A stretch of 64,000 nucleotides of DNA, taken from NCBI RefSeq assembly GCF_002356295.1, contig NZ_AP018042.1, positions 1,024,361 through 1,088,360 on the forward strand, given 5' to 3'. The position numbers and the translations under genes are program-made. The DNA comes from Labilibaculum antarcticum. Lineage in GTDB: Bacteria > Bacteroidota > Bacteroidia > Bacteroidales > Marinifilaceae. The number at the start of each line of letters is the position of its first letter. Within the stretch, counting starts at the first letter, position 1. Shown piece by piece: positions 1-64,000 of this stretch. The notes beneath the pieces were generated by a model. That model saw only the letters and a program-made list of their open reading frames with translations. It was not told the origin of the DNA and did no database searches.

Positions 1-784
1 ATGATGATAATCCCAATAAGGTACAAGCAACAGGAATCTGAGTTTTCTCCGCAAATTCCATTAATTCTTTTTCAGCTCCCGAAAGAGAAATTCCCTGTCC
101 AGCCAAAATCAATGGCTTCTTTGCACCATTGATTAGTGCTGCTGCAGCTTCTATCTCGGATTGATTCACTTTTGGAACCGGCTGATAAGAACGAACTCCT
201 TCGCATTTTTTATAGTCAAAATCTGCTGCTGCAATCTGAGCATCTTTTGTTATATCAATTAAAACTGGTCCCGGACGACCAGAACGAGCAATATAAAATG
301 CTTTAGCGATTACCTTGGCAATTTCATCAGCTCGTGTAATTTGAAAATTCCATTTTGTGACCGGCATTGACAAACCAATCATATTTGTTTCCTGGAAAGC
401 ATCTGTTCCCAATAAACCACTGGCTACTTGACCGGTTATTACAACCATAGGAGTTGAATCCAGGTATGCATCGGCCAATCCGGTAATTACATTTGTTGCA
501 CCAGGACCCGAAGTTGTAAAACACACCCCTGGTTTTTTACTGATTCGTGCATAAGCCTGGGCAGAATGCATTGCTCCTTGTTCATGTCGCGACATGTACT
601 GTTTCATTTCATCCTGATAATCGTACAACGCATCGTATACAGGCATAATTGCACCTCCGATGTATCCAAACATGGTATCTACATCTTCCTGAATTAGGCT
701 TCGAACCAATATCTGTGCTCCCGATATATTCTCAATGGTTTTAGTCATTCCATTCGTATTATTTGTTTTTGCTGCAATTTCCAT
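1..784 (-). CDS. ilvB: acetolactate synthase large subunit, N-terminal part (cut by window edge)
   Basis: Thiamine-diphosphate enzyme that condenses two pyruvates to acetolactate, or pyruvate with 2-oxobutyrate, as the first common step of Val/Ile/Leu synthesis. About 261 residues are visible from the ATG at 784; the remainder lies beyond base 1. The N-terminal ThDP domain is clear: FGYIGGAIMPVYDAL, then RHEQGA with the catalytic Glu, then CFTTSGPGATNVITGLADA and SGRPGPVLIDITKD, leading into the central domain. A second in-frame ATG (MTKTIEN) 13 codons downstream is an alternative start. It follows ilvD on the same strand after 93 bases and should share its attenuated transcript. Identity is certain; the C-terminal half cannot be judged. 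Confidence 0.93.
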   Translation of the reverse strand, partial: MEIAAKTNNTNGMTKTIENISGAQILVRSLIQEDVDTMFGYIGGAIMPVYDALYDYQDEMKQYMSRHEQGAMHSAQAYARISKKPGVCFTTSGPGATNVITGLADAYLDSTPMVVITGQVASGLLGTDAFQETNMIGLSMPVTKWNFQITRADEIAKVIAKAFYIARSGRPGPVLIDITKDAQIAAADFDYKKCEGVRSYQPVPKVNQSEIEAAAALINGAKKPLILAGQGISLSGAEKELMEFAEKTQIPVACTLLGLSS

Positions 785-877
785 ACTGTTTGCTGTTTTT
801 AGCCAAAAGGTAAAAGTTGAAAGCTTTAAGCCCTGAACTCCTCTAAATTTTTGGATCCGATTTTAATCCTTAATAAA

Positions 878-2713
878 TCATAATTGTCTAATGGCTCCTT
901 TATCTGCCGAAGACACAAGTCTTGCATAAGCTTGAAGCGCTTTTGAAACTTGACGATTACGCCCTCTTGGTACAAATGCTTCGTCACCAAATGCTTCTTC
1001 GTCTTTTCTTCTCTTTGCTAATTCTTCATCCGAAATACAAACGTTAATACTTCTTTTAGGGATGCTGATCTCAATTTTATCACCATCCTGAATTAAGGCA
1101 ATTGGTCCACCGGCTCCAGCTTCGGGCGACGCATGACCTATTGATAATCCTGAAGTTCCACCAGAAAAACGTCCGTCGGTAATTAGTGCACATTTAGCAC
1201 CTAATCCCATTGCTTTTAGGTAAGAGGTTGGATACAGCATTTCCTGCATTCCGGGTCCACCCGCTGGTCCTTCGTAACGAATCACAACAACATCACCAGC
1301 ATTAATTTGTTTTGTGAGAATTGCTTCGCAAGCATCTTTCTGCGAATAATATACTTTTGCAGTACCTGTAAAATCAAAAACTGATTCATCAACACCTGCT
1401 GTTTTTACAATACTTCCATTAGGCGCAATATTTCCGAAAAGAACTGCCAATCCACCATCTTTGGTGTAGGCATTTTCAATGCTTCGGATACAACCATTTT
1501 TTCGGTCTTTATCCAGCTCTTTAAAAGCCATATTCTGAGAAGCAAAAGTTAAATTTCTTCCAGACTGACCTGGCGCTGAATGATATATTTCCAATGCCTT
1601 ATCGGTCAGTTTATCAGAACAAAGATCATTTAGTGCCAATGTTTCTTTTAGATTGGCAGAATCTACTCTATACACATCAGTATTTAAAAGATTCCCTCTA
1701 TCCAATTCAGCAAGAATACTCATGATTCCTCCTGCTCTGTTCACATCTTCGATGTAATATTTAGGAGAATTAGGAGCGACTTTACACAAATTTGGTGTGA
1801 TACGAGATAGCTCATCCATATCTTTCATTGTAAAATCTACCTCAGCTTCATTGGCAATCGCCAACAAGTGAAGTACCGTATTTGTCGATCCTCCCATTGC
1901 AATATCCAAGGTCATTGCATTTCTAAAAGCATCTATTGTGGCAATTGATCTTGGCAAAACACGATCATCACCCTCTCTATAATATTTATCTGTGATATCT
2001 ACAATGCAATGAGCTGCATCCATAAATAGATCCTTACGAAGTTTATGAGTAGCCAACAATGTTCCGTTTCCTGCTAAAGCCAATCCTAAAGCCTCATTCA
2101 AACAGTTCATTGAGTTGGCTGTGAACATTCCCGAACAGCTGCCACAAGTCGGACATGCAGATTCTTCAATTTCCTGCATGCGCTCGTCGCTTACACTCTC
2201 GTCGCCTGCTTTTACCATGGCATCAACCAAATCAAGCTTCTCGCCTTTCGACTCACCAGCTTCCATCGGTCCGCCTGACACAAAAACAGTAGGAATATTT
2301 AATCGCATAGCTGCCATCATCATTCCAGGTGTAATCTTATCACAATTAGAAATACAAATCATCGCATCAACCTTATGTGCATTGCAAACATATTCAACAC
2401 TATCAGCAATAACATCGCGTGATGGCAAGGAATAAAGCATTCCATCGTGTCCCATTGCGATTCCATCATCGATGGCAATTGTATTAAATTCAGCAGCAAA
2501 ATAGCCAGATTTTTCAATCTCTTTTTTCACCATTTGCCCCACATTTTGCAAGTGTGCATGTCCAGGTACAAATTGGCTAAAAGAGTTCACGACCGCAATA
2601 ACCGGCTTTCCGAACATCTCTTCTTCCATTCCGTTTGCGCGCCACAAGCTTCTTGCTCCTGCCATTCTTCGGCCTTTTGTGGTCTGATCACTGCGTAATT
2701 TGTTTTTATACAT
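878..2713 (-). CDS. ilvD: dihydroxy-acid dehydratase
   Basis: Iron-sulfur dehydratase that converts 2,3-dihydroxy-isovalerate or -methylvalerate to the 2-oxo acid, the third step of Val/Ile synthesis. The 611 residues match the usual family length. Visible motifs are NCDKITPGM (Cys124) and [19 protein letters not shown] (about 187-204), which carry the cluster ligands, and [19 protein letters not shown] near the C terminus. It is the first structural gene after two leader peptides and two terminators (2761-3062) and is followed by ilvB. That order suggests an ilvD-ilvB(-ilvN/C) operon running out of the window, regulated by branched-chain aminoacyl-tRNA supply. Confidence 0.97.
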
Positions 2714-2760
2714 TTTGGTTAATTCGTTAATGGTTAATCTTGTTTGTTTCAGTTTGAGGC

Positions 2761-2790
2761 AAAAAAAACGCCCTTTCGTTGGAAAGAGCG
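2761..2790 (-). terminator. attenuator terminator 2, between leader peptide 2 and ilvD
   Basis: On the minus strand a 9-bp stem (CGCTCTTTC / GAAAGGGCG, one G-U pair) with loop CAAC is followed directly by eight T. It lies about 27 bases after the stop of leader peptide 2 and about 48 bases before the ilvD start, the position expected of a transcription attenuator. Confidence 0.85.
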
Positions 2791-2816
2791 CTAAATAATT
2801 TCGTTTGTTTCGAAAG

Positions 2817-2906
2817 TTATTGTGTGTGCACGTCTCCCCTCATCATCATTCTAATAATGACGATTGAAATAAAAATGACGATAATGACTACCTTAAATGA
2901 TAACAT
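2817..2906 (-). CDS. ilv leader peptide 2 (Val/Ile-rich, 29 aa)
   Basis: A 29-codon ORF starts at the ATG at 2906 and ends with TAA at 2817. It begins MLSFK and then runs [13 protein letters not shown], so 11 of 13 consecutive codons are Val or Ile; the tail is [11 protein letters not shown]. Such a run of regulatory codons just upstream of an intrinsic terminator and the ilvD gene is the classical design of a translation-coupled attenuator: ribosome stalling on scarce Val/Ile-tRNA would prevent terminator formation. Too short for standard gene calling. Which alternative hairpin competes with the terminator was not resolved by eye. Confidence 0.8.
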
Positions 2907-2920
2907 ACAATAACCGGATC

Positions 2921-2952
2921 AAAAAAAAGCCCCTTCGTTTTGGAAGAGGCTT
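2921..2952 (-). terminator. attenuator terminator 1, between leader peptides 1 and 2
   Basis: On the minus strand a 9-bp stem (AGCCTCTTC / GAAGGGGCT) with loop CAAAAC is followed by eight T. It begins about 27 bases after the stop of leader peptide 1 and lies just upstream of leader peptide 2. Stem sequence and architecture resemble the terminator at 2761-2790, suggesting duplication of the whole attenuator unit. Confidence 0.85.
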
Positions 2953-2978
2953 TAGATATTTTGTAAAACTAAATTCGT

Positions 2979-3062
2979 TTAATTTAAATATGCTTGGCCT
3001 CGAATCGTGTCCAGAAGGACGCGAATAATGACACTAATAATAAGTACTGAATTAAATTGCAT
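2979..3062 (-). CDS. ilv leader peptide 1 (Val/Leu/Ile-rich, 27 aa)
   Basis: A 27-codon ORF starts at the ATG at 3062 and ends with TAA at 2979. It begins MQFNS and then VLIISVIIRVLL, so 10 of 12 codons specify Val, Leu or Ile; the tail is DTIRGQAYLN. It precedes terminator 1 (2921-2952). Unlike leader 2 it contains Leu codons, so the two leaders may sense partly different amino acids. Promoter not firmly placed; a TTGACA lies about 55 bases upstream. Confidence 0.78.
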   Translation of the reverse strand: MQFNSVLIISVIIRVLLDTIRGQAYLN

Positions 3063-3432
3063 ATTTTTTTTGCTAGTTTGAACCTCTAAAGATTCATATT
3101 GTTTTTAACTTTGTCAACGAACATTTACAATCTCTCTTTCGATCTGATTACGCTGACAAATCTATGCGACAAATATAAAAAGAAAAATCCCCAATTTCCA
3201 AATCTTACGATTCCCAATTGCTATTTTCTATCTAAATATCGTCTAAACAATGAGCCTTACGTATTGACTGTCAGTATTTTTAATTTTAAAACACATCCCG
3301 TATTAATGTAACTTTCAATTGACAAAAAACAAGTGGAATAATCTTAAAATAACTTTATGCAAAGCTTTGCGCCTCTTGCTTATGACACAAAACATCCACA
3401 AACACCTTCGTAATTCCAACTTAAATGTACTA
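3063..3432. other. intergenic region upstream of the ilv leader
   Basis: AT-rich spacer of about 370 bases that should hold the ilv promoter at its left end. Apart from a small GCAAAGCTTTGC palindrome near 3359 no gene or further structure is evident. A 70-codon plus-strand open frame here has no coding character. Confidence 0.5.
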
Positions 3433-3442
3433 CAAAAAATAA

Positions 3443-3473
3443 AGGCTATTGAAATTTCCATTTTCAACAGCCT
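3443..3473 (-). terminator. terminator of the 3489-4507 operon
   Basis: On the minus strand a 12-bp stem (AGGCTGTTGAAA / TTTCAATAGCCT, one mismatch) is followed by TTATTTTTTG. It sits 16 bases after the stop of the last gene of the small operon. Confidence 0.75.
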
Positions 3474-3488
3474 CTAAAATCACCTTCT

Positions 3489-3716
3489 TTAGCTATTAGA
3501 ATCCATAGGTTTTGTAGGCGTAGACTTTTTCCATATCAATCGTCCAATGAACCTGCCCACCCAATTGCTAATCCTTTCCTGAAAAAGATTTTCAATAGAA
3601 TAATTAGATTTAGCATTTCTAAAAAAATGTTTCAATTTATAACCGGTCAACTCCTTTTCTAAATATAGACGATACCTTTCCTGTCTTATATCTTTTAATG
3701 AATGAAACCGTTTCAT
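3489..3716 (-). CDS. small basic hypothetical protein, last gene of YtxH/holin-like operon
   Basis: The function is not recognised. From the ATG at 3716 the product is 75 residues, beginning MKRFHSLKDIRQERYRLYLE, a charged helical start typical of the small third gene that accompanies YtxH and holin-X-like proteins in Bacteroidota. The C-terminal part (NWVGRFIGRLIWKK) is amphipathic and basic and could associate with membrane. Longer in-frame starts exist (ATG at 3740, TTG at 3755), but the first conserved-looking residues begin at 3716. It lies 85 bases after the membrane-protein gene and is followed by a good terminator, so co-transcription is likely. Confidence 0.6.
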   Translation of the reverse strand: MKRFHSLKDIRQERYRLYLEKELTGYKLKHFFRNAKSNYSIENLFQERISNWVGRFIGRLIWKKSTPTKPMDSNS

Positions 3717-3801
3717 ATTGTATCTTTTTCTTACAGGCATCTGTAATTGTGACAATGCGTAAAATAATCATTTCCCGATTTAGAGTTCAAACCGATAGAA
3801 T

Positions 3802-4170
3802 TCAATTTTGATTTTCCTTTTTAATCTCATCTTTGAAGAGAAACTGATGGAAAAATTTAATTAAAGGGCGCTCAATCAATGGTTTTTTAAGAAGATAAAC
3901 CAAAAATAACAAAAGCAGGTAAAAGAGACCAATACACAGATAGCCAGCAATTTCATTCTCCAACAAATCACCAAGCCAAATTGCAACACCAATACCAGAA
4001 AAAAGCATGGCAAGCGCAATCAGAACGAAAACAACACCAACAAAGGTTATTGCTACAACGAGTCGCATTAATTTTTCGAAACCAGTAAATTTATAATATT
4101 CAACATTGGAATCGAAATACTCAATTAGTAATTCTTTTAATTGCGTGAATTGCTCGGCGATTTTTTCCAA
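3802..4170 (-). CDS. phage-holin-superfamily (holin-X-like) membrane protein
   Basis: Product of 122 residues with an amphipathic N-terminal segment (about 1-30), two strong membrane helices (about 32-60 and 73-97) and a charged C terminus ending KDEIKKENQN. This layout and its place directly after a YtxH-like gene fit the putative Actinobacterial Holin-X / phage holin superfamily proteins of Bacteroidota, which are general envelope or stress proteins and not evidence of a prophage. No catalytic motif is present. Middle gene of a three-gene operon (spacing 70 and 85 bases). Exact role unknown. Confidence 0.7.
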   Translation of the reverse strand: MEKIAEQFTQLKELLIEYFDSNVEYYKFTGFEKLMRLVVAITFVGVVFVLIALAMLFSGIGVAIWLGDLLENEIAGYLCIGLFYLLLLFLVYLLKKPLIERPLIKFFHQFLFKDEIKKENQN

Positions 4171-4240
4171 TACCTTTTTGATTTAGCAAATTAATTTTTC
4201 CTCAATTAGTTCTTGCAATATTCAATTGCAAGTAAGCGGA

Positions 4241-4507
4241 TTAAACGAATTCTTCTTCTTCCTTTTCTTTTCTTCTGAAATCTTCTAATTTCTTTTCCAA
4301 TTCCACAATTAATTCGTCCATTTTTTCACGCATTTGTGTCATGCTTTTATCGAAAGCAACCTCAATTTCCTCTGCTTTTTCTTTTGCTTTCACTTTCATT
4401 TTTTCACGAGTTACCTCCCCTTTATCGGGAGCGTAAAGAATCCCTAAACCAACTCCTATTGCACAGCCAGTTAGCAATCCCGCAATAATTCCTCCTGTAC
4501 TTGACAT
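4241..4507 (-). CDS. YtxH domain-containing protein
   Basis: Product of 88 residues. A glycine-rich N-terminal membrane segment (GGIIAGLLTGCAIGVGLGILYAP, residues about 5-27) ends in the YAPDKGE signature typical of YtxH/gas-vesicle-like stress proteins. It is followed by a long charged helix (KVKAKEKAEEIEVAFDKSM onward) that is probably coiled coil, ending in a Glu-rich tail. First gene of the three-gene operon 4507-3489. YtxH proteins are linked to general stress response; the molecular function is unknown. Confidence 0.85.
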   Translation of the reverse strand: MSSTGGIIAGLLTGCAIGVGLGILYAPDKGEVTREKMKVKAKEKAEEIEVAFDKSMTQMREKMDELIVELEKKLEDFRRKEKEEEEFV

Positions 4508-4798
4508 AGCATATAATTTTTAAATGAAACAATAAATTGAATATAATAATCTGATGTGTAACACCTTACATCAAGTTAAGAAATTTTACGGCAACAGTCA
4601 ATTTTTTAATTGATTGGAAAGCACTTTTTTTACCAAATAATCTTATTTGTACGCAAACATAATAAAATCAGCACAAGCAAAACTTTCACGAATACATTCA
4701 TATACCGAAAGTATAGCTACAGAAGCAATCTGCTCAGCAGTTCTGCTATTTAGATTTTATTTTTAAATTATTTACATAACACAACTTAAATTCAGACC
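4508..4798. other. intergenic region with codon-like remnant
   Basis: Spacer of 291 bases. It should hold the promoter of the YtxH operon, but no clear -7 box was found. On the minus strand 4643-4779 reads as a 45-codon open stretch with strong coding character (RTAEQIASVAILSVYECIR) but no start codon. It may be a gene relic. Confidence 0.35.
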
Positions 4799-6778
4799 TT
4801 ATTTCCGTCTAAAATCTATTTTCTGAATATTTTTGGCTATTTCTATTCTTTGGTATATCGAATCTATTATTGTATCGTACAGTTGATCCTTTAACACAAA
4901 ATCCTCAATACCATCATCAATATTCGGGTTGTCATTTACCTCAACAACATAAACTTTACCATCTATCATCTTTAAATCTACACCATACAAACCATCTCCT
5001 ATTAAAGCAGCAGCCTTTAAAGCTGTTTGTACCACAATTTCAGGAACCGATTCAATGGTAACAGTTTCGGAATTACCCGATTTATCATCCTCTTCGCCTT
5101 TCCAATTGTAAATTTGCCAATGATCTTTGTACATATAATACTTACATGCAAACAGTGGCGTATTATCAATTATTCCAATTCTCCAATCAAAATCGGAGTA
5201 AAGAAATTCCTGACAAACAACCATATCAGAAATTTTGAAAAGCTTATTTATTTCGACTAGCGCCTCCGCTTTATCTTCAACCTTTATCACTCCCAATGAG
5301 AAAGCACTGTCTGGCTGTTTCAACACCAAGGGGAAATTCATTTGATTCAACACCTTCGGATCAAATAAATTCTTAGTGAAAATCTCTGTTTCGGGGGTTA
5401 ATAATTTATGCTTTTTAAATATTTCGTTCTGATAAATCTTATTGGAACACCTCAAAATAGACCAGGGATCATCAATTACAACCAAACCTTCGGCATAAGC
5501 TGTACGTGAGAATTCATAAGTATGATCATTTACACTTGTTGTTTCCCGAATAAACAAGGCGTCAAATTCATTGATTTTATCAATGTCTTGTTTTGTAATA
5601 AACTCTAAGTATAATCCTTTTCGGTTGGCTGCACTTTTAAATTTCTGCAATGCTTTTGGACAAGAAGGTGAATTCTCTTCCTTTGGATTTATAAGTATGG
5701 CGATATCATACTTATAGTTAACCAGTTTAGTACTGTTGAATCTTTTTTTATTGAAATACTTTTTAGCGAATTCGTACACATAATTCAAATCCTGCTCTGC
5801 AACCTTATTCAGTGTTAATACCTGCACTTTTTTAATAATCCACTTTTCATCATGCTTAATAAAATCAACTTTGAACAAGGGAGCCTCGAACAATTGATGA
5901 AGCTTGCCTGCTAAAGTATTGTAACCTTTGGTATTGGTTTGTCCAAAATAAACATTCAGAGAAAAAGAATTTCCCTTCTCCTTATGCAATGATTTATTGG
6001 TGTATTCCTCAATATCATAAGCAATAGAATGAATCACGTTTACGATACGAAAATCACGTATGGTAATTGTACTTGGTATAATGCGTTGCCCACGTGCAGA
6101 AGCAAGTAAAGAAATGTAGTACCCATAACTTTGATACTTATAGCTGCTACACAAGTTAAATATTCTGAAATCAGTATTGGTCTGATAAATTGGGTTACTA
6201 ATGTATTCTTTTACTGAAATAATCTTCGCATTTATATCCAGGAATGTCCATTTATGCGGCTGATTAATAACAATAATATTAGTTGTTTTTGTAGAACATG
6301 AAGCAACATTGGTTTTAAACTCCATTTTTACAGCGTCTTCACCTTCACCGTAATAGTCAACTATTGTTTCCAAAGAATTAAATCCCCTGTTCTTATACCA
6401 ATCAATTAGTTTCGTGTTTTTAGCACTTACCTCAATCAATATTTTTTCAAAATGCTGGCGATCTGCGTATTCAAATGCATGTTTAAGCAGATAATCGCCA
6501 TAACCCATATTTTGAAATTCAGGCAGTATACCTATGGAATAGATTCGTAATGACTTACTGTATTTAAATAAAACTAAAGCTCCAAACTGAACTTTGTTCT
6601 TATCTTTATTTTCGAGAATCAAAATCTCCTGAAACTCACTTTGAATACCATGTTTGATACCCTGTTTTGTGCTTCGTTGATAAGCAGGAAAAGATGCCTC
6701 TTCTAATTTCACTAAAAAATTAAAATCATTACTATCGGATTTTCTTATCTTAACATTCATAACAATATTTACAGTCAT
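4799..6778 (-). CDS. GNAT acetyltransferase fused to RimK-like ATP-grasp ligase
   Basis: Product of 659 residues with three parts. About 7-150 is a GNAT N-acetyltransferase with the acetyl-CoA loop PEFQNMGYGDYLLKHA. About 165-335 resembles the RimK-like ATP-grasp N-terminal (RLAN) domain. About 350-650 is a RimK-type ATP-grasp domain (FPLVLKQPDSAFSLGVIKV, LYGVDLKMIDGKVYVVEVND with the metal-binding Glu/Asn). ATP-grasp ligases of this type join an amino acid, often glutamate, to a carboxyl group; the substrate here is unknown. Fusion with GNAT suggests ligation plus acetylation of a peptide or small molecule. An alternative start (MNVKIRK) lies six codons in. It stands alone with no obvious operon partner. 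Confidence 0.8.
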   Translation of the reverse strand: MTVNIVMNVKIRKSDSNDFNFLVKLEEASFPAYQRSTKQGIKHGIQSEFQEILILENKDKNKVQFGALVLFKYSKSLRIYSIGILPEFQNMGYGDYLLKHAFEYADRQHFEKILIEVSAKNTKLIDWYKNRGFNSLETIVDYYGEGEDAVKMEFKTNVASCSTKTTNIIVINQPHKWTFLDINAKIISVKEYISNPIYQTNTDFRIFNLCSSYKYQSYGYYISLLASARGQRIIPSTITIRDFRIVNVIHSIAYDIEEYTNKSLHKEKGNSFSLNVYFGQTNTKGYNTLAGKLHQLFEAPLFKVDFIKHDEKWIIKKVQVLTLNKVAEQDLNYVYEFAKKYFNKKRFNSTKLVNYKYDIAILINPKEENSPSCPKALQKFKSAANRKGLYLEFITKQDIDKINEFDALFIRETTSVNDHTYEFSRTAYAEGLVVIDDPWSILRCSNKIYQNEIFKKHKLLTPETEIFTKNLFDPKVLNQMNFPLVLKQPDSAFSLGVIKVEDKAEALVEINKLFKISDMVVCQEFLYSDFDWRIGIIDNTPLFACKYYMYKDHWQIYNWKGEEDDKSGNSETVTIESVPEIVVQTALKAAALIGDGLYGVDLKMIDGKVYVVEVNDNPNIDDGIEDFVLKDQLYDTIIDSIYQRIEIAKNIQKIDFRRK

Positions 6779-6954
6779 TTTATTACACTGATTAATAATC
6801 GCCTAAGCTTACCTCTTATTTTAAATACAAACACTACTTACTATTGCAAATTAAACAATAAAAGTGATTGAAGATTTATTATTTACAAAATATTTGCCCC
6901 CTTTTTAATAACTAAATTTATCGATTGACAATCAAGGCTTACCCCTATTGCAAC

Positions 6955-6986
6955 AAAAGACCTATAGCGCTAACTATAAGTCTTTT
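6955..6986. terminator. bidirectional hairpin terminator
   Basis: A 13-bp inverted repeat (AAAAGACCTATAG / CTATAAGTCTTTT, one mismatch) lies in the 348-base gap between the minus-strand genes at 7127 and 6778. The symmetrical A and T ends allow function on either strand; the likely user is the NifX-like gene upstream. The rest of 6779-7126 shows no gene. Confidence 0.55.
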
Positions 6987-7126
6987 ATTCGTTATTAAAA
7001 GTTCTATTTTAAGCCATCTAAAATTGGCTTATTCTATCGTTAAATACTCCTATCTGTATCCTGTTTAGCCAAAGTTCAAAATATGTTACAATCTGATATC
7101 GCCATTTTCATTAGAAAAATGAATTT

Positions 7127-7501
7127 TTAGTGACTGCATTGATGATCTCCCTCACCATGAGTATGCTGACAACTCGAACCACTATCTGCAACCGCACCTT
7201 CAACATATAGTTTAACTACTTCGGTTACATCACCCGAACATCCCCGAATGACTTCAATTCCGGAATTGTTAAGGACATTGATTGCTCCATTGCCTATTCC
7301 GCCTGCCAGCATTACAGTTACACCCGCATCGGCTAAAACCGATGCAATATTCGATTTGCAACCACAACCCTGTGGTGATTCCATCTTTTGTACATCAACA
7401 ATTTCCTTTGTTTCTGATATTGTAATCACATTGTAAAATTCACAATGACCAAAATGGCCATCAATTTGATTACTGCTTGTTACTGGAACTGCTATTTTCA
7501 T
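7127..7501 (-). CDS. NifX/NifB-type dinitrogenase iron-molybdenum cofactor domain protein
   Basis: From the ATG at 7501 the product is 124 residues. It begins MKIAVPVTSSNQIDGHFGHC, the hallmark start of the NifX/NifB/NafY cofactor-binding family (conserved DxHFGxC), and contains GCGCKSNIASVLADAGV and the glycine-rich MLAGGIGNGAINVL. The C-terminal tail SSCQHTHGEGDHQCSH is rich in Cys and His and is probably metal binding. No nitrogenase genes are near; stand-alone members are usually linked to generic Fe-S or metal cofactor handling. A GTG at 7528 would add nine residues but falls inside a -7 promoter match, so 7501 is preferred. Confidence 0.85.
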   Translation of the reverse strand: MKIAVPVTSSNQIDGHFGHCEFYNVITISETKEIVDVQKMESPQGCGCKSNIASVLADAGVTVMLAGGIGNGAINVLNNSGIEVIRGCSGDVTEVVKLYVEGAVADSGSSCQHTHGEGDHQCSH

Positions 7502-7527
7502 TTTTATATTTTTTAACTGATTTAACA

Positions 7528-7535
7528 CAAAAGTA
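7528..7535 (-). promoter_or_regulatory. -7 promoter box for the NifX-like gene
   Basis: The minus strand reads TACTTTTG, a match to the Bacteroidota -7 consensus TAnnTTTG, about 27 bases upstream of the ATG at 7501. No clear -33 element was found. Confidence 0.45.
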
Positions 7536-7736
7536 TTTTATCTTTTGGTTTTATAAAATTAATAAAACATTAGTTAGAACTCTAGACTTTGATTCTCAGA
7601 ATAGTTCCAAATAAGGGATGTATAAATTGCAGTATTGCTTTTAAAAATAGAAATACTATTTATCTGTATTAATTTTAGAGACATGAGAGGATGAAATTAT
7701 ATAGTAACTTTACCACGCAATATTATAACCAGAAAT

Positions 7737-8282
7737 ATGGACTCTATTTATTTTGACTATTTAGTACTGCCATTATTAATTTTTATGGCACGTATCTGTG
7801 ATGTATCCCTTGACACGATACGGGTAATCATGGTCTCGAGAGGATACCGTAAGTATGCTCCACTTATAGGTTTTTTTCAGGTTCTGATCTGGATTATTAC
7901 AATTACCAGAATCATGGAAAACCTTGACAATTGGCTAACTTATATTGCTTATGCAGCCGGATTTGGTATGGGTACTTATATTGGAATGCGTATTGAAGAA
8001 AAAATTGCAATGGGATATGAACTATTGCGAATTATTACTCGCACGGAAGTGGATGACTTGGTGAGTGTATTGCGTCAAAAAGGATATACAGTAACCAGTG
8101 TAGTTGGTGAAGGAAAAAATGGTGCTGTAGGCATTGTTTTCCTAATTTTGAAAAGGAAAGTTACGCGAGAAGTAATTGCGATCGTGAAGCAATACAATCC
8201 AAAAGCATACTATACGATAGAAGACATCCGATTTGTTGCTGATCCGACCTATTTGCAACCGACCAAAACCCAGTATAAATAA
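7737..8282 (+). CDS. UPF0316 (DUF5698/DUF2179) membrane protein
   Basis: Product of 181 residues. The N-terminal half carries three membrane helices (about 6-24, 42-58, 64-84) with the family signature ARICDVSLDTIRVIMVSRG. The C-terminal half (about 100-175) is a soluble DUF2179-like domain (LVSVLRQKGYTVTSVVGEGKNG, followed by a beta-rich segment). The protein family is of unknown function; the cytosolic domain resembles ligand-binding domains of YitT proteins. Monocistronic and convergent with the lactate dehydrogenase gene. Confidence 0.85.
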   Translation: MDSIYFDYLVLPLLIFMARICDVSLDTIRVIMVSRGYRKYAPLIGFFQVLIWIITITRIMENLDNWLTYIAYAAGFGMGTYIGMRIEEKIAMGYELLRIITRTEVDDLVSVLRQKGYTVTSVVGEGKNGAVGIVFLILKRKVTREVIAIVKQYNPKAYYTIEDIRFVADPTYLQPTKTQYK

Positions 8283-8390
8283 TAAACCAAATAAGCAATG
8301 TAAGTTCCGATTAAACTGAGTCCTAATTTGTGTGCTAAAATGAGTTTGAGCTTTATTATTCAACTGCTAAATATAGAGTTACACAACTTA

Positions 8391-8420
8391 CCCTGCCATT
8401 ACTTATGGAAAATAGCAGGG
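8391..8420. terminator. hairpin between convergent genes
   Basis: A 10-bp stem (CCCTGCCATT / AATAGCAGGG, one mismatch) lies in the 177-base gap between convergent genes ending at 8282 and 8460. The T-run is weak, so termination strength is uncertain. Confidence 0.4.
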
Positions 8421-8459
8421 CATTGTGTCTTTTATTCTGTCATTATCAATCAACTATTT

Positions 8460-9425
8460 TCAAAACTCCATTTGGTCTAAAACACCTTTTAAAATGCTTG
8501 CTGAATGATTGAGCTGTTCTTGTTCTTTATTATTAAGCTTTAATTTCATAACATAGTTTACGCCTTCAGCATTTATCACAGCAGGTAATCCAATATATAA
8601 GTCCTTAACCGTATCATAAGTTCCATCGTTATAAACAGAGATTGGAATAATTCTATTTTCATCATTTAAAATGGCGGAGGTGATGCTAACTAAAGTCATA
8701 CCGATGCCGTAATAAGTTGCTTTTTTGCGTTTAATAATTTCATAAGCTGCATTCTTCACTGAGTTATGAATTTCTTCTAAATGCTTGAATTCAATCTCTT
8801 TCATAGATTCAATCACATCCACAAGTGGCTTTGCTCCAACATAGGCTTGCGACCAACATACAAATTCAGAGTCACCATGCTCGCCCATGATATATGCATG
8901 AATGTTTTTAACGGAAATATTAATTTTTTGTGCAATCTCAAATCGAAGTCTTGCTGTATCAAGAGAGGTTCCACTACCAATTACTTTTGAAGGTGGAAGT
9001 CCTGATGCTCTCCAGGCTACATAGGTTAAGATGTCAACCGGATTGGATGCAACCAATATAATTCCACGAAATTTACTTTTCATCACTTGACCAACAACAA
9101 TTTTCATTATTGTCGCATTTCTATTTAATAAATCAATTCTCGATTCCCCTTCTTTTTGTGGAACTCCCGCAGTAATTACAACGATATCTGCATCTTTACA
9201 ATCGCTATATTCACCAGCATAAATTTTCATTTTTCTTGGAGCATATGATAATCCATGATTTAAATCCATGGCTTCGCCTTCTGCTCGTTCTTTGTCAATA
9301 TCAATTAAAACCAATTCTTTAACTGTACCTTGATTTATTAATGAAAATGCATAACTCATGCCAACCATTCCTGTGCCAACAATTACAACTTTACTTTTTG
9401 TTTTAGTATTACTATTTGTTACCAT
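8460..9425 (-). CDS. ldh: L-lactate dehydrogenase
   Basis: NAD-dependent interconversion of pyruvate and L-lactate in the cytoplasm. The 321 residues carry a Rossmann GTGMVGMSYAF near residue 17, and AGVPQKEGESRIDLLNRN, in which Gln stands at the specificity position (Arg in malate dehydrogenases) with the nearby substrate-binding Arg. IMGEHGDSEFVCW contains the catalytic His. The Gln makes lactate dehydrogenase the better call than malate dehydrogenase. The gene is monocistronic, with no clear promoter box identified. It fits fermentative re-oxidation of NADH. Confidence 0.93.
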   Translation of the reverse strand: MVTNSNTKTKSKVVIVGTGMVGMSYAFSLINQGTVKELVLIDIDKERAEGEAMDLNHGLSYAPRKMKIYAGEYSDCKDADIVVITAGVPQKEGESRIDLLNRNATIMKIVVGQVMKSKFRGIILVASNPVDILTYVAWRASGLPPSKVIGSGTSLDTARLRFEIAQKINISVKNIHAYIMGEHGDSEFVCWSQAYVGAKPLVDVIESMKEIEFKHLEEIHNSVKNAAYEIIKRKKATYYGIGMTLVSITSAILNDENRIIPISVYNDGTYDTVKDLYIGLPAVINAEGVNYVMKLKLNNKEQEQLNHSASILKGVLDQMEF

Positions 9426-9632
9426 TTTCTTCCTTTTTAGCTAAAAGATAAATTATTTTTTAAGATACAATAAAGTATTTACTCGTAATAAATAAACATT
9501 TACAAAAGCCTTATTCAAGTCAGACAATTGCCCAAAAGATTAACTTTCATTTCAACTCGCAATAGTGATGATACAGATTTGTGTTAAGCCAAATTGCCCC
9601 AACAATACACTTAGGGATGTACTGCTCGAGTT

Positions 9633-9883
9633 TTAATAAAATAATGAAGAAATCTTAGAAAGCCCATCTTTAAACGAATCGGAAGCAGATGAAAAAGCCT
9701 CTTTAGCTTCCTCCCATTTGTCTTAGCTTGCATTCTTTAAATCATCATACTTTGCTTGTATTTCAGCCTATTTTTTTTCTAAAGTTTTTATTGCTTGGTC
9801 ATAATAAGACTTAACATGATGTTCGACTGATTCTTTTTTAGCTTTTAACTCATCGATTTTTGCTGATACTTCATCAGATGTTT
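9633..9883 (-). pseudogene. broken coiled-coil stress protein (sll1863-like)
   Basis: On the minus strand one frame encodes a charged coiled coil (SAKIDELKAKKES ... AEIQAKYDDLKNAS ... DKWEEAKEAFSSA) typical of the small sll1863-family stress proteins of Bacteroidota. It is interrupted by an in-frame TAG (9768-9770) and TAA (9723-9725). The 5' end has no start codon and runs straight into a dispersed intergenic repeat at 9884. It therefore looks truncated by the repeat and inactivated by nonsense changes. Family assignment rests on sequence character only. Confidence 0.6.
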
Positions 9884-9975
9884 GAGCCCTTTAGGCTCCG
9901 TTCCCTCAATTTTCCTTTGTGTTCCTTGGTGATGCACTTCATTTTCCTTAGTGGTTAAATTCTTTTACTCCACAG
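9884..9975. repeat. dispersed intergenic element, copy A
   Basis: Begins with the hairpin GAGCCCTTTAGGCTC (9884-9898), followed by a tail rich in TTCCTTTGTG and ending TTAGTGGTTAAATTC. The same hairpin-plus-tail recurs at 13091 and 19334; the hairpin alone recurs at 49959. Confidence 0.6.
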
Positions 9976-10034
9976 GTTCAGTGTTCCTTGCGTCTCTTTG
10001 TATTGATTCTTATTCCATTTTTAAAAAAGAGCGT

Positions 10035-12809
10035 TTAACTGGATCCAAAAAGCAAGGAATAGATAATTAAAGCGATTAAAAGGAATCCTACGAAAAGAAA
10101 AACAAAACCAAATACTTTCACGATACGCCTTTTTTCCTTAGGGATCTCCATTTCTACAACAAGTTCATCCAACTTGCCCGATTTTTCCAATTCTTCATAA
10201 TCTCTGGGTCTGTCGGCCTTATATTCTTCCAACAGCACATGACCTGTAAAAATTACAGTATCCATGGGAAAAGATTCCGGACGAAAATGAGTATTGAAAA
10301 AGTGGATAGTAAAAATAAAACCAACTGCCAGCAAGGCTTCATCGCTATGAATGATTTGAGCCACATTAATCAGCCAGCCAGGCATAAACTTAGTAAACAT
10401 CTCGGGAAACCATAACACTAATCCGGTAAAACCGATAATGGCCACACCCCAAAACACGGCCAGATAATCGAATTTCTCCCAATAAGTCCATCGTCCGTAA
10501 TTTGGTCGCTCTCCTCTTCCCACGAACCACTTCATACTTGCCCAAAAATCTTTAGCATCTTGTCGGTTAAAGAGTAGAGAATGTTTGCCAAATATAAATT
10601 GCGACCATCCAAAACCCATTTTCCTCTTGCTTTTGATAAGCGAAAAAAGGTGAAATACAAAATATCCAAAAGTGACTACCGCACCCAAACGATGCAATGC
10701 ACCTGCCATTTCGACACCTCCCAATAAGTCGACCAAATGTCTGGCCCATTGCATATTTGCAAACTTAAGCATCATACCTGTTAGGGCCAATATCACAAAA
10801 CTTAAAATAACAAACACATGGGTAATTCGCTGGCTATCGGTAAATCGTCGGATATAAACAACCTTGCCAAAATGAGGTTTAAGATTCTTCCGCCTTCGTT
10901 CACGCAAGGATCGGGGCAACCATAAAAGAGTGTGCAAACCAAAAAAACCGAACACAGCGATCAACAGCGATGACATTCCCCAAAAAGTGAAATACAAAAC
11001 TGGGTATTTATCGCGGTTGTGATGTGTTGCGTGAGTTAAAAATCCGGTAAACCGCATGTTTGCATCCTCGTGACATTTCTGACAGGTAGCCACAATATTG
11101 TCGTAGCCAACCGCTGAGTTCGGATCCTTCACATTCATATTGGAATGAGCCCCGTGACAATCGGAACATCGCGCTGCTTTTAAATAACCCAGTTGATAGG
11201 CTTTTCCATGATAGGTATCCATATAGCTTTCAGACAAATGTTTGTGACAGAGACCACACTGATGGGTTATTTCATTCATAAACTCATCTTTGTCGATTTC
11301 GGAAATAAGGTGAGCCGAATGACAGGCCGTACAGGTAGGGAATTTTTGCCCATCATTGTTTTTTGCAATTGAATGATCGCTGCGGATGTATTCATTGTAA
11401 ATTCCCTTGTGACAATTGCCACAAGTCGTGGGGATATTTTGCGGATAAACCGAAGACCTCTCGTCACTGTCTTTCAGCATGAAATGGGCAGTATGGCAAT
11501 CGATGCACACAGCACTCGAAATCAGTCCTTTTTGGGTCATGCTTCTACCATGAACACTCATCGAGTAATCGTGGTACGCATCCACTTCTTTTAGAACTGT
11601 TTGCTGAATTGCCCGACCATTTTCCTTATGACAACCGCCACAAAGTTTGGGAATGGAAAGCCGGTAAACAGGCGAAGTTTCATCCGTTTTAGCTTTTACG
11701 ATATGAGTTCCGTGACAATCGGTGCAATAGGGTGCGGATTCTTTTCCCTCTAAATAAGCTGCCCCATGCCCACTCGCCATGTAGATCTCAGAAATTTCAG
11801 CATGACAACCGGAACAATCCACTTTACCTGCTGTTTCGCAAGGGCGATATTTTTTTGCGGATACATCAGAGTGACATTTTACGCAGGTGATGTTGTTATG
11901 AGCCCAATTTGTAAGATGATTCACATCAACCTGAAGAGATATGGTATCCCCTTCAACAATTTTATGAACATCCTTTTTTTCGTGACACACCAGACAAGAA
12001 CGATCGGAAATGCTTTCAACAATATTCTGGATATTTACAATATGTGGTGGATGACAATCTGTGCAGGCAGGAATAGCTCCCGGTTTTTTTTCCCATAGTT
12101 GCTCATTGATTACCTTAGTATGCACCTGCTCTATTCGGGCATGACATTTCATGCAGGTAGCTGCGATATTTTTAAGGGAAATGCTTGAAAGCCGATTGGT
12201 ATGGGGCAATATCAAATGATTTCCATGACAATCGTTACAGGTAGCTGTAACAATCAGGCCACTCTTGTACAATCCTTTGCCATGAATACTTTGACTGTAA
12301 TTTTCTAAAATATTGTGCTCGGTTATTTGATAGGTTCGTGCAACCGGTGCACCTTCGCGATGACATCTACCACACAACACGGGAATATTCATTTTATAGG
12401 TTCGGGAATTAATATTGGTGTGAGAAAGAATATCATGCTTTCCATGACACTCCTTGCAATCAGGCGCATACCTGGCCTGTTTCCGATGTGCTTTGCCATG
12501 AATACCCCTATTGTACTTATCAGCGGCCTGCTCGTGACAATTCCCGCAATTTACTGGTTGCATAGTTTCAGGATGGGGCCAGTCCTCAACTGCTGCTTCG
12601 GGATGACATTCAATACAGGTTACCTTCCCGTGAATTGAATTCGTTATTATGGGCAGATCAACCCAGACAGATTGAGCTTTACCATTCACTTCCTTTGTGA
12701 GATAAGGATCGTCGTGGCACATCATACAAACATCGTCTTCCTGAGCAAAAAGACCAGTACTGCTGAGAATACCCAACAGACAGATAATTGCTACAATGAA
12801 CCGTTTCAT
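10035..12809 (-). CDS. 19-haem cytochrome c fused to a cytochrome b membrane domain
   Basis: From MKRFIVAIICLLG (ATG at 12809; an upstream ATG at 12833 would add eight residues before the signal peptide) the product is about 924 residues. After the signal peptide come 19 CxxCH motifs (CMMCH to CQKCH), spread over about residues 25-615, many paired with distal histidines (IHGK, GHG, YHGKAY). The C-terminal 300 residues hold about six membrane helices with conserved His (THVFVILSF, LHRLGAVVTFGYFVFHLF, IHSDEALL, TIHFFNTHF), as in cytochrome b561/formate dehydrogenase gamma. A likely role is electron transfer between the quinone pool and periplasmic acceptors or donors. Monocistronic; no maturation genes nearby. 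Confidence 0.88.
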   Translation of the reverse strand: MKRFIVAIICLLGILSSTGLFAQEDDVCMMCHDDPYLTKEVNGKAQSVWVDLPIITNSIHGKVTCIECHPEAAVEDWPHPETMQPVNCGNCHEQAADKYNRGIHGKAHRKQARYAPDCKECHGKHDILSHTNINSRTYKMNIPVLCGRCHREGAPVARTYQITEHNILENYSQSIHGKGLYKSGLIVTATCNDCHGNHLILPHTNRLSSISLKNIAATCMKCHARIEQVHTKVINEQLWEKKPGAIPACTDCHPPHIVNIQNIVESISDRSCLVCHEKKDVHKIVEGDTISLQVDVNHLTNWAHNNITCVKCHSDVSAKKYRPCETAGKVDCSGCHAEISEIYMASGHGAAYLEGKESAPYCTDCHGTHIVKAKTDETSPVYRLSIPKLCGGCHKENGRAIQQTVLKEVDAYHDYSMSVHGRSMTQKGLISSAVCIDCHTAHFMLKDSDERSSVYPQNIPTTCGNCHKGIYNEYIRSDHSIAKNNDGQKFPTCTACHSAHLISEIDKDEFMNEITHQCGLCHKHLSESYMDTYHGKAYQLGYLKAARCSDCHGAHSNMNVKDPNSAVGYDNIVATCQKCHEDANMRFTGFLTHATHHNRDKYPVLYFTFWGMSSLLIAVFGFFGLHTLLWLPRSLRERRRKNLKPHFGKVVYIRRFTDSQRITHVFVILSFVILALTGMMLKFANMQWARHLVDLLGGVEMAGALHRLGAVVTFGYFVFHLFSLIKSKRKMGFGWSQFIFGKHSLLFNRQDAKDFWASMKWFVGRGERPNYGRWTYWEKFDYLAVFWGVAIIGFTGLVLWFPEMFTKFMPGWLINVAQIIHSDEALLAVGFIFTIHFFNTHFRPESFPMDTVIFTGHVLLEEYKADRPRDYEELEKSGKLDELVVEMEIPKEKRRIVKVFGFVFLFVGFLLIALIIYSLLFGSS

Positions 12810-12833
12810 TTTGGGGAGGTAAAAATCATCCAT

Positions 12834-13175
12834 ATCGAACTGATTAGTAACTAGCTCACTTACACTCTCTGTAAGTTACTGACTATTCAAACGAAATAAA
12901 AAAAAACTTAGTTGCTAGTCGTTTTTATACCTTTACGCCACCAATTCTTTTCCTTTTCTCCTTTTGGTTCCCGTGCCGGGTTGAGGTACAATTCCGTCGC
13001 AGGAATCTTAAACTCCCAAATCAACACAATCTCATGCGACAGATTTACATGATAAAATTAACCCGTGGCGATGCCACGGGCTATAAATATGAGCCATTCA
13101 GGCTTGTGTTCTTTGTGCGACACTTCGTTTTCCTTTGTGGTAAGAAACACGTTTGCACATCACACGTTCTCCTTC
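12834..13175. other. intergenic region with hairpin and dispersed repeat copy B
   Basis: A gap of 342 bases without a gene. It contains a perfect 8-bp hairpin (CCCGTGGC / GCCACGGG, 13062-13080) followed at 13091-13138 by a copy of the GAGCC-AGGCT element with its TTCCTTTGTGG tail. Confidence 0.55.
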
Positions 13176-15356
13176 TTACTTAAGATTCTCCTTTAAAAAA
13201 TCAGTCATCATGCCAAACAGGTGTAAACGGGTTTGTCCACCATAAATACCGTGATTTCGATTGGTGTACAAATGCATTTGGAACTTTTTGTTGTGTTGTA
13301 CCAATTCTTCTGCCAACTCCAAAGTATTCTGCATGTGCACATTGTCATCAGATGTTCCGTGAACCAATAAGAACTTACCTTTTAATTGATCTGCGAAGTA
13401 AATAGGTGCATATTCATCGTATCCCTTCGCATTTTCATGAGGTGTGCGCAAGTATCTTTCAGAATATATACTATCGTAGTAGCGATAGGTAGTTACTGGT
13501 GCAACAGCTATTCCTGCAGCAAACACATCTGCACCGCGAAACATGCACAAAGAAGACATTTGTCCGCCAAAACTCCAACCATAGACACCAATTTTATCAG
13601 CAACAATAAAAGGTTGTTTCGCCATGTACTTTCCTGTTTCAATCAAGTCGAGAGCCTCCAGATTCTGAAGTTGCATGTAAGTACACTTCTTAAACTTTTC
13701 TCCTCTCCCACCTGTTCCCCGATTATCAACACAAACCACTACAAATCCTTCTTGTGCCAAATAATCGAACCAATTGAACTGGTAACGATCCAAGACTTCC
13801 TGTGCGCCAGGTCCTCCGTAAAAAGTCAACAATGCAGGATATTCTTTAGTGCTATCGAAATTAACTGGTTTCATCATCCAGGCATTTAGTTCAACACCTT
13901 CAGATGTAGTAAAAGTGAAAAATTCACGCTTTGGCAATTTAAACTCCTGCATTCTTTTCTGCAAATCTTTGTTCTCCTCCAACGTGCGAATCAATTTTCC
14001 TTTTGCATTGTGCAAAGTCACCAAAGTAGGCTGGTCGTTACTCGAAAAATCGTTAATGTAGTATTTGAATCCTTTGCTGAAATTTGCTGTATTACTTCCC
14101 TTATCTGCGCTAAGCAAAACGGTTTTCTTTCCTTTGATACCTACAGTATAAATTTCGCGTTGCAGTGGAGAAATTGTTGCAGCTTGATAATAGAACAGTT
14201 TTTTAGCCTCATCATAACCTAAAAATCTAGTCACTTCCCAATTGCCATTGGTTATTTGCCTGACCGGATTTCCATTCAAATCGTACAAGTAAATATGATT
14301 AAATCCTGATTTTTCACTGGTAAAAATAAAATGCTTTCCGTCTTTCAAAAAACTCAAATCATCGTTGATATCAATCCATGCTGCATTCTTCTCTTCGTAC
14401 AATAATCTAGATTTTCCGCTTTCTGCATCAGCCAACAAAAGCTCATAATGATTCTGATGTCGATTCATTCGAACAATACTTAACACCTTTGGATTCTGAG
14501 TCCATTGCATTCTTGGAATGTACTGATCGGTTTCCTCTCCAATATCCATTTTTTGTGTTGCTTTCAATTGCAAATTATACACATGAACACTCACAATTGA
14601 ATTATCCTCTCCGGCTTTTGGGTATTTAAATGTATAATTTTCAGGATACAAGGCATTCTCTATTTTCTCGGGATTCGTTCCCTTAAAAACAGTCATATTA
14701 AACTGTTTCACCCTGCTCTCATCAAAACGCATAAAGGCAATTCGCCTGCCATCGGGCGACCATTGGTAGGCCTGACTGAAGGAAAACTCTTCCTCATAAA
14801 CCCAATCCGGCGCTCCGTTAATAATGTGATTGTATTTTCCATCGAATGTAATCTGAGTCTCTTTCTTCTTCTGAAGATCTTTCAAGAAGAGATTGTTGTC
14901 TCTAAAAAAACAAATCTGATCGCCGGAAGGTGAAAAATTAGCCAATTGCTGTCTTCCTGTCGACAAAGCCTTCAAAGTCTTTTTATCACGATCGTACACG
15001 TAAAATTCGGCTGAATAAGAATGACGATAAATATTTTGACGATTGCTGGCAATGAGAATTTTCCGCTCGTCGGAAGAAAACTGATACGAATCGATACTTT
15101 TAATTTTATCGATTCCAACTTCTGCTAAATCGAAAATATCGTCCTCCTTACCGCCGGTTGCATAGGCATATTCTTCAATTCGAATTCCCTGTTTTAAAAC
15201 CGTATAGGATTCCCCACTATTCATGGAACGTAATCCATAGACGGAACGAGCCCTAAAGGTTCCTTTGGTGGTGATATCCTCGAGCGTGAAACTCTTTTGC
15301 GCCTTCACTATAGTTAGGCTTAGCAGAGCAAATAAGATTAGTGTTAGCCTTTTCAT
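13176..15356 (-). CDS. dipeptidyl peptidase IV (S9B serine peptidase)
   Basis: Exopeptidase that removes X-Pro or X-Ala dipeptides from peptide N termini. The 726 residues start with a signal peptide (MKRLTLILFALLSLTIVKAQ), so the protein is periplasmic or outer-membrane associated. An N-terminal beta-propeller includes DWVYEEEFSFS, the double-Glu motif that binds the substrate amino terminus in DPP IV. The C-terminal alpha/beta hydrolase has GWSFGGQMS (Ser nucleophile), GTSDDNVHMQNT (Asp) and NRNHGIYGG (His). It lies 168 bases downstream of the hydroxyproline dehydratase gene on the same strand; release of Pro/Hyp peptides would supply that pathway, which is inference. Confidence 0.93.
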   Translation of the reverse strand: MKRLTLILFALLSLTIVKAQKSFTLEDITTKGTFRARSVYGLRSMNSGESYTVLKQGIRIEEYAYATGGKEDDIFDLAEVGIDKIKSIDSYQFSSDERKILIASNRQNIYRHSYSAEFYVYDRDKKTLKALSTGRQQLANFSPSGDQICFFRDNNLFLKDLQKKKETQITFDGKYNHIINGAPDWVYEEEFSFSQAYQWSPDGRRIAFMRFDESRVKQFNMTVFKGTNPEKIENALYPENYTFKYPKAGEDNSIVSVHVYNLQLKATQKMDIGEETDQYIPRMQWTQNPKVLSIVRMNRHQNHYELLLADAESGKSRLLYEEKNAAWIDINDDLSFLKDGKHFIFTSEKSGFNHIYLYDLNGNPVRQITNGNWEVTRFLGYDEAKKLFYYQAATISPLQREIYTVGIKGKKTVLLSADKGSNTANFSKGFKYYINDFSSNDQPTLVTLHNAKGKLIRTLEENKDLQKRMQEFKLPKREFFTFTTSEGVELNAWMMKPVNFDSTKEYPALLTFYGGPGAQEVLDRYQFNWFDYLAQEGFVVVCVDNRGTGGRGEKFKKCTYMQLQNLEALDLIETGKYMAKQPFIVADKIGVYGWSFGGQMSSLCMFRGADVFAAGIAVAPVTTYRYYDSIYSERYLRTPHENAKGYDEYAPIYFADQLKGKFLLVHGTSDDNVHMQNTLELAEELVQHNKKFQMHLYTNRNHGIYGGQTRLHLFGMMTDFLKENLK

Positions 15357-15524
15357 TGTTTGCTAGTTTGAGTATGATGCAATTAGTTCTTAAAACCTCG
15401 CCCCCAGCCCTCTCCTAAAGGATTAGAAAACAAATATAAATCATATTATTCCGAAGCTGTTTTCTCCTCTCCTTCAGAAGAGAGATAGAAAGAGGTATTC
15501 ATTTTACCTATACACATTTAATTA

Positions 15525-17888
15525 TTAAAAATCTTTGTGCTCGTTACGCTGAATGATTTCGTTTTGTAAATCTTCTCCCAAATCATTGAAATAATCACTA
15601 TACCCGGCTACACGAACAATTAAATCTTTATAATTTTCCGGACTCTTTTGAGCAGCCTTTAAAGTATCCACACTTACCACATTAAACTGAATGTGATGCC
15701 CATCCATGCGGAAATAGGAACGAACTAAATTCATCACCTGAGTAATTCCAGCCTCATTATCCATAAACGAAGGACTAAACTTCTGATTCAGCAGTGTTCC
15801 TCCTGTTCGCAAATGATCAATTTTAGATGCTGATTTCACCACTGCTGTCGGTCCTTTTGTATCCGCTCCCTGAAAAGGAGAAATCCCTTCGGAAAGTGGT
15901 TTCCCAGCCAAACGACCATCCGCGGAAGCGCCCATTACATTTCCAAAATACACGTGACAAGTAGTAGGCAACATATTAATTCTGAAAACGCCACCTTTTG
16001 AAGAAGGACGCCCGTTTATTGCTGAGTAAAAAGTCTCGAAAATGGCAATTGCCTCATCATCCGCATAAGCCTCATCGTTCCCATATTTTGGTGTGTCGTA
16101 AACCAAATCGCTACGCAACTGATCGTGATTTACAAAATCCTGATCCATAGCGCATTTCAGTTGTTCTAACGAAATTCTCTTCTGATCGAAAACCTGATAT
16201 TTAATGGCACTGAACATATCTGCTAAACTCCCCAATCCAACACCCTGAACGTAACTGGTATTATAGCGCGCTCCGCCGGCATTGTAATCCTGTCCGTTTG
16301 AGATGCAATCCGCTACCAAAACCGAAAGAAATGGTACCGGCAGATAATTGGCATACAAGCGTTCAATCACGTTATTTCCCCGAATCTTAATATCCGCAAA
16401 GTAGTTCACTTGTTTTTGCCAAGCTGTAAAAACATCTTCGTAAGAGGAAAAATCAGTAATAGCACCTGTTTGCAAACCAATTTGTTTTTTTGTGCGCGAA
16501 TCGTAACCATTGTTAAGAGTAATTTCCAATATCTTGGCGAGATTAAAATAACCACTTAGGGAGTAATTCTCGGTTCCAAAAGCACCAGTTTCCACACAAC
16601 CACTGCATCCGCCATTACGCGCATCTTCAATACTTTTCCCTTGTCGAAGCATTTCCTGAACAACAGCATCGGTATTAAAAATGGAAGGCTGCCCAAAACC
16701 TGTTTTCAAAATTTTAAGCGTTCGTTTTAGGAATCGATCAGGACTTTTTTTGCTCACCTGAACCATTGAACTGGGTTGCAACAACCTCATCTCTTCAATT
16801 ACATCCAACAACACGTACGACATGTCGTTCACGGCATCGGAACCATCTTCTTTTAGTCCGCCTATATTAATCAGGCAAAAATCGGTGTACGTATTACTTT
16901 CTTTGGCAGTAACGCCCATTTTTGGTGGTGCCGGATGATTATTAAACTTCACCCAAAAAGCCTGAAGCAATTCGTACATATCCTCTTTCGACAATTTCTC
17001 CGTCACGACTTCTTTCACGTAAAAAGGCTGTAAATGCTGATCCAATCGTCCTGGATTAAAGGAATCCCAAGGGTTTAATTCTGTGATAACTCCCAAATGA
17101 ATGAACCAGTAATGTTGCAATGCTTCATGAAAAGTTTCAGGCGCATGTGCAGGAACTCTGCGACAAACTGCTGCCATTTGTTCCAATTCAGCTTTGCGCG
17201 TTGCGTCTTTTTCAATTTTCGCCAATCGCTCCAATTCTTCAGCATGACGGTTTGCAAAGAGAATAATTCCATCGCAAGTAATTGCCATCGCTTTTAACTC
17301 TTCCTGTTTTTCGTAGGCATTAGCATCGGAAAAGAAATCCAATTGATCAATGGCTTTTTGAATTTCATCTTTTACTTCCAAAAATCCTTTCTGAAACATC
17401 TTTTTTCCCAAAACAGTATGTCCTGGAGCTCTTTGTTCCTGAAATTCAGTAAATATTCCTGCTCCATAAGCATCCAACCACTCAGGAGTCATGTTTCCAA
17501 TTAACTTATCTCTATTGGTTTTCCCTTTCCAATATGGAATGATCGTCTCTTCATAAACCTTTCTCGTTTCCTCATCCACTTGGAAAGAAACTTTTTCCCG
17601 ATCACTCAAAATCGTCAAATCATCCAGAGAGTGAATGCAAATTTCGGGAAATGTAGGACACGATTTTGGTGCTGGTCCGCGCTCTCCAACAATCAATTCA
17701 TTGTCGTTAATGCAGATTTTCTTGTTGGCAAATATGTATTTAAAAGACAAAGCTCTTTTTACTGGCGTAGATACCATTTGAGCTTCATCGGATTGGTAAA
17801 ATTCAGTCATTAACAAAGCTCTTTCCGGTGAAATGCTATTAATGGCATTTATACTTTGGTCGCGTAATTGTTTTATTCTGTTGTTCAT
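15525..17888 (-). CDS. hypD: glycyl radical dehydratase, probably trans-4-hydroxy-L-proline dehydratase
   Basis: Oxygen-sensitive glycyl radical enzyme of 787 residues. The active-site motif GGCSGCVETGAFG (Cys near 430, Glu two residues on) marks a dehydratase and not pyruvate formate-lyase. The C-terminal RVAGYSDYFNDL carries the radical Gly near 762. The N-terminal region (ERALLMTEFYQS, NDNELIVGERG, MTPEWLDAYGAGIFTEF), the GYFNLAKILEITLNNGYD segment and the C terminus resemble, as recalled, clostridial hydroxyproline dehydratase, which makes pyrroline-5-carboxylate. Other dehydratases of the family (glycerol, propanediol) remain possible. The activase gene lies 129 bases upstream on the same strand. 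No proC is in the window. Confidence 0.82.
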   Translation of the reverse strand: MNNRIKQLRDQSINAINSISPERALLMTEFYQSDEAQMVSTPVKRALSFKYIFANKKICINDNELIVGERGPAPKSCPTFPEICIHSLDDLTILSDREKVSFQVDEETRKVYEETIIPYWKGKTNRDKLIGNMTPEWLDAYGAGIFTEFQEQRAPGHTVLGKKMFQKGFLEVKDEIQKAIDQLDFFSDANAYEKQEELKAMAITCDGIILFANRHAEELERLAKIEKDATRKAELEQMAAVCRRVPAHAPETFHEALQHYWFIHLGVITELNPWDSFNPGRLDQHLQPFYVKEVVTEKLSKEDMYELLQAFWVKFNNHPAPPKMGVTAKESNTYTDFCLINIGGLKEDGSDAVNDMSYVLLDVIEEMRLLQPSSMVQVSKKSPDRFLKRTLKILKTGFGQPSIFNTDAVVQEMLRQGKSIEDARNGGCSGCVETGAFGTENYSLSGYFNLAKILEITLNNGYDSRTKKQIGLQTGAITDFSSYEDVFTAWQKQVNYFADIKIRGNNVIERLYANYLPVPFLSVLVADCISNGQDYNAGGARYNTSYVQGVGLGSLADMFSAIKYQVFDQKRISLEQLKCAMDQDFVNHDQLRSDLVYDTPKYGNDEAYADDEAIAIFETFYSAINGRPSSKGGVFRINMLPTTCHVYFGNVMGASADGRLAGKPLSEGISPFQGADTKGPTAVVKSASKIDHLRTGGTLLNQKFSPSFMDNEAGITQVMNLVRSYFRMDGHHIQFNVVSVDTLKAAQKSPENYKDLIVRVAGYSDYFNDLGEDLQNEIIQRNEHKDF

Positions 17889-17939
17889 AGCTCAATAAGT
17901 TATGATTGTTCTGTTTATTTATTTGTGACTAACACCCCT

Positions 17940-17975
17940 CTGTCCTGTCGGACATCTCCCCTAAAAGGGAGAATT
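17940..17975. repeat. short hairpin pair in the hypD/activase spacer
   Basis: TGTCCTGTCGGACA and CTCCCCTAAAAGGGAG are adjacent small hairpins in the gap between hypD and its activase gene. Similar CTCCCC-AAA-GGGG sequence recurs at 15400-15500 and 19121-19237, indicating a spreading intergenic element and not a gene-specific regulator. Confidence 0.4.
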
Positions 17976-18017
17976 CGTTTCAGAATGTTTTACTGATATT
18001 TGTTAACTCAATACTTA

Positions 18018-18812
18018 TCATCCACCAATGTTTATTTTAAATCCTGCCTCCTCAAAAAGTTCTTTTGCCCAAAATGTATCCTCTTCATTCAAGGAAGGAA
18101 TATCAGGCATGCTATTCTCTTTGTTGAAACGATCATACTTATCTCTTCCAATTCGGTGATAAGGTAAAATATGAATTTCCGACAGGGAAGTTAAGTCTGT
18201 TAAAAAAAATACCATTTTCATGATATTGGTTTTAGAATCGTTGAAACCTGGAATCATAGGAAATCGAATAATCAGATTTTTCCCATTCTCAATCAGAAAT
18301 TTTAGGTTTTCGAGTATTTGTTTGTTCGAAACTCCAGTTAGTTTCTGATGCTCTACATCATCCATATGCTTTAGATCGAATAGAAAGAGATTTACATCAT
18401 TACTTATTCGTTCAAAATGCTTTTTTGGTGCAAAGCCCGATGTATCGACCACTGTGTGTAAGTCCATTGATCGACATTCTTTCAGCATGGCGTCCAGAAA
18501 GTCAATTTGAAGCATTGGCTCTCCTCCCGAAAAAGTAACTCCCCCACCCGATTCATCAAAAAACAATTGATCCTTCTCAATTTCTTTAATTAATTGCCTG
18601 ACAGAGTATTCCTTTCCTATATTAACTTTCTCTTCAACCAATTTTTCAGCCAACCTATTAGATTGATTGAATTCTTCGATTTTCGGAGAAAAACTTTCCG
18701 GATTGTGACACCACAAACAGCGCAACGGACAGCCTTTCATGAAAATAGTGGTTCGGATTCCCGGACCATCATGTACAGCATATCGCTTGATATCAAACAC
18801 GATACCATTCAT
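18018..18812 (-). CDS. glycyl radical enzyme activating protein (radical SAM)
   Basis: Product of 264 residues that installs the glycyl radical in its partner, here the dehydratase encoded just downstream. The N-terminal RYAVHDGPGIRTTIFMKGCPLRCLWC contains the radical-SAM CxxxCxxC (Cys28, 32, 35), followed by GGGVTFSGGEPMLQ, which binds SAM. Most dehydratase activases carry an inserted ferredoxin-like domain with further Cys ligands; here residues 36-75 (ESFSPKIEEFNQ onward) contain no Cys and the protein is of pyruvate formate-lyase-activase size, so no auxiliary clusters are expected. Reduction probably comes from flavodoxin (gene at 19488). Confidence 0.9.
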   Translation of the reverse strand: MNGIVFDIKRYAVHDGPGIRTTIFMKGCPLRCLWCHNPESFSPKIEEFNQSNRLAEKLVEEKVNIGKEYSVRQLIKEIEKDQLFFDESGGGVTFSGGEPMLQIDFLDAMLKECRSMDLHTVVDTSGFAPKKHFERISNDVNLFLFDLKHMDDVEHQKLTGVSNKQILENLKFLIENGKNLIIRFPMIPGFNDSKTNIMKMVFFLTDLTSLSEIHILPYHRIGRDKYDRFNKENSMPDIPSLNEEDTFWAKELFEEAGFKINIGG

Positions 18813-18835
18813 ATTTCTGATATTAAATAAAAAAT

Positions 18836-18922
18836 CTAGTAGATAGTGCCCTGATTGGAAATTACATCAGGAGAATTGGGGCAATAAATAGGTAGGCTTG
18901 GATCAACAAATCCAGCATTCAT
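18836..18922 (-). other. possible 28-codon small ORF or relic upstream of the activase
   Basis: The minus strand reads ATG-AAT-GCT onward to a TAG 23 bases before the activase start, encoding MNAGFVDPSLPIYCPNSPDV and eight more residues. Codon composition looks coding, and the frame stays open for another 16 codons upstream without a start. It could be a leader peptide, a small protein or the end of a lost gene. Not recognised. Confidence 0.25.
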
Positions 18923-19120
18923 ATAGTCCTTTGTAGGAATGTTTATGCAGTATGGGAATAATTCTATTCATAAATTCATTCTTGCTCGGTATAAATCTAT
19001 GATTTTTTTTTGAACTACAAATAAGGAAAATTAGCTAGGTGACTGATTTAAAATCGTTCTACGTAATCCCTTGGAATTTAAAAAGAATAGTTAAAAATCC
19101 AAATTAGTAATTGTCTTACT

Positions 19121-19237
19121 TATACTCCCCACAGGTATTTACCCCTAAATCCCCTAAAGGGGACTTCCTCCTTCATTTGTCGTTTTGTTGTTTTTTTAAG
19201 CCCCTTTAGGGGTTTGGGGTAATCTGGGGGATATTTA
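19121..19237. repeat. long imperfect inverted repeat (CCCCTAAAGGGG type)
   Basis: The left arm (19139-19161: TACCCCTAAA then TCCCCTAAAGGGG) and right arm (about 19201-19221: CCCCTTTAGGGG then TTTGGGGTA) are inverted copies separated by about 40 bases of AT-rich sequence. Outer flanks (ACTCCCCACAGG and ATCTGGGGGATA) extend the symmetry imperfectly. The core resembles the CTCCCC/AAAGGGGA elements often scattered in Bacteroidota intergenic DNA. Confidence 0.6.
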
Positions 19238-19333
19238 CCACCTATTCCGTCGCGAGAAACTGTTACTCTTTTGTTTACAATTTCCTTTGCGACGTTTTGC
19301 ATCGTCCATAAGTACTCCTGACTATTGATATTT

Positions 19334-19403
19334 AAGCCCGTCAGGCTCGGTATTCATTGTGTATCTTTGGCTTGTACTCGGTTTTCCTTCGTGCTTAAAT
19401 TCT
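19334..19403. repeat. dispersed intergenic element, copy C
   Basis: AAGCCCGTCAGGCTC hairpin followed by a tail containing GTGTATCTTTGGCTTG and GGTTTTCCTTCGTGCTTAAATTC, parallel to copy A at 9884 and copy B at 13091. Confidence 0.55.
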
Positions 19404-19427
19404 ATTTTTCATTAAAATTAAAATCGC

Positions 19428-19459
19428 AAAAAAGAGCTTCCCCTTTCGAAGAAGCTCTT
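19428..19459 (-). terminator. terminator of the E2-E1-flavodoxin operon
   Basis: On the minus strand a perfect 9-bp stem (AAGAGCTTC / GAAGCTCTT) with a 10-base loop is followed by TTTTG, about 30 bases after the flavodoxin stop. Confidence 0.8.
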
Positions 19460-19487
19460 GACAATATTACATTACAATAAAGGAATC

Positions 19488-19997
19488 TTATTTAAACTCT
19501 TTTTTTAATTGCTGAACCCAAGCTTCTATTCTTTCGTTAGACAAACCTGCCTGATTTTCAATATCAAGAGCCAAACCTAAAAATTTGCCATCGCGTAAAG
19601 CTACAGATTTTTCAAACTTATAGCCTTCCGGAGAAGTCAATCCAATCACTTTCGCTCCTCGATCTTCCAAGGCTGTTGCCAAAAGACCAAGTGCATCTAC
19701 AAAATTTTCAGGGTATCCGACCTGATCTCCTAAACCAAATAAAGCAACAGTTTTGCCTTTTAGTTTTAGATCTTCGATTGCTGGCATAAACTCATCCCAG
19801 TAATTAGGAAGTTCTCCATCAAACCAAGTTGGAACACCTAAAATCATATTATCGTAGGCTACGAAAATATCTTCGTCAATTTCCTCAACATTTACACTTT
19901 CCACTTCTGCCGAAGTTCCAAAAGCCTTTTTTATTTTTTCAGCATTTTTAGCTGTCTTATGTGTATTGAAACTATAGAATAAACCTATTTTTTTCAT
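19488..19997 (-). CDS. fldA: flavodoxin
   Basis: Small FMN electron carrier of 169 residues, the length of long-chain flavodoxins. It starts KKIGLFYSFNTHKTAKNAEKI, the phosphate-binding loop (the usual T/SxTGxT is replaced by SFNTHKT), and has GVPTWFDGELPNYWDEF and LFGLGDQVGYPENFVDALG, the two loops holding the isoalloxazine ring. It is the third gene of the operon after E2 and E1 (gap 25 bases). The next gene on this strand, after about 675 bases, is a radical-SAM activase, an enzyme class that uses reduced flavodoxin; a functional link is plausible. Confidence 0.93.
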   Translation of the reverse strand: MKKIGLFYSFNTHKTAKNAEKIKKAFGTSAEVESVNVEEIDEDIFVAYDNMILGVPTWFDGELPNYWDEFMPAIEDLKLKGKTVALFGLGDQVGYPENFVDALGLLATALEDRGAKVIGLTSPEGYKFEKSVALRDGKFLGLALDIENQAGLSNERIEAWVQQLKKEFK

Positions 19998-20022
19998 ATG
20001 TTCGTTTTTTAGAAGATGAGAT

Positions 20023-22119
20023 TTAAAACGCTAATAGCTCTTTTGCGGCTGCATAAATTTTATCATTATTTGGAAGAACTGCTTTTTCCAATATACGATT
20101 AAAACCAACAGGTGTAAATTCAGAACCAACACGTTTTACCGGAGCATCCAATTTATCAAAAGCTTTTTCGGTAATTGTAGCCGAAATTTCAGCTCCAAAT
20201 CCTGAGAAAACTTTGTCTTCATGAACAACCATTACTTTATTGGTTTTTGCCACCGATTTCAGAATTGTTTCTATATCCAATGGCACCAGCGAGCGAAGAT
20301 CAATAACCTCAACCTGCTTGCCTGCGTCTTCGGCCAACTTATCAGCAACCTCAACACACATATGCGTTGTGTTTCCATAAGTTATGATCGTTAAATCAGC
20401 ACCTTCTCTTCTTACTCTTGCTTTTCCAAATGGAACTTCAAAATCTTCAGGCACAGCTGCCGACGCTTTCGGATCATTATACAAAGCCTTAGGCTCCATA
20501 AATACTGTCATTCCCTTCGAACGAATACTTGTCCGCAACAAACCTGCTGCATCATCCGCGTAAGACGGATAAACAATACGAACACCTGGGAAAGTTGCTA
20601 AAGCTCCCTCAATATTCTGAGAGTGATACAATCCTCCACCAATATATCCACCAGATGCTAAACGAACTGTGATATTCGGTGAAAACTGTCCTTTTGTTCT
20701 CCAATATTCGTGAGTAGTTTCAACAAACTGCTCCATGGCTGGCCAAAAATAATCGGCAAATTCAGCTCCTTCAACAACAATTCTAATCTTATCGTTGAAG
20801 CGGCTCATTCCATTTGCTGTTCCCATAATGTAGTCTTCGGCAATTGGAGCATTAAATACACGTTCCTTACCGAACTCCTGTTGCATCCCTTTGGAAACAT
20901 TAAAAATCCCACCTTTATCTTTATTGGCAATATCCTGTCCCCAAATAAAAGTATCCGGGTTGTGACGAAATTCTGCTTTTAGTGTTTCATTCAATCCTTC
21001 AATCAACTTTTTTTTGTTGCCGGTGAAATTATGTAATCCTTCGGGATATTTCTCAGAAACATAGGATTCCGGAATTACAAAATCGTGAATAGAAGCCGGA
21101 TCGGGATCCGGTGCACTTAAACAAGCTTTATGAGCTTTTTTAACTTCCAATTTCACCTCAGCTTCAATAGCCAACAATTCCTCTTCAGTAAAACGCTTGT
21201 ATCGAACCAATAATCTGCGAAATTTCGCCAATGGATCGTATTCTGTCACGTAATTCAATTCAGCATTATCGCGGTACAACTCGTGCTTATCGGAATTGGA
21301 GTGCGCCCCCATACGAACACAGTTGGCCTGAACAATTACCGGAGTTGAAGTTTCCAAAGCAATTTGTTTTGCTTCAGTCATCGCATTCATCGAATCAAAA
21401 ACATCTTTTCCGTTACAATGAATAATTTTCAGGTACTTCATTCCACGGAAGTTATCAGCCACTTTTCTGTTCGCTGTCTGATCCTTCTTTGGAACAGAAA
21501 TTCCATACCCGTTATCCTGAAATACAAACACAACTGGAAGTTGCTCATTTGTCGCTCCATTTATAGCCTCGTACACATACCCTTCGGACACCGAAGATTC
21601 TCCCTGAGAACTAAAAACAACCCCTTTGCTCTTGTATTGTTTTACGGCTCTGGCTAATCCAACAGCATGCAAAGTATGATTACCTGTACAAGAAGATACA
21701 TTGTGAACATTCCATTCTGGTTTTGCAAAATGATTCGACATGTGACGACCGCCACCTGCTACATCTGTATCTTTTGATATTCCATTAAGAATGATCTCTT
21801 CTGCTGTTAAACCTGCAGAAATGGAGGTGAGCATATCTCTGTAATAGGGAAATAAATGATCTGCTTTTCGATCGAATACTTGTCCTATTGCCAATTGAAT
21901 ACCATCATGACCAGCATAGGGAGCGTGGTATGACCATCCAATAGCTTGTTTTAAGTAATTTGGCGCCTTTTCATCCAATGCTCTACCTAAAGTCATCAGA
22001 TGAAACCAACGACTAAGCATGTCTTTCGATGTACTTTTAATGCTAAACTTTTTATTTTCAGTCATCTTATTAGTTTTATTCGTAGTACTATCTACGGAGG
22101 TAATTTCCAGTATTTCCAT
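20023..22119 (-). CDS. 2-oxoacid dehydrogenase E1, alpha-beta fusion
   Basis: Thiamine-diphosphate decarboxylase of a 2-oxoacid dehydrogenase complex. In 698 residues it fuses the alpha-type half (about 30-340, with SSQGESSVSEGYVYEAINGA and QDNGYGISVPKK, the ThDP/metal motif) to the beta-type transketolase half (about 360-690, with EGAEFADYFWPAMEQFV and VHEDKVFSGFGAEISATI). Such fused E1 proteins in Bacteroidota are usually annotated as branched-chain 2-oxoacid or pyruvate/acetoin dehydrogenase; the substrate cannot be fixed here. It starts three bases after the E2 stop, so the two are translationally linked. No E3 is in the window. Confidence 0.92.
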   Translation of the reverse strand: MEILEITSVDSTTNKTNKMTENKKFSIKSTSKDMLSRWFHLMTLGRALDEKAPNYLKQAIGWSYHAPYAGHDGIQLAIGQVFDRKADHLFPYYRDMLTSISAGLTAEEIILNGISKDTDVAGGGRHMSNHFAKPEWNVHNVSSCTGNHTLHAVGLARAVKQYKSKGVVFSSQGESSVSEGYVYEAINGATNEQLPVVFVFQDNGYGISVPKKDQTANRKVADNFRGMKYLKIIHCNGKDVFDSMNAMTEAKQIALETSTPVIVQANCVRMGAHSNSDKHELYRDNAELNYVTEYDPLAKFRRLLVRYKRFTEEELLAIEAEVKLEVKKAHKACLSAPDPDPASIHDFVIPESYVSEKYPEGLHNFTGNKKKLIEGLNETLKAEFRHNPDTFIWGQDIANKDKGGIFNVSKGMQQEFGKERVFNAPIAEDYIMGTANGMSRFNDKIRIVVEGAEFADYFWPAMEQFVETTHEYWRTKGQFSPNITVRLASGGYIGGGLYHSQNIEGALATFPGVRIVYPSYADDAAGLLRTSIRSKGMTVFMEPKALYNDPKASAAVPEDFEVPFGKARVRREGADLTIITYGNTTHMCVEVADKLAEDAGKQVEVIDLRSLVPLDIETILKSVAKTNKVMVVHEDKVFSGFGAEISATITEKAFDKLDAPVKRVGSEFTPVGFNRILEKAVLPNNDKIYAAAKELLAF

Positions 22120-22122
22120 GAT

Positions 22123-23427
22123 TTAAAATGTTCTGTTACTATCAATTTCTTCCAAATAATCTGCAATTTTCCGTAAGAATGCTCCACCCAAAGCTCCATC
22201 TACAACACGGTGGTCGTAGGAAAGAGAAAGGAACATTTTCTGACGAACCACAATTGCATCACCAGCTGGAGTTTCAATTACAGCAGGTTTCTTTTCGATA
22301 GTTCCAACAGCTAAAATTGCAACCTGCGGCTGATTGATAATCGGAGTACCCATTACATTTTTGAAGGATCCAAAATTAGAAATCGTAAATGTACCTCCAG
22401 AAATATCATCAGGACCCAATTTATTGTTTCGGGCTGCATTTGCCAAACGGTTCATGTCATTTGCCAAACCAATTAAATTTTTCTGATCCGAATTTTTAAT
22501 TACGGGAACAATTAAATTTCCACTAGGAAGAGCTACTGCAACACCAACATTAATATTCTTTCTAAGAATAACATTATAACCATCAACAGAAGCATTTACA
22601 CCAGGGAAGTCACGTAAAGCTTTAGAAACAGCTTCTATGATAATTGGCATATAAGTAATTTTAGTTCCTTCTTTTTTAAAGAATTCATCTTTTACTTTGT
22701 TTCTCCAATTAACCATATCAGTAACATCGGCTTCAACCATTGCCGTAACGTGCGGAGAAGTTTGTTTCGACATCACCATGTGATCGGCAATAATTCTTCT
22801 CATACGATCCATCTCCACAATCTGATCCTGAGCTCCAATCGACATAGAAACTTTTGCCTTTTGAGCTGTAGGAGCAGCACTAGGAGTCGGTGCAGCAACA
22901 GTTTTAACTTCTGGAGCAGAAACTGCTGATCCATTACGGCTGGACAAATAATCCAAAACATCTTGTTTTTGAACTCTGCCTTCGGTTCCATGTCCAGTTA
23001 TAGTTTCCAGCTCTTGAACCGAAATATTTTCACTTTTCGCAATGCTTTTTACTAAGGGAGAATAAAAACGGTCTGAAGCGGATTCGATATCGGAGGAACC
23101 TACACTTTCTGCAGGTTCTTGAATTGCACTTGCAGCTACGCTTGCACTCACACTTTCTTGAACTGGTGCTTCCACATCGTCTGCATCGCCCAAGGCAATG
23201 ATCGCAACAACCTCGCCAACGGGAACAACATCGTTTTCCTTAAAAAAGATTTTGACTACTTTCCCATCTACCGGACAAGGAATTTCAGAATCCACTTTGT
23301 CGGTTGCAATTTCAAAAAGCATATCATCCTCTTCCACCTGATCATTCAACTTCACGAACATTTTCGTGATAGTGGCCTCTTGTACGCTCTCGCCCAATTT
23401 AGGCATTATGATTTCAAAGCTAGACAT
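22123..23427 (-). CDS. 2-oxoacid dehydrogenase E2, dihydrolipoyl acyltransferase
   Basis: Core acyltransferase of the same complex, 434 residues. One lipoyl domain (about 1-80) carries the lipoylated Lys44 in FEIATDKVDSEIP. A linker rich in Ala, Val, Ser and Glu leads to a peripheral-subunit-binding domain (about 118-156, FYSPLVKSIAKSENIS ... GRVQKQDVLDYL). The catalytic domain (about 200-434) has the signature SLSYDHRVVDGALGG with the active His near 408. It is the first gene of the operon E2-E1-flavodoxin, an unusual order with E2 ahead of E1. A -7 promoter box lies at 23474. Confidence 0.93.
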   Translation of the reverse strand: MSSFEIIMPKLGESVQEATITKMFVKLNDQVEEDDMLFEIATDKVDSEIPCPVDGKVVKIFFKENDVVPVGEVVAIIALGDADDVEAPVQESVSASVAASAIQEPAESVGSSDIESASDRFYSPLVKSIAKSENISVQELETITGHGTEGRVQKQDVLDYLSSRNGSAVSAPEVKTVAAPTPSAAPTAQKAKVSMSIGAQDQIVEMDRMRRIIADHMVMSKQTSPHVTAMVEADVTDMVNWRNKVKDEFFKKEGTKITYMPIIIEAVSKALRDFPGVNASVDGYNVILRKNINVGVAVALPSGNLIVPVIKNSDQKNLIGLANDMNRLANAARNNKLGPDDISGGTFTISNFGSFKNVMGTPIINQPQVAILAVGTIEKKPAVIETPAGDAIVVRQKMFLSLSYDHRVVDGALGGAFLRKIADYLEEIDSNRTF

Positions 23428-23473
23428 ATAACTTATAGTTTAATATTTATAATCTTATTTAAATGTTTCTATA

Positions 23474-23481
23474 CAAATATA
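23474..23481 (-). promoter_or_regulatory. -7 promoter box for E2-E1-flavodoxin operon
   Basis: The minus strand reads TATATTTG, matching TAnnTTTG, 47 bases upstream of the E2 start. No convincing -33 element. Confidence 0.4.
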
Positions 23482-23617
23482 AAAATTTATTCTTATTTAG
23501 ACTGATTAAAGTTAAAATAATTGCTATCTCGACATTACAATTTTTTATTATGGTATAGATTTCATTGATAAGGAAAAAAATTCCTCTCTGAAGTTACCAA
23601 ATTCTTATTATTCAGGT

Positions 23618-23625
23618 TAATTTTG
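23618..23625 (+). promoter_or_regulatory. -7 promoter box for the SRPBCC gene
   Basis: TAATTTTG matches TAnnTTTG and ends 20 bases upstream of the ATG at 23646, divergent from the E2 promoter. Confidence 0.45.
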
Positions 23626-23645
23626 AGACAGAAATATAACATGAT

Positions 23646-24029
23646 ATGAAAGAATTCACATTTAGCCTAGAAATCAATTCCTCGCAGGAAGAAGTATATA
23701 ATGCCCTAACCAATTCTTTTCAAATTGAACTTTGGACTGGTTATCCTGCTGTAATGGACGAAAACCCAGGAACAATATTCTCACTTTGGGAAGGAGATAT
23801 TACTGGTTGCAATATTGAGATCATTAAGGATTACAAAATTGTACAGGAATGGTTTTTTGGAGAAACTGAAAATCCATCAATTGTTAGTTTGCTTATTAAA
23901 AAAGCAGGTTCGAAAACTCGACTAGAGCTGACTCACACCAACATCCCTGATGAAGCCTATGATGAAATTGTTGTTGGTTGGGAAGAATACTACTTAGGAT
24001 CGTTAAAAAACTTTCTGGAGTTTTATTAG
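23646..24029 (+). CDS. SRPBCC (AHSA1/START-like) domain protein
   Basis: Product of 127 residues forming a single helix-grip (AHSA1-type) fold. The start FTFSLEINSSQEEVYNALT is the first strand and helix of the family, LWEGDITGCNIEI and WFFGETENPSIVSLLI are central strands, and the long C-terminal helix is WEEYYLGSLKNFLEFY. The family binds small hydrophobic ligands or acts as a co-chaperone; no ligand can be predicted. Monocistronic, with its own promoter box and terminator. Confidence 0.85.
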   Translation: MKEFTFSLEINSSQEEVYNALTNSFQIELWTGYPAVMDENPGTIFSLWEGDITGCNIEIIKDYKIVQEWFFGETENPSIVSLLIKKAGSKTRLELTHTNIPDEAYDEIVVGWEEYYLGSLKNFLEFY

Positions 24030-24056
24030 AAAGAAAATCTTCACTTTAGGATAAAA

Positions 24057-24096
24057 AAAATCAGCAAGCAGAATTAATCTACTTGCTGATTTTTTA
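24057..24096. terminator. bidirectional terminator between convergent genes
   Basis: Perfect stem AAATCAGCAAG / CTTGCTGATTT with A-run on the left and T-run on the right, between the SRPBCC gene (plus) and the S4-domain gene (minus). It serves both directions. Confidence 0.85.
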
Positions 24097-24118
24097 TGCA
24101 GTATACAATATAGTAAGC

Positions 24119-24325
24119 TTATTCTACGATAATCACTTCATCGAAAATTTCAATTTTATCACCTGGCCGTATTTTTGCTCTTTTACGCAATTCCACTTCT
24201 CCATTTCGAAATACAATTCCATCTTCAACAAAAATCTTAGCCTGAGCTCCACTTTCACTGATGCTAGTTGCTTTAATCAGCTTTATTAACTCAATATATT
24301 CAGTCTCAATTTTAAATTTAATCAT
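24119..24325 (-). CDS. RNA-binding S4 domain protein
   Basis: A 68-residue protein that is essentially one S4 fold: IELIKLIKATSISESGAQAKIFVEDGI (helix pair that grips RNA) and VFRNGEVELRKRAKIRPGDKI (basic strand turn). It resembles YaaA/RlbA-type stand-alone S4 proteins thought to act on ribosomal or other structured RNA. Alone in its transcription unit, with a -7 box at 24348. Confidence 0.88.
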   Translation of the reverse strand: MIKFKIETEYIELIKLIKATSISESGAQAKIFVEDGIVFRNGEVELRKRAKIRPGDKIEIFDEVIIVE

Positions 24326-24347
24326 ATCTATCTCCTTATTTTAACGT

Positions 24348-24355
24348 CAAAAGTA
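24348..24355 (-). promoter_or_regulatory. -7 promoter box for the S4-domain gene
   Basis: The minus strand reads TACTTTTG, identical to the box before the NifX-like gene, 22 bases upstream of the S4 start codon. Confidence 0.45.
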
Positions 24356-24400
24356 ATGCTTTTTACGTCTTATACCGATCTGTATTGAATTTATAATGGA

Positions 24401-25633
24401 TTAATGAAAGAATAGATAAGCAATTGCAATTGCTGCAATAATTCCAGCAAAATCAGCAATCAAGCCACAAGTAACAGCATATCGGGTATTCTTAATTCCT
24501 ACAGCTCCAAAATATACGGCGATGATATAAAAAGTAGTATCGGTCGCTCCCTGCAGTGTTGAGGCCAATTTACCAACGAAACTATCTGCACCATGTGTTT
24601 GCATAGCATCTACCATCATTCCTCTGGCACCACTTCCACTTAATGGTTTCATTAATGCTGTAGGCAATGCTTCTACAAAATCTGAGTTTACACCAATATA
24701 AAGACAAAATCTTCGTGCTCCTTCAATCACCAAATCCATAGTTCCTGATGCTCTAAAAACACCAATCGCAACTAATATAGCAACCAGGTAGGGAATTATT
24801 TTTACGGCAATAGCAAAGCCTTCTTTCGCTCCATCAATAAAACTCTCGTAAACATTCACCTTTTTCTGCGCTGCCATAAGAATAAATGCAATGATAATGG
24901 AAAACAAAAACACATTGCTAACTACCGTGGATATTTGAGTGATTTGATCCTTCTCTAAGGTCGAGAAGTAAACAATCAAACCAATAATAAAAGCCGTTAA
25001 CCCACCTAAGTAGGCCAACACAACCTTATCGAAAAGATTAATTTTTTGAACAATAGCAACACTTACTAAACCGGCTATGGTTGAAAAATACGTTGCCAAT
25101 AAAATTGGAATAAATATATCAGAAGGATTTACGGCTCCCAACTGCGCTCGATAAACCATAATGGATATTGGAATAATCGTTAATCCAGAAGTATTCAGCA
25201 CCAAAAACATGATTTGTGCATTGGAAGCAACATCCTTCGTAGGATTAACCGACTGCATTTCCTTCATAGCCTTTAATCCTAAAGGCGTAGCAGCATTATC
25301 CAAACCAAGCATGTTAGCGGCTAAATTCATCATTATCGAACCATGTGCTGCGTGTCCTTTAGGTATTTCAGGAAACAACTTGTTGAAAAAAGGACCAATC
25401 AAACGGGAAAAAACTTTTACAATTCCCCCATTTTCTCCGATCTTCATAATTCCCAACCACAAGGTTAGTACTCCAGTTAAACCAAGAGAAATATCAAATC
25501 CCGTTTTAGCCATATCGAATGTGGCATTCACCATATTTGGGAATACTTCCATATCGCCAAAGAAAATCAACTTGAATAATCCAACAACAAAAGCAACAAC
25601 GAAAAAGAAAATCCAAAGGTAATTTAAGGCCAT
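24401..25633 (-). CDS. SpmA-SpmB fusion, nucleoside-recognition (Gate) membrane protein
   Basis: Integral membrane protein of 410 residues in two homologous-style halves. The first (about 1-200) matches spore maturation protein A (GLTGVLTLWLGIMKIGENGG, LDNAATPLGLKAMKEMQ). The second (about 235-410) matches SpmB (AIKIIPYLVAILVAIGVFR-like segment, ALMKPLSGSGARGMMVDAM, STLQGATDTTFYIIAVYFG). In Bacillus these are two genes; one fused gene is usual in Bacteroidota, which do not sporulate. It may be a transporter with the Gate fold, substrate unknown. The giant repeat gene lies upstream on the same strand (gap 40 bases), so the two may be co-transcribed. Confidence 0.88.
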   Translation of the reverse strand: MALNYLWIFFFVVAFVVGLFKLIFFGDMEVFPNMVNATFDMAKTGFDISLGLTGVLTLWLGIMKIGENGGIVKVFSRLIGPFFNKLFPEIPKGHAAHGSIMMNLAANMLGLDNAATPLGLKAMKEMQSVNPTKDVASNAQIMFLVLNTSGLTIIPISIMVYRAQLGAVNPSDIFIPILLATYFSTIAGLVSVAIVQKINLFDKVVLAYLGGLTAFIIGLIVYFSTLEKDQITQISTVVSNVFLFSIIIAFILMAAQKKVNVYESFIDGAKEGFAIAVKIIPYLVAILVAIGVFRASGTMDLVIEGARRFCLYIGVNSDFVEALPTALMKPLSGSGARGMMVDAMQTHGADSFVGKLASTLQGATDTTFYIIAVYFGAVGIKNTRYAVTCGLIADFAGIIAAIAIAYLFFH

Positions 25634-25673
25634 ATAACTTATTTTAATATTTTTTTAGAGCATAATAATAATA

Positions 25674-28600
25674 TCACTTCTTGTTTTGGTTCTCTTGTAT
25701 CAATTTTAATCTTTCTTCCGGATAAGATTCATTCGACTTTAAATTTTCAGCTTTCTTATAATAAAATCGGGCAACTGAATAATTTCCCTTATCGTATGCA
25801 CTATCGGCCTTATGAATTGCACTTTCATACTCAAGCTCAAGCTTTTGATTCTTTCTCGAATTTATTAATTCTTCAATTTCATCCAACTGTGCATCTGGAT
25901 ATTTATCAGAAGTCTCTAATTCTTTCGCTTGCTGATAATAGAATTTCGCAACAGAATAGTTCTTATTGGTTAACGCCTTATCTCCACGTGCAATTAACTT
26001 ACGATATTCCTCTATTAGTTCAGAATTCTTACCTTCTCTTATCAACTTATCAATTTCCTTGAGTTTATTTTTAGGATATTCTCTGTTAAACAAGTCAAGT
26101 GCTCTTTCATACATCACTATAGCGACAGTATAATGCGATGCTTTAAATGACTCATCGCCGCTCGCAATTATTGATGCATATTCACGTTCCTTGGCAATAG
26201 ACAATTTAGCTTCAAAATTAGTCGGATTATTGGCGAGAACCTCCTCATCAGATAATTTTAATGCCTCCACTCGTTTTGCAATTTCCGCCAACTTTTCTTT
26301 AGGATATTCCTCTTTTGGCTTTATAGACAAAGCAGCGTTGAAATGATAACGCGCTACACTAAATTGCTCTTCCCTAAGAAATTTATCTCCGGCTTCCAGT
26401 TCTTCGCCATATTTTTGATCAATTTCTTTTTGCTTTCGATCTGCTAATGCTAGTCGTTCCAATAAAACGTCAATTCTTGTTATCTGATTTTTAGGATACG
26501 ATTCTGCTGGTTTTAAATCCAAAGCTCGTTGATATTTTCCGATTGCAAATGCATACTCTTCCTTGTTGAAAAATTGATCTGCTTCCTCTATCAATGCCTT
26601 GTACTGATATTGCGTGGTTGCCTTCTCCTCTTCCAACTTCTCCAATTCACTCAAGATCAATTTAATTTCTTCTATCTGGTTAGGCGGATAAACTTCTTGT
26701 GGTTTTACCTTTTGAGCCTTTTCATATTCGTTTATTGCCGACTGCCATCTTTTGCCTTCGTAATACTTATCAGCAAGAGCTCTATAATTACTGTACTCTT
26801 TTTCCGTAGCCCGCAATGCCTCAGCTATTCTGGCTTCTTCATCAGCCTCAGCTTTTAACTGATTTACAATTTCATCAATCTTCTGAATCTGAGTTTTGGG
26901 ATAGCTCTCTTCATTCCTGATTTGTAGAGCTGAAGTATAATTCTTTCTTGCTGACTCATAAGTCTTTGAAGAAAACTGAGAATCTGCTAAAGCAATAAAT
27001 GCATTGTATTTCTCATTCAATCCTTTTTTCTCCAAGGCTAATTTAGCCTGTTCTTCAGCCAATCGCGTTTGTTCAGAAAAAATATCATCAATTTTCTGAA
27101 TTTGAGATTTTGGATAAGATTCTTTAGCCTTTAATTCCAAGGCATCGGTATAACTTGTTCGAGACGACTGATAATCTCCCGTTGAAAACTGAGAATCAGC
27201 TAATGAAATAATGGAAGCATATTTATCCTCCAAAGCTTTTTGTTGAGCAGCTAATCGAGTTGCTTCATTAGCTTCAGCTTGCTGATTAGCCAGTAATTTA
27301 TCAATCTTTTGAATTTGAGATTTTGGATATGCTTCACTAGCCTTCAGACTCAATGCTTCTGTATAATTACTTTTAGATGATTCATACTCTTCTAATGTGA
27401 ATTGAGAATCAGCCAACTTAATTGCGGCTTTATATTTTTCATCCAAAGCTTTTCTCGCTGCTGCCAAACGTGCAGCATTATCTGCATCAGCTTGCTGATT
27501 AGCCATTATTCCATCAATCTTTTGAATTTGAGATTTTGGATATGCTTCAGTAGCCTTTAGAGTTAATGCTTCCGTATAATTACTTTTAGACGATTCATAC
27601 TCTTCCGTGGAGAATTGAGAATCAGCCAACTTAACTATAGCGTTATATTTTTCATCCAAGGCTTTTTTCTCGGCAACCAAACGTGCAGCATTATCTGCAT
27701 CAGCTTGCTGATTAGCCAAGATCTCATCAATCTTTTGAATTTGAGATTTCGGATATGCTTCCTCAGCTTTTAGACTTAAAGCATCTGAATAACTGGTTTT
27801 AGATGACTGATAATCACCAGATGAGAATTGTGAATCGGCTAATTTAACAATCGAAGCATATTTGTCATTTAATGCTTTCTTCAGAGAAGCCAATCGTGTT
27901 GCTTCATCAGCCTCTGCTTGCTGTCTAGACAAGATCTCATCAATCTTCTGAATTTGAGATTTTGGATATACTCCCTCAGCTTTTAGACTTAAAGCATCTG
28001 AATAACTGGTTTTCGATGATGGATAATCTCCTGATGAGAATTGTGAATCGGCTAATTTAATAATTGAAGCATATTTCTCATTTAATGCTTTCTTCAGAGA
28101 AGCCAATCGAGTTGCTTCATCAGCATCTGCTTGCTGACTAGACAAGATCTCATCAATCTTTTGAATTTGAGATTTTGGATATGCTTCCGCTGCCTTTAGA
28201 TTCAAGGCGTCTGAATAACTGGTTTTAGATGACTGATAATCGCCAGATGAAAATTGTGAATCTGCCAAAGTAATAATAGCAGCAAACTTTTCATTCAAAG
28301 CCTTTTTCTCGGCAGCCAAACGAGCCTCATTATCTGCTTCTGCTTGCTGACTAGCTAAAATCTCATCAATCTTTTGAATTTGTGCCTTTGGGTAAACCTC
28401 CTCAGTTTTCAGACTTAAAGCATCAGAATAACTGGTTTTCGATGATGGATAATCTCCTGATGAAAATTGTGAATCGGCTAATTTAACAATCGATGCGTAT
28501 TTTTCATCCAATGCTTTTTTCTGAGAAGCCAATCGCGTTGCTTCATCAGCCTCTTCTTGCTGGGTAGACAAGATCTCATCAATCTTTTGAATTTGAGTTT

Positions 28601-29678
28601 TCGGATATCCTTCTGATGCCTTTAGATTCAAAGCATCCGAATAACTGGCTTTAGATGACTGATAATCGCCAGATGAGAATTGTGAATCTGCCAGTGTGAT
28701 TATTGATGCATATTTCTCATTCAAAGCTTTCTTTTGTGAGGCTAATTTTAATTGCTCAGCTACTAATTTATCAATTTCCTGAATTCGATTCGTAGGATAT
28801 GCTTCATTTGGTTTTACAACTAAAGCATCTGTATAACTAGTTTTAGAAAGCTCATAATCTTTGGACGTAAATTGATTATCAGCCTGACTGATTAAAATTT
28901 TATATTTTTCATCCAATGCTTTTTTTTCTGCTTCCAAACGAGCTTTTTCTTCAGTATTAGCAAGTTCCTGTCCAATCAAATCATCAATTTTCTGCAATTG
29001 AGTTTTAGGATACTCCTCTTTCGGCATAATTGTTAACGCCTCGTTATAACCTACTTTTGACAGGTCGTATTTTCTTGCATTAAAATTAATATCTCCTCTT
29101 TGCACTGCGGCCTTATAATCTCTTTCTTTTGCCAGTCTTTGAGCCTCTAACTCAGCAGCTCTTCTTCTGGCTTCTTCTTCTGCTTTTTTTATTGCATCTC
29201 TAATTTGAGCATCATAATCACGGTCATAATCAAAGTCATCTAATTCCTTATTATACATGATCATTCCCATCGGTTGATTAAAAACAGAAAGATCAAGTCC
29301 CTCGTATGCTGGAAATAAAGAAACCATAAATTTAAAGGGTGGAAATTGATTATCCCTGCTTAGTACATCCAGAGGGACAAAAGTTGAAACACTTACTCTT
29401 TTTGTAACAAATCCATCTTTTGAAAATTCAAAAATATATTCATTTCCAAAATCCAGATTATATTCAAATTTGCCACTATTATCAACAAATCCCGATTCCA
29501 TTTTCTCCGCATTTTTCAATATGGTTATCCGGGTATTCTCAATATCTCCATTTTCAATCTTCACTTTTCCAAAAACAGAATATTTATTTTGCCCAATTGC
29601 AAAATCAGGAATAAAAAACAGGAAAAATAAGAATATTGAAAAAACTCTTACTAATTGAAAGCTTGAAGAATTACTCAT
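25674..29678 (-). CDS. giant TPR-like repeat protein with N-terminal carboxypeptidase-regulatory domain
   Basis: Product of 1334 residues with a signal peptide (FSIFLFFLFFIPDFAIGQ), so periplasmic or surface bound. Residues about 33-120 form a CarboxypepD_reg-like beta-sandwich (VFGKVKIENGDIENTRITIL). From about residue 165 to the end come 17 tandem units of 55-75 residues, each helical with the core LADSQFSSGDYQSSKTSYSD, then YPKxQIQKIDEIL and a charged coiled coil. Units 3-9 are nearly identical 71-residue (213-base) copies; the outer units are divergent. The pattern resembles TPR-like repeats with coiled-coil linkers and suggests a long scaffold. No enzymatic motif. Function unknown. Confidence 0.8.
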   Translation of the reverse strand: MSNSSSFQLVRVFSIFLFFLFFIPDFAIGQNKYSVFGKVKIENGDIENTRITILKNAEKMESGFVDNSGKFEYNLDFGNEYIFEFSKDGFVTKRVSVSTFVPLDVLSRDNQFPPFKFMVSLFPAYEGLDLSVFNQPMGMIMYNKELDDFDYDRDYDAQIRDAIKKAEEEARRRAAELEAQRLAKERDYKAAVQRGDINFNARKYDLSKVGYNEALTIMPKEEYPKTQLQKIDDLIGQELANTEEKARLEAEKKALDEKYKILISQADNQFTSKDYELSKTSYTDALVVKPNEAYPTNRIQEIDKLVAEQLKLASQKKALNEKYASIITLADSQFSSGDYQSSKASYSDALNLKASEGYPKTQIQKIDEILSTQQEEADEATRLASQKKALDEKYASIVKLADSQFSSGDYPSSKTSYSDALSLKTEEVYPKAQIQKIDEILASQQAEADNEARLAAEKKALNEKFAAIITLADSQFSSGDYQSSKTSYSDALNLKAAEAYPKSQIQKIDEILSSQQADADEATRLASLKKALNEKYASIIKLADSQFSSGDYPSSKTSYSDALSLKAEGVYPKSQIQKIDEILSRQQAEADEATRLASLKKALNDKYASIVKLADSQFSSGDYQSSKTSYSDALSLKAEEAYPKSQIQKIDEILANQQADADNAARLVAEKKALDEKYNAIVKLADSQFSTEEYESSKSNYTEALTLKATEAYPKSQIQKIDGIMANQQADADNAARLAAARKALDEKYKAAIKLADSQFTLEEYESSKSNYTEALSLKASEAYPKSQIQKIDKLLANQQAEANEATRLAAQQKALEDKYASIISLADSQFSTGDYQSSRTSYTDALELKAKESYPKSQIQKIDDIFSEQTRLAEEQAKLALEKKGLNEKYNAFIALADSQFSSKTYESARKNYTSALQIRNEESYPKTQIQKIDEIVNQLKAEADEEARIAEALRATEKEYSNYRALADKYYEGKRWQSAINEYEKAQKVKPQEVYPPNQIEEIKLILSELEKLEEEKATTQYQYKALIEEADQFFNKEEYAFAIGKYQRALDLKPAESYPKNQITRIDVLLERLALADRKQKEIDQKYGEELEAGDKFLREEQFSVARYHFNAALSIKPKEEYPKEKLAEIAKRVEALKLSDEEVLANNPTNFEAKLSIAKEREYASIIASGDESFKASHYTVAIVMYERALDLFNREYPKNKLKEIDKLIREGKNSELIEEYRKLIARGDKALTNKNYSVAKFYYQQAKELETSDKYPDAQLDEIEELINSRKNQKLELEYESAIHKADSAYDKGNYSVARFYYKKAENLKSNESYPEERLKLIQENQNKK
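26990..28770 (-). repeat. 213-bp near-identical tandem repeats inside the giant repeat gene
   Basis: Successive units keep a 71-codon period with the recurrent DNA motif encoding SQIQKIDEIL (plus-strand text such as AGATCTCATCAATCTT) and the motif encoding LADSQFSSGDY. Boundaries are approximate. The similarity at DNA level points to recent unequal recombination, so copy number may vary between strains. Confidence 0.7.
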
Positions 29679-29809
29679 ATCAAAAAAATACTTTTATTTT
29701 ACCACAAAAGAAAATAGACCTATCAGTCGCCTCTCTTTTAAAATTAATAAAATCTAATGCAATATTTGTAAAGTTAAAATTTTGAAATGAAAACACAGGA
29801 TTATAAATA

Positions 29810-29842
29810 AAATAAAGCTATTTGCAGATACAAATAGCTTTA
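29810..29842 (-). terminator. terminator of the STAND ATPase gene
   Basis: On the minus strand a perfect 11-bp stem (AAAGCTATTTG / CAAATAGCTTT) is followed by ATTTTATTT, about 20 bases after the stop at 29863. Confidence 0.75.
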
Positions 29843-29862
29843 TTAAATATTTTTCTTTACAT

Positions 29863-32415
29863 CTAAACAAAAAGAGTTTCAGTATCGAATATTGAGATTA
29901 CATTTTTTAAAATTTCCTTTTCCTCAGATAAACAAATGCTTTCTTTTGTTTTCTCCCCCCATTCATTATAGTATTTTGCCATTTTCTTTAAGATGCCTGA
30001 AGAACACAATCCGAAGTTGGCATTCTCACAAAGTTCCAGAGCTTCATTAAAATGTCTTTCCACCTGAGTGCGATTCCCTTCTGCAAACTGCACAGAACTT
30101 AGAAATGAATGGTAAAATATTTGCAAGAAATAATTTTTTGATGCGGAGATTTCGCTTTCGCAAGACTTTAAAAATTCAACTTGAGTTTTGCTCATTTCCA
30201 TTCCTAAACTATGCTGTGCCGATAATTTATAGCATTGCAAAATACAGTAATTCAGATTTGATTTTTTTGATTTGTCAGTTTTGTACAAATGCTCAACATC
30301 ATCAATTAATTGCAGAACCTTATGAAAGGATTTCATATAAATCAATACCAAACAAAGAATAAGCTCAAATTCACCATTCAGGGATCGGCAATACTCACCT
30401 GTCTGCTTATAAGCCATCTCCCTATAGTAAAACATCTTTAAAATTTCGATCTCATTAGATTCCTTATCAATGAAATGATTATAGATTAAAATACTTCCAA
30501 GCCTTATTGAAATATCAAAGCTGGTGCATGACGAATCTATCTCTTCCGCATTTAAATCCTGATAATATTGCGCAGTATTCTCTAGATTCAGAGTGAATAC
30601 AGAGTCCAACAACAATACTGAAAGTGATTTTATTCGTACACTTTTAGATCTTCCTTTTCTTGCAAATATTTCCAAAATAATCCGATCCCCTCTACCAACA
30701 TTGTAGATATCAGGAAAATCACGGAACAAATACTTTTCAGCTCTTTCCTGAGTTACAAAATGCTCCATCAACCTTATTTGCTGATCATCGGAATAGATAG
30801 CTGAATTAAGTACCGTATCAATCACGTCACGATCTGAAAGTGTTTCGTCACTTAATTGAAAAAAGTTTTTTAATTCTAAATGTTTGCCATTATAGAAAGC
30901 TGTTGTATACAAAAAGCTAATTAGTCTATTTTTAATCTCAAAACCAGAATACTCCTCTTCAACAGTTTGAATCAATTTAAAATCTACTCCTCCATTCTGC
31001 TGCACAATATCCATACCTATCAATGTCTCAAATAACTGATCGCTGGTAATTTTCACATACTTACAATAAGTATTGTGTTCGTTTATGGTGATAAATTCGG
31101 TTAACAAACCATATGAAATCAATTCCTCGTAGGCATTAAAATAATTTCCGGCAGTTTTCAGATGGATTGGAAATACATCACGCAATTCCATTTTCTTTGC
31201 CGCAGTTCCACTTTTTCCATGCTCCATCAATTTCAAAACACCATGCAAAATATCCATCTTCTCTTCTGAAAATCTAGAATAAAACACCTTATTTCGCAAA
31301 AATTCATTCAGCAATTCTTGTTCATTATAATGACCATAGTGTTTATTCGGAGTATATAGTTTGATAAATAATTCCAAAAAGAAAGGATTCGAAATCATTT
31401 TCTTTTGTTGGAAGGATAATTCATTAACCGACAATTTAGATGAAAAATTATTATTTATTGTGCCATCAATAACGTGTTGGATTTCATCATTTGATAGTGG
31501 ATATAAATTCTGATGATCTTGAGAATCGACTTTCAAACCCAATTCGTACCAACTATTTTGAATGGCATTTCCTTTAATTACGAAAGGCAAGGCAAATTTC
31601 TCCCAAGTTGAGCAACGAGAAGTTATTATTAATTTAATTTTACCTGAATCCTTATAACTTGATATGAACTGTTTTAACTGAAGAAACAACCTTTCTAATT
31701 TCACATTATCGTATGTAATTTCATCGAGTGCATCAATAGCAAATATTATACGAGCTTCACAATCCTGCGGATTTTTAAGGAAATATTTCAAAGTATCGGT
31801 CTGTGCAAAATCTAATTGATCTTGAATCCAACGATCCAATCTAAAATCCTTATTTAAAAAACTTAGCATGAATGATGCATTCAAAAATAAAATGACATCA
31901 TCAGATTGCTTTCTGATCCAATTTTTCTCAAACCACTTGGCTAACATGCTGGATTTACCGAAACCTCCTGGGGCAACAAAACCTGTTGCCATTTTTGATG
32001 AGTTTAAAAAACAAGTAATTCGTTCTTCCGCATGCGATCGGCTAACTACTGAGTGAAATGGAATTCCAGACTGTCCAATAACTAACTTATAAGTTTCCTT
32101 ACTGATTTCAAGGGATTTTTCATACAGGTCATTCCAATTTCTTTTCTGCTTATTGGGAGCTTTTATAGCATCACCCTGTGATGTGCAAAACTCCTCCCAA
32201 GTTGCATAGCCAACATAAATAGCAAGCGTACTTAAAGTGAATTTTGCAGGTGTAGCGCTCGTTTTTAAGAACCCAAAAATTCGGCGAATGGTCGTAGTGC
32301 TTACTCGAAATCCTGTCTCAGTACAAATTTCATCAGCTAAAACACGACAAGCTTTCGTATACATTAGCTCTGAACCAAACTTCTTTAAAACTTCCGATTT
32401 TAGTCGTTCAATCAT
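29863..32415 (-). CDS. STAND-type P-loop ATPase with N-terminal HTH-like domain
   Basis: Product of 850 residues. Residues 1-80 form a domain (KACRVLADEICTETGFRVST, TTIRRIFGFLKTS, TLAIYVGYATWEEF) that looks like a Bacteroidota-specific helix-turn-helix module. A NACHT/STAND ATPase follows: Walker A VAPGGFGKSS (148-156), Walker B IIFAIDALDE (223-232) and a sensor IIITSR-like segment. The C-terminal 400 residues are helical repeats resembling TPR (SLNGEFELILCLVLIYMK, NYFLQIFYHSFLSSVQFAEG). The design is that of a signal-sensing regulator similar in logic to MalT. It is monocistronic; the promoter-proximal 125 bases occur a second time at 50076. No effector enzyme domain is seen, so an anti-phage role is not indicated. 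Confidence 0.75.
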   Translation of the reverse strand: MIERLKSEVLKKFGSELMYTKACRVLADEICTETGFRVSTTTIRRIFGFLKTSATPAKFTLSTLAIYVGYATWEEFCTSQGDAIKAPNKQKRNWNDLYEKSLEISKETYKLVIGQSGIPFHSVVSRSHAEERITCFLNSSKMATGFVAPGGFGKSSMLAKWFEKNWIRKQSDDVILFLNASFMLSFLNKDFRLDRWIQDQLDFAQTDTLKYFLKNPQDCEARIIFAIDALDEITYDNVKLERLFLQLKQFISSYKDSGKIKLIITSRCSTWEKFALPFVIKGNAIQNSWYELGLKVDSQDHQNLYPLSNDEIQHVIDGTINNNFSSKLSVNELSFQQKKMISNPFFLELFIKLYTPNKHYGHYNEQELLNEFLRNKVFYSRFSEEKMDILHGVLKLMEHGKSGTAAKKMELRDVFPIHLKTAGNYFNAYEELISYGLLTEFITINEHNTYCKYVKITSDQLFETLIGMDIVQQNGGVDFKLIQTVEEEYSGFEIKNRLISFLYTTAFYNGKHLELKNFFQLSDETLSDRDVIDTVLNSAIYSDDQQIRLMEHFVTQERAEKYLFRDFPDIYNVGRGDRIILEIFARKGRSKSVRIKSLSVLLLDSVFTLNLENTAQYYQDLNAEEIDSSCTSFDISIRLGSILIYNHFIDKESNEIEILKMFYYREMAYKQTGEYCRSLNGEFELILCLVLIYMKSFHKVLQLIDDVEHLYKTDKSKKSNLNYCILQCYKLSAQHSLGMEMSKTQVEFLKSCESEISASKNYFLQIFYHSFLSSVQFAEGNRTQVERHFNEALELCENANFGLCSSGILKKMAKYYNEWGEKTKESICLSEEKEILKNVISIFDTETLFV

Positions 32416-32540
32416 TGTCGTAGTAGTTTGTGGTAGTGATTTCGATCAAATTTCGGATGAATGTAGGTAAGAAATCTCATCGGGACAATCCACATTTTAT
32501 CTTCAGGGACAATAAATTTATATCTGCGTTGTTTCAGCTC
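32412..32540 (-). promoter_or_regulatory. conserved leader of the STAND gene (copy 1)
   Basis: The first codons and the upstream 125 bases of the STAND gene align with 50076-50210 along the whole length (shared runs include GATCAAATTT, GAATGTAGGTAAG and AATCTCA). Such conservation of a non-coding leader suggests a duplicated control region, or a recent duplication of the whole gene. Confidence 0.6.
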
Positions 32541-33036
32541 ATAATAGCGTGATTCAACAAACGGTCAAAAAGGCAATTACATCCATAAAACTGGTCAAAT
32601 CAGTAAACTTCACATCTTACAAAACTAGTAGTTGCAATAAAAAACTTCTTGACTAGTCATAAATAAGCGTTACAAATTATTATCAGATCCTGTCAAACTT
32701 AAGTTCGACAGGATCTGATTTTTTATAGCTTTTGATCTTGAGCTCTAGTTGTGCATGCACCTGTATTGAAGTCATCACATATTAAGACCAATGAGCTCAT
32801 AATATATGAAATTTTCTCACTCTGTATTTTAATATCCTTATCGGAACAATCAAGTGTATCTGTGCAATTCTATTTTTACAAAAGACTGATTCACCGACCA
32901 CCTAGTAATAGATAAGCGGTCGGTTGTGAGCTTATACAATTTTAAAATCAAAACAATTTGGTATAAAACGTTTTGCAGGATTGATTTAAAACACTCAACT
33001 CATGACACATTCATATTGGTAGGCGTAAAACAAAAA
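32541..33036. other. intergenic region with two strong hairpins
   Basis: No coding frame is convincing. It contains a perfect 13-bp hairpin plus T-run (32682-32725) and a second hairpin ACCGACC / GGTCGGT (32893-32924). The region separates the STAND gene from the Sus operon 3' end. Confidence 0.5.
32682..32725 (+). terminator. strong plus-strand terminator without an annotated upstream gene
   Basis: ATCAGATCCTGTC pairs perfectly with GACAGGATCTGAT across a 12-base loop and is followed by TTTTTTAT on the plus strand. No plus-strand gene precedes it, so it could end a small RNA transcribed from 32416-32680 or be a remnant. Confidence 0.5.
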
Positions 33037-33069
33037 GAGACCACAAAATAAATTGTGATCTCCTTTACT
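33037..33069 (-). terminator. second terminator of the Sus operon
   Basis: On the minus strand GAGATCACAA / TTGTGGTCTC (one G-T pair) is followed by TTTTTG, about 120 bases beyond the first operon terminator. Confidence 0.55.
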
Positions 33070-33156
33070 ATAACAACTACATACAAAAACTACATTTAGA
33101 TTTTGTCTCTGCTTTCAGAACTTATTTGAGTACAGTTCCGATTTTGCGGCAAAACA

Positions 33157-33189
33157 GGGAGCTTACAAACTACAGTAAGCTCCCCTTTT
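33157..33189. terminator. operon terminator after the DUF4302 gene
   Basis: A perfect 10-bp stem GGGAGCTTAC / GTAAGCTCCC with an 8-base loop lies 55 bases after the DUF4302 stop. T-runs flank both sides (weak TGTTTTG on the minus strand, CTTTTATT on the plus strand). Confidence 0.6.
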
Positions 33190-33243
33190 ATTATACAACA
33201 ACTATATTTAAAATTAAGTTATAGTGGTATTTTCAAACGTCTT

Positions 33244-34512
33244 CTATCCCCACTCAATAAAATTAATCCCGAATGAAGCATTTTTAGCGCTAATTAATAG
33301 ATATGTAAGGTTACTGTATTGTTTGAAGTTCCCGTTGAATTTCACATAAAAACCCTCTTCGTAGAAGAAGAAGTTTATAAATGGCATTAAACCATTAATT
33401 AGGTTTTCATCTTCAATACTGTAGCCAGTTAGCTCAAAAATTATTTTACCATCTTTTTGGACCATATCAAACATGAAATATTCATCTTCACCATCTATAG
33501 TAGCCCACACAAGATTGTATTTGCCTGCATATCCCCATTGGATTCGGAAGGACTCAAATTCATAACCAGATGCCGCTAATGATTCCTGGGTATTAGTAAA
33601 GAAAGATTGGAAATTTTCACTACTTGAATCTGATGAATGCCACGGGTAGAATCTTAAATCTGTCACATTAGTTCCTATTTCCATATACGCTTGTGGGTAT
33701 ATCGCAGGTGAATTCACAAAATTTATTCCCCCCTCTACGTCATCGCTGTTAATTATTTTGAAGTTTCCAGTGGCTTCATCATATTCAAACTCAGATATTG
33801 ATTTGCCATCTACAAGTAAAGGCGTTGTAAGGACAAAGCTATTATCTTTAATTGTAATTTCAGATTCAAAACGAATCACCGATTCTTCGATTGGCTTTTC
33901 AAATATAACTTTGTTATCAATGAACGAATAATCATACCTTTCTCCTGAATTCAACTCTAAGACCCTAAAATATGAGATATTATCATTTGCCCTCATCTTC
34001 GCTTTAAATGCCTGAATCTCCATTGCTAATTGCAATTTTTCAGGTGTTGCTTTAACCATATTCAGCTCGCTTTCACCTTCACTCTGACCACCTACGCTCT
34101 TAAAGAAATACTGACCATCTTCCTGCTTATCCAACTCCCATCGGAAATCGGCTTTCCATTTTAGATCAACCAATAGTGCAAGGAAACTGTGGGTGTCAAA
34201 AACCAAGTCTACTTGTTGTGTGTAATTTAGAACATAACCGGATTCCTGTTTCATGTCATACCCTGGTGCACTGATTTCAGCTCTGTTATCATCTATAAAT
34301 TTGATTACCAGAACCAATTCCCTAGCGCCTTCGTCGCAAGTATAAGTTGTAAGCCAGCCCATTTCATTGCTCTTCAAATCGGTACGAACGGCATTCAGTT
34401 GTTCGCTGACTCTCTGCTCGGGAGATTGATTGAATATCTCGTCAACATCCTCTTTTTCGCACGAACTAAGTGCAAGGGAAAGTATGGATATGAATAATAA
34501 TATTTTTTTCAT
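33244..34512 (-). CDS. DUF4302 lipoprotein of a peptidase-type Sus locus
   Basis: Product of 422 residues with a lipoprotein signal (LLFISILSLALSSCEKED, lipid Cys at 18), so anchored in the outer membrane. The N-terminal region (EQRVSEQLNAVRTDLKSNEMG, GWLTTYTCDEG) and the beta-rich remainder match the DUF4302 family, commonly encoded next to Peptidase_Mx1 lipoproteins and SusCD pairs. The function is not known; a surface binding subunit is likely from context. Last gene of the sigma-FecR-SusC-SusD-peptidase-DUF4302 operon, 97 bases after the peptidase gene. Confidence 0.82.
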   Translation of the reverse strand: MKKILLFISILSLALSSCEKEDVDEIFNQSPEQRVSEQLNAVRTDLKSNEMGWLTTYTCDEGARELVLVIKFIDDNRAEISAPGYDMKQESGYVLNYTQQVDLVFDTHSFLALLVDLKWKADFRWELDKQEDGQYFFKSVGGQSEGESELNMVKATPEKLQLAMEIQAFKAKMRANDNISYFRVLELNSGERYDYSFIDNKVIFEKPIEESVIRFESEITIKDNSFVLTTPLLVDGKSISEFEYDEATGNFKIINSDDVEGGINFVNSPAIYPQAYMEIGTNVTDLRFYPWHSSDSSSENFQSFFTNTQESLAASGYEFESFRIQWGYAGKYNLVWATIDGEDEYFMFDMVQKDGKIIFELTGYSIEDENLINGLMPFINFFFYEEGFYVKFNGNFKQYSNLTYLLISAKNASFGINFIEWG

Positions 34513-34609
34513 TTTTATCTTTTTAGATGTCTTCCACTAAAGCATACAAGAACATCTTATATGCTTTGTGGTATTGACATTTATTAATAATAAACTAATT
34601 CACAAACCA

Positions 34610-35515
34610 TTATTCATTTATTTTAGCCTGTGCCGCTTCACGCACCTTCTCTAAATCGAAACCAACCGAAGACAAAAATTTCTTCATAATACCCAATTTG
34701 GTACGAATGAATGCACGTCCTTCGTTACGTTTTACGATGCCTAAAAATTCTTCCGGATCAGTTACAGTCCCCTTATCAGAATCGGTGTTTATCAGCTCAT
34801 CATATAATAAAGCTTCAAGCATAGTGTCATTATGAGTAATGTAGCGTGAAAATAATTCAGCAAAATCATCCGCAACACTATTGGTCGCATATGGGCTAAC
34901 CATGCCTCGCTCTATGGCATTGCTTTGTGAGACAGCCCTCCATCCATTTTTGGTATAGCTGTCAGGCGTCACTTTCCGGTACTGGTCAGGCATTTTAAAT
35001 GTCTGATGCAGAATGTGAGCATACTCGTGAAAGGCAGTGTTTAATTGTGTAGTTAGCCAAACAGAATTGCTTAAATCAAAATCATTTACTTCTGTATAAC
35101 GAATCAGTGTACCCGCCTCTGCTTGTCCAAGAACTCTGGAACCATTAAGTTGATAGGCTGCTGATCCTACCAGGATAATTTTTTTAGGAAAATTCGCAGC
35201 TACAAAGTCTGCAGATGATCCAACTTTCAGTGGATTCACCCAGAAATCAATCAGGAAATTTCCCATGGGAACAACCAATTCTTCCTTTGCAGGTGTAATG
35301 GAATACCATTCGTCATCCAAAAAGTTTTTGATATATCTGTATTCCACAATGGTATTATAGGGAGAAAACAGTTCTCTCAATTTTAGATCTATTTCAGAAT
35401 TGGTTTTAGCAGGAAACAGATCCTGATCTGAAGGTATTAATGTTTCATCATCATCCGAACAGGCTACGAATAGACCGATCATGACTAACAAACCAAAATA
35501 TTTTAAATATTTCAT
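34610..35515 (-). CDS. putative zinc metallopeptidase lipoprotein (Peptidase_Mx1-like)
   Basis: Product of 301 residues with a lipoprotein signal (GLLVMIGLFVACSDDD, Cys at 19). The zinc motif HEYAH sits near residue 164 in NTAFHEYAHILHQTF, with a downstream Glu/Asp-rich segment (DDFAELFSRYITH) likely to supply the third ligand. This is the substrate-binding-and-cleaving zincin typical of Bacteroidota SusCD loci that lack glycoside hydrolases. It probably clips protein or peptide on the cell surface before uptake through SusC. It follows susD after 17 bases, so translation is closely coupled. Confidence 0.85.
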   Translation of the reverse strand: MKYLKYFGLLVMIGLFVACSDDDETLIPSDQDLFPAKTNSEIDLKLRELFSPYNTIVEYRYIKNFLDDEWYSITPAKEELVVPMGNFLIDFWVNPLKVGSSADFVAANFPKKIILVGSAAYQLNGSRVLGQAEAGTLIRYTEVNDFDLSNSVWLTTQLNTAFHEYAHILHQTFKMPDQYRKVTPDSYTKNGWRAVSQSNAIERGMVSPYATNSVADDFAELFSRYITHNDTMLEALLYDELINTDSDKGTVTDPEEFLGIVKRNEGRAFIRTKLGIMKKFLSSVGFDLEKVREAAQAKINE

Positions 35516-35532
35516 TTTCGTAATTTTATAGG

Positions 35533-37008
35533 TTATTGATTTGCTTGCATTCCCGCATCGATTGCAAAAACTGGAATCTGGAAATCTTTATCGGGAGCCA
35601 CATCTGATAATTTCACTGTAGTTCCGTCTTCCAACAGGTGTTCCACATCCAATGCATATCGCTTGATGTCGAACCAACGGAATCCACGCAGTAAAAACAT
35701 ATTACGTCTTTCGAATAAAAGATATTCAGTCCAGGCCTGTTTGTCATTTTCAAGCCCATAAAAGCTTTTTAGCTTATCTGTAGTTAGTGCTGCCGGATCA
35801 TAGGGTCCTCTTGGATTTTCATCTAGATCTGCATCCATACTATATGTATGTAAACCAATGATCTCCAACATCTCCTTAGCCTTTACATAATCACCTAATC
35901 TGATTGATGCTTCAGCAACATTCAGTATCGCTTCAGCTATAGGGAAGATATCACTTGCTGTCTGTTCTGAATAACCCGGAACATAAACAAAAAAGCCTGT
36001 AGGGGTAAAGATATTACCCGATCTTTTGTAGCCACCACTCACCCGTTCGTCTTTTTTATTGAATGGGTTTTTCGATAATTCAGATGAGTTAATATCACTG
36101 GTCATCTGGTATGTCCAGTTAAATGATGTCCAGGTAGATGATGTTTGTACAAAACCAACTTCCTGTTGGTCAATATCAATTGGACCATTATTATCTGAGC
36201 CATATTCGCTCCAGGCTCTCATAACATCTGCACCACCAAAAGCTTCTATAGCCTTGTTTGCATAAGCCAGTGTTTGTGTTACATCCGCTTCATCGCGGTT
36301 ACGGTAATTATAGAAACGGGAGGCATAAAGGTAAACGGATGGGTATGTAAAGCGATATTTGTTTTTGTTTACTTCCCTACTATCCTTTTCCAGTAGTGCT
36401 ATTCCTTCCAATAAATCCTTTTCAGCCTTATTGTAAACGTCTTCTACGTTTCCTCTCTCATAATCAACAATCAACTCATCCTCAACTTCGGTAACATAGG
36501 GTACACCCAAATCGGAAGAAGCGCTTGTTTGGTCGTAATGCTTGGCAAAAAGGTTGACCAACATAAAATGACAATACGAACGCATGATAAGGGCTTCGCC
36601 TTTAATTGCATCGGCTTGCGCCTGCATTTCTGAGTTTATTGTCAATTTATCCAGCGATTCCAAGGCAAGATTAACATTGGCTATAGAACCGTAAGAGGCA
36701 ACCCAAAATGCACTGGGTGAATCCTGATGTGTTTGGTTGCGGAAGTTTCTGCTCCAGCTGTACAAATCCTCAATAATCGGATGATTGTCAAATACATTTT
36801 GTGTCAAGGTAACATTATCGGTACAAAAATGAGTAAACCTGTATCCTCTGTCGTTTTGATAGGCTCCTATTAAAGTAGCTGAGACTTTATCCAAAGAATT
36901 CACCTCCAAACGTTCATCAGGAGATTCATCCAATAGATCACTGCACCCTACATTAACTAAAAACAATGCTAATAATAGGATTGAATTATAAATTTTATAT
37001 TTTCTCAT
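35533..37008 (-). CDS. SusD/RagB-family outer-membrane lipoprotein
   Basis: Product of 491 residues with a lipoprotein signal (NSILLLALFLVNVGCSD, Cys near 22). The N-terminal TPR-like fold includes ALIMRSYCHFMLVNLFAKHY and LGVPYVTEVEDELIVDYERG, classic SusD segments. The C-terminal part (WTEYLLFERRNMFLLRGFRWFDIKRY) is the conserved SusD_RagB region. Surface lid and binding protein for the SusC transporter encoded 11 bases upstream. The substrate is more likely peptide than glycan, given the neighbouring peptidase and lack of carbohydrate-active enzymes. Confidence 0.93.
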   Translation of the reverse strand: MRKYKIYNSILLLALFLVNVGCSDLLDESPDERLEVNSLDKVSATLIGAYQNDRGYRFTHFCTDNVTLTQNVFDNHPIIEDLYSWSRNFRNQTHQDSPSAFWVASYGSIANVNLALESLDKLTINSEMQAQADAIKGEALIMRSYCHFMLVNLFAKHYDQTSASSDLGVPYVTEVEDELIVDYERGNVEDVYNKAEKDLLEGIALLEKDSREVNKNKYRFTYPSVYLYASRFYNYRNRDEADVTQTLAYANKAIEAFGGADVMRAWSEYGSDNNGPIDIDQQEVGFVQTSSTWTSFNWTYQMTSDINSSELSKNPFNKKDERVSGGYKRSGNIFTPTGFFVYVPGYSEQTASDIFPIAEAILNVAEASIRLGDYVKAKEMLEIIGLHTYSMDADLDENPRGPYDPAALTTDKLKSFYGLENDKQAWTEYLLFERRNMFLLRGFRWFDIKRYALDVEHLLEDGTTVKLSDVAPDKDFQIPVFAIDAGMQANQ

Positions 37009-37019
37009 GATTCAATTTT

Positions 37020-40000
37020 TTAAAAGCCAACATTAAGTGTGAAAGTAAATTGTTTTGAAATTGGCATGGTGGTACCTCCCGACCAAACAAACTCAGGATC
37101 TTCACCATTTAATTTCTCTTTATCGGCTAACCATAACAAACCAACATTTGTAGCCTGCGTACTAATGCGGGCACGTTTCAGTCCAAATTTAGTCACCCAC
37201 TTATTTGGTAATTGGTATGATAAAGAAATGTTCTTAAGTCTTAAGAACGAAGCATCAGCAATCCAATAGTCCGACATGCCAAACAATTTGTAAGCTGTTG
37301 CTATCTCGCTATTACCTGTCCTGTTCATCACATCAGCATCCAGAATAGCCGGGATATTGGTTTTATTTTCGTCACCGCTAACCCTCCATCTGTTTTTCAG
37401 GTGTGATGATAAAGCCTGCGCATCGGTGTATTTATAGCTAAAGTCCTGCATCACACGTTTTTTATGACCAAATTGTCCGCTAACCAATACCGACAGGCTG
37501 ATACCTTTGTATGAAAACCGATTTGAGATACCCACATTTGTAGTAGGCTCAATATTTCCTGAATAGGTAAAGTCGCTGTAGTCAGCTGTTTGAACATTTA
37601 AATAATGGACTTTCTCGTCATTTCTATCGTAAAAAGTAGGAATTCCTCTATTGTCAAGACCTGCAAATCGAGAAGAATAAATCCCTCTTACTGCATCGCC
37701 CATTACGGGTACGCCAAAGACACTGGTTGCTTCGGCAAACCATTGAGTCGATAATAACTTGGTAATTTCACTCTTGTTATAAGAGTAGTTAAAATTTAAA
37801 TTCCACTTGAAATCCTTTGATTTAATTGGAACTAAATTTAACGAAAGCTCATATCCATAGGCATCCTTTTCGGCTACATTTCCCCATTTGCTGCGTTCTC
37901 CACCAACTCCGTTACCAATATATTCTCCAATTAAGTCAAAACCTTTTCGATTATAATAATTGAATTCCCCGGCAATTCTATTGTTGAAAATTGCAAAATC
38001 GGCACCAATATTAAATTCGTATTGCTTCTCCCAGCTTAAGTCGTTGTTCCCAAGGGCGTTTATTCCGATTTGTAATTGAGAAGCGCTGGGCTGGAATGGT
38101 CGTTGTGTTGCAGAAGAATAGGCTAACAGTGTCGCATTCGAAGCACTTCCAAGTGAACCGTTCAAACCATATGATGATCTGATATCAAATTGATTTAACC
38201 AATCTGTTTCGCTTAAAAACCCTTCTTCTTTCATTCTCCACTTTCCACCAATATTCCAGGTTGGTGTCCATCGGGCAGTATTCGATTTTCCCAAACGATT
38301 CGATCCATCGTATCTTACAGTTCCGTTAATCGTATATTTTCCTTTATAAGAGTAGCCATAGTTTAAATAGTAGGCTACAAAACGATCATAAGTTTCTTCT
38401 TTACCAAAATAGGTATTGTCTTCCGGCTGAGCGCCGAGTCCCATCGACAGATATTCAATATAATTAGGAGATGGTTTTGAAATGTTCCCCATATCATAAA
38501 AGTGTCCATAACCCTTATTCCAATTAAAAGCCCTATCAATGTATCTAACTTCAGACCCGCCTAAGAATGTAAACATATGGTCTTCGCCAACTCTAGGGTT
38601 CCAATTGATAGAACCATTAAAGTAGTAGTTCTCCATATTGTTATTACGGACTTCATAAATACCCCCTTCAGGTAAGATACTATGCAGTATACCAGTAGTA
38701 CTTCCTGGTCTTTCGTAAAGTAAGGGGTTCGCATCTCTTAATACTTCAGAATCACCAGGACGTGTTCCAGCACGGTAAGCATTGGCTTCATTGGAGTTTT
38801 CATGTATCTTACGAACAGTTTCGGCATTATAATAACGTGCTGACACTCTCGATGACAAGATTAAATTCTTGCGTATTTCGTAATTAAAATCAGTTGAAAA
38901 GGACATGTCTTTGACCTTTACACCCGTTTTATTCTTACCTAATTCGTCAATCACGTTGTAATCGGCATAATTTCTTCTGAAATATTCCAAATCTCCATTT
39001 TCATCCCTGGCACGAATATTTCGACTGGTAGTCATGGCATACATGAATGGGTTGTTATCGAAATCTCTTTGAACTCTTCCCGTATATCGATTAACCTTCT
39101 GTCCTCCATCTTCCTTACTGTTGGTAACACCAGATAATTCCTGATCACGGAAAGACATATTGGAGGAAGCTGTAACTGTAAACTTATCAGTAATATGGTA
39201 AGTTCCTTTTAATAAAGTTGTGTATCTTTTTACATTATCAGCAATAGTCCAACCACTATCGTCTAAATACCCAACCGAAGTGTAAAATGTAGATTTTTTC
39301 CCACCACCGGAAATACTTAGAGTGTGCTGCTGTTGCACTCCTGTTTGAAATAACTCATCGAACCAATTTGTATTGGCTGTTTCGTATTTTCTTAAAAAAG
39401 AATTTATTCCGTCATTATTGCTTGCCCAGTCAATTTCATTACGGCTAATCTTATCAAACATTTTTCCATAAGCACCGTGTTTGGAAGCAAATTGGGTTTT
39501 GGCAATATTTGTCCAGCCTTTTTCATACAATTCACGATTAACAGACATCTGATCCTTAGAATTCATGATATTGTAATCGTCATAAGAAGGTCTTGGTTTT
39601 AAGGTAAGCCCCATTGAATAGTTAATGTTAATATCGCCTTTCTTACCCTCTTTTGTAGTAATTACAATAACACCATTCATTGCACGTGCTCCATAAAGTG
39701 CAGTCGCCGATACATCTTTCAATATTTGAAATGATTCTATATCATCCATATTTAATCCAGCCACACCCGAACTGATAATCGTAGATAGATCTCCGGAATT
39801 TAAATCATCCATTGAAACGTTAACAGCGTCTTCCAACACAATACCGTCAATTACCCAAAGTGGTTTCTGGTTCCCGTATAATGAAGAGGCTCCACGAACT
39901 CTAATTTTTGGCGCTGAACCAAAAGTACTGGATACATTTTGTACTGATACACCAGCAACCTGTCCTTCCAGAGATTTTGAAATATCAGATTCACTTGACA

Positions 40001-40727
40001 GTTTCACGTCCGCCATCTCTAGCTTTGTTGCTGCTCCAATAAATAGCTTTCTATCAATTTTCTGATATCCGGTCACAACCACCTCGTCAATTTGTTCAGA
40101 ACCGGCAGCAAGAACAACATCTATTACTTTCTGATTTATAACAGTGATTTCCTGGGTATCCATTCCAATAAAAGAGAAAACCAAAATATCCTTCGAACCA
40201 TCCGGCAATTGAATGTTGTATTTTCCGTCAATATTTGTAGTAGTTCCGATGCTGGTACCCTTAATAAAAACAGAAACACCTGGTAATCCAACTCCTGTAT
40301 TATCAGTTACAGCACCGCTCACTTTTTTTTCCTCTTGAACCGCTTTTGTTTCCTTCCTAGCAGGAGTTGGTTTAGCGACTGGCTTAATAATAATAACCTC
40401 GTCTCGAATTTCGTAGGTAAGTCCTGTATTTTTCAAGCAATCTGTTAAAATTGTTTTTACGCTTTTGGGTGAAGCACTTATAGTCACGTCATTCACATCT
40501 TTAATGTCATCAACATTATAAAGAAATGTGTAATTGGTTTTCGCCTTAACTTTTGCGAAAACCTCAACTAATGAACCTCCTGTCATTTCCAACTCCAGAA
40601 TTTCGCCCTGAAGATTTGCTAAGCCCTGAAAACTAAAGACATTAACAACAAGAAACAAAAGCAAGAGTCTTTTTGCAAGAAATGGTTTTCTTTTCTGCAG
40701 AAAAGACTTTTCCCGATTTTTTTTCAT
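37020..40727 (-). CDS. SusC/RagA-family TonB-dependent transporter with STN domain
   Basis: Product of 1235 residues. Signal peptide (LLLLFLVVNVFSFQGLA), STN domain (about 40-105, LVEVFAKVKAKTNYTFLYN), CarboxypepD_reg domain (about 130-215, GVGLPGVSVFIKGTSIGT), plug (about 220-350, with LKDVSATALYGARAMNGVIV) and beta-barrel ending in KQFTFTLNVGF with terminal Phe. The STN domain marks it as a transporter that signals through the FecR-like anti-sigma factor encoded just upstream, so substrate binding should induce the operon. A plus-strand terminator opposite its leader (40790-40825) suggests an antisense RNA. Confidence 0.94.
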   Translation of the reverse strand: MKKNREKSFLQKRKPFLAKRLLLLFLVVNVFSFQGLANLQGEILELEMTGGSLVEVFAKVKAKTNYTFLYNVDDIKDVNDVTISASPKSVKTILTDCLKNTGLTYEIRDEVIIIKPVAKPTPARKETKAVQEEKKVSGAVTDNTGVGLPGVSVFIKGTSIGTTTNIDGKYNIQLPDGSKDILVFSFIGMDTQEITVINQKVIDVVLAAGSEQIDEVVVTGYQKIDRKLFIGAATKLEMADVKLSSESDISKSLEGQVAGVSVQNVSSTFGSAPKIRVRGASSLYGNQKPLWVIDGIVLEDAVNVSMDDLNSGDLSTIISSGVAGLNMDDIESFQILKDVSATALYGARAMNGVIVITTKEGKKGDININYSMGLTLKPRPSYDDYNIMNSKDQMSVNRELYEKGWTNIAKTQFASKHGAYGKMFDKISRNEIDWASNNDGINSFLRKYETANTNWFDELFQTGVQQQHTLSISGGGKKSTFYTSVGYLDDSGWTIADNVKRYTTLLKGTYHITDKFTVTASSNMSFRDQELSGVTNSKEDGGQKVNRYTGRVQRDFDNNPFMYAMTTSRNIRARDENGDLEYFRRNYADYNVIDELGKNKTGVKVKDMSFSTDFNYEIRKNLILSSRVSARYYNAETVRKIHENSNEANAYRAGTRPGDSEVLRDANPLLYERPGSTTGILHSILPEGGIYEVRNNNMENYYFNGSINWNPRVGEDHMFTFLGGSEVRYIDRAFNWNKGYGHFYDMGNISKPSPNYIEYLSMGLGAQPEDNTYFGKEETYDRFVAYYLNYGYSYKGKYTINGTVRYDGSNRLGKSNTARWTPTWNIGGKWRMKEEGFLSETDWLNQFDIRSSYGLNGSLGSASNATLLAYSSATQRPFQPSASQLQIGINALGNNDLSWEKQYEFNIGADFAIFNNRIAGEFNYYNRKGFDLIGEYIGNGVGGERSKWGNVAEKDAYGYELSLNLVPIKSKDFKWNLNFNYSYNKSEITKLLSTQWFAEATSVFGVPVMGDAVRGIYSSRFAGLDNRGIPTFYDRNDEKVHYLNVQTADYSDFTYSGNIEPTTNVGISNRFSYKGISLSVLVSGQFGHKKRVMQDFSYKYTDAQALSSHLKNRWRVSGDENKTNIPAILDADVMNRTGNSEIATAYKLFGMSDYWIADASFLRLKNISLSYQLPNKWVTKFGLKRARISTQATNVGLLWLADKEKLNGEDPEFVWSGGTTMPISKQFTFTLNVGF

Positions 40728-40734
40728 AATTTTG
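40727..40734 (+). promoter_or_regulatory. possible promoter of an antisense RNA at the susC start
   Basis: TAATTTTG matches the -7 consensus TAnnTTTG on the plus strand and overlaps the susC start codon. It lies about 55 bases before the plus-strand terminator at 40790. No clear -33 box. Confidence 0.35.
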
Positions 40735-40740
40735 AATGTG

Positions 40741-40825
40741 ATTTGGTTAGTACTACATTTCTCCTCAAAAAGAAATGTTTATTGACTTTGCCGGGGTTTG
40801 TGGCTGCAAACTCCGGCTTTTTTTT
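40741..40825 (+). ncRNA. candidate antisense RNA to the susC leader
   Basis: The FecR-SusC gap ends on the plus strand with a strong intrinsic terminator (11-bp stem 40790-40817, then eight T), yet no plus-strand gene exists here. A -7 box at 40727 would give a transcript of about 85 bases wholly complementary to the susC 5' leader. Antisense RNAs at susC starts have been described for Bacteroides glycan loci; this is a similar arrangement. Start site inferred. Confidence 0.4.
40790..40825 (+). terminator. plus-strand intrinsic terminator opposite the susC leader
   Basis: GCCGGGGTTTG pairs with CAAACTCCGGC (11 bp, one G-T) across a 6-base loop and is followed by eight T. On the minus strand the same hairpin is followed by AAAG, so it should not stop the fecR-susC transcript. 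Confidence 0.75.
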
Positions 40826-42002
40826 ATTTACTATTTTCTTCGATCATAACACTGCGATCTTTTATTGTGAATTTTACTTTTTCAGTTACTTCTATCATAT
40901 CAAGAATGTTGTTTATGTCATCATAGCGGGCAACATCACCAGTGTATTTTAATTGTTTGATTGAATTCGTTAAGAAAAACACATCAACATCATACCATCG
41001 CGACAGCCTAATCATTATATCCTCCAAACTCCTATTTTCGAAAACAAAGCGTCCATCTTTCCATGCTGTATACAATCGCGTATCAACAACCTTTTTCGAA
41101 GTTTTACCATTCAATTTATTAAAACACAATTGATCATTCGGTAACAACTCCTGACTGGTTCCCCGGAAGTCATCATTTACCTCCACTTTTCCTTCCACCA
41201 AAGTGGTGAAAATCTCATCCTGATCGTTATATGCATTTACATTAAAGGATGTTCCCAAAACTTTAACTTCTGCCGTTGTAACATCAACAATAAAAGGATG
41301 CTCCACATCTCTGGCTACCTGAAAAAAGGCTTCTCCCTCCAATTGTACTTTTCGAACACCTGTTCCAAACTGAGAAGGATACCTTAATTTTGAATTTGAA
41401 TTCAACCAGATCTTTGTACCATCTGAAAGTGTTAGTTTATATTCACCGCCCTTTGGTATAATTAGAGTATTGTATGTTATCTGATCGGCTTTTGCATTTT
41501 CAGATCCTTTACTATAAACCAGCTCATTTGAATGATTAGATATCTGCATACCCTTTTCTTCCAACTCCACTCTTTCACTCAACTGATATTTCTCACCACC
41601 TCCTAAAACCAGCAAGGCTTGATTCTTACCAGGCAAGATAGTCGCTGGAGCATCAGGTACAGCATTCTCGCTAATAGTATACAAAAAACCACCAACACTA
41701 ATGGCAAAAACCAACACGGCAACAAGCTTCATTATCTGTTGCTTGATTTGAAATCGTCGGTCTCTTTTTACTCTAGTTTGGATTTGATCCCAAACATCTT
41801 TTTTATTTGCACCTTCAAGTTTTGATTCTCTCTTGAAGTACTGTTTCTCCGGATTTTGAGAAAGTTTATGAAAAAGAACAAGATTTTTCTCCTCCGCGTA
41901 TTTCCATTCTTCCAAAAATTGCTCTTCCTCTGCGTTAAGTTTCCCCTCAAGCCTCTTCACAATTAAATCTGCAATTTTAAACCCAGATGGTAAATTATTC
42001 AT
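40824..42002 (-). CDS. FecR-family anti-sigma factor
   Basis: From MNNLPSGFKIADLIVKRLEG (ATG at 42002; a longer frame to 42047 adds 15 unlikely residues) the product is 392 residues. The cytoplasmic N-terminal part (about 1-85) binds sigma. One membrane helix follows (about 88-108, MKLVAVLVFAISVGGFLYTI). The periplasmic FecR domain (PKGGEYKLTLSDGTKIWLNS, GEAFFQVARDVEHPFIVDV) and a C-terminal DUF4974-like domain (FVFENRSLEDIMIRLSRWYD) complete it. It receives the signal from the STN domain of SusC and releases the sigma factor encoded 112 bases upstream. SusC follows after 96 bases. Confidence 0.92.
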   Translation of the reverse strand: MNNLPSGFKIADLIVKRLEGKLNAEEEQFLEEWKYAEEKNLVLFHKLSQNPEKQYFKRESKLEGANKKDVWDQIQTRVKRDRRFQIKQQIMKLVAVLVFAISVGGFLYTISENAVPDAPATILPGKNQALLVLGGGEKYQLSERVELEEKGMQISNHSNELVYSKGSENAKADQITYNTLIIPKGGEYKLTLSDGTKIWLNSNSKLRYPSQFGTGVRKVQLEGEAFFQVARDVEHPFIVDVTTAEVKVLGTSFNVNAYNDQDEIFTTLVEGKVEVNDDFRGTSQELLPNDQLCFNKLNGKTSKKVVDTRLYTAWKDGRFVFENRSLEDIMIRLSRWYDVDVFFLTNSIKQLKYTGDVARYDDINNILDMIEVTEKVKFTIKDRSVMIEENSK

Positions 42003-42114
42003 ATCAATATTCTGTGTGTGATTAACAAGTACTATAACAGGTAACATGAAAAAAAGGGTGACAAAAGTTTTAACTTTTATTACCCTTTTTTCATTCTTTA
42101 CTTATTTTCATATT

Positions 42115-42669
42115 CTAGATGAAATATAGTATCGTAAACAAATCCTTTAAACTCTCCTTTAAAAACTTGCTTGCTCGTTGCTTTTGCGTTTTAACTGTGT
42201 TAATGGAAATATCTAAATCTTCAGCTATTTCAGCATTCTTCAATCCCTTTAAGCTTAATAAATAAATTAATCTGGCTGATTCAGGTAATTTCTGAACAGT
42301 TTCCGCAACAACTCTGTTTACCTCTTCTTCAATCACATTATGAAGAAAATAATTATCATCGCATATATTTTTATCTACCTGCCCCTCGTAAGATTTGCGA
42401 ACTTTTTGATGTTCAATTTGATTTAAGCAGGAATTACGGACTGTTTTGTACAAGAATGCTCGTAACGCGGCTTCGTGATAAAAAGAGGTTCGTTTTTCCC
42501 AAACCTTAATAAAACTTTCCTGAATTATATCTTCAACAATATCTTGTGCCAAAATATACTTATGACCAAAAAGGTAAAGGACATCAAAATACTTATTGTA
42601 CAAGTCTTTAAATGAGTTCTGATTACCATTCCTAAATAACTTCAGGAAAGTTTGGTCGAAGGTTTTCAT
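42115..42669 (-). CDS. ECF sigma factor (FecI/RpoE-like)
   Basis: Product of 184 residues. Region 2 (about 25-90: FDVLYLFGHKYILAQDIVED, IIQESFIKVWEKRTSFYHE) and region 4 (about 120-178: LPESARLIYLLSLKGLKNAE, ISINTVKTQKQRASKFLKE) are complete. Both fit sigma factors paired with FecR proteins at SusCD loci. First gene of the operon and presumably autoregulated. The 217-base spacer upstream to the peptidase gene contains its promoter, not clearly identified. Confidence 0.94.
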   Translation of the reverse strand: MKTFDQTFLKLFRNGNQNSFKDLYNKYFDVLYLFGHKYILAQDIVEDIIQESFIKVWEKRTSFYHEAALRAFLYKTVRNSCLNQIEHQKVRKSYEGQVDKNICDDNYFLHNVIEEEVNRVVAETVQKLPESARLIYLLSLKGLKNAEIAEDLDISINTVKTQKQRASKFLKESLKDLFTILYFI

Positions 42670-42843
42670 GGGTCGTAGTGGTTAATAATATTAAAATAGG
42701 GCTAACAATAGTATAAATTATTTTTTAGAATAATGCATATTATGAAATAACTTCTTAGATCTATTATTTAAACAACTCCTTAAATATTAATAATTCAGTA
42801 TAACTAACGGAGACTTAACTTTCAGTATTTCCGGATAATAAAA

Positions 42844-42870
42844 AAGGGTGCCCATTGGACACCCTAAGTA
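42844..42870 (-). terminator. terminator of the bleomycin-hydrolase-like gene
   Basis: On the minus strand AGGGTGTCC / GGGCACCCT with short loop AAT is followed by TTTTTTATT, about 20 bases after the stop at 42887. Confidence 0.75.
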
Positions 42871-42886
42871 TATAATTCATATTATA

Positions 42887-44068
42887 TTATATTCCTAATT
42901 TCTTTTTTAGCTCCTTAGGTACAGCATCTTTGTGAATCATTATTGCTACTGTTTTTAGCTTCACGTAGGCTTCGCTCATGTTTAAAAATCCGTCAAACTC
43001 ATTGCTGTTAGCAGCCCATGAATTTTTTGTCTTGTAATAAATCGTTCCATCCTGATCTTTAACAATTCCAGTTAAGTGCATCAAATGATCATCTGTTGTT
43101 TCATAATTATCAAAAGTAATCTGGCGAAGCTTTTGATCTACCTCAGGCTCAACACCTTTTTTAGTAGTTTCCTTTTCATTTTTCGCAAGATCTTTCTCCC
43201 ACTTCGCAATTTCCGAATCAGTCATATCTGTTGTTTTGCTTGCTGGCAATACAGCATAACCATTTCGGTGAGAAAAGCCTTTTTCGCTCACATCTCCGTC
43301 CCAGCAAACTGAAAACCCTTTATTTAGAGCATAATTAATAACATCTATCATCTCATCCATTGGTACATTGTAATACAAATCATCCGACCAGTTATCAGGA
43401 ATTTCTAAATTCATCATCTCATAGAAAGGATGATGATTGTATGAAGTCAATTCAATGTAATCATCCGCATCAAAACCTAGTTTTTCAGCATAAGAAACTG
43501 GTGTATATTTAACTCCTTCCAATTCGAAACTGCTTGGAGTCTTTCCCATGTAAGTATCCAACACCGCATTTACAGATTCTTCCCAAACCGGTGTAATTTT
43601 TCTATTTGGATTTTTAACAATTTCATCCATCATAGCCTTCGTCGATTGCACCATCTCTTTATGGATATGAAAATCGCTGCCATACTTATTCCCGGAATAA
43701 ATACTTTCAGGAACAAAGCCATTTTCTTTTACGACATTTAGAACGTCATGAGCTTGCCCTCCTTCACTGTAATTTCCTTTGCCATGATAACGAAAATACC
43801 TTTTGGCTTTTTCGGTATAAGCCAATCGAACAATATACATTTCCGACAAATCAATTTCGGGCGCTCCCAAGCGAAGCAATTCTGTTTCGATATATGAAAT
43901 TCCGGCAAAACACCAGCAAGTACCAGTACTTTGCTGATTTTTAACCGATGTAGTTGGAATATCTACCACAGTAGTAAAAACCTTTTCCTCTTTTGTTGTT
44001 TCTTGTGCCATGGTCAGGTTTATACTGAAAAAGGCCACAATAATGATTGTAAAAAATATTTTTCTCAT
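42887..44068 (-). CDS. C1-family (bleomycin hydrolase-like) aminopeptidase
   Basis: Cysteine peptidase of 393 residues with a signal peptide (FTIIIVAFFSINLTMAQ), so exported, unlike the cytosolic bacterial PepC. The oxyanion Gln45 and catalytic Cys51 lie in VKNQQSTGTCWCFAG; the His is in DDHLMHLTGIV (near 345) and the Asn in YKTKNSWAAN (near 362). The usual NSWG triplet is NSWA here. It probably trims peptides in the periplasm or at the surface. It is monocistronic but sits next to the peptidase-type Sus operon, so a shared role in peptide use is possible. Confidence 0.88.
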   Translation of the reverse strand: MRKIFFTIIIVAFFSINLTMAQETTKEEKVFTTVVDIPTTSVKNQQSTGTCWCFAGISYIETELLRLGAPEIDLSEMYIVRLAYTEKAKRYFRYHGKGNYSEGGQAHDVLNVVKENGFVPESIYSGNKYGSDFHIHKEMVQSTKAMMDEIVKNPNRKITPVWEESVNAVLDTYMGKTPSSFELEGVKYTPVSYAEKLGFDADDYIELTSYNHHPFYEMMNLEIPDNWSDDLYYNVPMDEMIDVINYALNKGFSVCWDGDVSEKGFSHRNGYAVLPASKTTDMTDSEIAKWEKDLAKNEKETTKKGVEPEVDQKLRQITFDNYETTDDHLMHLTGIVKDQDGTIYYKTKNSWAANSNEFDGFLNMSEAYVKLKTVAIMIHKDAVPKELKKKLGI

Positions 44069-44120
44069 CGTATTCGTTAGTATGTGTTGTTAGTAATTAA
44101 TATCTAAAGGAACTCATTTA

Positions 44121-44483
44121 TTAAGTTGATTTCAAATTTTCTAATTCCATTTGCTTCTTTTTAGTCATCTTTCCAACAACCTGATCATATGAATCATCTA
44201 TCCACGTCTTCAACTGTTTATCAGATTCTCTTCCATCAATTACAACCGTATTCCAATGATTTTTATTCATATGATATCCAGGGAGTACTGATGAATGCCT
44301 TTCTCGTAACTCAATGGCTTTTTCCGGATCACACTTCACGTTAATTCTTAGCTCACTATTGATATTTGTGAGTAAAAATATTTTATCAAGCACCTTAAAA
44401 ACCAAGATCTCCTCATCGAAAGGAAATCCTTCGCTTACGGCATTTTTTGAAAGACAATACTCTCTTAACTCTTCAATATTCAT
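44121..44483 (-). CDS. MmcQ/YjbR family DNA-binding-like protein
   Basis: Product of 120 residues of one YjbR (CyaY-like) fold: NIEELREYCLSKNAVSEGFPF, VFKVLDKIFLLTNI, NVKCDPEKAIELRER and PGYHMNKNHWNTVVID are all family motifs. These proteins bind DNA weakly or are of unknown function; no direct role can be inferred. It lies 52 bases upstream of the peptidase gene on the same strand and may share its transcript. Confidence 0.9.
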   Translation of the reverse strand: MNIEELREYCLSKNAVSEGFPFDEEILVFKVLDKIFLLTNINSELRINVKCDPEKAIELRERHSSVLPGYHMNKNHWNTVVIDGRESDKQLKTWIDDSYDQVVGKMTKKKQMELENLKST

Positions 44484-44721
44484 TATTTAATACTTTGTTA
44501 AGTTTTACCCAAACCTGAGGCAAACAAATATAAATACTTTTGAACACAAGTTAAATTCCTGTTTTCATAAGTATTAAAAGTATTTGCTTTGAGAAGCCTA
44601 AACTAATGATAATTTTCATTTCCTCTTGGGCTGTTGATTGGATCTCTTCTTATTTTAAAGAATTTGTCCTCCCCCTTTATAATCAATCCAAAATTTCCGA
44701 GATAAAAGATCATACAACTGT

Positions 44722-45438
44722 GTAACTGCATACTCAGAGGAATTATCAAAATACATCTTTAATTATGAGGTAAATAACAACAAATTCCTTGACGCTATGA
44801 GAAGAGTCTATTCAAGCAAGCCTGAGAATATTAGTCTAATTAGAGACAGTATCATAAACATGTACGGCAATATTTATGAGAAGCTTAACAAGCTCGGAAT
44901 CCGAAAATTTTAAATACATTTACAAGATGGAGAACAATTCATTTGCTTTATATCAAATCAATCAATTTGGAACTAATTTATTCGATAATCAAATTTCGGT
45001 AGAGCTTGCAAACATCCAACAAACAAATATCAAAGGATTTTAAAATGGAAAACTATTTACAGACTATCGAATTATATACCCATTCAGATATAAAAATAAA
45101 CATTTGGGTACTGTTGAATTTTCTCATCCGTTAAAGTATACTTGAAAATTTAAACCAACTATGTACTGAACAATACTTCACCATCTTGGTTGAAGAATTT
45201 CAAAAAGAGCATAAAATTACCATACCAACCTTCGGAAAACTAAAAATCTCACAAAATATTTTGCGATATTTTTAAAGTTAAGGATACTGGAATAGGACTT
45301 GGCCTGGCAATTTGCAAACAATTGGTATTGCTGATGAAAAGGGAAATTAATGCAATAAGTTATCCTCATACAGGTTCCATTTTTCAATTCTCAGTCACTT
45401 ACAATTTAATCAATCATCTTGCTCAAAAAAAAAAATAA
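44722..45438 (+). pseudogene. decayed sensor histidine kinase (dCache_3 type sensor plus HATPase relic)
   Basis: The plus strand keeps recognisable pieces in order. Sensor: ENISLIRDSIINMYGNIYEK then LNKLGIRKF-stop-IHLQDGEQF, then in a shifted frame QFGTNLFDN and GKLFTDYRIIYPFRYKNKHL then GTVEFS, the pattern of a dCache_3 double sensory domain (LGVRQFHFHLP ... FGDNL ... GFE.G ... HLGSVE). Kinase: LNQLCTEQYFTILVEEFQKE, then KVKDTGIGLGLAICKQLV with the loop between the G1 and G2 boxes deleted, and TGSIFQFSVTYNL. Several stops and frameshifts show it is dead. The receiver gene at 45639 was probably its C-terminal domain. Confidence 0.7.
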
Positions 45439-45638
45439 TAACATTCAAAATTTAATGCTCCTTCCTGCTTAAATCAGGCCACAACTTACCCTCACAAGAC
45501 CTATTATAAATCCCTTACATACTCTTATTTAAGCAAAAAGCAGTAAGGTGTTTTTGACTAATGATGCAAATGATTTTTTTTTTACTTAATTCAATTGCGT
45601 ATATTTATTTTAAGAAAAGTATTGAATATATAAATGTA

Positions 45639-46043
45639 ATGATGAAAGAGACAGGATACGCTGAAAAATATAATTGGAAAAACAAACGAATTCTCATAGT
45701 TGAAGACGAAGAGATAAATAATATGTTTTTTGATGCAGCTCTTAGTAGAACTGAATCCAAACTGTTGTGGGCTAAAAATGGCAAGGAAGCTGTTGATATC
45801 ATAGAAAGCTCTGATGATATTGATGTAATTTTAATGGATATAAGATTACCAATAATGGATGGTTGTGAAGCCACTCGAAGAATTAAAAAAAACCATAAAC
45901 AAATTCCAATTATTGCACAAACGGCATATGCCCTTGAAGGTGATAAAGAACGTATTCTTGATGCCGGATGTGACGATTATCTATCCAAACCAATTCGTTT
46001 TGAAGAACTTTTATCAACTATCGATAAATATCTTGCAGATTAG
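45639..46043 (+). CDS. single receiver-domain response regulator (likely remnant of hybrid kinase)
   Basis: From MMKETGYAEKYNWKNKRILI the product is 134 residues, one CheY-like receiver. The acidic pocket is VEDEE, the phospho-acceptor Asp lies in VILMDIRLPIMDG, then the switch Thr in AQTAYA and Lys in DDYLSKPI. The EINNMFF and AKNGKEAVDII patterns are typical of receivers at the C terminus of Bacteroidota hybrid kinases, and the kinase relic lies 200 bases upstream, so this is probably the surviving end of that gene. A longer frame begins at 45561 with a hydrophobic stretch of doubtful relevance. It overlaps the yraN stop by four bases (convergent). Confidence 0.75.
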   Translation: MMKETGYAEKYNWKNKRILIVEDEEINNMFFDAALSRTESKLLWAKNGKEAVDIIESSDDIDVILMDIRLPIMDGCEATRRIKKNHKQIPIIAQTAYALEGDKERILDAGCDDYLSKPIRFEELLSTIDKYLAD

Positions 46044-46405
46044 TCAACAGGTGCACTAAATGCATCTTCGATGTGTTCAATAACAAATTTTGAATCTCGT
46101 TTTATAACACTTATAACATCAAATCTTACTTCTTGTTCAATTTCTTTTGAATCGACATAGCCTTGTGTTGCGTTTACTAAATGCTTTATTTTCGATAAGG
46201 TAATGGCATCTGCCGGATGCTCAAAATAATCGGTAGATCTCGATTTCACCTCCACCACAATCAATATATCATCTTTTAAGGCTACAATGTCCAATTCCTT
46301 CTTTTGATAAATCCAATTGCGATCTAGGATTTTATAGCCTTTTTCTAGAAGGTGCTTTGCTGCAACATCTTCACCTAATTTTCCTAAATCATTGTGCTCG
46401 GCCAT
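46040..46405 (-). CDS. YraN family putative endonuclease (UPF0102)
   Basis: Product of 121 residues with the PD-(D/E)XK-like core of the YraN family: GKLGEDVAAKHLLEKGYKI, ELDIVALKDDILIVVEVKSR (Asp, Glu, Lys in order) and the C-terminal RFDVISV. Resembles resolvase-type nucleases; in other bacteria linked to rnhB, dprA or septation genes, but not here. It lies two bases downstream of the LD-carboxypeptidase stop, so the two are co-transcribed. Confidence 0.9.
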   Translation of the reverse strand: MAEHNDLGKLGEDVAAKHLLEKGYKILDRNWIYQKKELDIVALKDDILIVVEVKSRSTDYFEHPADAITLSKIKHLVNATQGYVDSKEIEQEVRFDVISVIKRDSKFVIEHIEDAFSAPVD

Positions 46406-46407
46406 AA

Positions 46408-47331
46408 TTAATTGATTACAGAACTTTTATCCCAGGTGAATTTCACTCGTTTTTCACTTACATCTAATTTTAGAAATCGGCCAAATGGTAATGCCCAATT
46501 TTCCTTGATATGGCCTGCGGGAAAATCAAAAACAACCGGATAAGAATAATTATCAATGGACTCTAGAATAATTTCATAGGCTGTTTTTCCAAAATCAGGA
46601 TTTCCAGTTTTCATATCACTCATTCCTCCAACAATCAAGCCTTGAAGTTCTGATAATTTGCCACCCATTTTCAAATTCAACATCATTCGGTCCAGATGAT
46701 ATAACTCTTCTCCAACATCTTCAATAAAAAGGATTTTCCCATCCGTTTCAAAATCCAATGCCGTGCCACGCAAACTATATAAAATCGATAAATTCCCTCC
46801 TGTTAATTCTCCTTCTGTTATTCCATTTCGATTTAATTGATGGGAAGAAATTTCATAGTTTTCAAAAACACCTGTTAATGATTGGAAAAGTGTTATGGTA
46901 GACTTATCATCAAAATTATCTGTAGGGAAATTAATTGGCATTGTAGCATGTAAACTTTCTACACCTAATATATTATTCAAATAACTATGAAATACAGTAA
47001 TATCACTATATCCGACCAGCCATTTAGGCTTACGAATGAACAAATCAAAATCTAGATGCTCTAATATTCGCACACTCCCATATCCACCTCTGGCACAAAT
47101 AATCGCTTTTATTTCAGGGTCATCTAACATGAGTTGCAAATCACATAACCGATTCATATCGCTACCTGCGAATTGATTTTCCTCATCAAAAACATGGTTC
47201 CCTAAAACAACTTTATATCCAGCATCTTCAATTTTCCCCACGGCAATTCCAACCTTTTCAGGATCAATTTTTCCTGCAGGAGAAACAATCCCAATTTTAT
47301 CTCCTATTAGTAAAGCAGCCGGTTGATACAT
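46408..47331 (-). CDS. ldcA: LD-carboxypeptidase (S66, muramoyltetrapeptide carboxypeptidase)
   Basis: Serine peptidase of 307 residues that cleaves the L,D bond of murein tetrapeptides during peptidoglycan recycling. Motifs are GIVSPAGKI near the start, CARGGYGSVRILEHLDF, and KWLVGYSDITVFHSYL with the nucleophile Ser. In the C-terminal half, LFIEDVGEELYHLDRMMLNL holds the Glu, and FDFPAGHIKENWALPFG the His. No signal peptide, so cytoplasmic. Forms a unit with yraN, spacing two bases. Confidence 0.92.
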   Translation of the reverse strand: MYQPAALLIGDKIGIVSPAGKIDPEKVGIAVGKIEDAGYKVVLGNHVFDEENQFAGSDMNRLCDLQLMLDDPEIKAIICARGGYGSVRILEHLDFDLFIRKPKWLVGYSDITVFHSYLNNILGVESLHATMPINFPTDNFDDKSTITLFQSLTGVFENYEISSHQLNRNGITEGELTGGNLSILYSLRGTALDFETDGKILFIEDVGEELYHLDRMMLNLKMGGKLSELQGLIVGGMSDMKTGNPDFGKTAYEIILESIDNYSYPVVFDFPAGHIKENWALPFGRFLKLDVSEKRVKFTWDKSSVIN

Positions 47332-47409
47332 ATCTCTTTAGTTTTTTGAAGTAAGCACAAATTAAGAATAAAATACAAATGGATAACTACGTTTTTGCCA
47401 ATTCTATCT

Positions 47410-47417
47410 TATCTTTG
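47410..47417 (+). promoter_or_regulatory. -7 promoter box for metG
   Basis: TATCTTTG fits TAnnTTTG and lies about 116 bases upstream of the metG start, leaving a sizeable 5' leader. Confidence 0.4.
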
Positions 47418-47533
47418 CAAACAATTCGACCTAAAGTCGCAATTTTGAGCAATAATTAGTAAACAAAAATAACAGAGGAATCCTTCATCTCAAAACAATA
47501 AAAGGCAATTCCTTAAATAAAATAAAATCTCAG

Positions 47534-49564
47534 ATGAAGAAATTTAATAGAACACTTGTAACTACGGCTTTACCTTATGCAAACGGACCTGTTCATATTG
47601 GTCATTTAGCAGGAGTATATGTTCCTGCAGATATCTACACAAGATATCTTAGAATGAAAGGAGAGGATGTACTGCTAATTGGAGGTTCTGACGAGCATGG
47701 TGTCCCTATTACTATTAAGGCGCAAAAAGAAGGAATTACCCCACAGGATGTTGTTGACAAGTATCACAATATCATTAAAGATTCATTTGAAAAATTTGGA
47801 ATTACTTTCGATGTATATTCAAGAACCAGCTCAAAGATACATCACGAAACAGCCTCCGAATTCTTTAAGACATTAAATGACAAAGGTGAGTTTATCGTGA
47901 AAACAAATGAGCAATATTACGATTCCAAAGCAAATCAATTCCTTGCCGATAGATACATTACGGGAACTTGTCCTCATTGTAACAATGACGGTGCTTATGG
48001 TGACCAGTGCGAAAGTTGCGGAACTTCTCTAAATGCAACCGATTTAATTAATCCTACTTCCGCCATTACTGGAAATAAACCAGAATTAAAGGAAACCAAA
48101 CACTGGTATTTACCTTTGGATAAATATGAGGACCAACTAAAAAAATGGATTTTAGAAGATCATAAAGAGTGGAAACCCAATGTTTACGGACAATGTAAAT
48201 CATGGTTAGATACAGGATTACATCCAAGAGCGGTAACCCGCGATTTAAGTTGGGGTGTTCCTGTTCCTGCAGAAGGCGCTGAGGGAAAAGTACTATACGT
48301 TTGGTTTGATGCTCCAATAGGCTATATTTCAGCAACAAAAGAGTTAACTCCCGATTGGGAAAAATACTGGAAAGCTGATGATTCCAAAATGGTTCATTTC
48401 ATTGGAAAAGATAATATTGTATTTCATTGCATTATCTTCCCTGCAATGCTAAAAGCTGAAGGATCTTATATATTACCAGAGAATGTTCCTGCGAACGAAT
48501 TCCTAAACCTTGAAGGTGACAAAATCTCGACGAGTAGAAACTGGGCGGTTTGGTTGCACGAATATTTAGAAGAGTTTCCTGACAAACAAGACGTTCTTAG
48601 ATATGTTTTGACTGCGAATGCTCCGGAGACAAAAGATAATGACTTTACCTGGAAGGATTTTCAAGCAAGAAACAACAATGAGTTGGTTGCGATTCTTGGA
48701 AATTTTGTGAATCGCACCTTGGTTCTTACTCATAAATACTACACTGGAATTATTCCTACACAAGGAGAATTGACCGATTTCGATAAAGAAACTTTAGCTC
48801 AAATTCCAGTATTTAAAGAAAATGTTGAAAAGAATCTTGAAACTTACCATTTCCGTGAAGCTCTAAAAGAAGCTATGAATTTAGCTCGTTTAGGAAATAA
48901 GTATTTAGCCGATACCGAACCTTGGAAGTTGATAAAAACGGATGAAGCAAGAGTAAAGACGATCATGAATATTAGTCTTCAAATCACGGCTAATCTTACA
49001 ACTTTAATCGAGCCTTTTTTACCATTCACAGCAAACAAGCTTCGTAAATTTCTTAATATTGAGCCTATTGCCTGGGAAAAAATTGGTGCCAAGGTTATTG
49101 CAGATGGCCACCAGATAAATCAAGCATCTTTACTTTTTGAAAAAATTGAAGATGAAACAATACAAGCTCAGGTTGATAAACTCTTGGCTACAAAGGCGGC
49201 TAATGATGCAGAGAAAAAAATTGTTGCTCCGGTAAAAGAAAACATCAACTTTGATGATTTTATGAAATTAGATGTTCGTGTAGGAACAATTACTGCTGCT
49301 GAAAAGGTGGCCAAAACAAAAAAGCTTCTAAAGTTAACTGTTGATACAGGAATTGACCAAAGAACAATTGTTTCGGGTATTGCAGAACACTACAAACCTG
49401 AAGAGATCATTGGAAAACAGGTTAGTGTATTAGTAAATCTGGAACCAAAACAACTAAAAGGAATTGAATCTCAAGGGATGATTTTGATGGCTGAAGATGC
49501 CGATGGTAAATTATCATTTGTTTCTCCTGACCAAGCCATAAAACCAGGTTCTGAAATTAGATAA
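47534..49564 (+). CDS. metG: methionyl-tRNA synthetase
   Basis: Charges tRNA-Met with methionine; 676 residues, class I. The HIGH motif is PVHIGHLAG (21-24) and the KMSKS equivalent is DKISTSRNW (near 330). A zinc knuckle ([18 protein letters not shown], about 144-161) is complete. An anticodon-binding helical domain follows (about 390-530). The C terminus (about 570-676) is a Trbp111-type tRNA-binding OB-fold ([31 protein letters not shown]) that allows dimer formation. It is monocistronic with its own promoter box and terminator. Confidence 0.97.
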
Positions 49565-49585
49565 GGCCTTATTTAAGATTATAAA

Positions 49586-49621
49586 AAAGAGAGTGTCCAA
49601 AATTAGGGCATTCTCTTTTCT
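49586..49621 (+). terminator. metG terminator
   Basis: A 13-bp stem AAAGAGAGTGTCC / GGGCATTCTCTTT with two G-T pairs, followed by TCTGTTTT, 20 bases after the metG stop. Confidence 0.8.
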
Positions 49622-50075
49622 GTTTTCGGTTCCAATTTCCTTCTCCTCAAGAAGATAAATTAAGAGTGAGGTTTTCTAAAAAAGCTACTATTCATCAAAA
49701 CATGACAACTTTTAGGAGCTAAAAGCTTATCTCAACTCCCGAAACCTTCCTAAAATCAAGCTTAAACTCACGAATTATCGGGACAGTCCCAAGGTTCGGA
49801 TTTCAACTTTTCAAGCTTCGACGATCTTCCTTTTGCTATTCCAATGCAAATACGAATTGCTTTCCAAATATTTTTTTTCACCTCCGCCGGTACTTACCGC
49901 CACATTAATATCCCAAAGTGGCATTTGCTGTCCTCATTTCCCCCTGGCTAAACTATTTGAGCCCTTCAGGCTCGAGAAAAAGGATAACAAAAGGACGAAT
50001 GTAAAAATCTTCCTGTTTCGCTTGACTAAAATTTATGACTGATTTTAACAAGATGCAAAATTATCTCCTGATCCA
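49622..50075. other. intergenic region with repeat debris
   Basis: No gene is supported. It contains a CTTCTCCTCAAGAAG-like element near 49631-49670, and the hairpin GAGCCCTTCAGGCTC (49959-49973), the fourth copy of the dispersed hairpin, here without its usual tail. Confidence 0.55.
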
Positions 50076-50210
50076 TTCAATCATTGCCGTAGTAATTTGT
50101 TGTAGTGATTCCGATCAAATTTCTGACGAATGTAGGTAAGCAATCTCAACGGGGCAATCCAAAATTTATCTCCTATGAAGATAAATTTACATCTACATTG
50201 TTTTAACTAA
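50076..50210 (-). pseudogene. relict start and leader of a second STAND-type gene
   Basis: Aligns with 32412-32540, the leader and first codons of the STAND ATPase gene. On the minus strand the start ATG-ATT-GAA is kept (M-I-E), but the frame stops after M-I-E-W-I-R-R, and nothing of the ATPase body is found downstream. It is therefore the control region of a deleted paralogue, or a translocated copy. Confidence 0.65.
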
Positions 50211-50289
50211 TAATGACCTCTGGGGAAGTAGTCATTCAAATTGAAAATCATGTAAAATAACATGCACACGCACTATTCATTAGCTGGTT

Positions 50290-51060
50290 TTACGCTTCCA
50301 GAAAGGAATAGGCAAAATATTTTAACCTTTCGATAAATTCTTTCTTCTTTCTCTCAGACACCTCCACTTTGCTTCCATCTTGAAGGATAACGTGACCTCC
50401 GCGTCCCTTCACATACTGTTTTACAAAATTTAAGTTGATAAGATGTTTGTTATGAACCCGACAAAATAAATGCCTAGGTAGCAAGTCTATAAAGCTTGAA
50501 AGAGGTCTAGAAACAACGCATCGCTCCTCCCCAATTAAATAAAACTTGGTGTAACATCCATCGGCCTCGCACCTAGTGAGCTCATTCACATTCACTAGCC
50601 TAAAGCCAATTGCATCAGGCAGAACTAATCGATATTCATTGTCCTTTTTTTCAAGAAATAACGATTCCAATCGATTAAAAGCATGATGAGAAGACTTAAG
50701 TCTAAAACGAACAATTCCTTCCATCACCTGTTTTTTTGAGAATGGTTTACTTATGCAATAAAGAGCAGAAAATTTAAAGGCTTGTATCGCAAACTCATCA
50801 TTTTCGGTCATGAAAATAATTTCAAAGCTACGTTCTCCTTTTAGAATAGAATCAAATGAACTCTCCTGTGCCAGATTTGAACTAATAAATACAATATCAG
50901 GCTTATGAATCTCAAGTAATTTTCCGATTCCATCAGTTGAGGTATGACCTCCCAAAACAATAACATCCTCACAATTAACAGTTAACAAATCGTCAACTGT
51001 CTTGATATCATTTTCATTGCAATGAAAAATAAGTGAGCGAATTTTATCTGTAAGGATCAT
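50290..51060 (-). CDS. LytTR transcription regulator with degenerate receiver domain
   Basis: Product of 256 residues. The N-terminal receiver-like domain (1-about 115) has lost the phosphorylation site: the Asp of KPDLVFLDISMP in the paralogue (54173) is Ser60 here (KPDIVFISSNLA), and the acidic pair (IIDDE) is replaced by IFHCN. The switch Lys (CISKPF) remains. The LytTR DNA-binding domain (about 150-250) is intact and very like the paralogue (CRVHNKHLINLNFVKQYVKG, GRGGHVILQDGSKVEVSERK). It probably acts without phosphorylation. It lies 71 bases downstream of the beta-barrel gene, across a terminator. Confidence 0.85.
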   Translation of the reverse strand: MILTDKIRSLIFHCNENDIKTVDDLLTVNCEDVIVLGGHTSTDGIGKLLEIHKPDIVFISSNLAQESSFDSILKGERSFEIIFMTENDEFAIQAFKFSALYCISKPFSKKQVMEGIVRFRLKSSHHAFNRLESLFLEKKDNEYRLVLPDAIGFRLVNVNELTRCEADGCYTKFYLIGEERCVVSRPLSSFIDLLPRHLFCRVHNKHLINLNFVKQYVKGRGGHVILQDGSKVEVSERKKKEFIERLKYFAYSFLEA

Positions 51061-51063
51061 GTT

Positions 51064-51104
51064 TTAAAAATTTTCCCGGTTTCACAGCAATGAGAAACCG
51101 GGAA
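51064..51104 (-). terminator. terminator of the lipoprotein/beta-barrel operon
   Basis: On the minus strand TTCCCGGTTTC / GAAACCGGGAA (11-bp perfect stem, 10-base loop) is followed by AATTTTT, 28 bases after the beta-barrel stop and just before the LytTR gene. Confidence 0.8.
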
Positions 51105-51131
51105 TTATAAAATTTAGAATCACATTTTTAT

Positions 51132-51992
51132 TTAGAAAATCTTAAATCCTATCTTTAATTTTGGATAAGAAAATGCATTCACAAATGTAGTATTCTGATC
51201 TGCACCTTGCACACCAGGCATAATCACTGTCTCGGTATGTTGATACATGAAATTAACTATATTAACCTCTAAACCAATGAATAAAGCATTCGTGAAATAA
51301 TAATCAACTCCACCAACTATTGATCCTCCAAATCCAGTAGCTTCAGCTGTTGCTGTTCCGGTATCACCATCTGTATTTAGAATATAATCACCATTATCCC
51401 ATTGTAACCACGAAATTTGAGTTTTCTCCAAACGTTCGTACATGAAGTTAAAACGAGCACCTGCATAAAAGTCAACGTTTTTAAGAGCATTTTGATCTTT
51501 ATTAAAATCAAAATGATAATCGGCACCAGCAGAAATATTTATTTTATAATTCTTAGTTTCTGGAGTACCTTGTATCGCAGGAATTCCACTCCCGGCAATT
51601 TGATTTCCATCTGAATCTGTTGCAGCACTGATTCCTTCGTAAGCATCTGCCCCATCTTTCGATTTAAAACCATAAGAACCAAATAAACTTAATGATATCT
51701 TATCGGTTAAAAAATAGTTTAACGAAACACCTGCTAAATTGGTAATTGAAGATGGTTCCTTAGTTGAGAAATTATCATCAGCTCCCAACCTGCTAACATA
51801 ACTACTGCTGCCAAAGTCAGGCAAAACATTAGGATTTATAGCTGTTACATCATTACTTCCCAATACCGCCGAAACTGTTAGGTTTCCTTTTTTTGGTATA
51901 TATGAGTTGATATCTTCAGATGTAACTTGCGAAAAAGAAACAGAACTTACTAGAAGAGATAAGGAAATCAAAGAAATAATTTTTCTATACAT
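51132..51992 (-). CDS. outer-membrane beta-barrel protein
   Basis: Product of 286 residues with a signal peptide (IISLISLSLLVSSVSFSQ). The mature part alternates amphipathic strands (GVSLNYFLTDKISLSLFGSYGF, FYAGARFNFMYERLEKTQI, GGVDYYFTNALFIGLEV-like) and ends in YPKLKIGFKIF with the terminal Phe needed for barrel assembly. About ten strands fit an 8-12-stranded porin-like barrel. No specific family was recognised. It follows the Ala-rich lipoprotein gene after 70 bases that contain a strong hairpin, so the two are probably one operon. Confidence 0.75.
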   Translation of the reverse strand: MYRKIISLISLSLLVSSVSFSQVTSEDINSYIPKKGNLTVSAVLGSNDVTAINPNVLPDFGSSSYVSRLGADDNFSTKEPSSITNLAGVSLNYFLTDKISLSLFGSYGFKSKDGADAYEGISAATDSDGNQIAGSGIPAIQGTPETKNYKINISAGADYHFDFNKDQNALKNVDFYAGARFNFMYERLEKTQISWLQWDNGDYILNTDGDTGTATAEATGFGGSIVGGVDYYFTNALFIGLEVNIVNFMYQHTETVIMPGVQGADQNTTFVNAFSYPKLKIGFKIF

Positions 51993-52018
51993 AATCTTTG
52001 TTTTAAAATTTTAATTCC

Positions 52019-52052
52019 AAAGGAAGCCTCCTTATCTGAGGAAACTTCCTTT
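52019..52052 (-). other. intercistronic hairpin between lipoprotein and barrel genes
   Basis: A fully paired 14-bp stem (AAAGGAAGTTTCCT / AGGAGGCTTCCTTT, two G-T pairs) with a six-base loop, not followed by a T-run. More likely an RNA-stability or processing element than a terminator. Confidence 0.5.
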
Positions 52053-52062
52053 TTCTTTATCT

Positions 52063-53772
52063 CTAGTCTTCTAATAAAGCATTGTATTCAGCTTGTCTAG
52101 CATCTAAGTCAGCTTTAGCTTCAGCAACCAATAATTTAAGTGTTTCAATGTTACTTTCTGCTTTCACGATAGCTAATTCTTGATCTCGAACTGCTTCAGC
52201 TTGACCATAATCTCCAGCCACAATTTCAGCAAGAGTTTTCTCTGCAGCGTAAATATCATCTTCAACATCTTTGATATCCTCTTCTAAGGCTTCAATTGCA
52301 TCATCAATGTTATCAGTCATATCGCCAAGAGTCGCTGATGTTGTTTCTGCTGTAGAAGTATTATAAATAAATACTAAAGCATTCAAACGATCAATCTCTG
52401 TTTTAATTACAGAAATAGCTTCAGCTTCAGCAGTAGTTGCAGCATCAGCAGCTGTAGCTGCATCAGTAGCAACTACATCAGCAGCATCTTTAGCATCAGT
52501 AGCATCTTTAGCAAGATCACCAGCAACATCTTCAGCATCTTTAGCATCAGCAAACGCTTCATTTAATGCCTCAACCTCAGCATCAAAAGTAGCTTCGAAA
52601 GCATCAGAGATAGCTTTTTTATCATTATAATCTTCAGTTAGAGCAGCTAACTCTTCTTCTAATAACTCTGTCTCATATGTAGTTAAATCATCAGCATCAA
52701 GTTCATCTTGCTTAGCATCCATAGCATCTTTAGCAGCTGAGGTTGCATCTTTAGCAGCATCAAGACCATTTTGTCTAGCCGAAACGGTCAAATAAATACC
52801 TTTTTCAAAGCTAGAAGCAGCGCCAGCATTATCTGCTACCCAAGTCGTAATATCATCATATGCAGCAGTAACAACATCACCAGCAGCAGTAACAGCATCG
52901 GCAGCATCATCTGCAACAGTAGCAGCTTTATCAGCAGCTTCAGCAGCAGCATCTTCAGCAACCATAGTACTAGCTACATCAGCATTTGTCATATTAGTTT
53001 GAATTGTCACAGCTACCAACTTTTCAGCTACCTTAGCATCTCTTGAAGCAATAAAAGCATCCCAATCATTGGTTGCTTTTAAGTCGCTTACTACTTTTAA
53101 GCTAGCAACATATTCAGCGTTAGAAGTTTTTAAAAGAGCAATTTCTGCTTCTTTATCACCTTGAACATCCATATTGTCAAAAGCATACTTATAACCAGCC
53201 AATGCATATTTGTCAGTAACCAAATCAGCATTTGCATCTAACAAATTATTTGTTGCTGTATCCCAATCTCCATAAGCACCTGTGTAAAGACCAAATGCAG
53301 TATTTAAATCATCATTTTTATCAGTAACTAAACCATTAGCTATAACAGAAAAAGCATATTCAGCTTGTAACTTCTGTCCGTCCAAAACAATTTTAGCATT
53401 TTCAAGACTCATTAATGCGTTAGCTAACTCAACTTTGTCATTCGCCATCTCAAGCATAGCATAATCATAATCTGCTTGCGCTGTTGCAATTTCCATTGCA
53501 TCTAAAGCTTCAGTTTTAGCATTCGCAAGTTGTGCAGCTTTAACTTCTGCTTCCAAAAGAGCAGCTTCAAAATTCTTATAAGCTACTTCAGCATTTCTAA
53601 AGGCAGCATTCGCCTCTTCAAATGTGGCTTTTGCTAGGTTAATAGCCGCTTCAGATTGGAAAACTTCGGCTCTAGCATTTCGCATAGCAGCAACAGAATC
53701 AGACTCTTCGTAAGAATCACAAGCAACAAAACTAAGTGCCAACAACCCAAGAGATAAAAATTTTAACTTCAT
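52063..53772 (-). CDS. Ala/Asp/Glu-rich coiled-coil lipoprotein
   Basis: Product of 569 residues with a lipoprotein signal (FLSLGLLALSFVACDSYEES, Cys at 18). Almost all of the mature protein is helical and rich in Ala, Asp, Glu, Lys and Thr, with runs such as AAEAADKAATVADDAADAVT and DAKDAADVVATDAATAADAA. The N-terminal third (QSEAAINLAKATFEEANAAF and on) looks like long alpha-hairpins as in TolC/HlyD-type proteins, and the C-terminal helices mirror it. No known domain was recognised. A long periplasmic or surface-attached rod is likely. Encoded upstream of the beta-barrel protein in the same operon, between two LytTR regulator genes. Confidence 0.72.
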   Translation of the reverse strand: MKLKFLSLGLLALSFVACDSYEESDSVAAMRNARAEVFQSEAAINLAKATFEEANAAFRNAEVAYKNFEAALLEAEVKAAQLANAKTEALDAMEIATAQADYDYAMLEMANDKVELANALMSLENAKIVLDGQKLQAEYAFSVIANGLVTDKNDDLNTAFGLYTGAYGDWDTATNNLLDANADLVTDKYALAGYKYAFDNMDVQGDKEAEIALLKTSNAEYVASLKVVSDLKATNDWDAFIASRDAKVAEKLVAVTIQTNMTNADVASTMVAEDAAAEAADKAATVADDAADAVTAAGDVVTAAYDDITTWVADNAGAASSFEKGIYLTVSARQNGLDAAKDATSAAKDAMDAKQDELDADDLTTYETELLEEELAALTEDYNDKKAISDAFEATFDAEVEALNEAFADAKDAEDVAGDLAKDATDAKDAADVVATDAATAADAATTAEAEAISVIKTEIDRLNALVFIYNTSTAETTSATLGDMTDNIDDAIEALEEDIKDVEDDIYAAEKTLAEIVAGDYGQAEAVRDQELAIVKAESNIETLKLLVAEAKADLDARQAEYNALLED

Positions 53773-54172
53773 AACGGTTTTTGTTTTATAATTAAAAATT
53801 CACATTAATAATAAAACATATTAAGCGTTTTACTTTTGCAACACCAATATATTTTATTCACCGCGAATTTAATACTTATAAACGAAACCACCTACCACTA
53901 TTATGTATATACGTTGCCAAACATCACAACCAAGTTGTTTAAGCACATAACTGCGTAGTTTTCAAACACAATACAGATACCAACAAAACACACTTTAACA
54001 AAACAAAAACAATCTGCGAAAGATCTAAATACCTTATGTTTCAATTTATTATGGATGATTTAATAAGCTTTAAAGCTCAACCTAATGCCTTATGTTCATT
54101 TTTCCTAATAATAAAAAAAAGGAAAACTTAATAAGCTTCCCTTTATAATCTGATTCCCAAAATTAGTCTATA
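53773..54172. other. control region of the lipoprotein/barrel operon
   Basis: A 400-base AT-rich spacer without a gene. The left part should hold the operon promoter and possibly LytTR sites, but no direct repeat was recognised with confidence. The right end holds the terminator of the upstream LytTR gene. Confidence 0.45.
54112..54145 (-). terminator. terminator of the canonical LytTR regulator gene
   Basis: On the minus strand AAAGGGAA / TTTTCCTTT is followed by further T residues, about 30 bases after the stop at 54173. Confidence 0.6.
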
Positions 54173-54940
54173 CTATTTCTTTACCGTGTTTAATGAATGA
54201 GCAAGATACTTGAGTCTTTTCAGAAAATCTTTTTTCTTACTTTCTGAAACCTCAACCTCTTTTCCTGAGCTTAAAATAATACGTCCCCCACGCCCTTTTA
54301 TGTACTGACTAATGTAATTTAGGTTGACCAAATGCTTGTTGTGAACTCTACAGAATATTTCTTCGGGCAATAACTCCTCAAAATTTGACAATACTTTGGA
54401 AACCATCAATACAGTATTATCACTCAAATAAAAATTGGTGTAACTACCATCGGCTTCGCAACGAAGAATCTGGTTTAATTCTATAATGCGGAGACCATTT
54501 GATGTAGGGAGAATAATTTTCTGATGATGATTACTTAAACTGTCGCACAAGATCTTTATCTTTTCATTTAAATCAACATCTTGATGATTTTGCTTACAAC
54601 GTTTTACAGCACTCTGTAATTCAATATAATTAATAGGCTTTAACAAATAATGCAAAGCGGCAAACTGAAAAGCCTTAATTGCATAATCATTAAAAGCGGT
54701 TGTGAAAACCACTTCAAAATCACGATCTTTGACTCTTTCCAAGACTTCAAAGCCATCCCCGTCGGGCATCGAAATATCTAAAAAAACCAAATCTGGCTTT
54801 AAACTATCAATTGCTTCTATTCCTGTTTCAACATTATGTGCAAAACCAATCACCTCTACTTCCGGACAATACATTTCCAGCAACTTATTTAGAGTTGATT
54901 GGCTTTTTAACTCATCGTCAATAATCAGAGCTTTTATCAT
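54173..54940 (-). CDS. LytTR-family response regulator
   Basis: Product of 255 residues. The receiver (1-about 118) is complete: acidic pair in LIIDDE, phospho-acceptor Asp55 in LVFLDISMPDGDGFE, Thr in VFTTAFN and Lys in LLKPINY. The LytTR domain (about 150-248) has LRCEADGSYTNFYLSD and FCRVHNKHLVNLNYISQYIK. Close paralogue of the gene at 50290 with matching C-terminal half. No histidine kinase is next to it, so it is an orphan. It may control the downstream lipoprotein/beta-barrel operon. Confidence 0.92.
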   Translation of the reverse strand: MIKALIIDDELKSQSTLNKLLEMYCPEVEVIGFAHNVETGIEAIDSLKPDLVFLDISMPDGDGFEVLERVKDRDFEVVFTTAFNDYAIKAFQFAALHYLLKPINYIELQSAVKRCKQNHQDVDLNEKIKILCDSLSNHHQKIILPTSNGLRIIELNQILRCEADGSYTNFYLSDNTVLMVSKVLSNFEELLPEEIFCRVHNKHLVNLNYISQYIKGRGGRIILSSGKEVEVSESKKKDFLKRLKYLAHSLNTVKK

Positions 54941-54973
54941 TTGTATTTATATACTTTAAAATGGATCATAAAT

Positions 54974-55012
54974 ATAAAAAAAAGCACTGCAATTGGAGTG
55001 CTTTTTTTTATA
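54974..55012. terminator. terminator after oligopeptidase B gene
   Basis: AAAGCACTGCAATTGGAGTGCTTT (stem with one mismatch, 54981-55004) flanked by A-run and T-run; active for the minus-strand gene ending at 55024. Confidence 0.8.
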
Positions 55013-55023
55013 TTTATGTCTAA

Positions 55024-57141
55024 CTATTTGTTAATTCCAACAAGATCAAGAACAAAGGCGTATTCTAATGCAACTTCGTGATAACGTTCAAATCGCCCGG
55101 AAGCTCCACCGTGACCAAAATCCATATTAATTTTCATCAGCAAAGGATTATGATCTGTTTTCATATCGCGTAATTTAGCCACCCATTTTGCAGGCTCCCA
55201 ATATTGAACCTGAGAGTCGTGCAAACCTGTTGTAACTAACATAGCAGGATATTCTTTAGCTTCCACATTATCGTAAGGAGAATAAGAAAGCATGTAATCG
55301 TAATACTCCTTCTCTTTTGGATTACCCCACTCATCAAACTCACCGGTAGTTAAGGGTATTGATTCATCAAGCATTGTTGTTACCACGTCAACAAAAGGAA
55401 CTGCGGCAATAATGCCTTTGTAAAGATCTGGTCGCATATTACTAATTGCACCCATCAGTAGCCCTCCGGCACTTCCTCCCCAAGCAAAAACTTTATCTTT
55501 TGCAGCATAGCCTTCTGCTACCATGTGCTCCGCACAAGCGTTAAAATCAGTAAACGTATTTTTCTTCTTTAATAGCTTGCCATCCTCATACCAATAGCGT
55601 CCCATTTCTTGTCCTCCACGAACATGTGCTGTCGCAACAACAAAACCGCGATCCAACAAACTTAATCGAACTGAGCTAAAATACACATCGGAACTGCTAC
55701 CATATGAACCATAAGCCGATAACCAAAGAGGATTTGTTCCTTTTTTGAATTTATCCTTACGATAAACCAGTGAAACAGGTACCTTGGTTCCATCCTCGGC
55801 CGTGGCCCAGATTCGCTTGGCTTCATAGTTAGACTTATCGAAATCACCAATAACTTCCTGCTGTTTCATTACCGTCTTCACTTTGGTGCTCATGTCGTAA
55901 TCAATAGTGGAAGATGGTGTGGTTAATGAAGTATACCCATAACGAAGAACCTTGGTCTCAAATTCAGGATTTGTTGAAATCCAGGCAGTGTAGGTTTCTT
56001 CGCCAAAATCGAGATAGTGTTCCTTATTATCCGCCCAATTTCTAATTCGCAACTGATTTAAGCCATTCTTTCTTTCTTCTACAACGAGGTAGTTTTCAAA
56101 TATTTCAAAATTGCTTAAATATACATCGTCACGATTCTGAATCACTTCAATCCAATTCTCTTTAGCTGTTTTGGCTATCGGAGTCTTCATCAAACGAAAG
56201 TTTTTTGCCTGATAATTAGTTCTGATGTAAAAATCTCCTTTATAATGATCAATTCCATACTCTAGATCTTTCTCGCGAGCCTGAAACATTTTGAATTCAC
56301 TGTTAGGCGAATTAGCATCGATATACCTGTATTCAGAAGATAAGGTACTGGTTGAACCAATTACAATATATTTCCTCGATTTTGTTTTGAAGCAGGATGT
56401 ATAAAAAGTATTGTCCTTCTCTTCATAAACCAGTTCATCCTGATCAACAGCTGTACCCAAAACGTGTTTGAACACTTTATATGGCAGTAAAGTTTCGGGA
56501 TGCTTAACGGTGTAGAAAACAGTTTTATTATCACTTGCCCAAGTAATACCTCCTGTTGTATTTCCAATCTCATCAGCATATACCTTGTCGTCAACCAAAC
56601 TTTTAAATTTGATTGTATATTTTCTGCGACTTACAGTATCTTCTGAATAGGCCAGAATTTTGTTGCTTTCACTAACAGAATAATCTCCAATACTAAAAAA
56701 ACTAAATCCTTTCGCCATTTCGGGAACGTTGAGCATAATTTGCTCATTGACTTCTAATGATCCTTCTTTGCGACAATACAAAGGATATTCAGCATCTCCT
56801 TCAGTCCTGCTGTAATAATAAAATCCATTGGATTTAGCAGGAACAGATTCATCTGTTTTTTTAATACGGGCAATCATTTCATCAAACAGCTTTGTTTGAA
56901 ATGCTTCGGTATGCTTCATCATTGCATCGGTGTAGCTGTTTTCTGCATTCAGATAATTAATTACAGCTGAATCTTCCCTCTGATTCATCCAATAATAATT
57001 ATCGATTCGAGTATCTCCGTGAACAGTAAGTTCTTTTGCTATTTTTTGTGCAATGGGTGGTTCCGGCGTTTTTACTTTTGGACCGCAAGACATTGCTAAA
57101 GCTGCAATTACAGCAATGCTGAAAAACAATTTAAATTTCAT
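55024..57141 (-). CDS. ptrB: oligopeptidase B (S9A serine peptidase), lipoprotein form
   Basis: Cleaves peptides after basic residues. The 705 residues start with a lipoprotein signal (FFSIAVIAALAMSCGPK, Cys at 19), so the enzyme is membrane anchored and exported, unlike cytosolic OpB. A beta-propeller (about 70-415) precedes the catalytic alpha/beta-hydrolase: VFAWGGSAGGLLMGAISNM with the Ser, VPFVDVVTTMLDESIPLTTG and EFDEWGNPKEKEYYDYMLSY (family signature), the Asp in GLHDSQVQYWE, and the His in MDFGHGGASGRFE. It is monocistronic and has a strong terminator. Confidence 0.93.
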   Translation of the reverse strand: MKFKLFFSIAVIAALAMSCGPKVKTPEPPIAQKIAKELTVHGDTRIDNYYWMNQREDSAVINYLNAENSYTDAMMKHTEAFQTKLFDEMIARIKKTDESVPAKSNGFYYYSRTEGDAEYPLYCRKEGSLEVNEQIMLNVPEMAKGFSFFSIGDYSVSESNKILAYSEDTVSRRKYTIKFKSLVDDKVYADEIGNTTGGITWASDNKTVFYTVKHPETLLPYKVFKHVLGTAVDQDELVYEEKDNTFYTSCFKTKSRKYIVIGSTSTLSSEYRYIDANSPNSEFKMFQAREKDLEYGIDHYKGDFYIRTNYQAKNFRLMKTPIAKTAKENWIEVIQNRDDVYLSNFEIFENYLVVEERKNGLNQLRIRNWADNKEHYLDFGEETYTAWISTNPEFETKVLRYGYTSLTTPSSTIDYDMSTKVKTVMKQQEVIGDFDKSNYEAKRIWATAEDGTKVPVSLVYRKDKFKKGTNPLWLSAYGSYGSSSDVYFSSVRLSLLDRGFVVATAHVRGGQEMGRYWYEDGKLLKKKNTFTDFNACAEHMVAEGYAAKDKVFAWGGSAGGLLMGAISNMRPDLYKGIIAAVPFVDVVTTMLDESIPLTTGEFDEWGNPKEKEYYDYMLSYSPYDNVEAKEYPAMLVTTGLHDSQVQYWEPAKWVAKLRDMKTDHNPLLMKINMDFGHGGASGRFERYHEVALEYAFVLDLVGINK

Positions 57142-57300
57142 ATTAGTAAGCTATTTAAAGGTGTAAGATTCACAAACAATTAAATTCTATTGATAATAAA
57201 AAAATCGTGTTTGTTAAAAATCAACAACTAATCTAAGAAAAATAAATAGTTAAACAGCAAAATTTCGATGCGAAGGATATTTGAACGATTAAGACTACTA

Positions 57301-59415
57301 TTAACTGGATGAAAGCACTTTTAGATAGGAGATGCCAAGACGAATTTTATAATATTCTATTTCTTCTTTCATGAACATATAGAGATCCTTAACATTATCA
57401 GTCTCATTTAAAGAACGGTAAGCATTTTCAATCAGTTCAAATTCTGAAGGATTCAAATACTCTGTCAAATCAATATCAGCGCCCTTTTCATACAAAGAAG
57501 CCAAATGAGAATATATGGTAACTGGATTGATTTTTCGAATACTTGCAATTTCTTCCACAGAGAAACCTTGCTTGTAATATTCATAAGTCTGATAAAAAGA
57601 TTCACCACTCTTTTTGGCTTCCTTATTCTTATTCTGACTAAACACTACAATCTCATTAATAAACAAATCGCCATACAATTGATACTTCCGAACACCCACG
57701 CCCGATATCATTTTGAATTCGAACTCACTAGCAGGTTCTTCCTGAGCCATTTCTAATAGACTAGCATCGGAGAATACCAAATATGGAGGAATATTCTCTT
57801 CACGGGCTATCTGCAAACGTAATTTTCGCAATGCTTCGAATAATCCCTCTCTTGCCTCCTGCTTGCCTGTCTTTAAAATTGGCTTTATTTCAGGATCGGA
57901 CTTCATGGTAGCCAAACGAACCAAATTCACAAGTCTTTCCCCAAAAAGCACTTCTCTCCCCTGCTCGGTCAACTTCAGCGCATTTCCATCATCATAGGCA
58001 ACAGAAATGTAACCTAAGTTTAAAAGCTGCAACATGTATTGTTGCCAATCCTGATAGGCAATATCTTTTCCGACCCCATAGGTTTTGATTTTATTATATC
58101 CTCGGCTTAAAATTTCCTGACGGGAAGAGCCCCGAATGACATCAATTAATGTTCCCGATGCAACCTTTTCTTTCAATCGAACAATTGCCGAAAATGCCTT
58201 TTGGGCGATTATGGTTCCATCGAATAGACGAGGTGGCTTTTTACATACGTCACAATTGTTGCAATTTTCTTCCAAATGTTCACCAAAATAATTTAGTAAA
58301 ATCTTTCTCCGGCATATTTGAGCATCACAAAATTGCTGGATTCGTTCCAATTTGGCATGTGCAACCTCTTTTTGTGCTGACTGCTCAATAAATCTACGAT
58401 GAACAATTACATCTGAGAAACTATAAAACAAAAGTGTATCGGCCTTTAATCCATCTCGGCCGGCACGACCAATCTCCTGATAGTAAGACTCTATGTTTCG
58501 CGGAAGATTGTAATGGATTACCCAACGCACATTCGACTTGTCTATTCCCATTCCAAAAGCAATGGTAGCGCATATTATTGGCACTTCATCATTAATAAAA
58601 TCTTCTTGTCGCCGGGCTCTTTCTTCGGTTGGCAAACCCGCATGATAATAGGAGGCATTCACTCCTGCATTCCTAAGTTTTTCGGCTAAACCCTCGGTCG
58701 CCTTTCTGCTTAAGCAATAAATAATTCCTGCCTGATGTGGCCGTTGACGCAGAAAACCAAGAATGGTTTTAAATTTATCCTTACCGGGAGCCACGTTCAA
58801 GCTTAAATTGGGTCGGTCGAATGAAGAATTGAATTTCTTAGGATCTGCAAGACCCAATTGATTAACAATATCTTTCTGTGTTAAATTATCCGCCGTAGCG
58901 GTTAAAGCAATTACAGGAACATGAGGAAATTGCTTTTTCAAATAAGCCATTTTTGCATACTCCGGTCTAAAATCGTGTCCCCAAACAGAGATACAATGTG
59001 CCTCATCAATGGCAAATAAATTCACCTTTAGCTGTAAAAGCAGGTAATAAAAATCGTGACTAACTAATTTCTCAGGAGAAACATACAGAAGCTTTAACTT
59101 TCCTTCGTTGATTCTCTCCATGACATCAGCCTGTTGCTGGGAAGACTGCGAGCTGTTCAAAAAAGCCGCATCCACACCATTGGCATGCAAACCTTCCACC
59201 TGATCTTTCATGAGGGCAATCAGTGGTGAAACAACCACAGTTACGCCATCCATTATTAATGCTGGTATTTGATAACATATGGATTTACCGCCACCCGTAG
59301 GCATAATAACCAAGGCATCTTCACCCTGAAGTACGGATTTGATAACCTCTTCCTGCAAAGGCCGGAAATGGTCATATCCAAAATATTTTTTTAATGCGCG
59401 CTTGGCTGTTGTCAT
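57301..59415 (-). CDS. recQ: ATP-dependent DNA helicase RecQ
   Basis: 3'-5' helicase of 704 residues. Helicase motifs: MPTGGGKSICYQIPA (Walker A), FAIDEAHCISVWGHDFRPEY (DEAH box), TATA, and QEIGRAGRDGLKADTLLFYS. The zinc-binding RecQ C-terminal region has four Cys (CRRKILLNYFGEH, CNNCDVC). A winged helix, an HRDC domain (about 520-600) and a C-terminal HTH_40-like segment (SVEEIASIRKINPVTIYSHL) follow. It has its own promoter box at 59438 with a possible -33 element. Confidence 0.96.
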   Translation of the reverse strand: MTTAKRALKKYFGYDHFRPLQEEVIKSVLQGEDALVIMPTGGGKSICYQIPALIMDGVTVVVSPLIALMKDQVEGLHANGVDAAFLNSSQSSQQQADVMERINEGKLKLLYVSPEKLVSHDFYYLLLQLKVNLFAIDEAHCISVWGHDFRPEYAKMAYLKKQFPHVPVIALTATADNLTQKDIVNQLGLADPKKFNSSFDRPNLSLNVAPGKDKFKTILGFLRQRPHQAGIIYCLSRKATEGLAEKLRNAGVNASYYHAGLPTEERARRQEDFINDEVPIICATIAFGMGIDKSNVRWVIHYNLPRNIESYYQEIGRAGRDGLKADTLLFYSFSDVIVHRRFIEQSAQKEVAHAKLERIQQFCDAQICRRKILLNYFGEHLEENCNNCDVCKKPPRLFDGTIIAQKAFSAIVRLKEKVASGTLIDVIRGSSRQEILSRGYNKIKTYGVGKDIAYQDWQQYMLQLLNLGYISVAYDDGNALKLTEQGREVLFGERLVNLVRLATMKSDPEIKPILKTGKQEAREGLFEALRKLRLQIAREENIPPYLVFSDASLLEMAQEEPASEFEFKMISGVGVRKYQLYGDLFINEIVVFSQNKNKEAKKSGESFYQTYEYYKQGFSVEEIASIRKINPVTIYSHLASLYEKGADIDLTEYLNPSEFELIENAYRSLNETDNVKDLYMFMKEEIEYYKIRLGISYLKVLSSS

Positions 59416-59437
59416 GGATCAATTTTAAAAGGGACAA

Positions 59438-59467
59438 CAAAGCTAATACAATTGTGCATAGCACAAA
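59438..59467 (-). promoter_or_regulatory. recQ promoter (-33 and -7 boxes)
   Basis: On the minus strand TTTG, 18 bases, then TAGCTTTG (TAnnTTTG), located 23-52 bases upstream of the recQ start. Best match to the full Bacteroidota promoter in the window. Confidence 0.5.
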
Positions 59468-59658
59468 AAAGATTTTATCAACACAACAGGTCTCAATTCA
59501 TCAATAACATATTGAAAAAAATATTCTCAAAAGTGTTTTTTATAACATATTAATAAAATCTAAAACCTGATAAAGATCATACACAAAAACAGGCCATTAA
59601 ATGGCCAAAAATTTACTTTTACTGCGAAACACAAACAACAAACACACAAGTAAAAGAT

Positions 59659-60837
59659 ATGAACGCAATTAAGTCGATTAAGGAGACTGATTTCCTTAAG
59701 AAACGAAGGTATGAAGCCGTAATGTTTCTTCTTACCTTCTTTGGAATTTTCGGCTATGTTGGTCACTACATGGGAGTCGCCAACATGCTAAATACCATTA
59801 TGAATACGGCATGGGATCTACTGATGAACACCGTATTCTATATTATGGGGATCACTGTACTTTCAGGAGCTTTAGGAAAATTACTGATTGAATTTGGAGT
59901 GGTTCGCTTACTGGAGAAAATTCTTGCTCCTTTAATGAGACCCCTGTTTAATCTTCCAGGCGTTGCAGCTCTAGCCGGACTTTTAACTTTCCTATCAGAC
60001 AATCCTGCCATTATCAGTTTGGCTAATGATAAAAATTTCAGTAAATATTTTAAAAATTATCAACTTGTTTCCTTGACCAATTTCGGGACTGCTTTCGGCA
60101 TGGGGTTAATCGTAATCACTTTCATGTCAACTCTTAGAATACCGGGAAATGAAGAAAATTTGCTCATACCTGCACTAATTGGCCTCGTTGGAGCTTTGGT
60201 AGGTGCTATTGTTTCGACACGATTAATGCAACGATTAATAAAAGGTCACATTGCTATTAAAAAAGATGATGATTACGAGGGAGCTACTGAAATAATCAGT
60301 TTCAAATCGGAAGGTGGCGTATTTCTTCGATTTTTGAACTCTATTTTGGATGGAGGAAAATCGGGTGTTGATTTAGGCTTATCTATTATTCCCGGCGTAC
60401 TTATTATTTCGACCATGGTAATGATGCTAACCTTCGGCCCTAAAGATGCGGCTTTGGGCTATCAGGGAATTGCCTACGAAGGCGTGCCCTTACTGCCTGA
60501 ACTGGCCGGACACATCTGGTGGTTGTTCGAAGGATTATTCGGATTTAAGCATCCTGAATTAATTGCATTCCCTGTAACATCCTTGGGCGCTGTTGGTGCC
60601 GCATTATCTTTAGTTAAAGCATTTATTGCCAAAGGAATTATAGATGGTAATGTTATTGCTGTATTTACCTCAATGGGGATGTGCTGGAGTGGTTATTTAA
60701 GTACTCACACCGCAATGCTCGATACTCTTAACTACCGTGAATTAACATCAAAAGCCTTGCTTTCACACACAATTGGAGGGATTTTTGCGGGTACATTTGC
60801 CCATTACCTTTATGTCCTTGTAAGTCTATTACAATAA
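59659..60837 (+). CDS. nucleoside-recognition (Gate) domain membrane protein
   Basis: Integral membrane protein of 392 residues with about nine hydrophobic helices. Gate-domain features are AGLLTFLSDNPAIISLAND and the second half with STMVMMLTFGP and FPVTSLGAVGAALSLVKAFI. It resembles the CD0519/CD1768-type membrane family, relatives of SpmA/SpmB and nucleoside transporters, with unknown substrate. It is monocistronic, with a terminator at 60861. A second Gate protein in the window is the SpmAB fusion at 24401. Confidence 0.75.
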   Translation: MNAIKSIKETDFLKKRRYEAVMFLLTFFGIFGYVGHYMGVANMLNTIMNTAWDLLMNTVFYIMGITVLSGALGKLLIEFGVVRLLEKILAPLMRPLFNLPGVAALAGLLTFLSDNPAIISLANDKNFSKYFKNYQLVSLTNFGTAFGMGLIVITFMSTLRIPGNEENLLIPALIGLVGALVGAIVSTRLMQRLIKGHIAIKKDDDYEGATEIISFKSEGGVFLRFLNSILDGGKSGVDLGLSIIPGVLIISTMVMMLTFGPKDAALGYQGIAYEGVPLLPELAGHIWWLFEGLFGFKHPELIAFPVTSLGAVGAALSLVKAFIAKGIIDGNVIAVFTSMGMCWSGYLSTHTAMLDTLNYRELTSKALLSHTIGGIFAGTFAHYLYVLVSLLQ

Positions 60838-60860
60838 ATATATTTCACACCTCTACTTTG

Positions 60861-60893
60861 AATGCCATCTCCTGCAGATGGCATTTCCTTTTA
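60861..60893 (+). terminator. terminator of the Gate-domain gene
   Basis: ATGCCATCT / AGATGGCAT perfect 9-bp stem followed by TTCCTTTT, 25 bases after the stop. Confidence 0.75.
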
Positions 60894-61001
60894 GTAAATA
60901 TGCTCGATTAACACTTGAATTCCCGCTATTAATATAAAATTAACTGATGTGTTAAGTCTCTCTTTATACATTTAGATATTATTCACACTAAAATTAACTT
61001 A

Positions 61002-61937
61002 ATGACATCTTTTAAGTCTCTTGCATTTTTCCTCCTTTTTATTGTTTCCATATCCTGCTCAGAGAATAACTCCGAGAATACAGATCCTTCCAATCAAAAA
61101 CCTACAAATCCTCCAGCCAATAAATACTCGGCAATTTTTGGTGGTGGCCCTTTCTACTCTGGTGGAGATGAAGTAATCGTTGATTTAAAATCGTCTGGAT
61201 TTTCGACAGTAATCTTATGGACAATACATGTGGGGGAAGATGGCAGCATGAATTTTAACGATCAGAAAGTAATCGATTCGAATGGGGAATACATTGGTGA
61301 CCCGTCGTGGACCAATCGATTAAGCTCATTACTGGAAACTCCAACATCGGTTGATCGCATTGAAATTGGAGTAGGTGCCTGGGGTGCTCAATCGTGGGAA
61401 AACATAAAAAACATGATCGAAACTGAAGGATCAGGGAAGGAAAGCAAACTCTATCAATCGTTTCAAAAATTGATGGAGATAACTGGTGCAACAGCTATTA
61501 ATTTTGACGATGAAGTAACTTATGATGTTGCTTCAACCGTTCAGTTTAGTTTGATGCTCGCTCATATGGGCTACAAAATCAGCCTTTGTCCATTTGATCA
61601 GATTAACTATTGGAAATTGGTTTACGAACAAGTAAACGCCCAAAAACCAGAATCTATTGATCGTGTTTATCTGCAATGCTATGCTGGTGGCTATTCGAAC
61701 AAACCTGCCATCTGGAATCAACATTTTGGAGACTTGAAAGTTTCGATGGGTTTATGGTGCCGAAACGGGAACAACTGCGTGAATGGGGATAGTCCTTCGG
61801 AAATTGAAAGTAAAATCGAAACTGATGCAGGGAATATTTCAGGTGGTTTTATCTGGTTGTACGACGACATTCAGAAATGTGCGGCCTACGGAACAAGCAG
61901 TTCTTATGCACGAGCCATAAATAAAGGTCTTCAGTAA
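61002..61937 (+). CDS. lipoprotein of unknown function, possible TIM-barrel (GH18-like)
   Basis: Product of 311 residues with a lipoprotein signal (FFLLFIVSISCSENNSEN, Cys at 19) and a Ser/Asn/Pro-rich linker to about residue 40. The remaining part alternates strands and helices: SGFSTVILWTIHVGEDGSMN, IEIGVGAWGAQSWENIKNMI, ATAINFDDEVTYD, YKISLCPFDQINYW, DRVYLQCYAGGYSN and GGFIWLYDDI. This repeated beta-alpha pattern with acidic residues after strands (NFDDE, LYDD) suggests a (beta/alpha)8 barrel such as GH18-type chitinases, but the DxxDxDxE catalytic motif is not present. The enzyme class is open. Monocistronic, surface or periplasmic. Confidence 0.65.
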   Translation: MTSFKSLAFFLLFIVSISCSENNSENTDPSNQKPTNPPANKYSAIFGGGPFYSGGDEVIVDLKSSGFSTVILWTIHVGEDGSMNFNDQKVIDSNGEYIGDPSWTNRLSSLLETPTSVDRIEIGVGAWGAQSWENIKNMIETEGSGKESKLYQSFQKLMEITGATAINFDDEVTYDVASTVQFSLMLAHMGYKISLCPFDQINYWKLVYEQVNAQKPESIDRVYLQCYAGGYSNKPAIWNQHFGDLKVSMGLWCRNGNNCVNGDSPSEIESKIETDAGNISGGFIWLYDDIQKCAAYGTSSSYARAINKGLQ

Positions 61938-62498
61938 ATTCTTTATTTGGAATTCCTTTTCCGAAGTTTACTATCGCATTTTGCAATCTTAATAAAAGCC
62001 TATTAATTAACATTCTTGCGAATCTGCTTACTCCTAAATTGTTTTTATTTTGGCCTCTAACAATGGTGAAAGGCTTATTTGACTAAGAATTTTCTATCAT
62101 ACCACCTGACTGGAATGACCGCAAAACTCAAAAGACATGATAATACATGTATTAAAAGCCTTGCCAGCGACAGAACGAACACCCCTTGCATTAGTAATAG
62201 CCTCACCGGCACTATTCGCTTGTGCCCCTGCACACGTGCAGTTGGCAACACGACTAGTTGTTTGAGGTACTTCATCGCTGCATGCTACCAAACTATGCAC
62301 AATCTACAGGTAAACACGCTTGCGAGAGAACAATTTCCAGACAGGAACAAGGATCACAGATTTGCAGGGATCATTCCGTCATTTTAATTGGGGGCTAACA
62401 CTTATGCAGGAAATCATCCAAATAGAAATTTGCAGGCTCGCAGCTTTGCAGGACAGCAAACGACAAGAAATAATAGGGCTTAAAGACTTGCGAGAAGC
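61938..62498. other. intergenic region with GC-rich coding-like island
   Basis: 561 bases without a firm gene. 62120-62300 is richer in G and C than other spacers in the window. Short direct repeats of TTTGCAGG occur at about 62360, 62426 and 62443. Confidence 0.45.
62097..62300 (-). pseudogene. possible relic of a small Cys-rich lipoprotein
   Basis: A 67-codon frame from a GTG at 62300 encodes SLVACSDEVPQTTSRVANCT then CAGAQANSAGEAITNARGVR and more, with codon composition (purine first, pyrimidine third) like real genes here. SLVAC resembles a lipobox, but the signal peptide that should precede it is cut by an in-frame stop just upstream, so it may be a broken lipoprotein gene. Not recognised. 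Confidence 0.3.
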
Positions 62499-64000
62499 TT
62501 ACTCCATGGTGACCACGGTGATTCCTGCGCCTCCCATCTGTAGCTTTTCATCACGAAAGTGTTCTACCAAATCTACCGTTTGCAAATATTCGCGAATCAT
62601 TTGGCGAAGAATTCCGCCTCCTGTTCCGTGTAAAATTCTAAATTCACGAACATCCAACATGATGATATCATCAATATGATCGATTACCACCTGCAATGCC
62701 TCTTCGCCACGCATGCCTCGCACATCTAAATCGGCCTTAAAACTCAATTTTCGTGTCGAAATTTTTTCCTGAATTAAGGACGAAGTTCTGTTGTAGGTTT
62801 TCTCATCTTTTTTAATCTGTGACCGGCTCACTTTCGTCAAGCGATTCGCCTTAACCGAAGTAAGAATACTTCCAAAAGCAACTACGGCCGTTTTGCTATT
62901 CACTTCAATCACCTCTCCTACTGTTGATTGATTATCCAACTTTACAAAATCACCTTTTTCAATCACATCAGGATTAAACTGAACTTTTTCTTTCGCTATT
63001 GTTTTTGTTGCAACCGATGTTGTGGATTCATCGCCTGTTTCCTTCTTTATTTTCGGATTTTTCTCCCGATCTTTTAACTTCTGAATCTTCTTTTCAATTC
63101 TCTCCTCCTCTTTCAGTTCTCCTTGGGTTAGTTGAACCTTAACCTGTTCAAATTCTTTACGAATTTCGCGGGTACGTCCCTTTTCAGCCTTGCTCTCCTT
63201 GATTTCGCGAATGGTTTTTTCTATTGATTTGTTCGCGCTATTTAGTAATTGAGCAGCTTCTTCTTTCGCTTTCACAATAATTTCCTTTCGAAGCTTGCTG
63301 GCTTCTTTCAGCTCTTTATCGTATTGCTCTACAAGAGTATTTAGTTTCTTATCACTTTTTCGGATGTTATCCCGTTTATTCTCCCAATACCTCTTATCGC
63401 GAACAATATCACGCAAGTGTTTATCGAAATTGATATGATCTTCACCAATCTTTTCCGTTGCATCTTTTAATATCTCTTCGGGCAAACCGATTTTACGAGC
63501 AATTTCGAATGCAAAAGATGATCCTGGCTTACCAACCAACAATTGAAACAAAGGTTGCATCTGGTGCGAATCGTACAACATGGCTCCATTTTCAATTCCA
63601 TCAGCCTCTGATGCAAAGTGCTTTAATCCTGAATAGTGAGTGGTGATTACGCCTCTTACCTTCTTTCGATTCAGCTTATCCAATATGGCTTCGGCAATGG
63701 CTCCACCCAAAGCAGGTTCGGTACCCGTACCAAATTCATCAATCAAAATCATTGTATCGGTATTGGCATGACGCAAAAAATGCTTCATATTCATCAAATG
63801 AGAACTGTAGGTACTCAAGTCATTTTCAATGGATTGCTCATCGCCCATATCCATGAAAATATTATCAAAAATCCCTACATTCGATTCCTCATCCATGGAA
63901 ACCAACAATCCACACTGAAACATATATTGCAGCAATCCCAAACTCTGAAGACAAACTGATTTACCTCCAGCATTTGGCCCGGAAATTAAAACCATTCTTT
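62499..64000 (-). CDS. mutS2: endonuclease MutS2, C-terminal part (cut by window edge)
   Basis: About 500 residues of the C-terminal part are visible; the N-terminal core lies beyond base 64000 and the frame continues upstream (Arg before MVLISGPNAGGKS), so 63995 is not the start. Motifs are Walker A GPNAGGKS, signature MGDEQSIENDLSTYSSHL, Walker B ILIDEFGTGTEPALGG, a long coiled coil (about 200-320 of the visible part), a KOW-like segment, and the C-terminal Smr nuclease domain (LDVRGMRGEEALQVV, FRILHGTGGGILRQM). MutS2 acts on branched DNA or collided ribosomes, depending on species. Confidence 0.95.
   Translation of the reverse strand, partial: RMVLISGPNAGGKSVCLQSLGLLQYMFQCGLLVSMDEESNVGIFDNIFMDMGDEQSIENDLSTYSSHLMNMKHFLRHANTDTMILIDEFGTGTEPALGGAIAEAILDKLNRKKVRGVITTHYSGLKHFASEADGIENGAMLYDSHQMQPLFQLLVGKPGSSFAFEIARKIGLPEEILKDATEKIGEDHINFDKHLRDIVRDKRYWENKRDNIRKSDKKLNTLVEQYDKELKEASKLRKEIIVKAKEEAAQLLNSANKSIEKTIREIKESKAEKGRTREIRKEFEQVKVQLTQGELKEEERIEKKIQKLKDREKNPKIKKETGDESTTSVATKTIAKEKVQFNPDVIEKGDFVKLDNQSTVGEVIEVNSKTAVVAFGSILTSVKANRLTKVSRSQIKKDEKTYNRTSSLIQEKISTRKLSFKADLDVRGMRGEEALQVVIDHIDDIIMLDVREFRILHGTGGGILRQMIREYLQTVDLVEHFRDEKLQMGGAGITVVTME

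Follow-up and report, generated by a model that had tools for sequence, protein, structure and literature searches.

Two putative amino-acid attenuators in series before the ilvD gene of Labilibaculum antarcticum

Can transcription of an amino-acid operon be tested twice, by two attenuators of the same class, before its first gene is reached? In the leader-peptide attenuators of enteric bacteria (trp, his, leu, thr, ilvGMEDA, ilvBN and pheA), a short ORF rich in codons for the product of the operon is followed by alternative antiterminator and terminator structures; the accessible text of PMC1183508 adds biased regulatory codons to these shared traits. In the published models and cases that we found, as far as their texts are accessible, there is one leader ORF per terminator, with mgtCBR as the exception. 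In contrast to the enteric attenuators, the leader before ilvD in L. antarcticum has a second complete unit behind the first, and leuA is preceded by a third.

The window, that is, the whole 64,000-nucleotide stretch of L. antarcticum DNA that was analysed, holds both units on the minus strand, ahead of ilvD. This is the first gene of a cluster in the order ilvD-ilvB-ilvN-ilvC, then leuA-leuC-leuD-cimA-like-leuB, which extends past the window. Judged by gene content, its products make valine, isoleucine and leucine. ilvD, ilvC, leuA, leuC, leuD and leuB pass the NCBIfam cut-offs; ilvB (partial in the stretch used), ilvN and the cimA-like gene fall below them, though they match their own models.

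We consider it probable, at roughly 80%, that the leader holds a series of two ribosome-mediated transcription attenuators, each of them complete. Both would sense isoleucine and valine, and the first usually leucine too.

Two leader units and their conservation

The first-pass annotation described two units of ORF plus terminator, with eight T residues each, and both are present (Table 1). The T count was correct; the spacing, given as about 27 bases, is 25 nt from stop codon to hairpin start in both units, and each stem, given as 9 bp, has 11 predicted pairs (-14.8 kcal/mol in unit 1, -13.2 in unit 2). Each unit thus has an ORF with a run of product codons and, by sequence and predicted fold, an intrinsic terminator between that ORF and the structural genes. 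Isoleucine, leucine and valine reach 10 per 12 codons in the two ORFs, and both peptides are hydrophobic. ORF 2 begins 14 nt past the U-tract of terminator 1; a recognizable initiation context is absent at this start, directly 3' of terminator 1.

Table 1. Features of the ilvD leader and its surroundings; positions are those of the window unless another stretch is named.
Feature	Position	Strand	Basis
ilvD, dihydroxy-acid dehydratase	878..2713	-	NF009103 and TIGR00110 above cut-off
U-tract of terminator 2, 8 T	2761..2768	-	Sequence
Terminator hairpin 2, core CGCTCTTTC/GAAAGGGCG	2768..2791	-	92.4% of cells paired
Leader ORF 2, 29 aa	2817..2906	-	ORF call; kept in 21/21 clade leaders
Unit 2 strand 2 (GGGGAG and GTGC), within ORF 2; pairs with 2781-2791 in the antiterminator	2828..2839	-	95.5% of cells paired
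U-tract of terminator 1, 8 T	2921..2928	-	Sequence
Terminator hairpin 1, core GCCTCTTC/GAAGGGGC	2926..2953	-	Sequence and predicted fold
Unit 1 A+U helix ATATTT (2986-2991)/AAATAT (2956-2961), antiterminator extension	2956..2991	-	96.9% of cells (helix 2)
Leader ORF 1, 27 aa, MQFNSVLIISVIIRVLLDTIRGQAYLN, core VLIISVIIRVLL	2979..3062	-	ORF call; kept in 21/21 clade leaders
Unit 1 strand 2 (GAGGCC), within ORF 1; pairs with 2946-2950 in the antiterminator	2996..3001	-	Pairing in alignment
5' hairpin before leader 1, 10-bp stem TTTGTCAGCG/CGTTGACAAA, nearly invariant 31-nt loop	3110..3160	-	Alignment
Promoter-like site TTTG-N21-TATATTTG	3170..3202	-	Pattern match; presumed start site
Third leader ORF, MIYESILNGLNLIIDLIIGESTRNSV, Leu/Ile-rich, between ilvC and leuA	L112:7320-7400	-	About 3 kb before window position 1

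Chance is a poor source of such an arrangement. In 1,000 dinucleotide-preserving shuffles, the 462-nt leader never gave even one unit; the real leader has two, and its fold is more stable than those of 100 shuffles (z -4.1). On both strands of the window there are 36 terminator-like sites, five of them preceded by an ORF with at least seven Ile, Leu or Val per 12 codons, and a density of 10 per 12 is reached only by the ORFs of units 1 and 2.

Absence of the leader ORFs from close relatives would speak against the proposal, as the first-pass annotation itself pointed out. Neither unit is missing from any of the 21 distinct leaders of the Labilibaculum/Marinifilum type (six genera, here called the clade). 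The automatic finder reported two units in 20 of them. In L014 it reported one, missing unit 1 because of an interrupted T-run; that unit was read by eye. In the family sample, where 33 of 56 genomes have an ilvD match, two leader ORFs stand in series in 28 of the 33 and a single one in five (two genomes in group g13, one in g15 and two in g8). Two ORFs, each with a hairpin, are also found in groups g3 (L027, L118, L119) and g16 (L124, L253, L254, L255). We therefore rejected the idea that all loci outside the clade are single; these tandems had first been counted so because the finder demanded a T-run. Few U residues follow the strong hairpins of L027 and L119 (g3, second unit) and of L253, L254 and L255 (g16), which may therefore be inefficient intrinsic terminators.

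The search beyond the clade covered 138 loci: 98 upstream regions of at most 450 nt, nine of them from the same family and some short, and 40 stretches drawn from 218 ilvD-bearing genomes. Eight loci were flagged. Three belong to g3; L046, L068, L154, L173 and L180 make up the rest, and in these five no second terminator was seen. A scan for T-runs of four also flagged L121, through an upstream ORF unlike a leader. No two-unit leader was found outside the family in this 138-locus scan, whose criteria are not exhaustive because they missed L124. That tandem was recognized by eye and flagged by no automatic criterion, and further tandems elsewhere may be missed. A single unit is present in 46 of 92 scannable non-clade regions (six were too short) and in nine of the 40 stretches.

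The units of one leader resemble each other: in each of five genomes, none of 500 shuffles equalled the similarity of unit 1 to unit 2. This likeness fits duplication, with a contribution from shared codon make-up. In alignments judged against 60 shuffles each, the first unit of L119 matches its counterparts in L002 and L016 (z 7.7 to 13.1) and unit 2 of L016 as well (z 8.6 and 7.7). L118 and L124 show almost no alignment of their first units with those of the clade (z 0.8 to 3.5), and between L119 and the clade the second units are weakly alike (z 4.2 to 5.7). The clade, g3 and g16 units may have one origin with later losses, or more than one origin.

Farther upstream, the promoter-like site has a pattern that we take to resemble the Bacteroidota -33/-7 consensus. 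The pattern occurs in the window at chance frequency (4 found, 4.17 expected); a -7-like box, TAYATTTG, is present in 21 of 21 aligned leaders. The 5' hairpin is paired in 99.5% of cells (13 of 21 leaders aligned), and its variation consists of G-U pairs or loss, with no two-sided change. A model of it gives one strong match in this genome, followed by matches at E=7.9 and 9.8. In the order, under stricter filters, it was found in one of 149 genomes, its own; in the family outside the clade, one of 12 genomes gave a match at E=0.8, and none a good one. The hairpin looks clade-specific.

The third leader has a weak terminator-like hairpin (-8.1 kcal/mol) with nine T. ORF and hairpin are complete in 18 of 21 stretches, from this genome and 20 relatives; one is partial and two have no leuA in the stretch. 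Its isoleucine codons would fit the genes downstream, since the cimA-like gene and leuBCD could feed isoleucine. A TAGGTTTG box was seen by eye upstream of it and left uncounted. Elsewhere in this genome (L247/L250), a single His-rich leader, MTFTATHHHHHYTYQSVS, with a terminator precedes hisG, and a single Trp-rich leader, MINKYWWWHSYELSKPEQR, with a terminator precedes an anthranilate synthase gene; no Thr/Ile leader was found in the stretches examined before two homoserine-dehydrogenase genes.

Antiterminator pairing, computed switching and codon choice

Is there an antiterminator that takes the 5' arm of each terminator and so excludes it? The first-pass annotation had proposed folding the leader to look for one, and each unit does have such a partner: the last codons of its ORF are complementary to the terminator 5' arm, and an A+U helix extends the antiterminator. 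The potential for mutually exclusive pairing therefore exists in both units, with a few two-sided changes, in unit 2 only. The two antiterminator helices of unit 1 pair in 97.9% of cells with no two-sided change, so that this figure may reflect sequence conservation alone. In unit 2, where terminator and antiterminator share one arm, two-sided changes affect two antiterminator pairs (3 of 269 cells) and two terminator pairs (9 of 171 cells); L009 and L010 have GAGAAG/CTTCTC, as against GGGAAG with CTTCCC or CTTTCC in most leaders. No shuffle in 500 equalled the number of changed cells in either structure; the number of changed pairs was equalled by 34 of 500 for the antiterminator and by 438 of 500 for the terminator. 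Sliding the antiterminator by +3 gave an equal three changed cells; one pair is broken in 5 of 19 rows. The covariation of unit 2 is thus modest.

In 10 of 21 leader 1 sequences, the frame is shifted behind codon 16 by an extra base: the tail of the peptide changes and the strand pairing is kept. The pause hairpin of unit 1 pairs in 83.9% of cells and shows no covariation in the alignment. Two further features of leader 1 may be recorded. Its start-codon region, ATATGC, pairs with the ORF end, GCATAT (window 2988-3064, minus strand), in 100% of cells and 16 of 16 distinct rows, with one two-sided pair. In seven relatives of the same genus, a TGA stop after ...DTIRG ends leader 1; here the codon is CAA and the ORF runs five codons longer.

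Where on the ORF would a ribosome decide between the two structures? For each codon in turn, we folded the RNA, truncated ahead of strand 4, with a ribosome placed on that codon and an assumed footprint of 15 nt. For the named pairs, the antiterminator probability falls in unit 1 of the window from 1.00 to 0 over codons 16-18, where the run of regulatory codons ends at 17, and in unit 2 from 0.99 to 0 over codons 18-22, where the run ends at 18. With a looser automatic measure, which counts any upstream pairing of strand 3 with a threshold of 0.4, 40 of the 41 units of the clade switch no more than two codons before and three codons after the end of the run (-2 to +3); these units come from close relatives and are not independent tests. 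Only unit 1 of the window itself falls outside, switching at codon 24 (run end 17) by another, partial pairing. Among other units, 40 of 47 fall within the same limits and none of 2,000 permutations did as well; these 47 'single' units, in folding and codon counts alike, still include the first units of L027, L118, L119 and L124. Of the g3 and g16 units, 13 of 14 switch at 0 to +3 codons and unit 1 of L253 at +6. The leuA leaders do no better than permuted pairs (9 of 18 within -2 to +3 codons; 990 of 2,000 permutations).

In the full RNA at equilibrium the terminator is favoured wherever the ribosome stands (0.94 or more). The model is therefore kinetic: the antiterminator would have to form before strand 4 is made. 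An untranslated leader likewise forms the antiterminator in the folding calculation.

GTC, the rarest valine codon, supplies 109 of the 136 valine codons of the clade leaders, as against 5% in ilvD and 4.7% in the ORFs of the window, and it prevails in leaders 1 and 2 alike. In the 47 other leaders, GTC makes up 46% compared with 16% in the ilvD genes, and the leucine codon CTA 23% compared with 3%. Such bias in leaders is expected from theory, by the accessible text of PMC1183508. Among the 84 tRNA matches read in this genome, those for valine have the UAC anticodon only, in three copies, and no tRNA-Val(GAC) was found. GTC would therefore be read by wobble, and slowly.

Proposed mechanism and alternatives

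What the sequences show is the ORFs, the terminator-like hairpins, their conservation, the pairing potential and the codon bias; the place of the switch comes from calculation only. From these we infer the course of events: transcription start, translation, stalling, termination and multiplication. A ribosome would trail RNA polymerase through leader ORF 1. With Ile-tRNA or Val-tRNA (or Leu-tRNA) in short supply, it would stall in the codon run; the RNA at the ORF end, left free, could then capture the 5' arm of terminator 1, and the polymerase would continue. With charged tRNA, it would cover the ORF end, terminator 1 would form and transcription would stop. A polymerase past terminator 1 would face a second test at leader 2, which reads isoleucine and valine. 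Full expression would require both units to be open, and the read-through probabilities would therefore multiply. That two units multiply control, as had been suggested, would follow simply from two terminators in series; a toy race model with invented rates illustrates two gates multiplying and is not evidence. Such multiplication should give less leakage when amino acids are plentiful and a steeper switch when isoleucine or valine runs out. A shortage of leucine alone should open unit 1 only.

Do the two units instead divide the signals, with unit 1 responding mainly to leucine and unit 2 to isoleucine and valine, so that the operon opens on combined shortage only? The first-pass annotation had suggested different amino acids and had assigned leucine codons to leader 1 alone. 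The latter claim fails: leader 2 has one leucine (TTA, codon 2), outside its Ile/Val run, and codon 6 is also leucine in 6 of 21 clade leaders. Codons 7-18 of leader 2 are free of leucine in all 21, and in leader 1 the computed switch falls on codons 16 and 17, which encode leucine in 20 and 15 of the 21 leaders, respectively. Against a division stand the seven or eight Ile/Val codons that precede these leucines, L114, which has isoleucine at both positions, and the many single leaders of other Bacteroidota in which one ORF combines codons for all three. By codon content both units would thus read isoleucine and valine, leader 1 adding leucine in most relatives, and we regard a strict division as rather unlikely. 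(At codon 7 of leader 1 this genome has leucine, as opposed to isoleucine in the 20 other clade leaders.)

A single functional unit beside a decaying duplicate would account for the likeness of the two units beyond shuffles, for the five family members with one unit and for several poor U-tracts in g3 and g16. We think it improbable, because ORF, strand 2 and terminator are kept in both units of all 21 clade leaders and GTC prevails in both. The hydrophobic ORF products could act as small peptides in the membrane, with terminators that merely end short transcripts; the frame change that alters the leader 1 C-terminus while sparing the RNA pairing, the position ahead of Ile/Val/Leu genes, the rare valine codons and the computed switch at the codon run make this very improbable. 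Still harder to credit is control by a T-box or riboswitch in place of a translated leader. The long structured 5' leader with its extra conserved hairpin would suit one, but a scan with Rfam yielded a sub-threshold RsaF match only and no T-box covariance-model match (window 1-12000, E up to 1).

How does the pair of attenuators compare with tandem leaders already described? According to the accessible text of PMC3641672, the Salmonella mgtCBR leader has tandem attenuators with two short ORFs, mgtM and mgtP, each with its own stem-loop switch; they respond to two different signals, ATP and proline, the stem-loops are unlike intrinsic terminators, and its authors call the tandem a singular example. 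By sequence and fold, the ilvD leader likewise has two ORFs in one leader and a switch for each. What sets it apart from the mgtCBR leader so described is that the hairpins of both units are terminator-like and followed by U-tracts, and that branched-chain amino acids would be the signal for both. The rimP leader has a second terminator in tandem and a potential antiterminator, and differs in that the accessible text of PMC2965389 mentions no leader peptide. Within the Bacteroidota, leader-peptide attenuation has been proposed before amino-acid operons of Flavobacterium psychrophilum (PMC9723704, accessible text), and leader-like sORFs lie in long 5' UTRs of Bacteroides thetaiotaomicron (PMC7366714, accessible text); in the accessible text of both papers no tandem is described and ilv is not named. 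In the open-licence PMC texts, as far as accessible, we found no description of two amino-acid attenuators of the same class in series, or of a tandem in Bacteroidota. Each unit is a known device; the same-class pair in series, clade-wide and in much of the family, is a variant for which we found no description in these texts.

The natural two-ORF and one-ORF versions (28 against 5 of the 33 genomes) offer a test of what a second attenuator does to leakage, steepness and choice of signal. The leaders also show clearly how a rare codon, GTC, is preferred in a genome where a single kind of valine tRNA was found. More tentatively, and at somewhat less than even odds, much of the family may use a cascade: two-gate multiplicative control of ilvD, shut as long as neither isoleucine nor valine is scarce and with leucine read at the first gate only, and a third Leu/Ile attenuator, seen in the Labilibaculum/Marinifilum clade, governing leuACD-cimA-leuB, perhaps with its own promoter. 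The products of leuACD-cimA-leuB would then serve leucine and, via the citramalate route, isoleucine. Stacking in series would have evolved for lower leakage and a steeper response, and would overcome the limited range that the mechanism allows a single unit.
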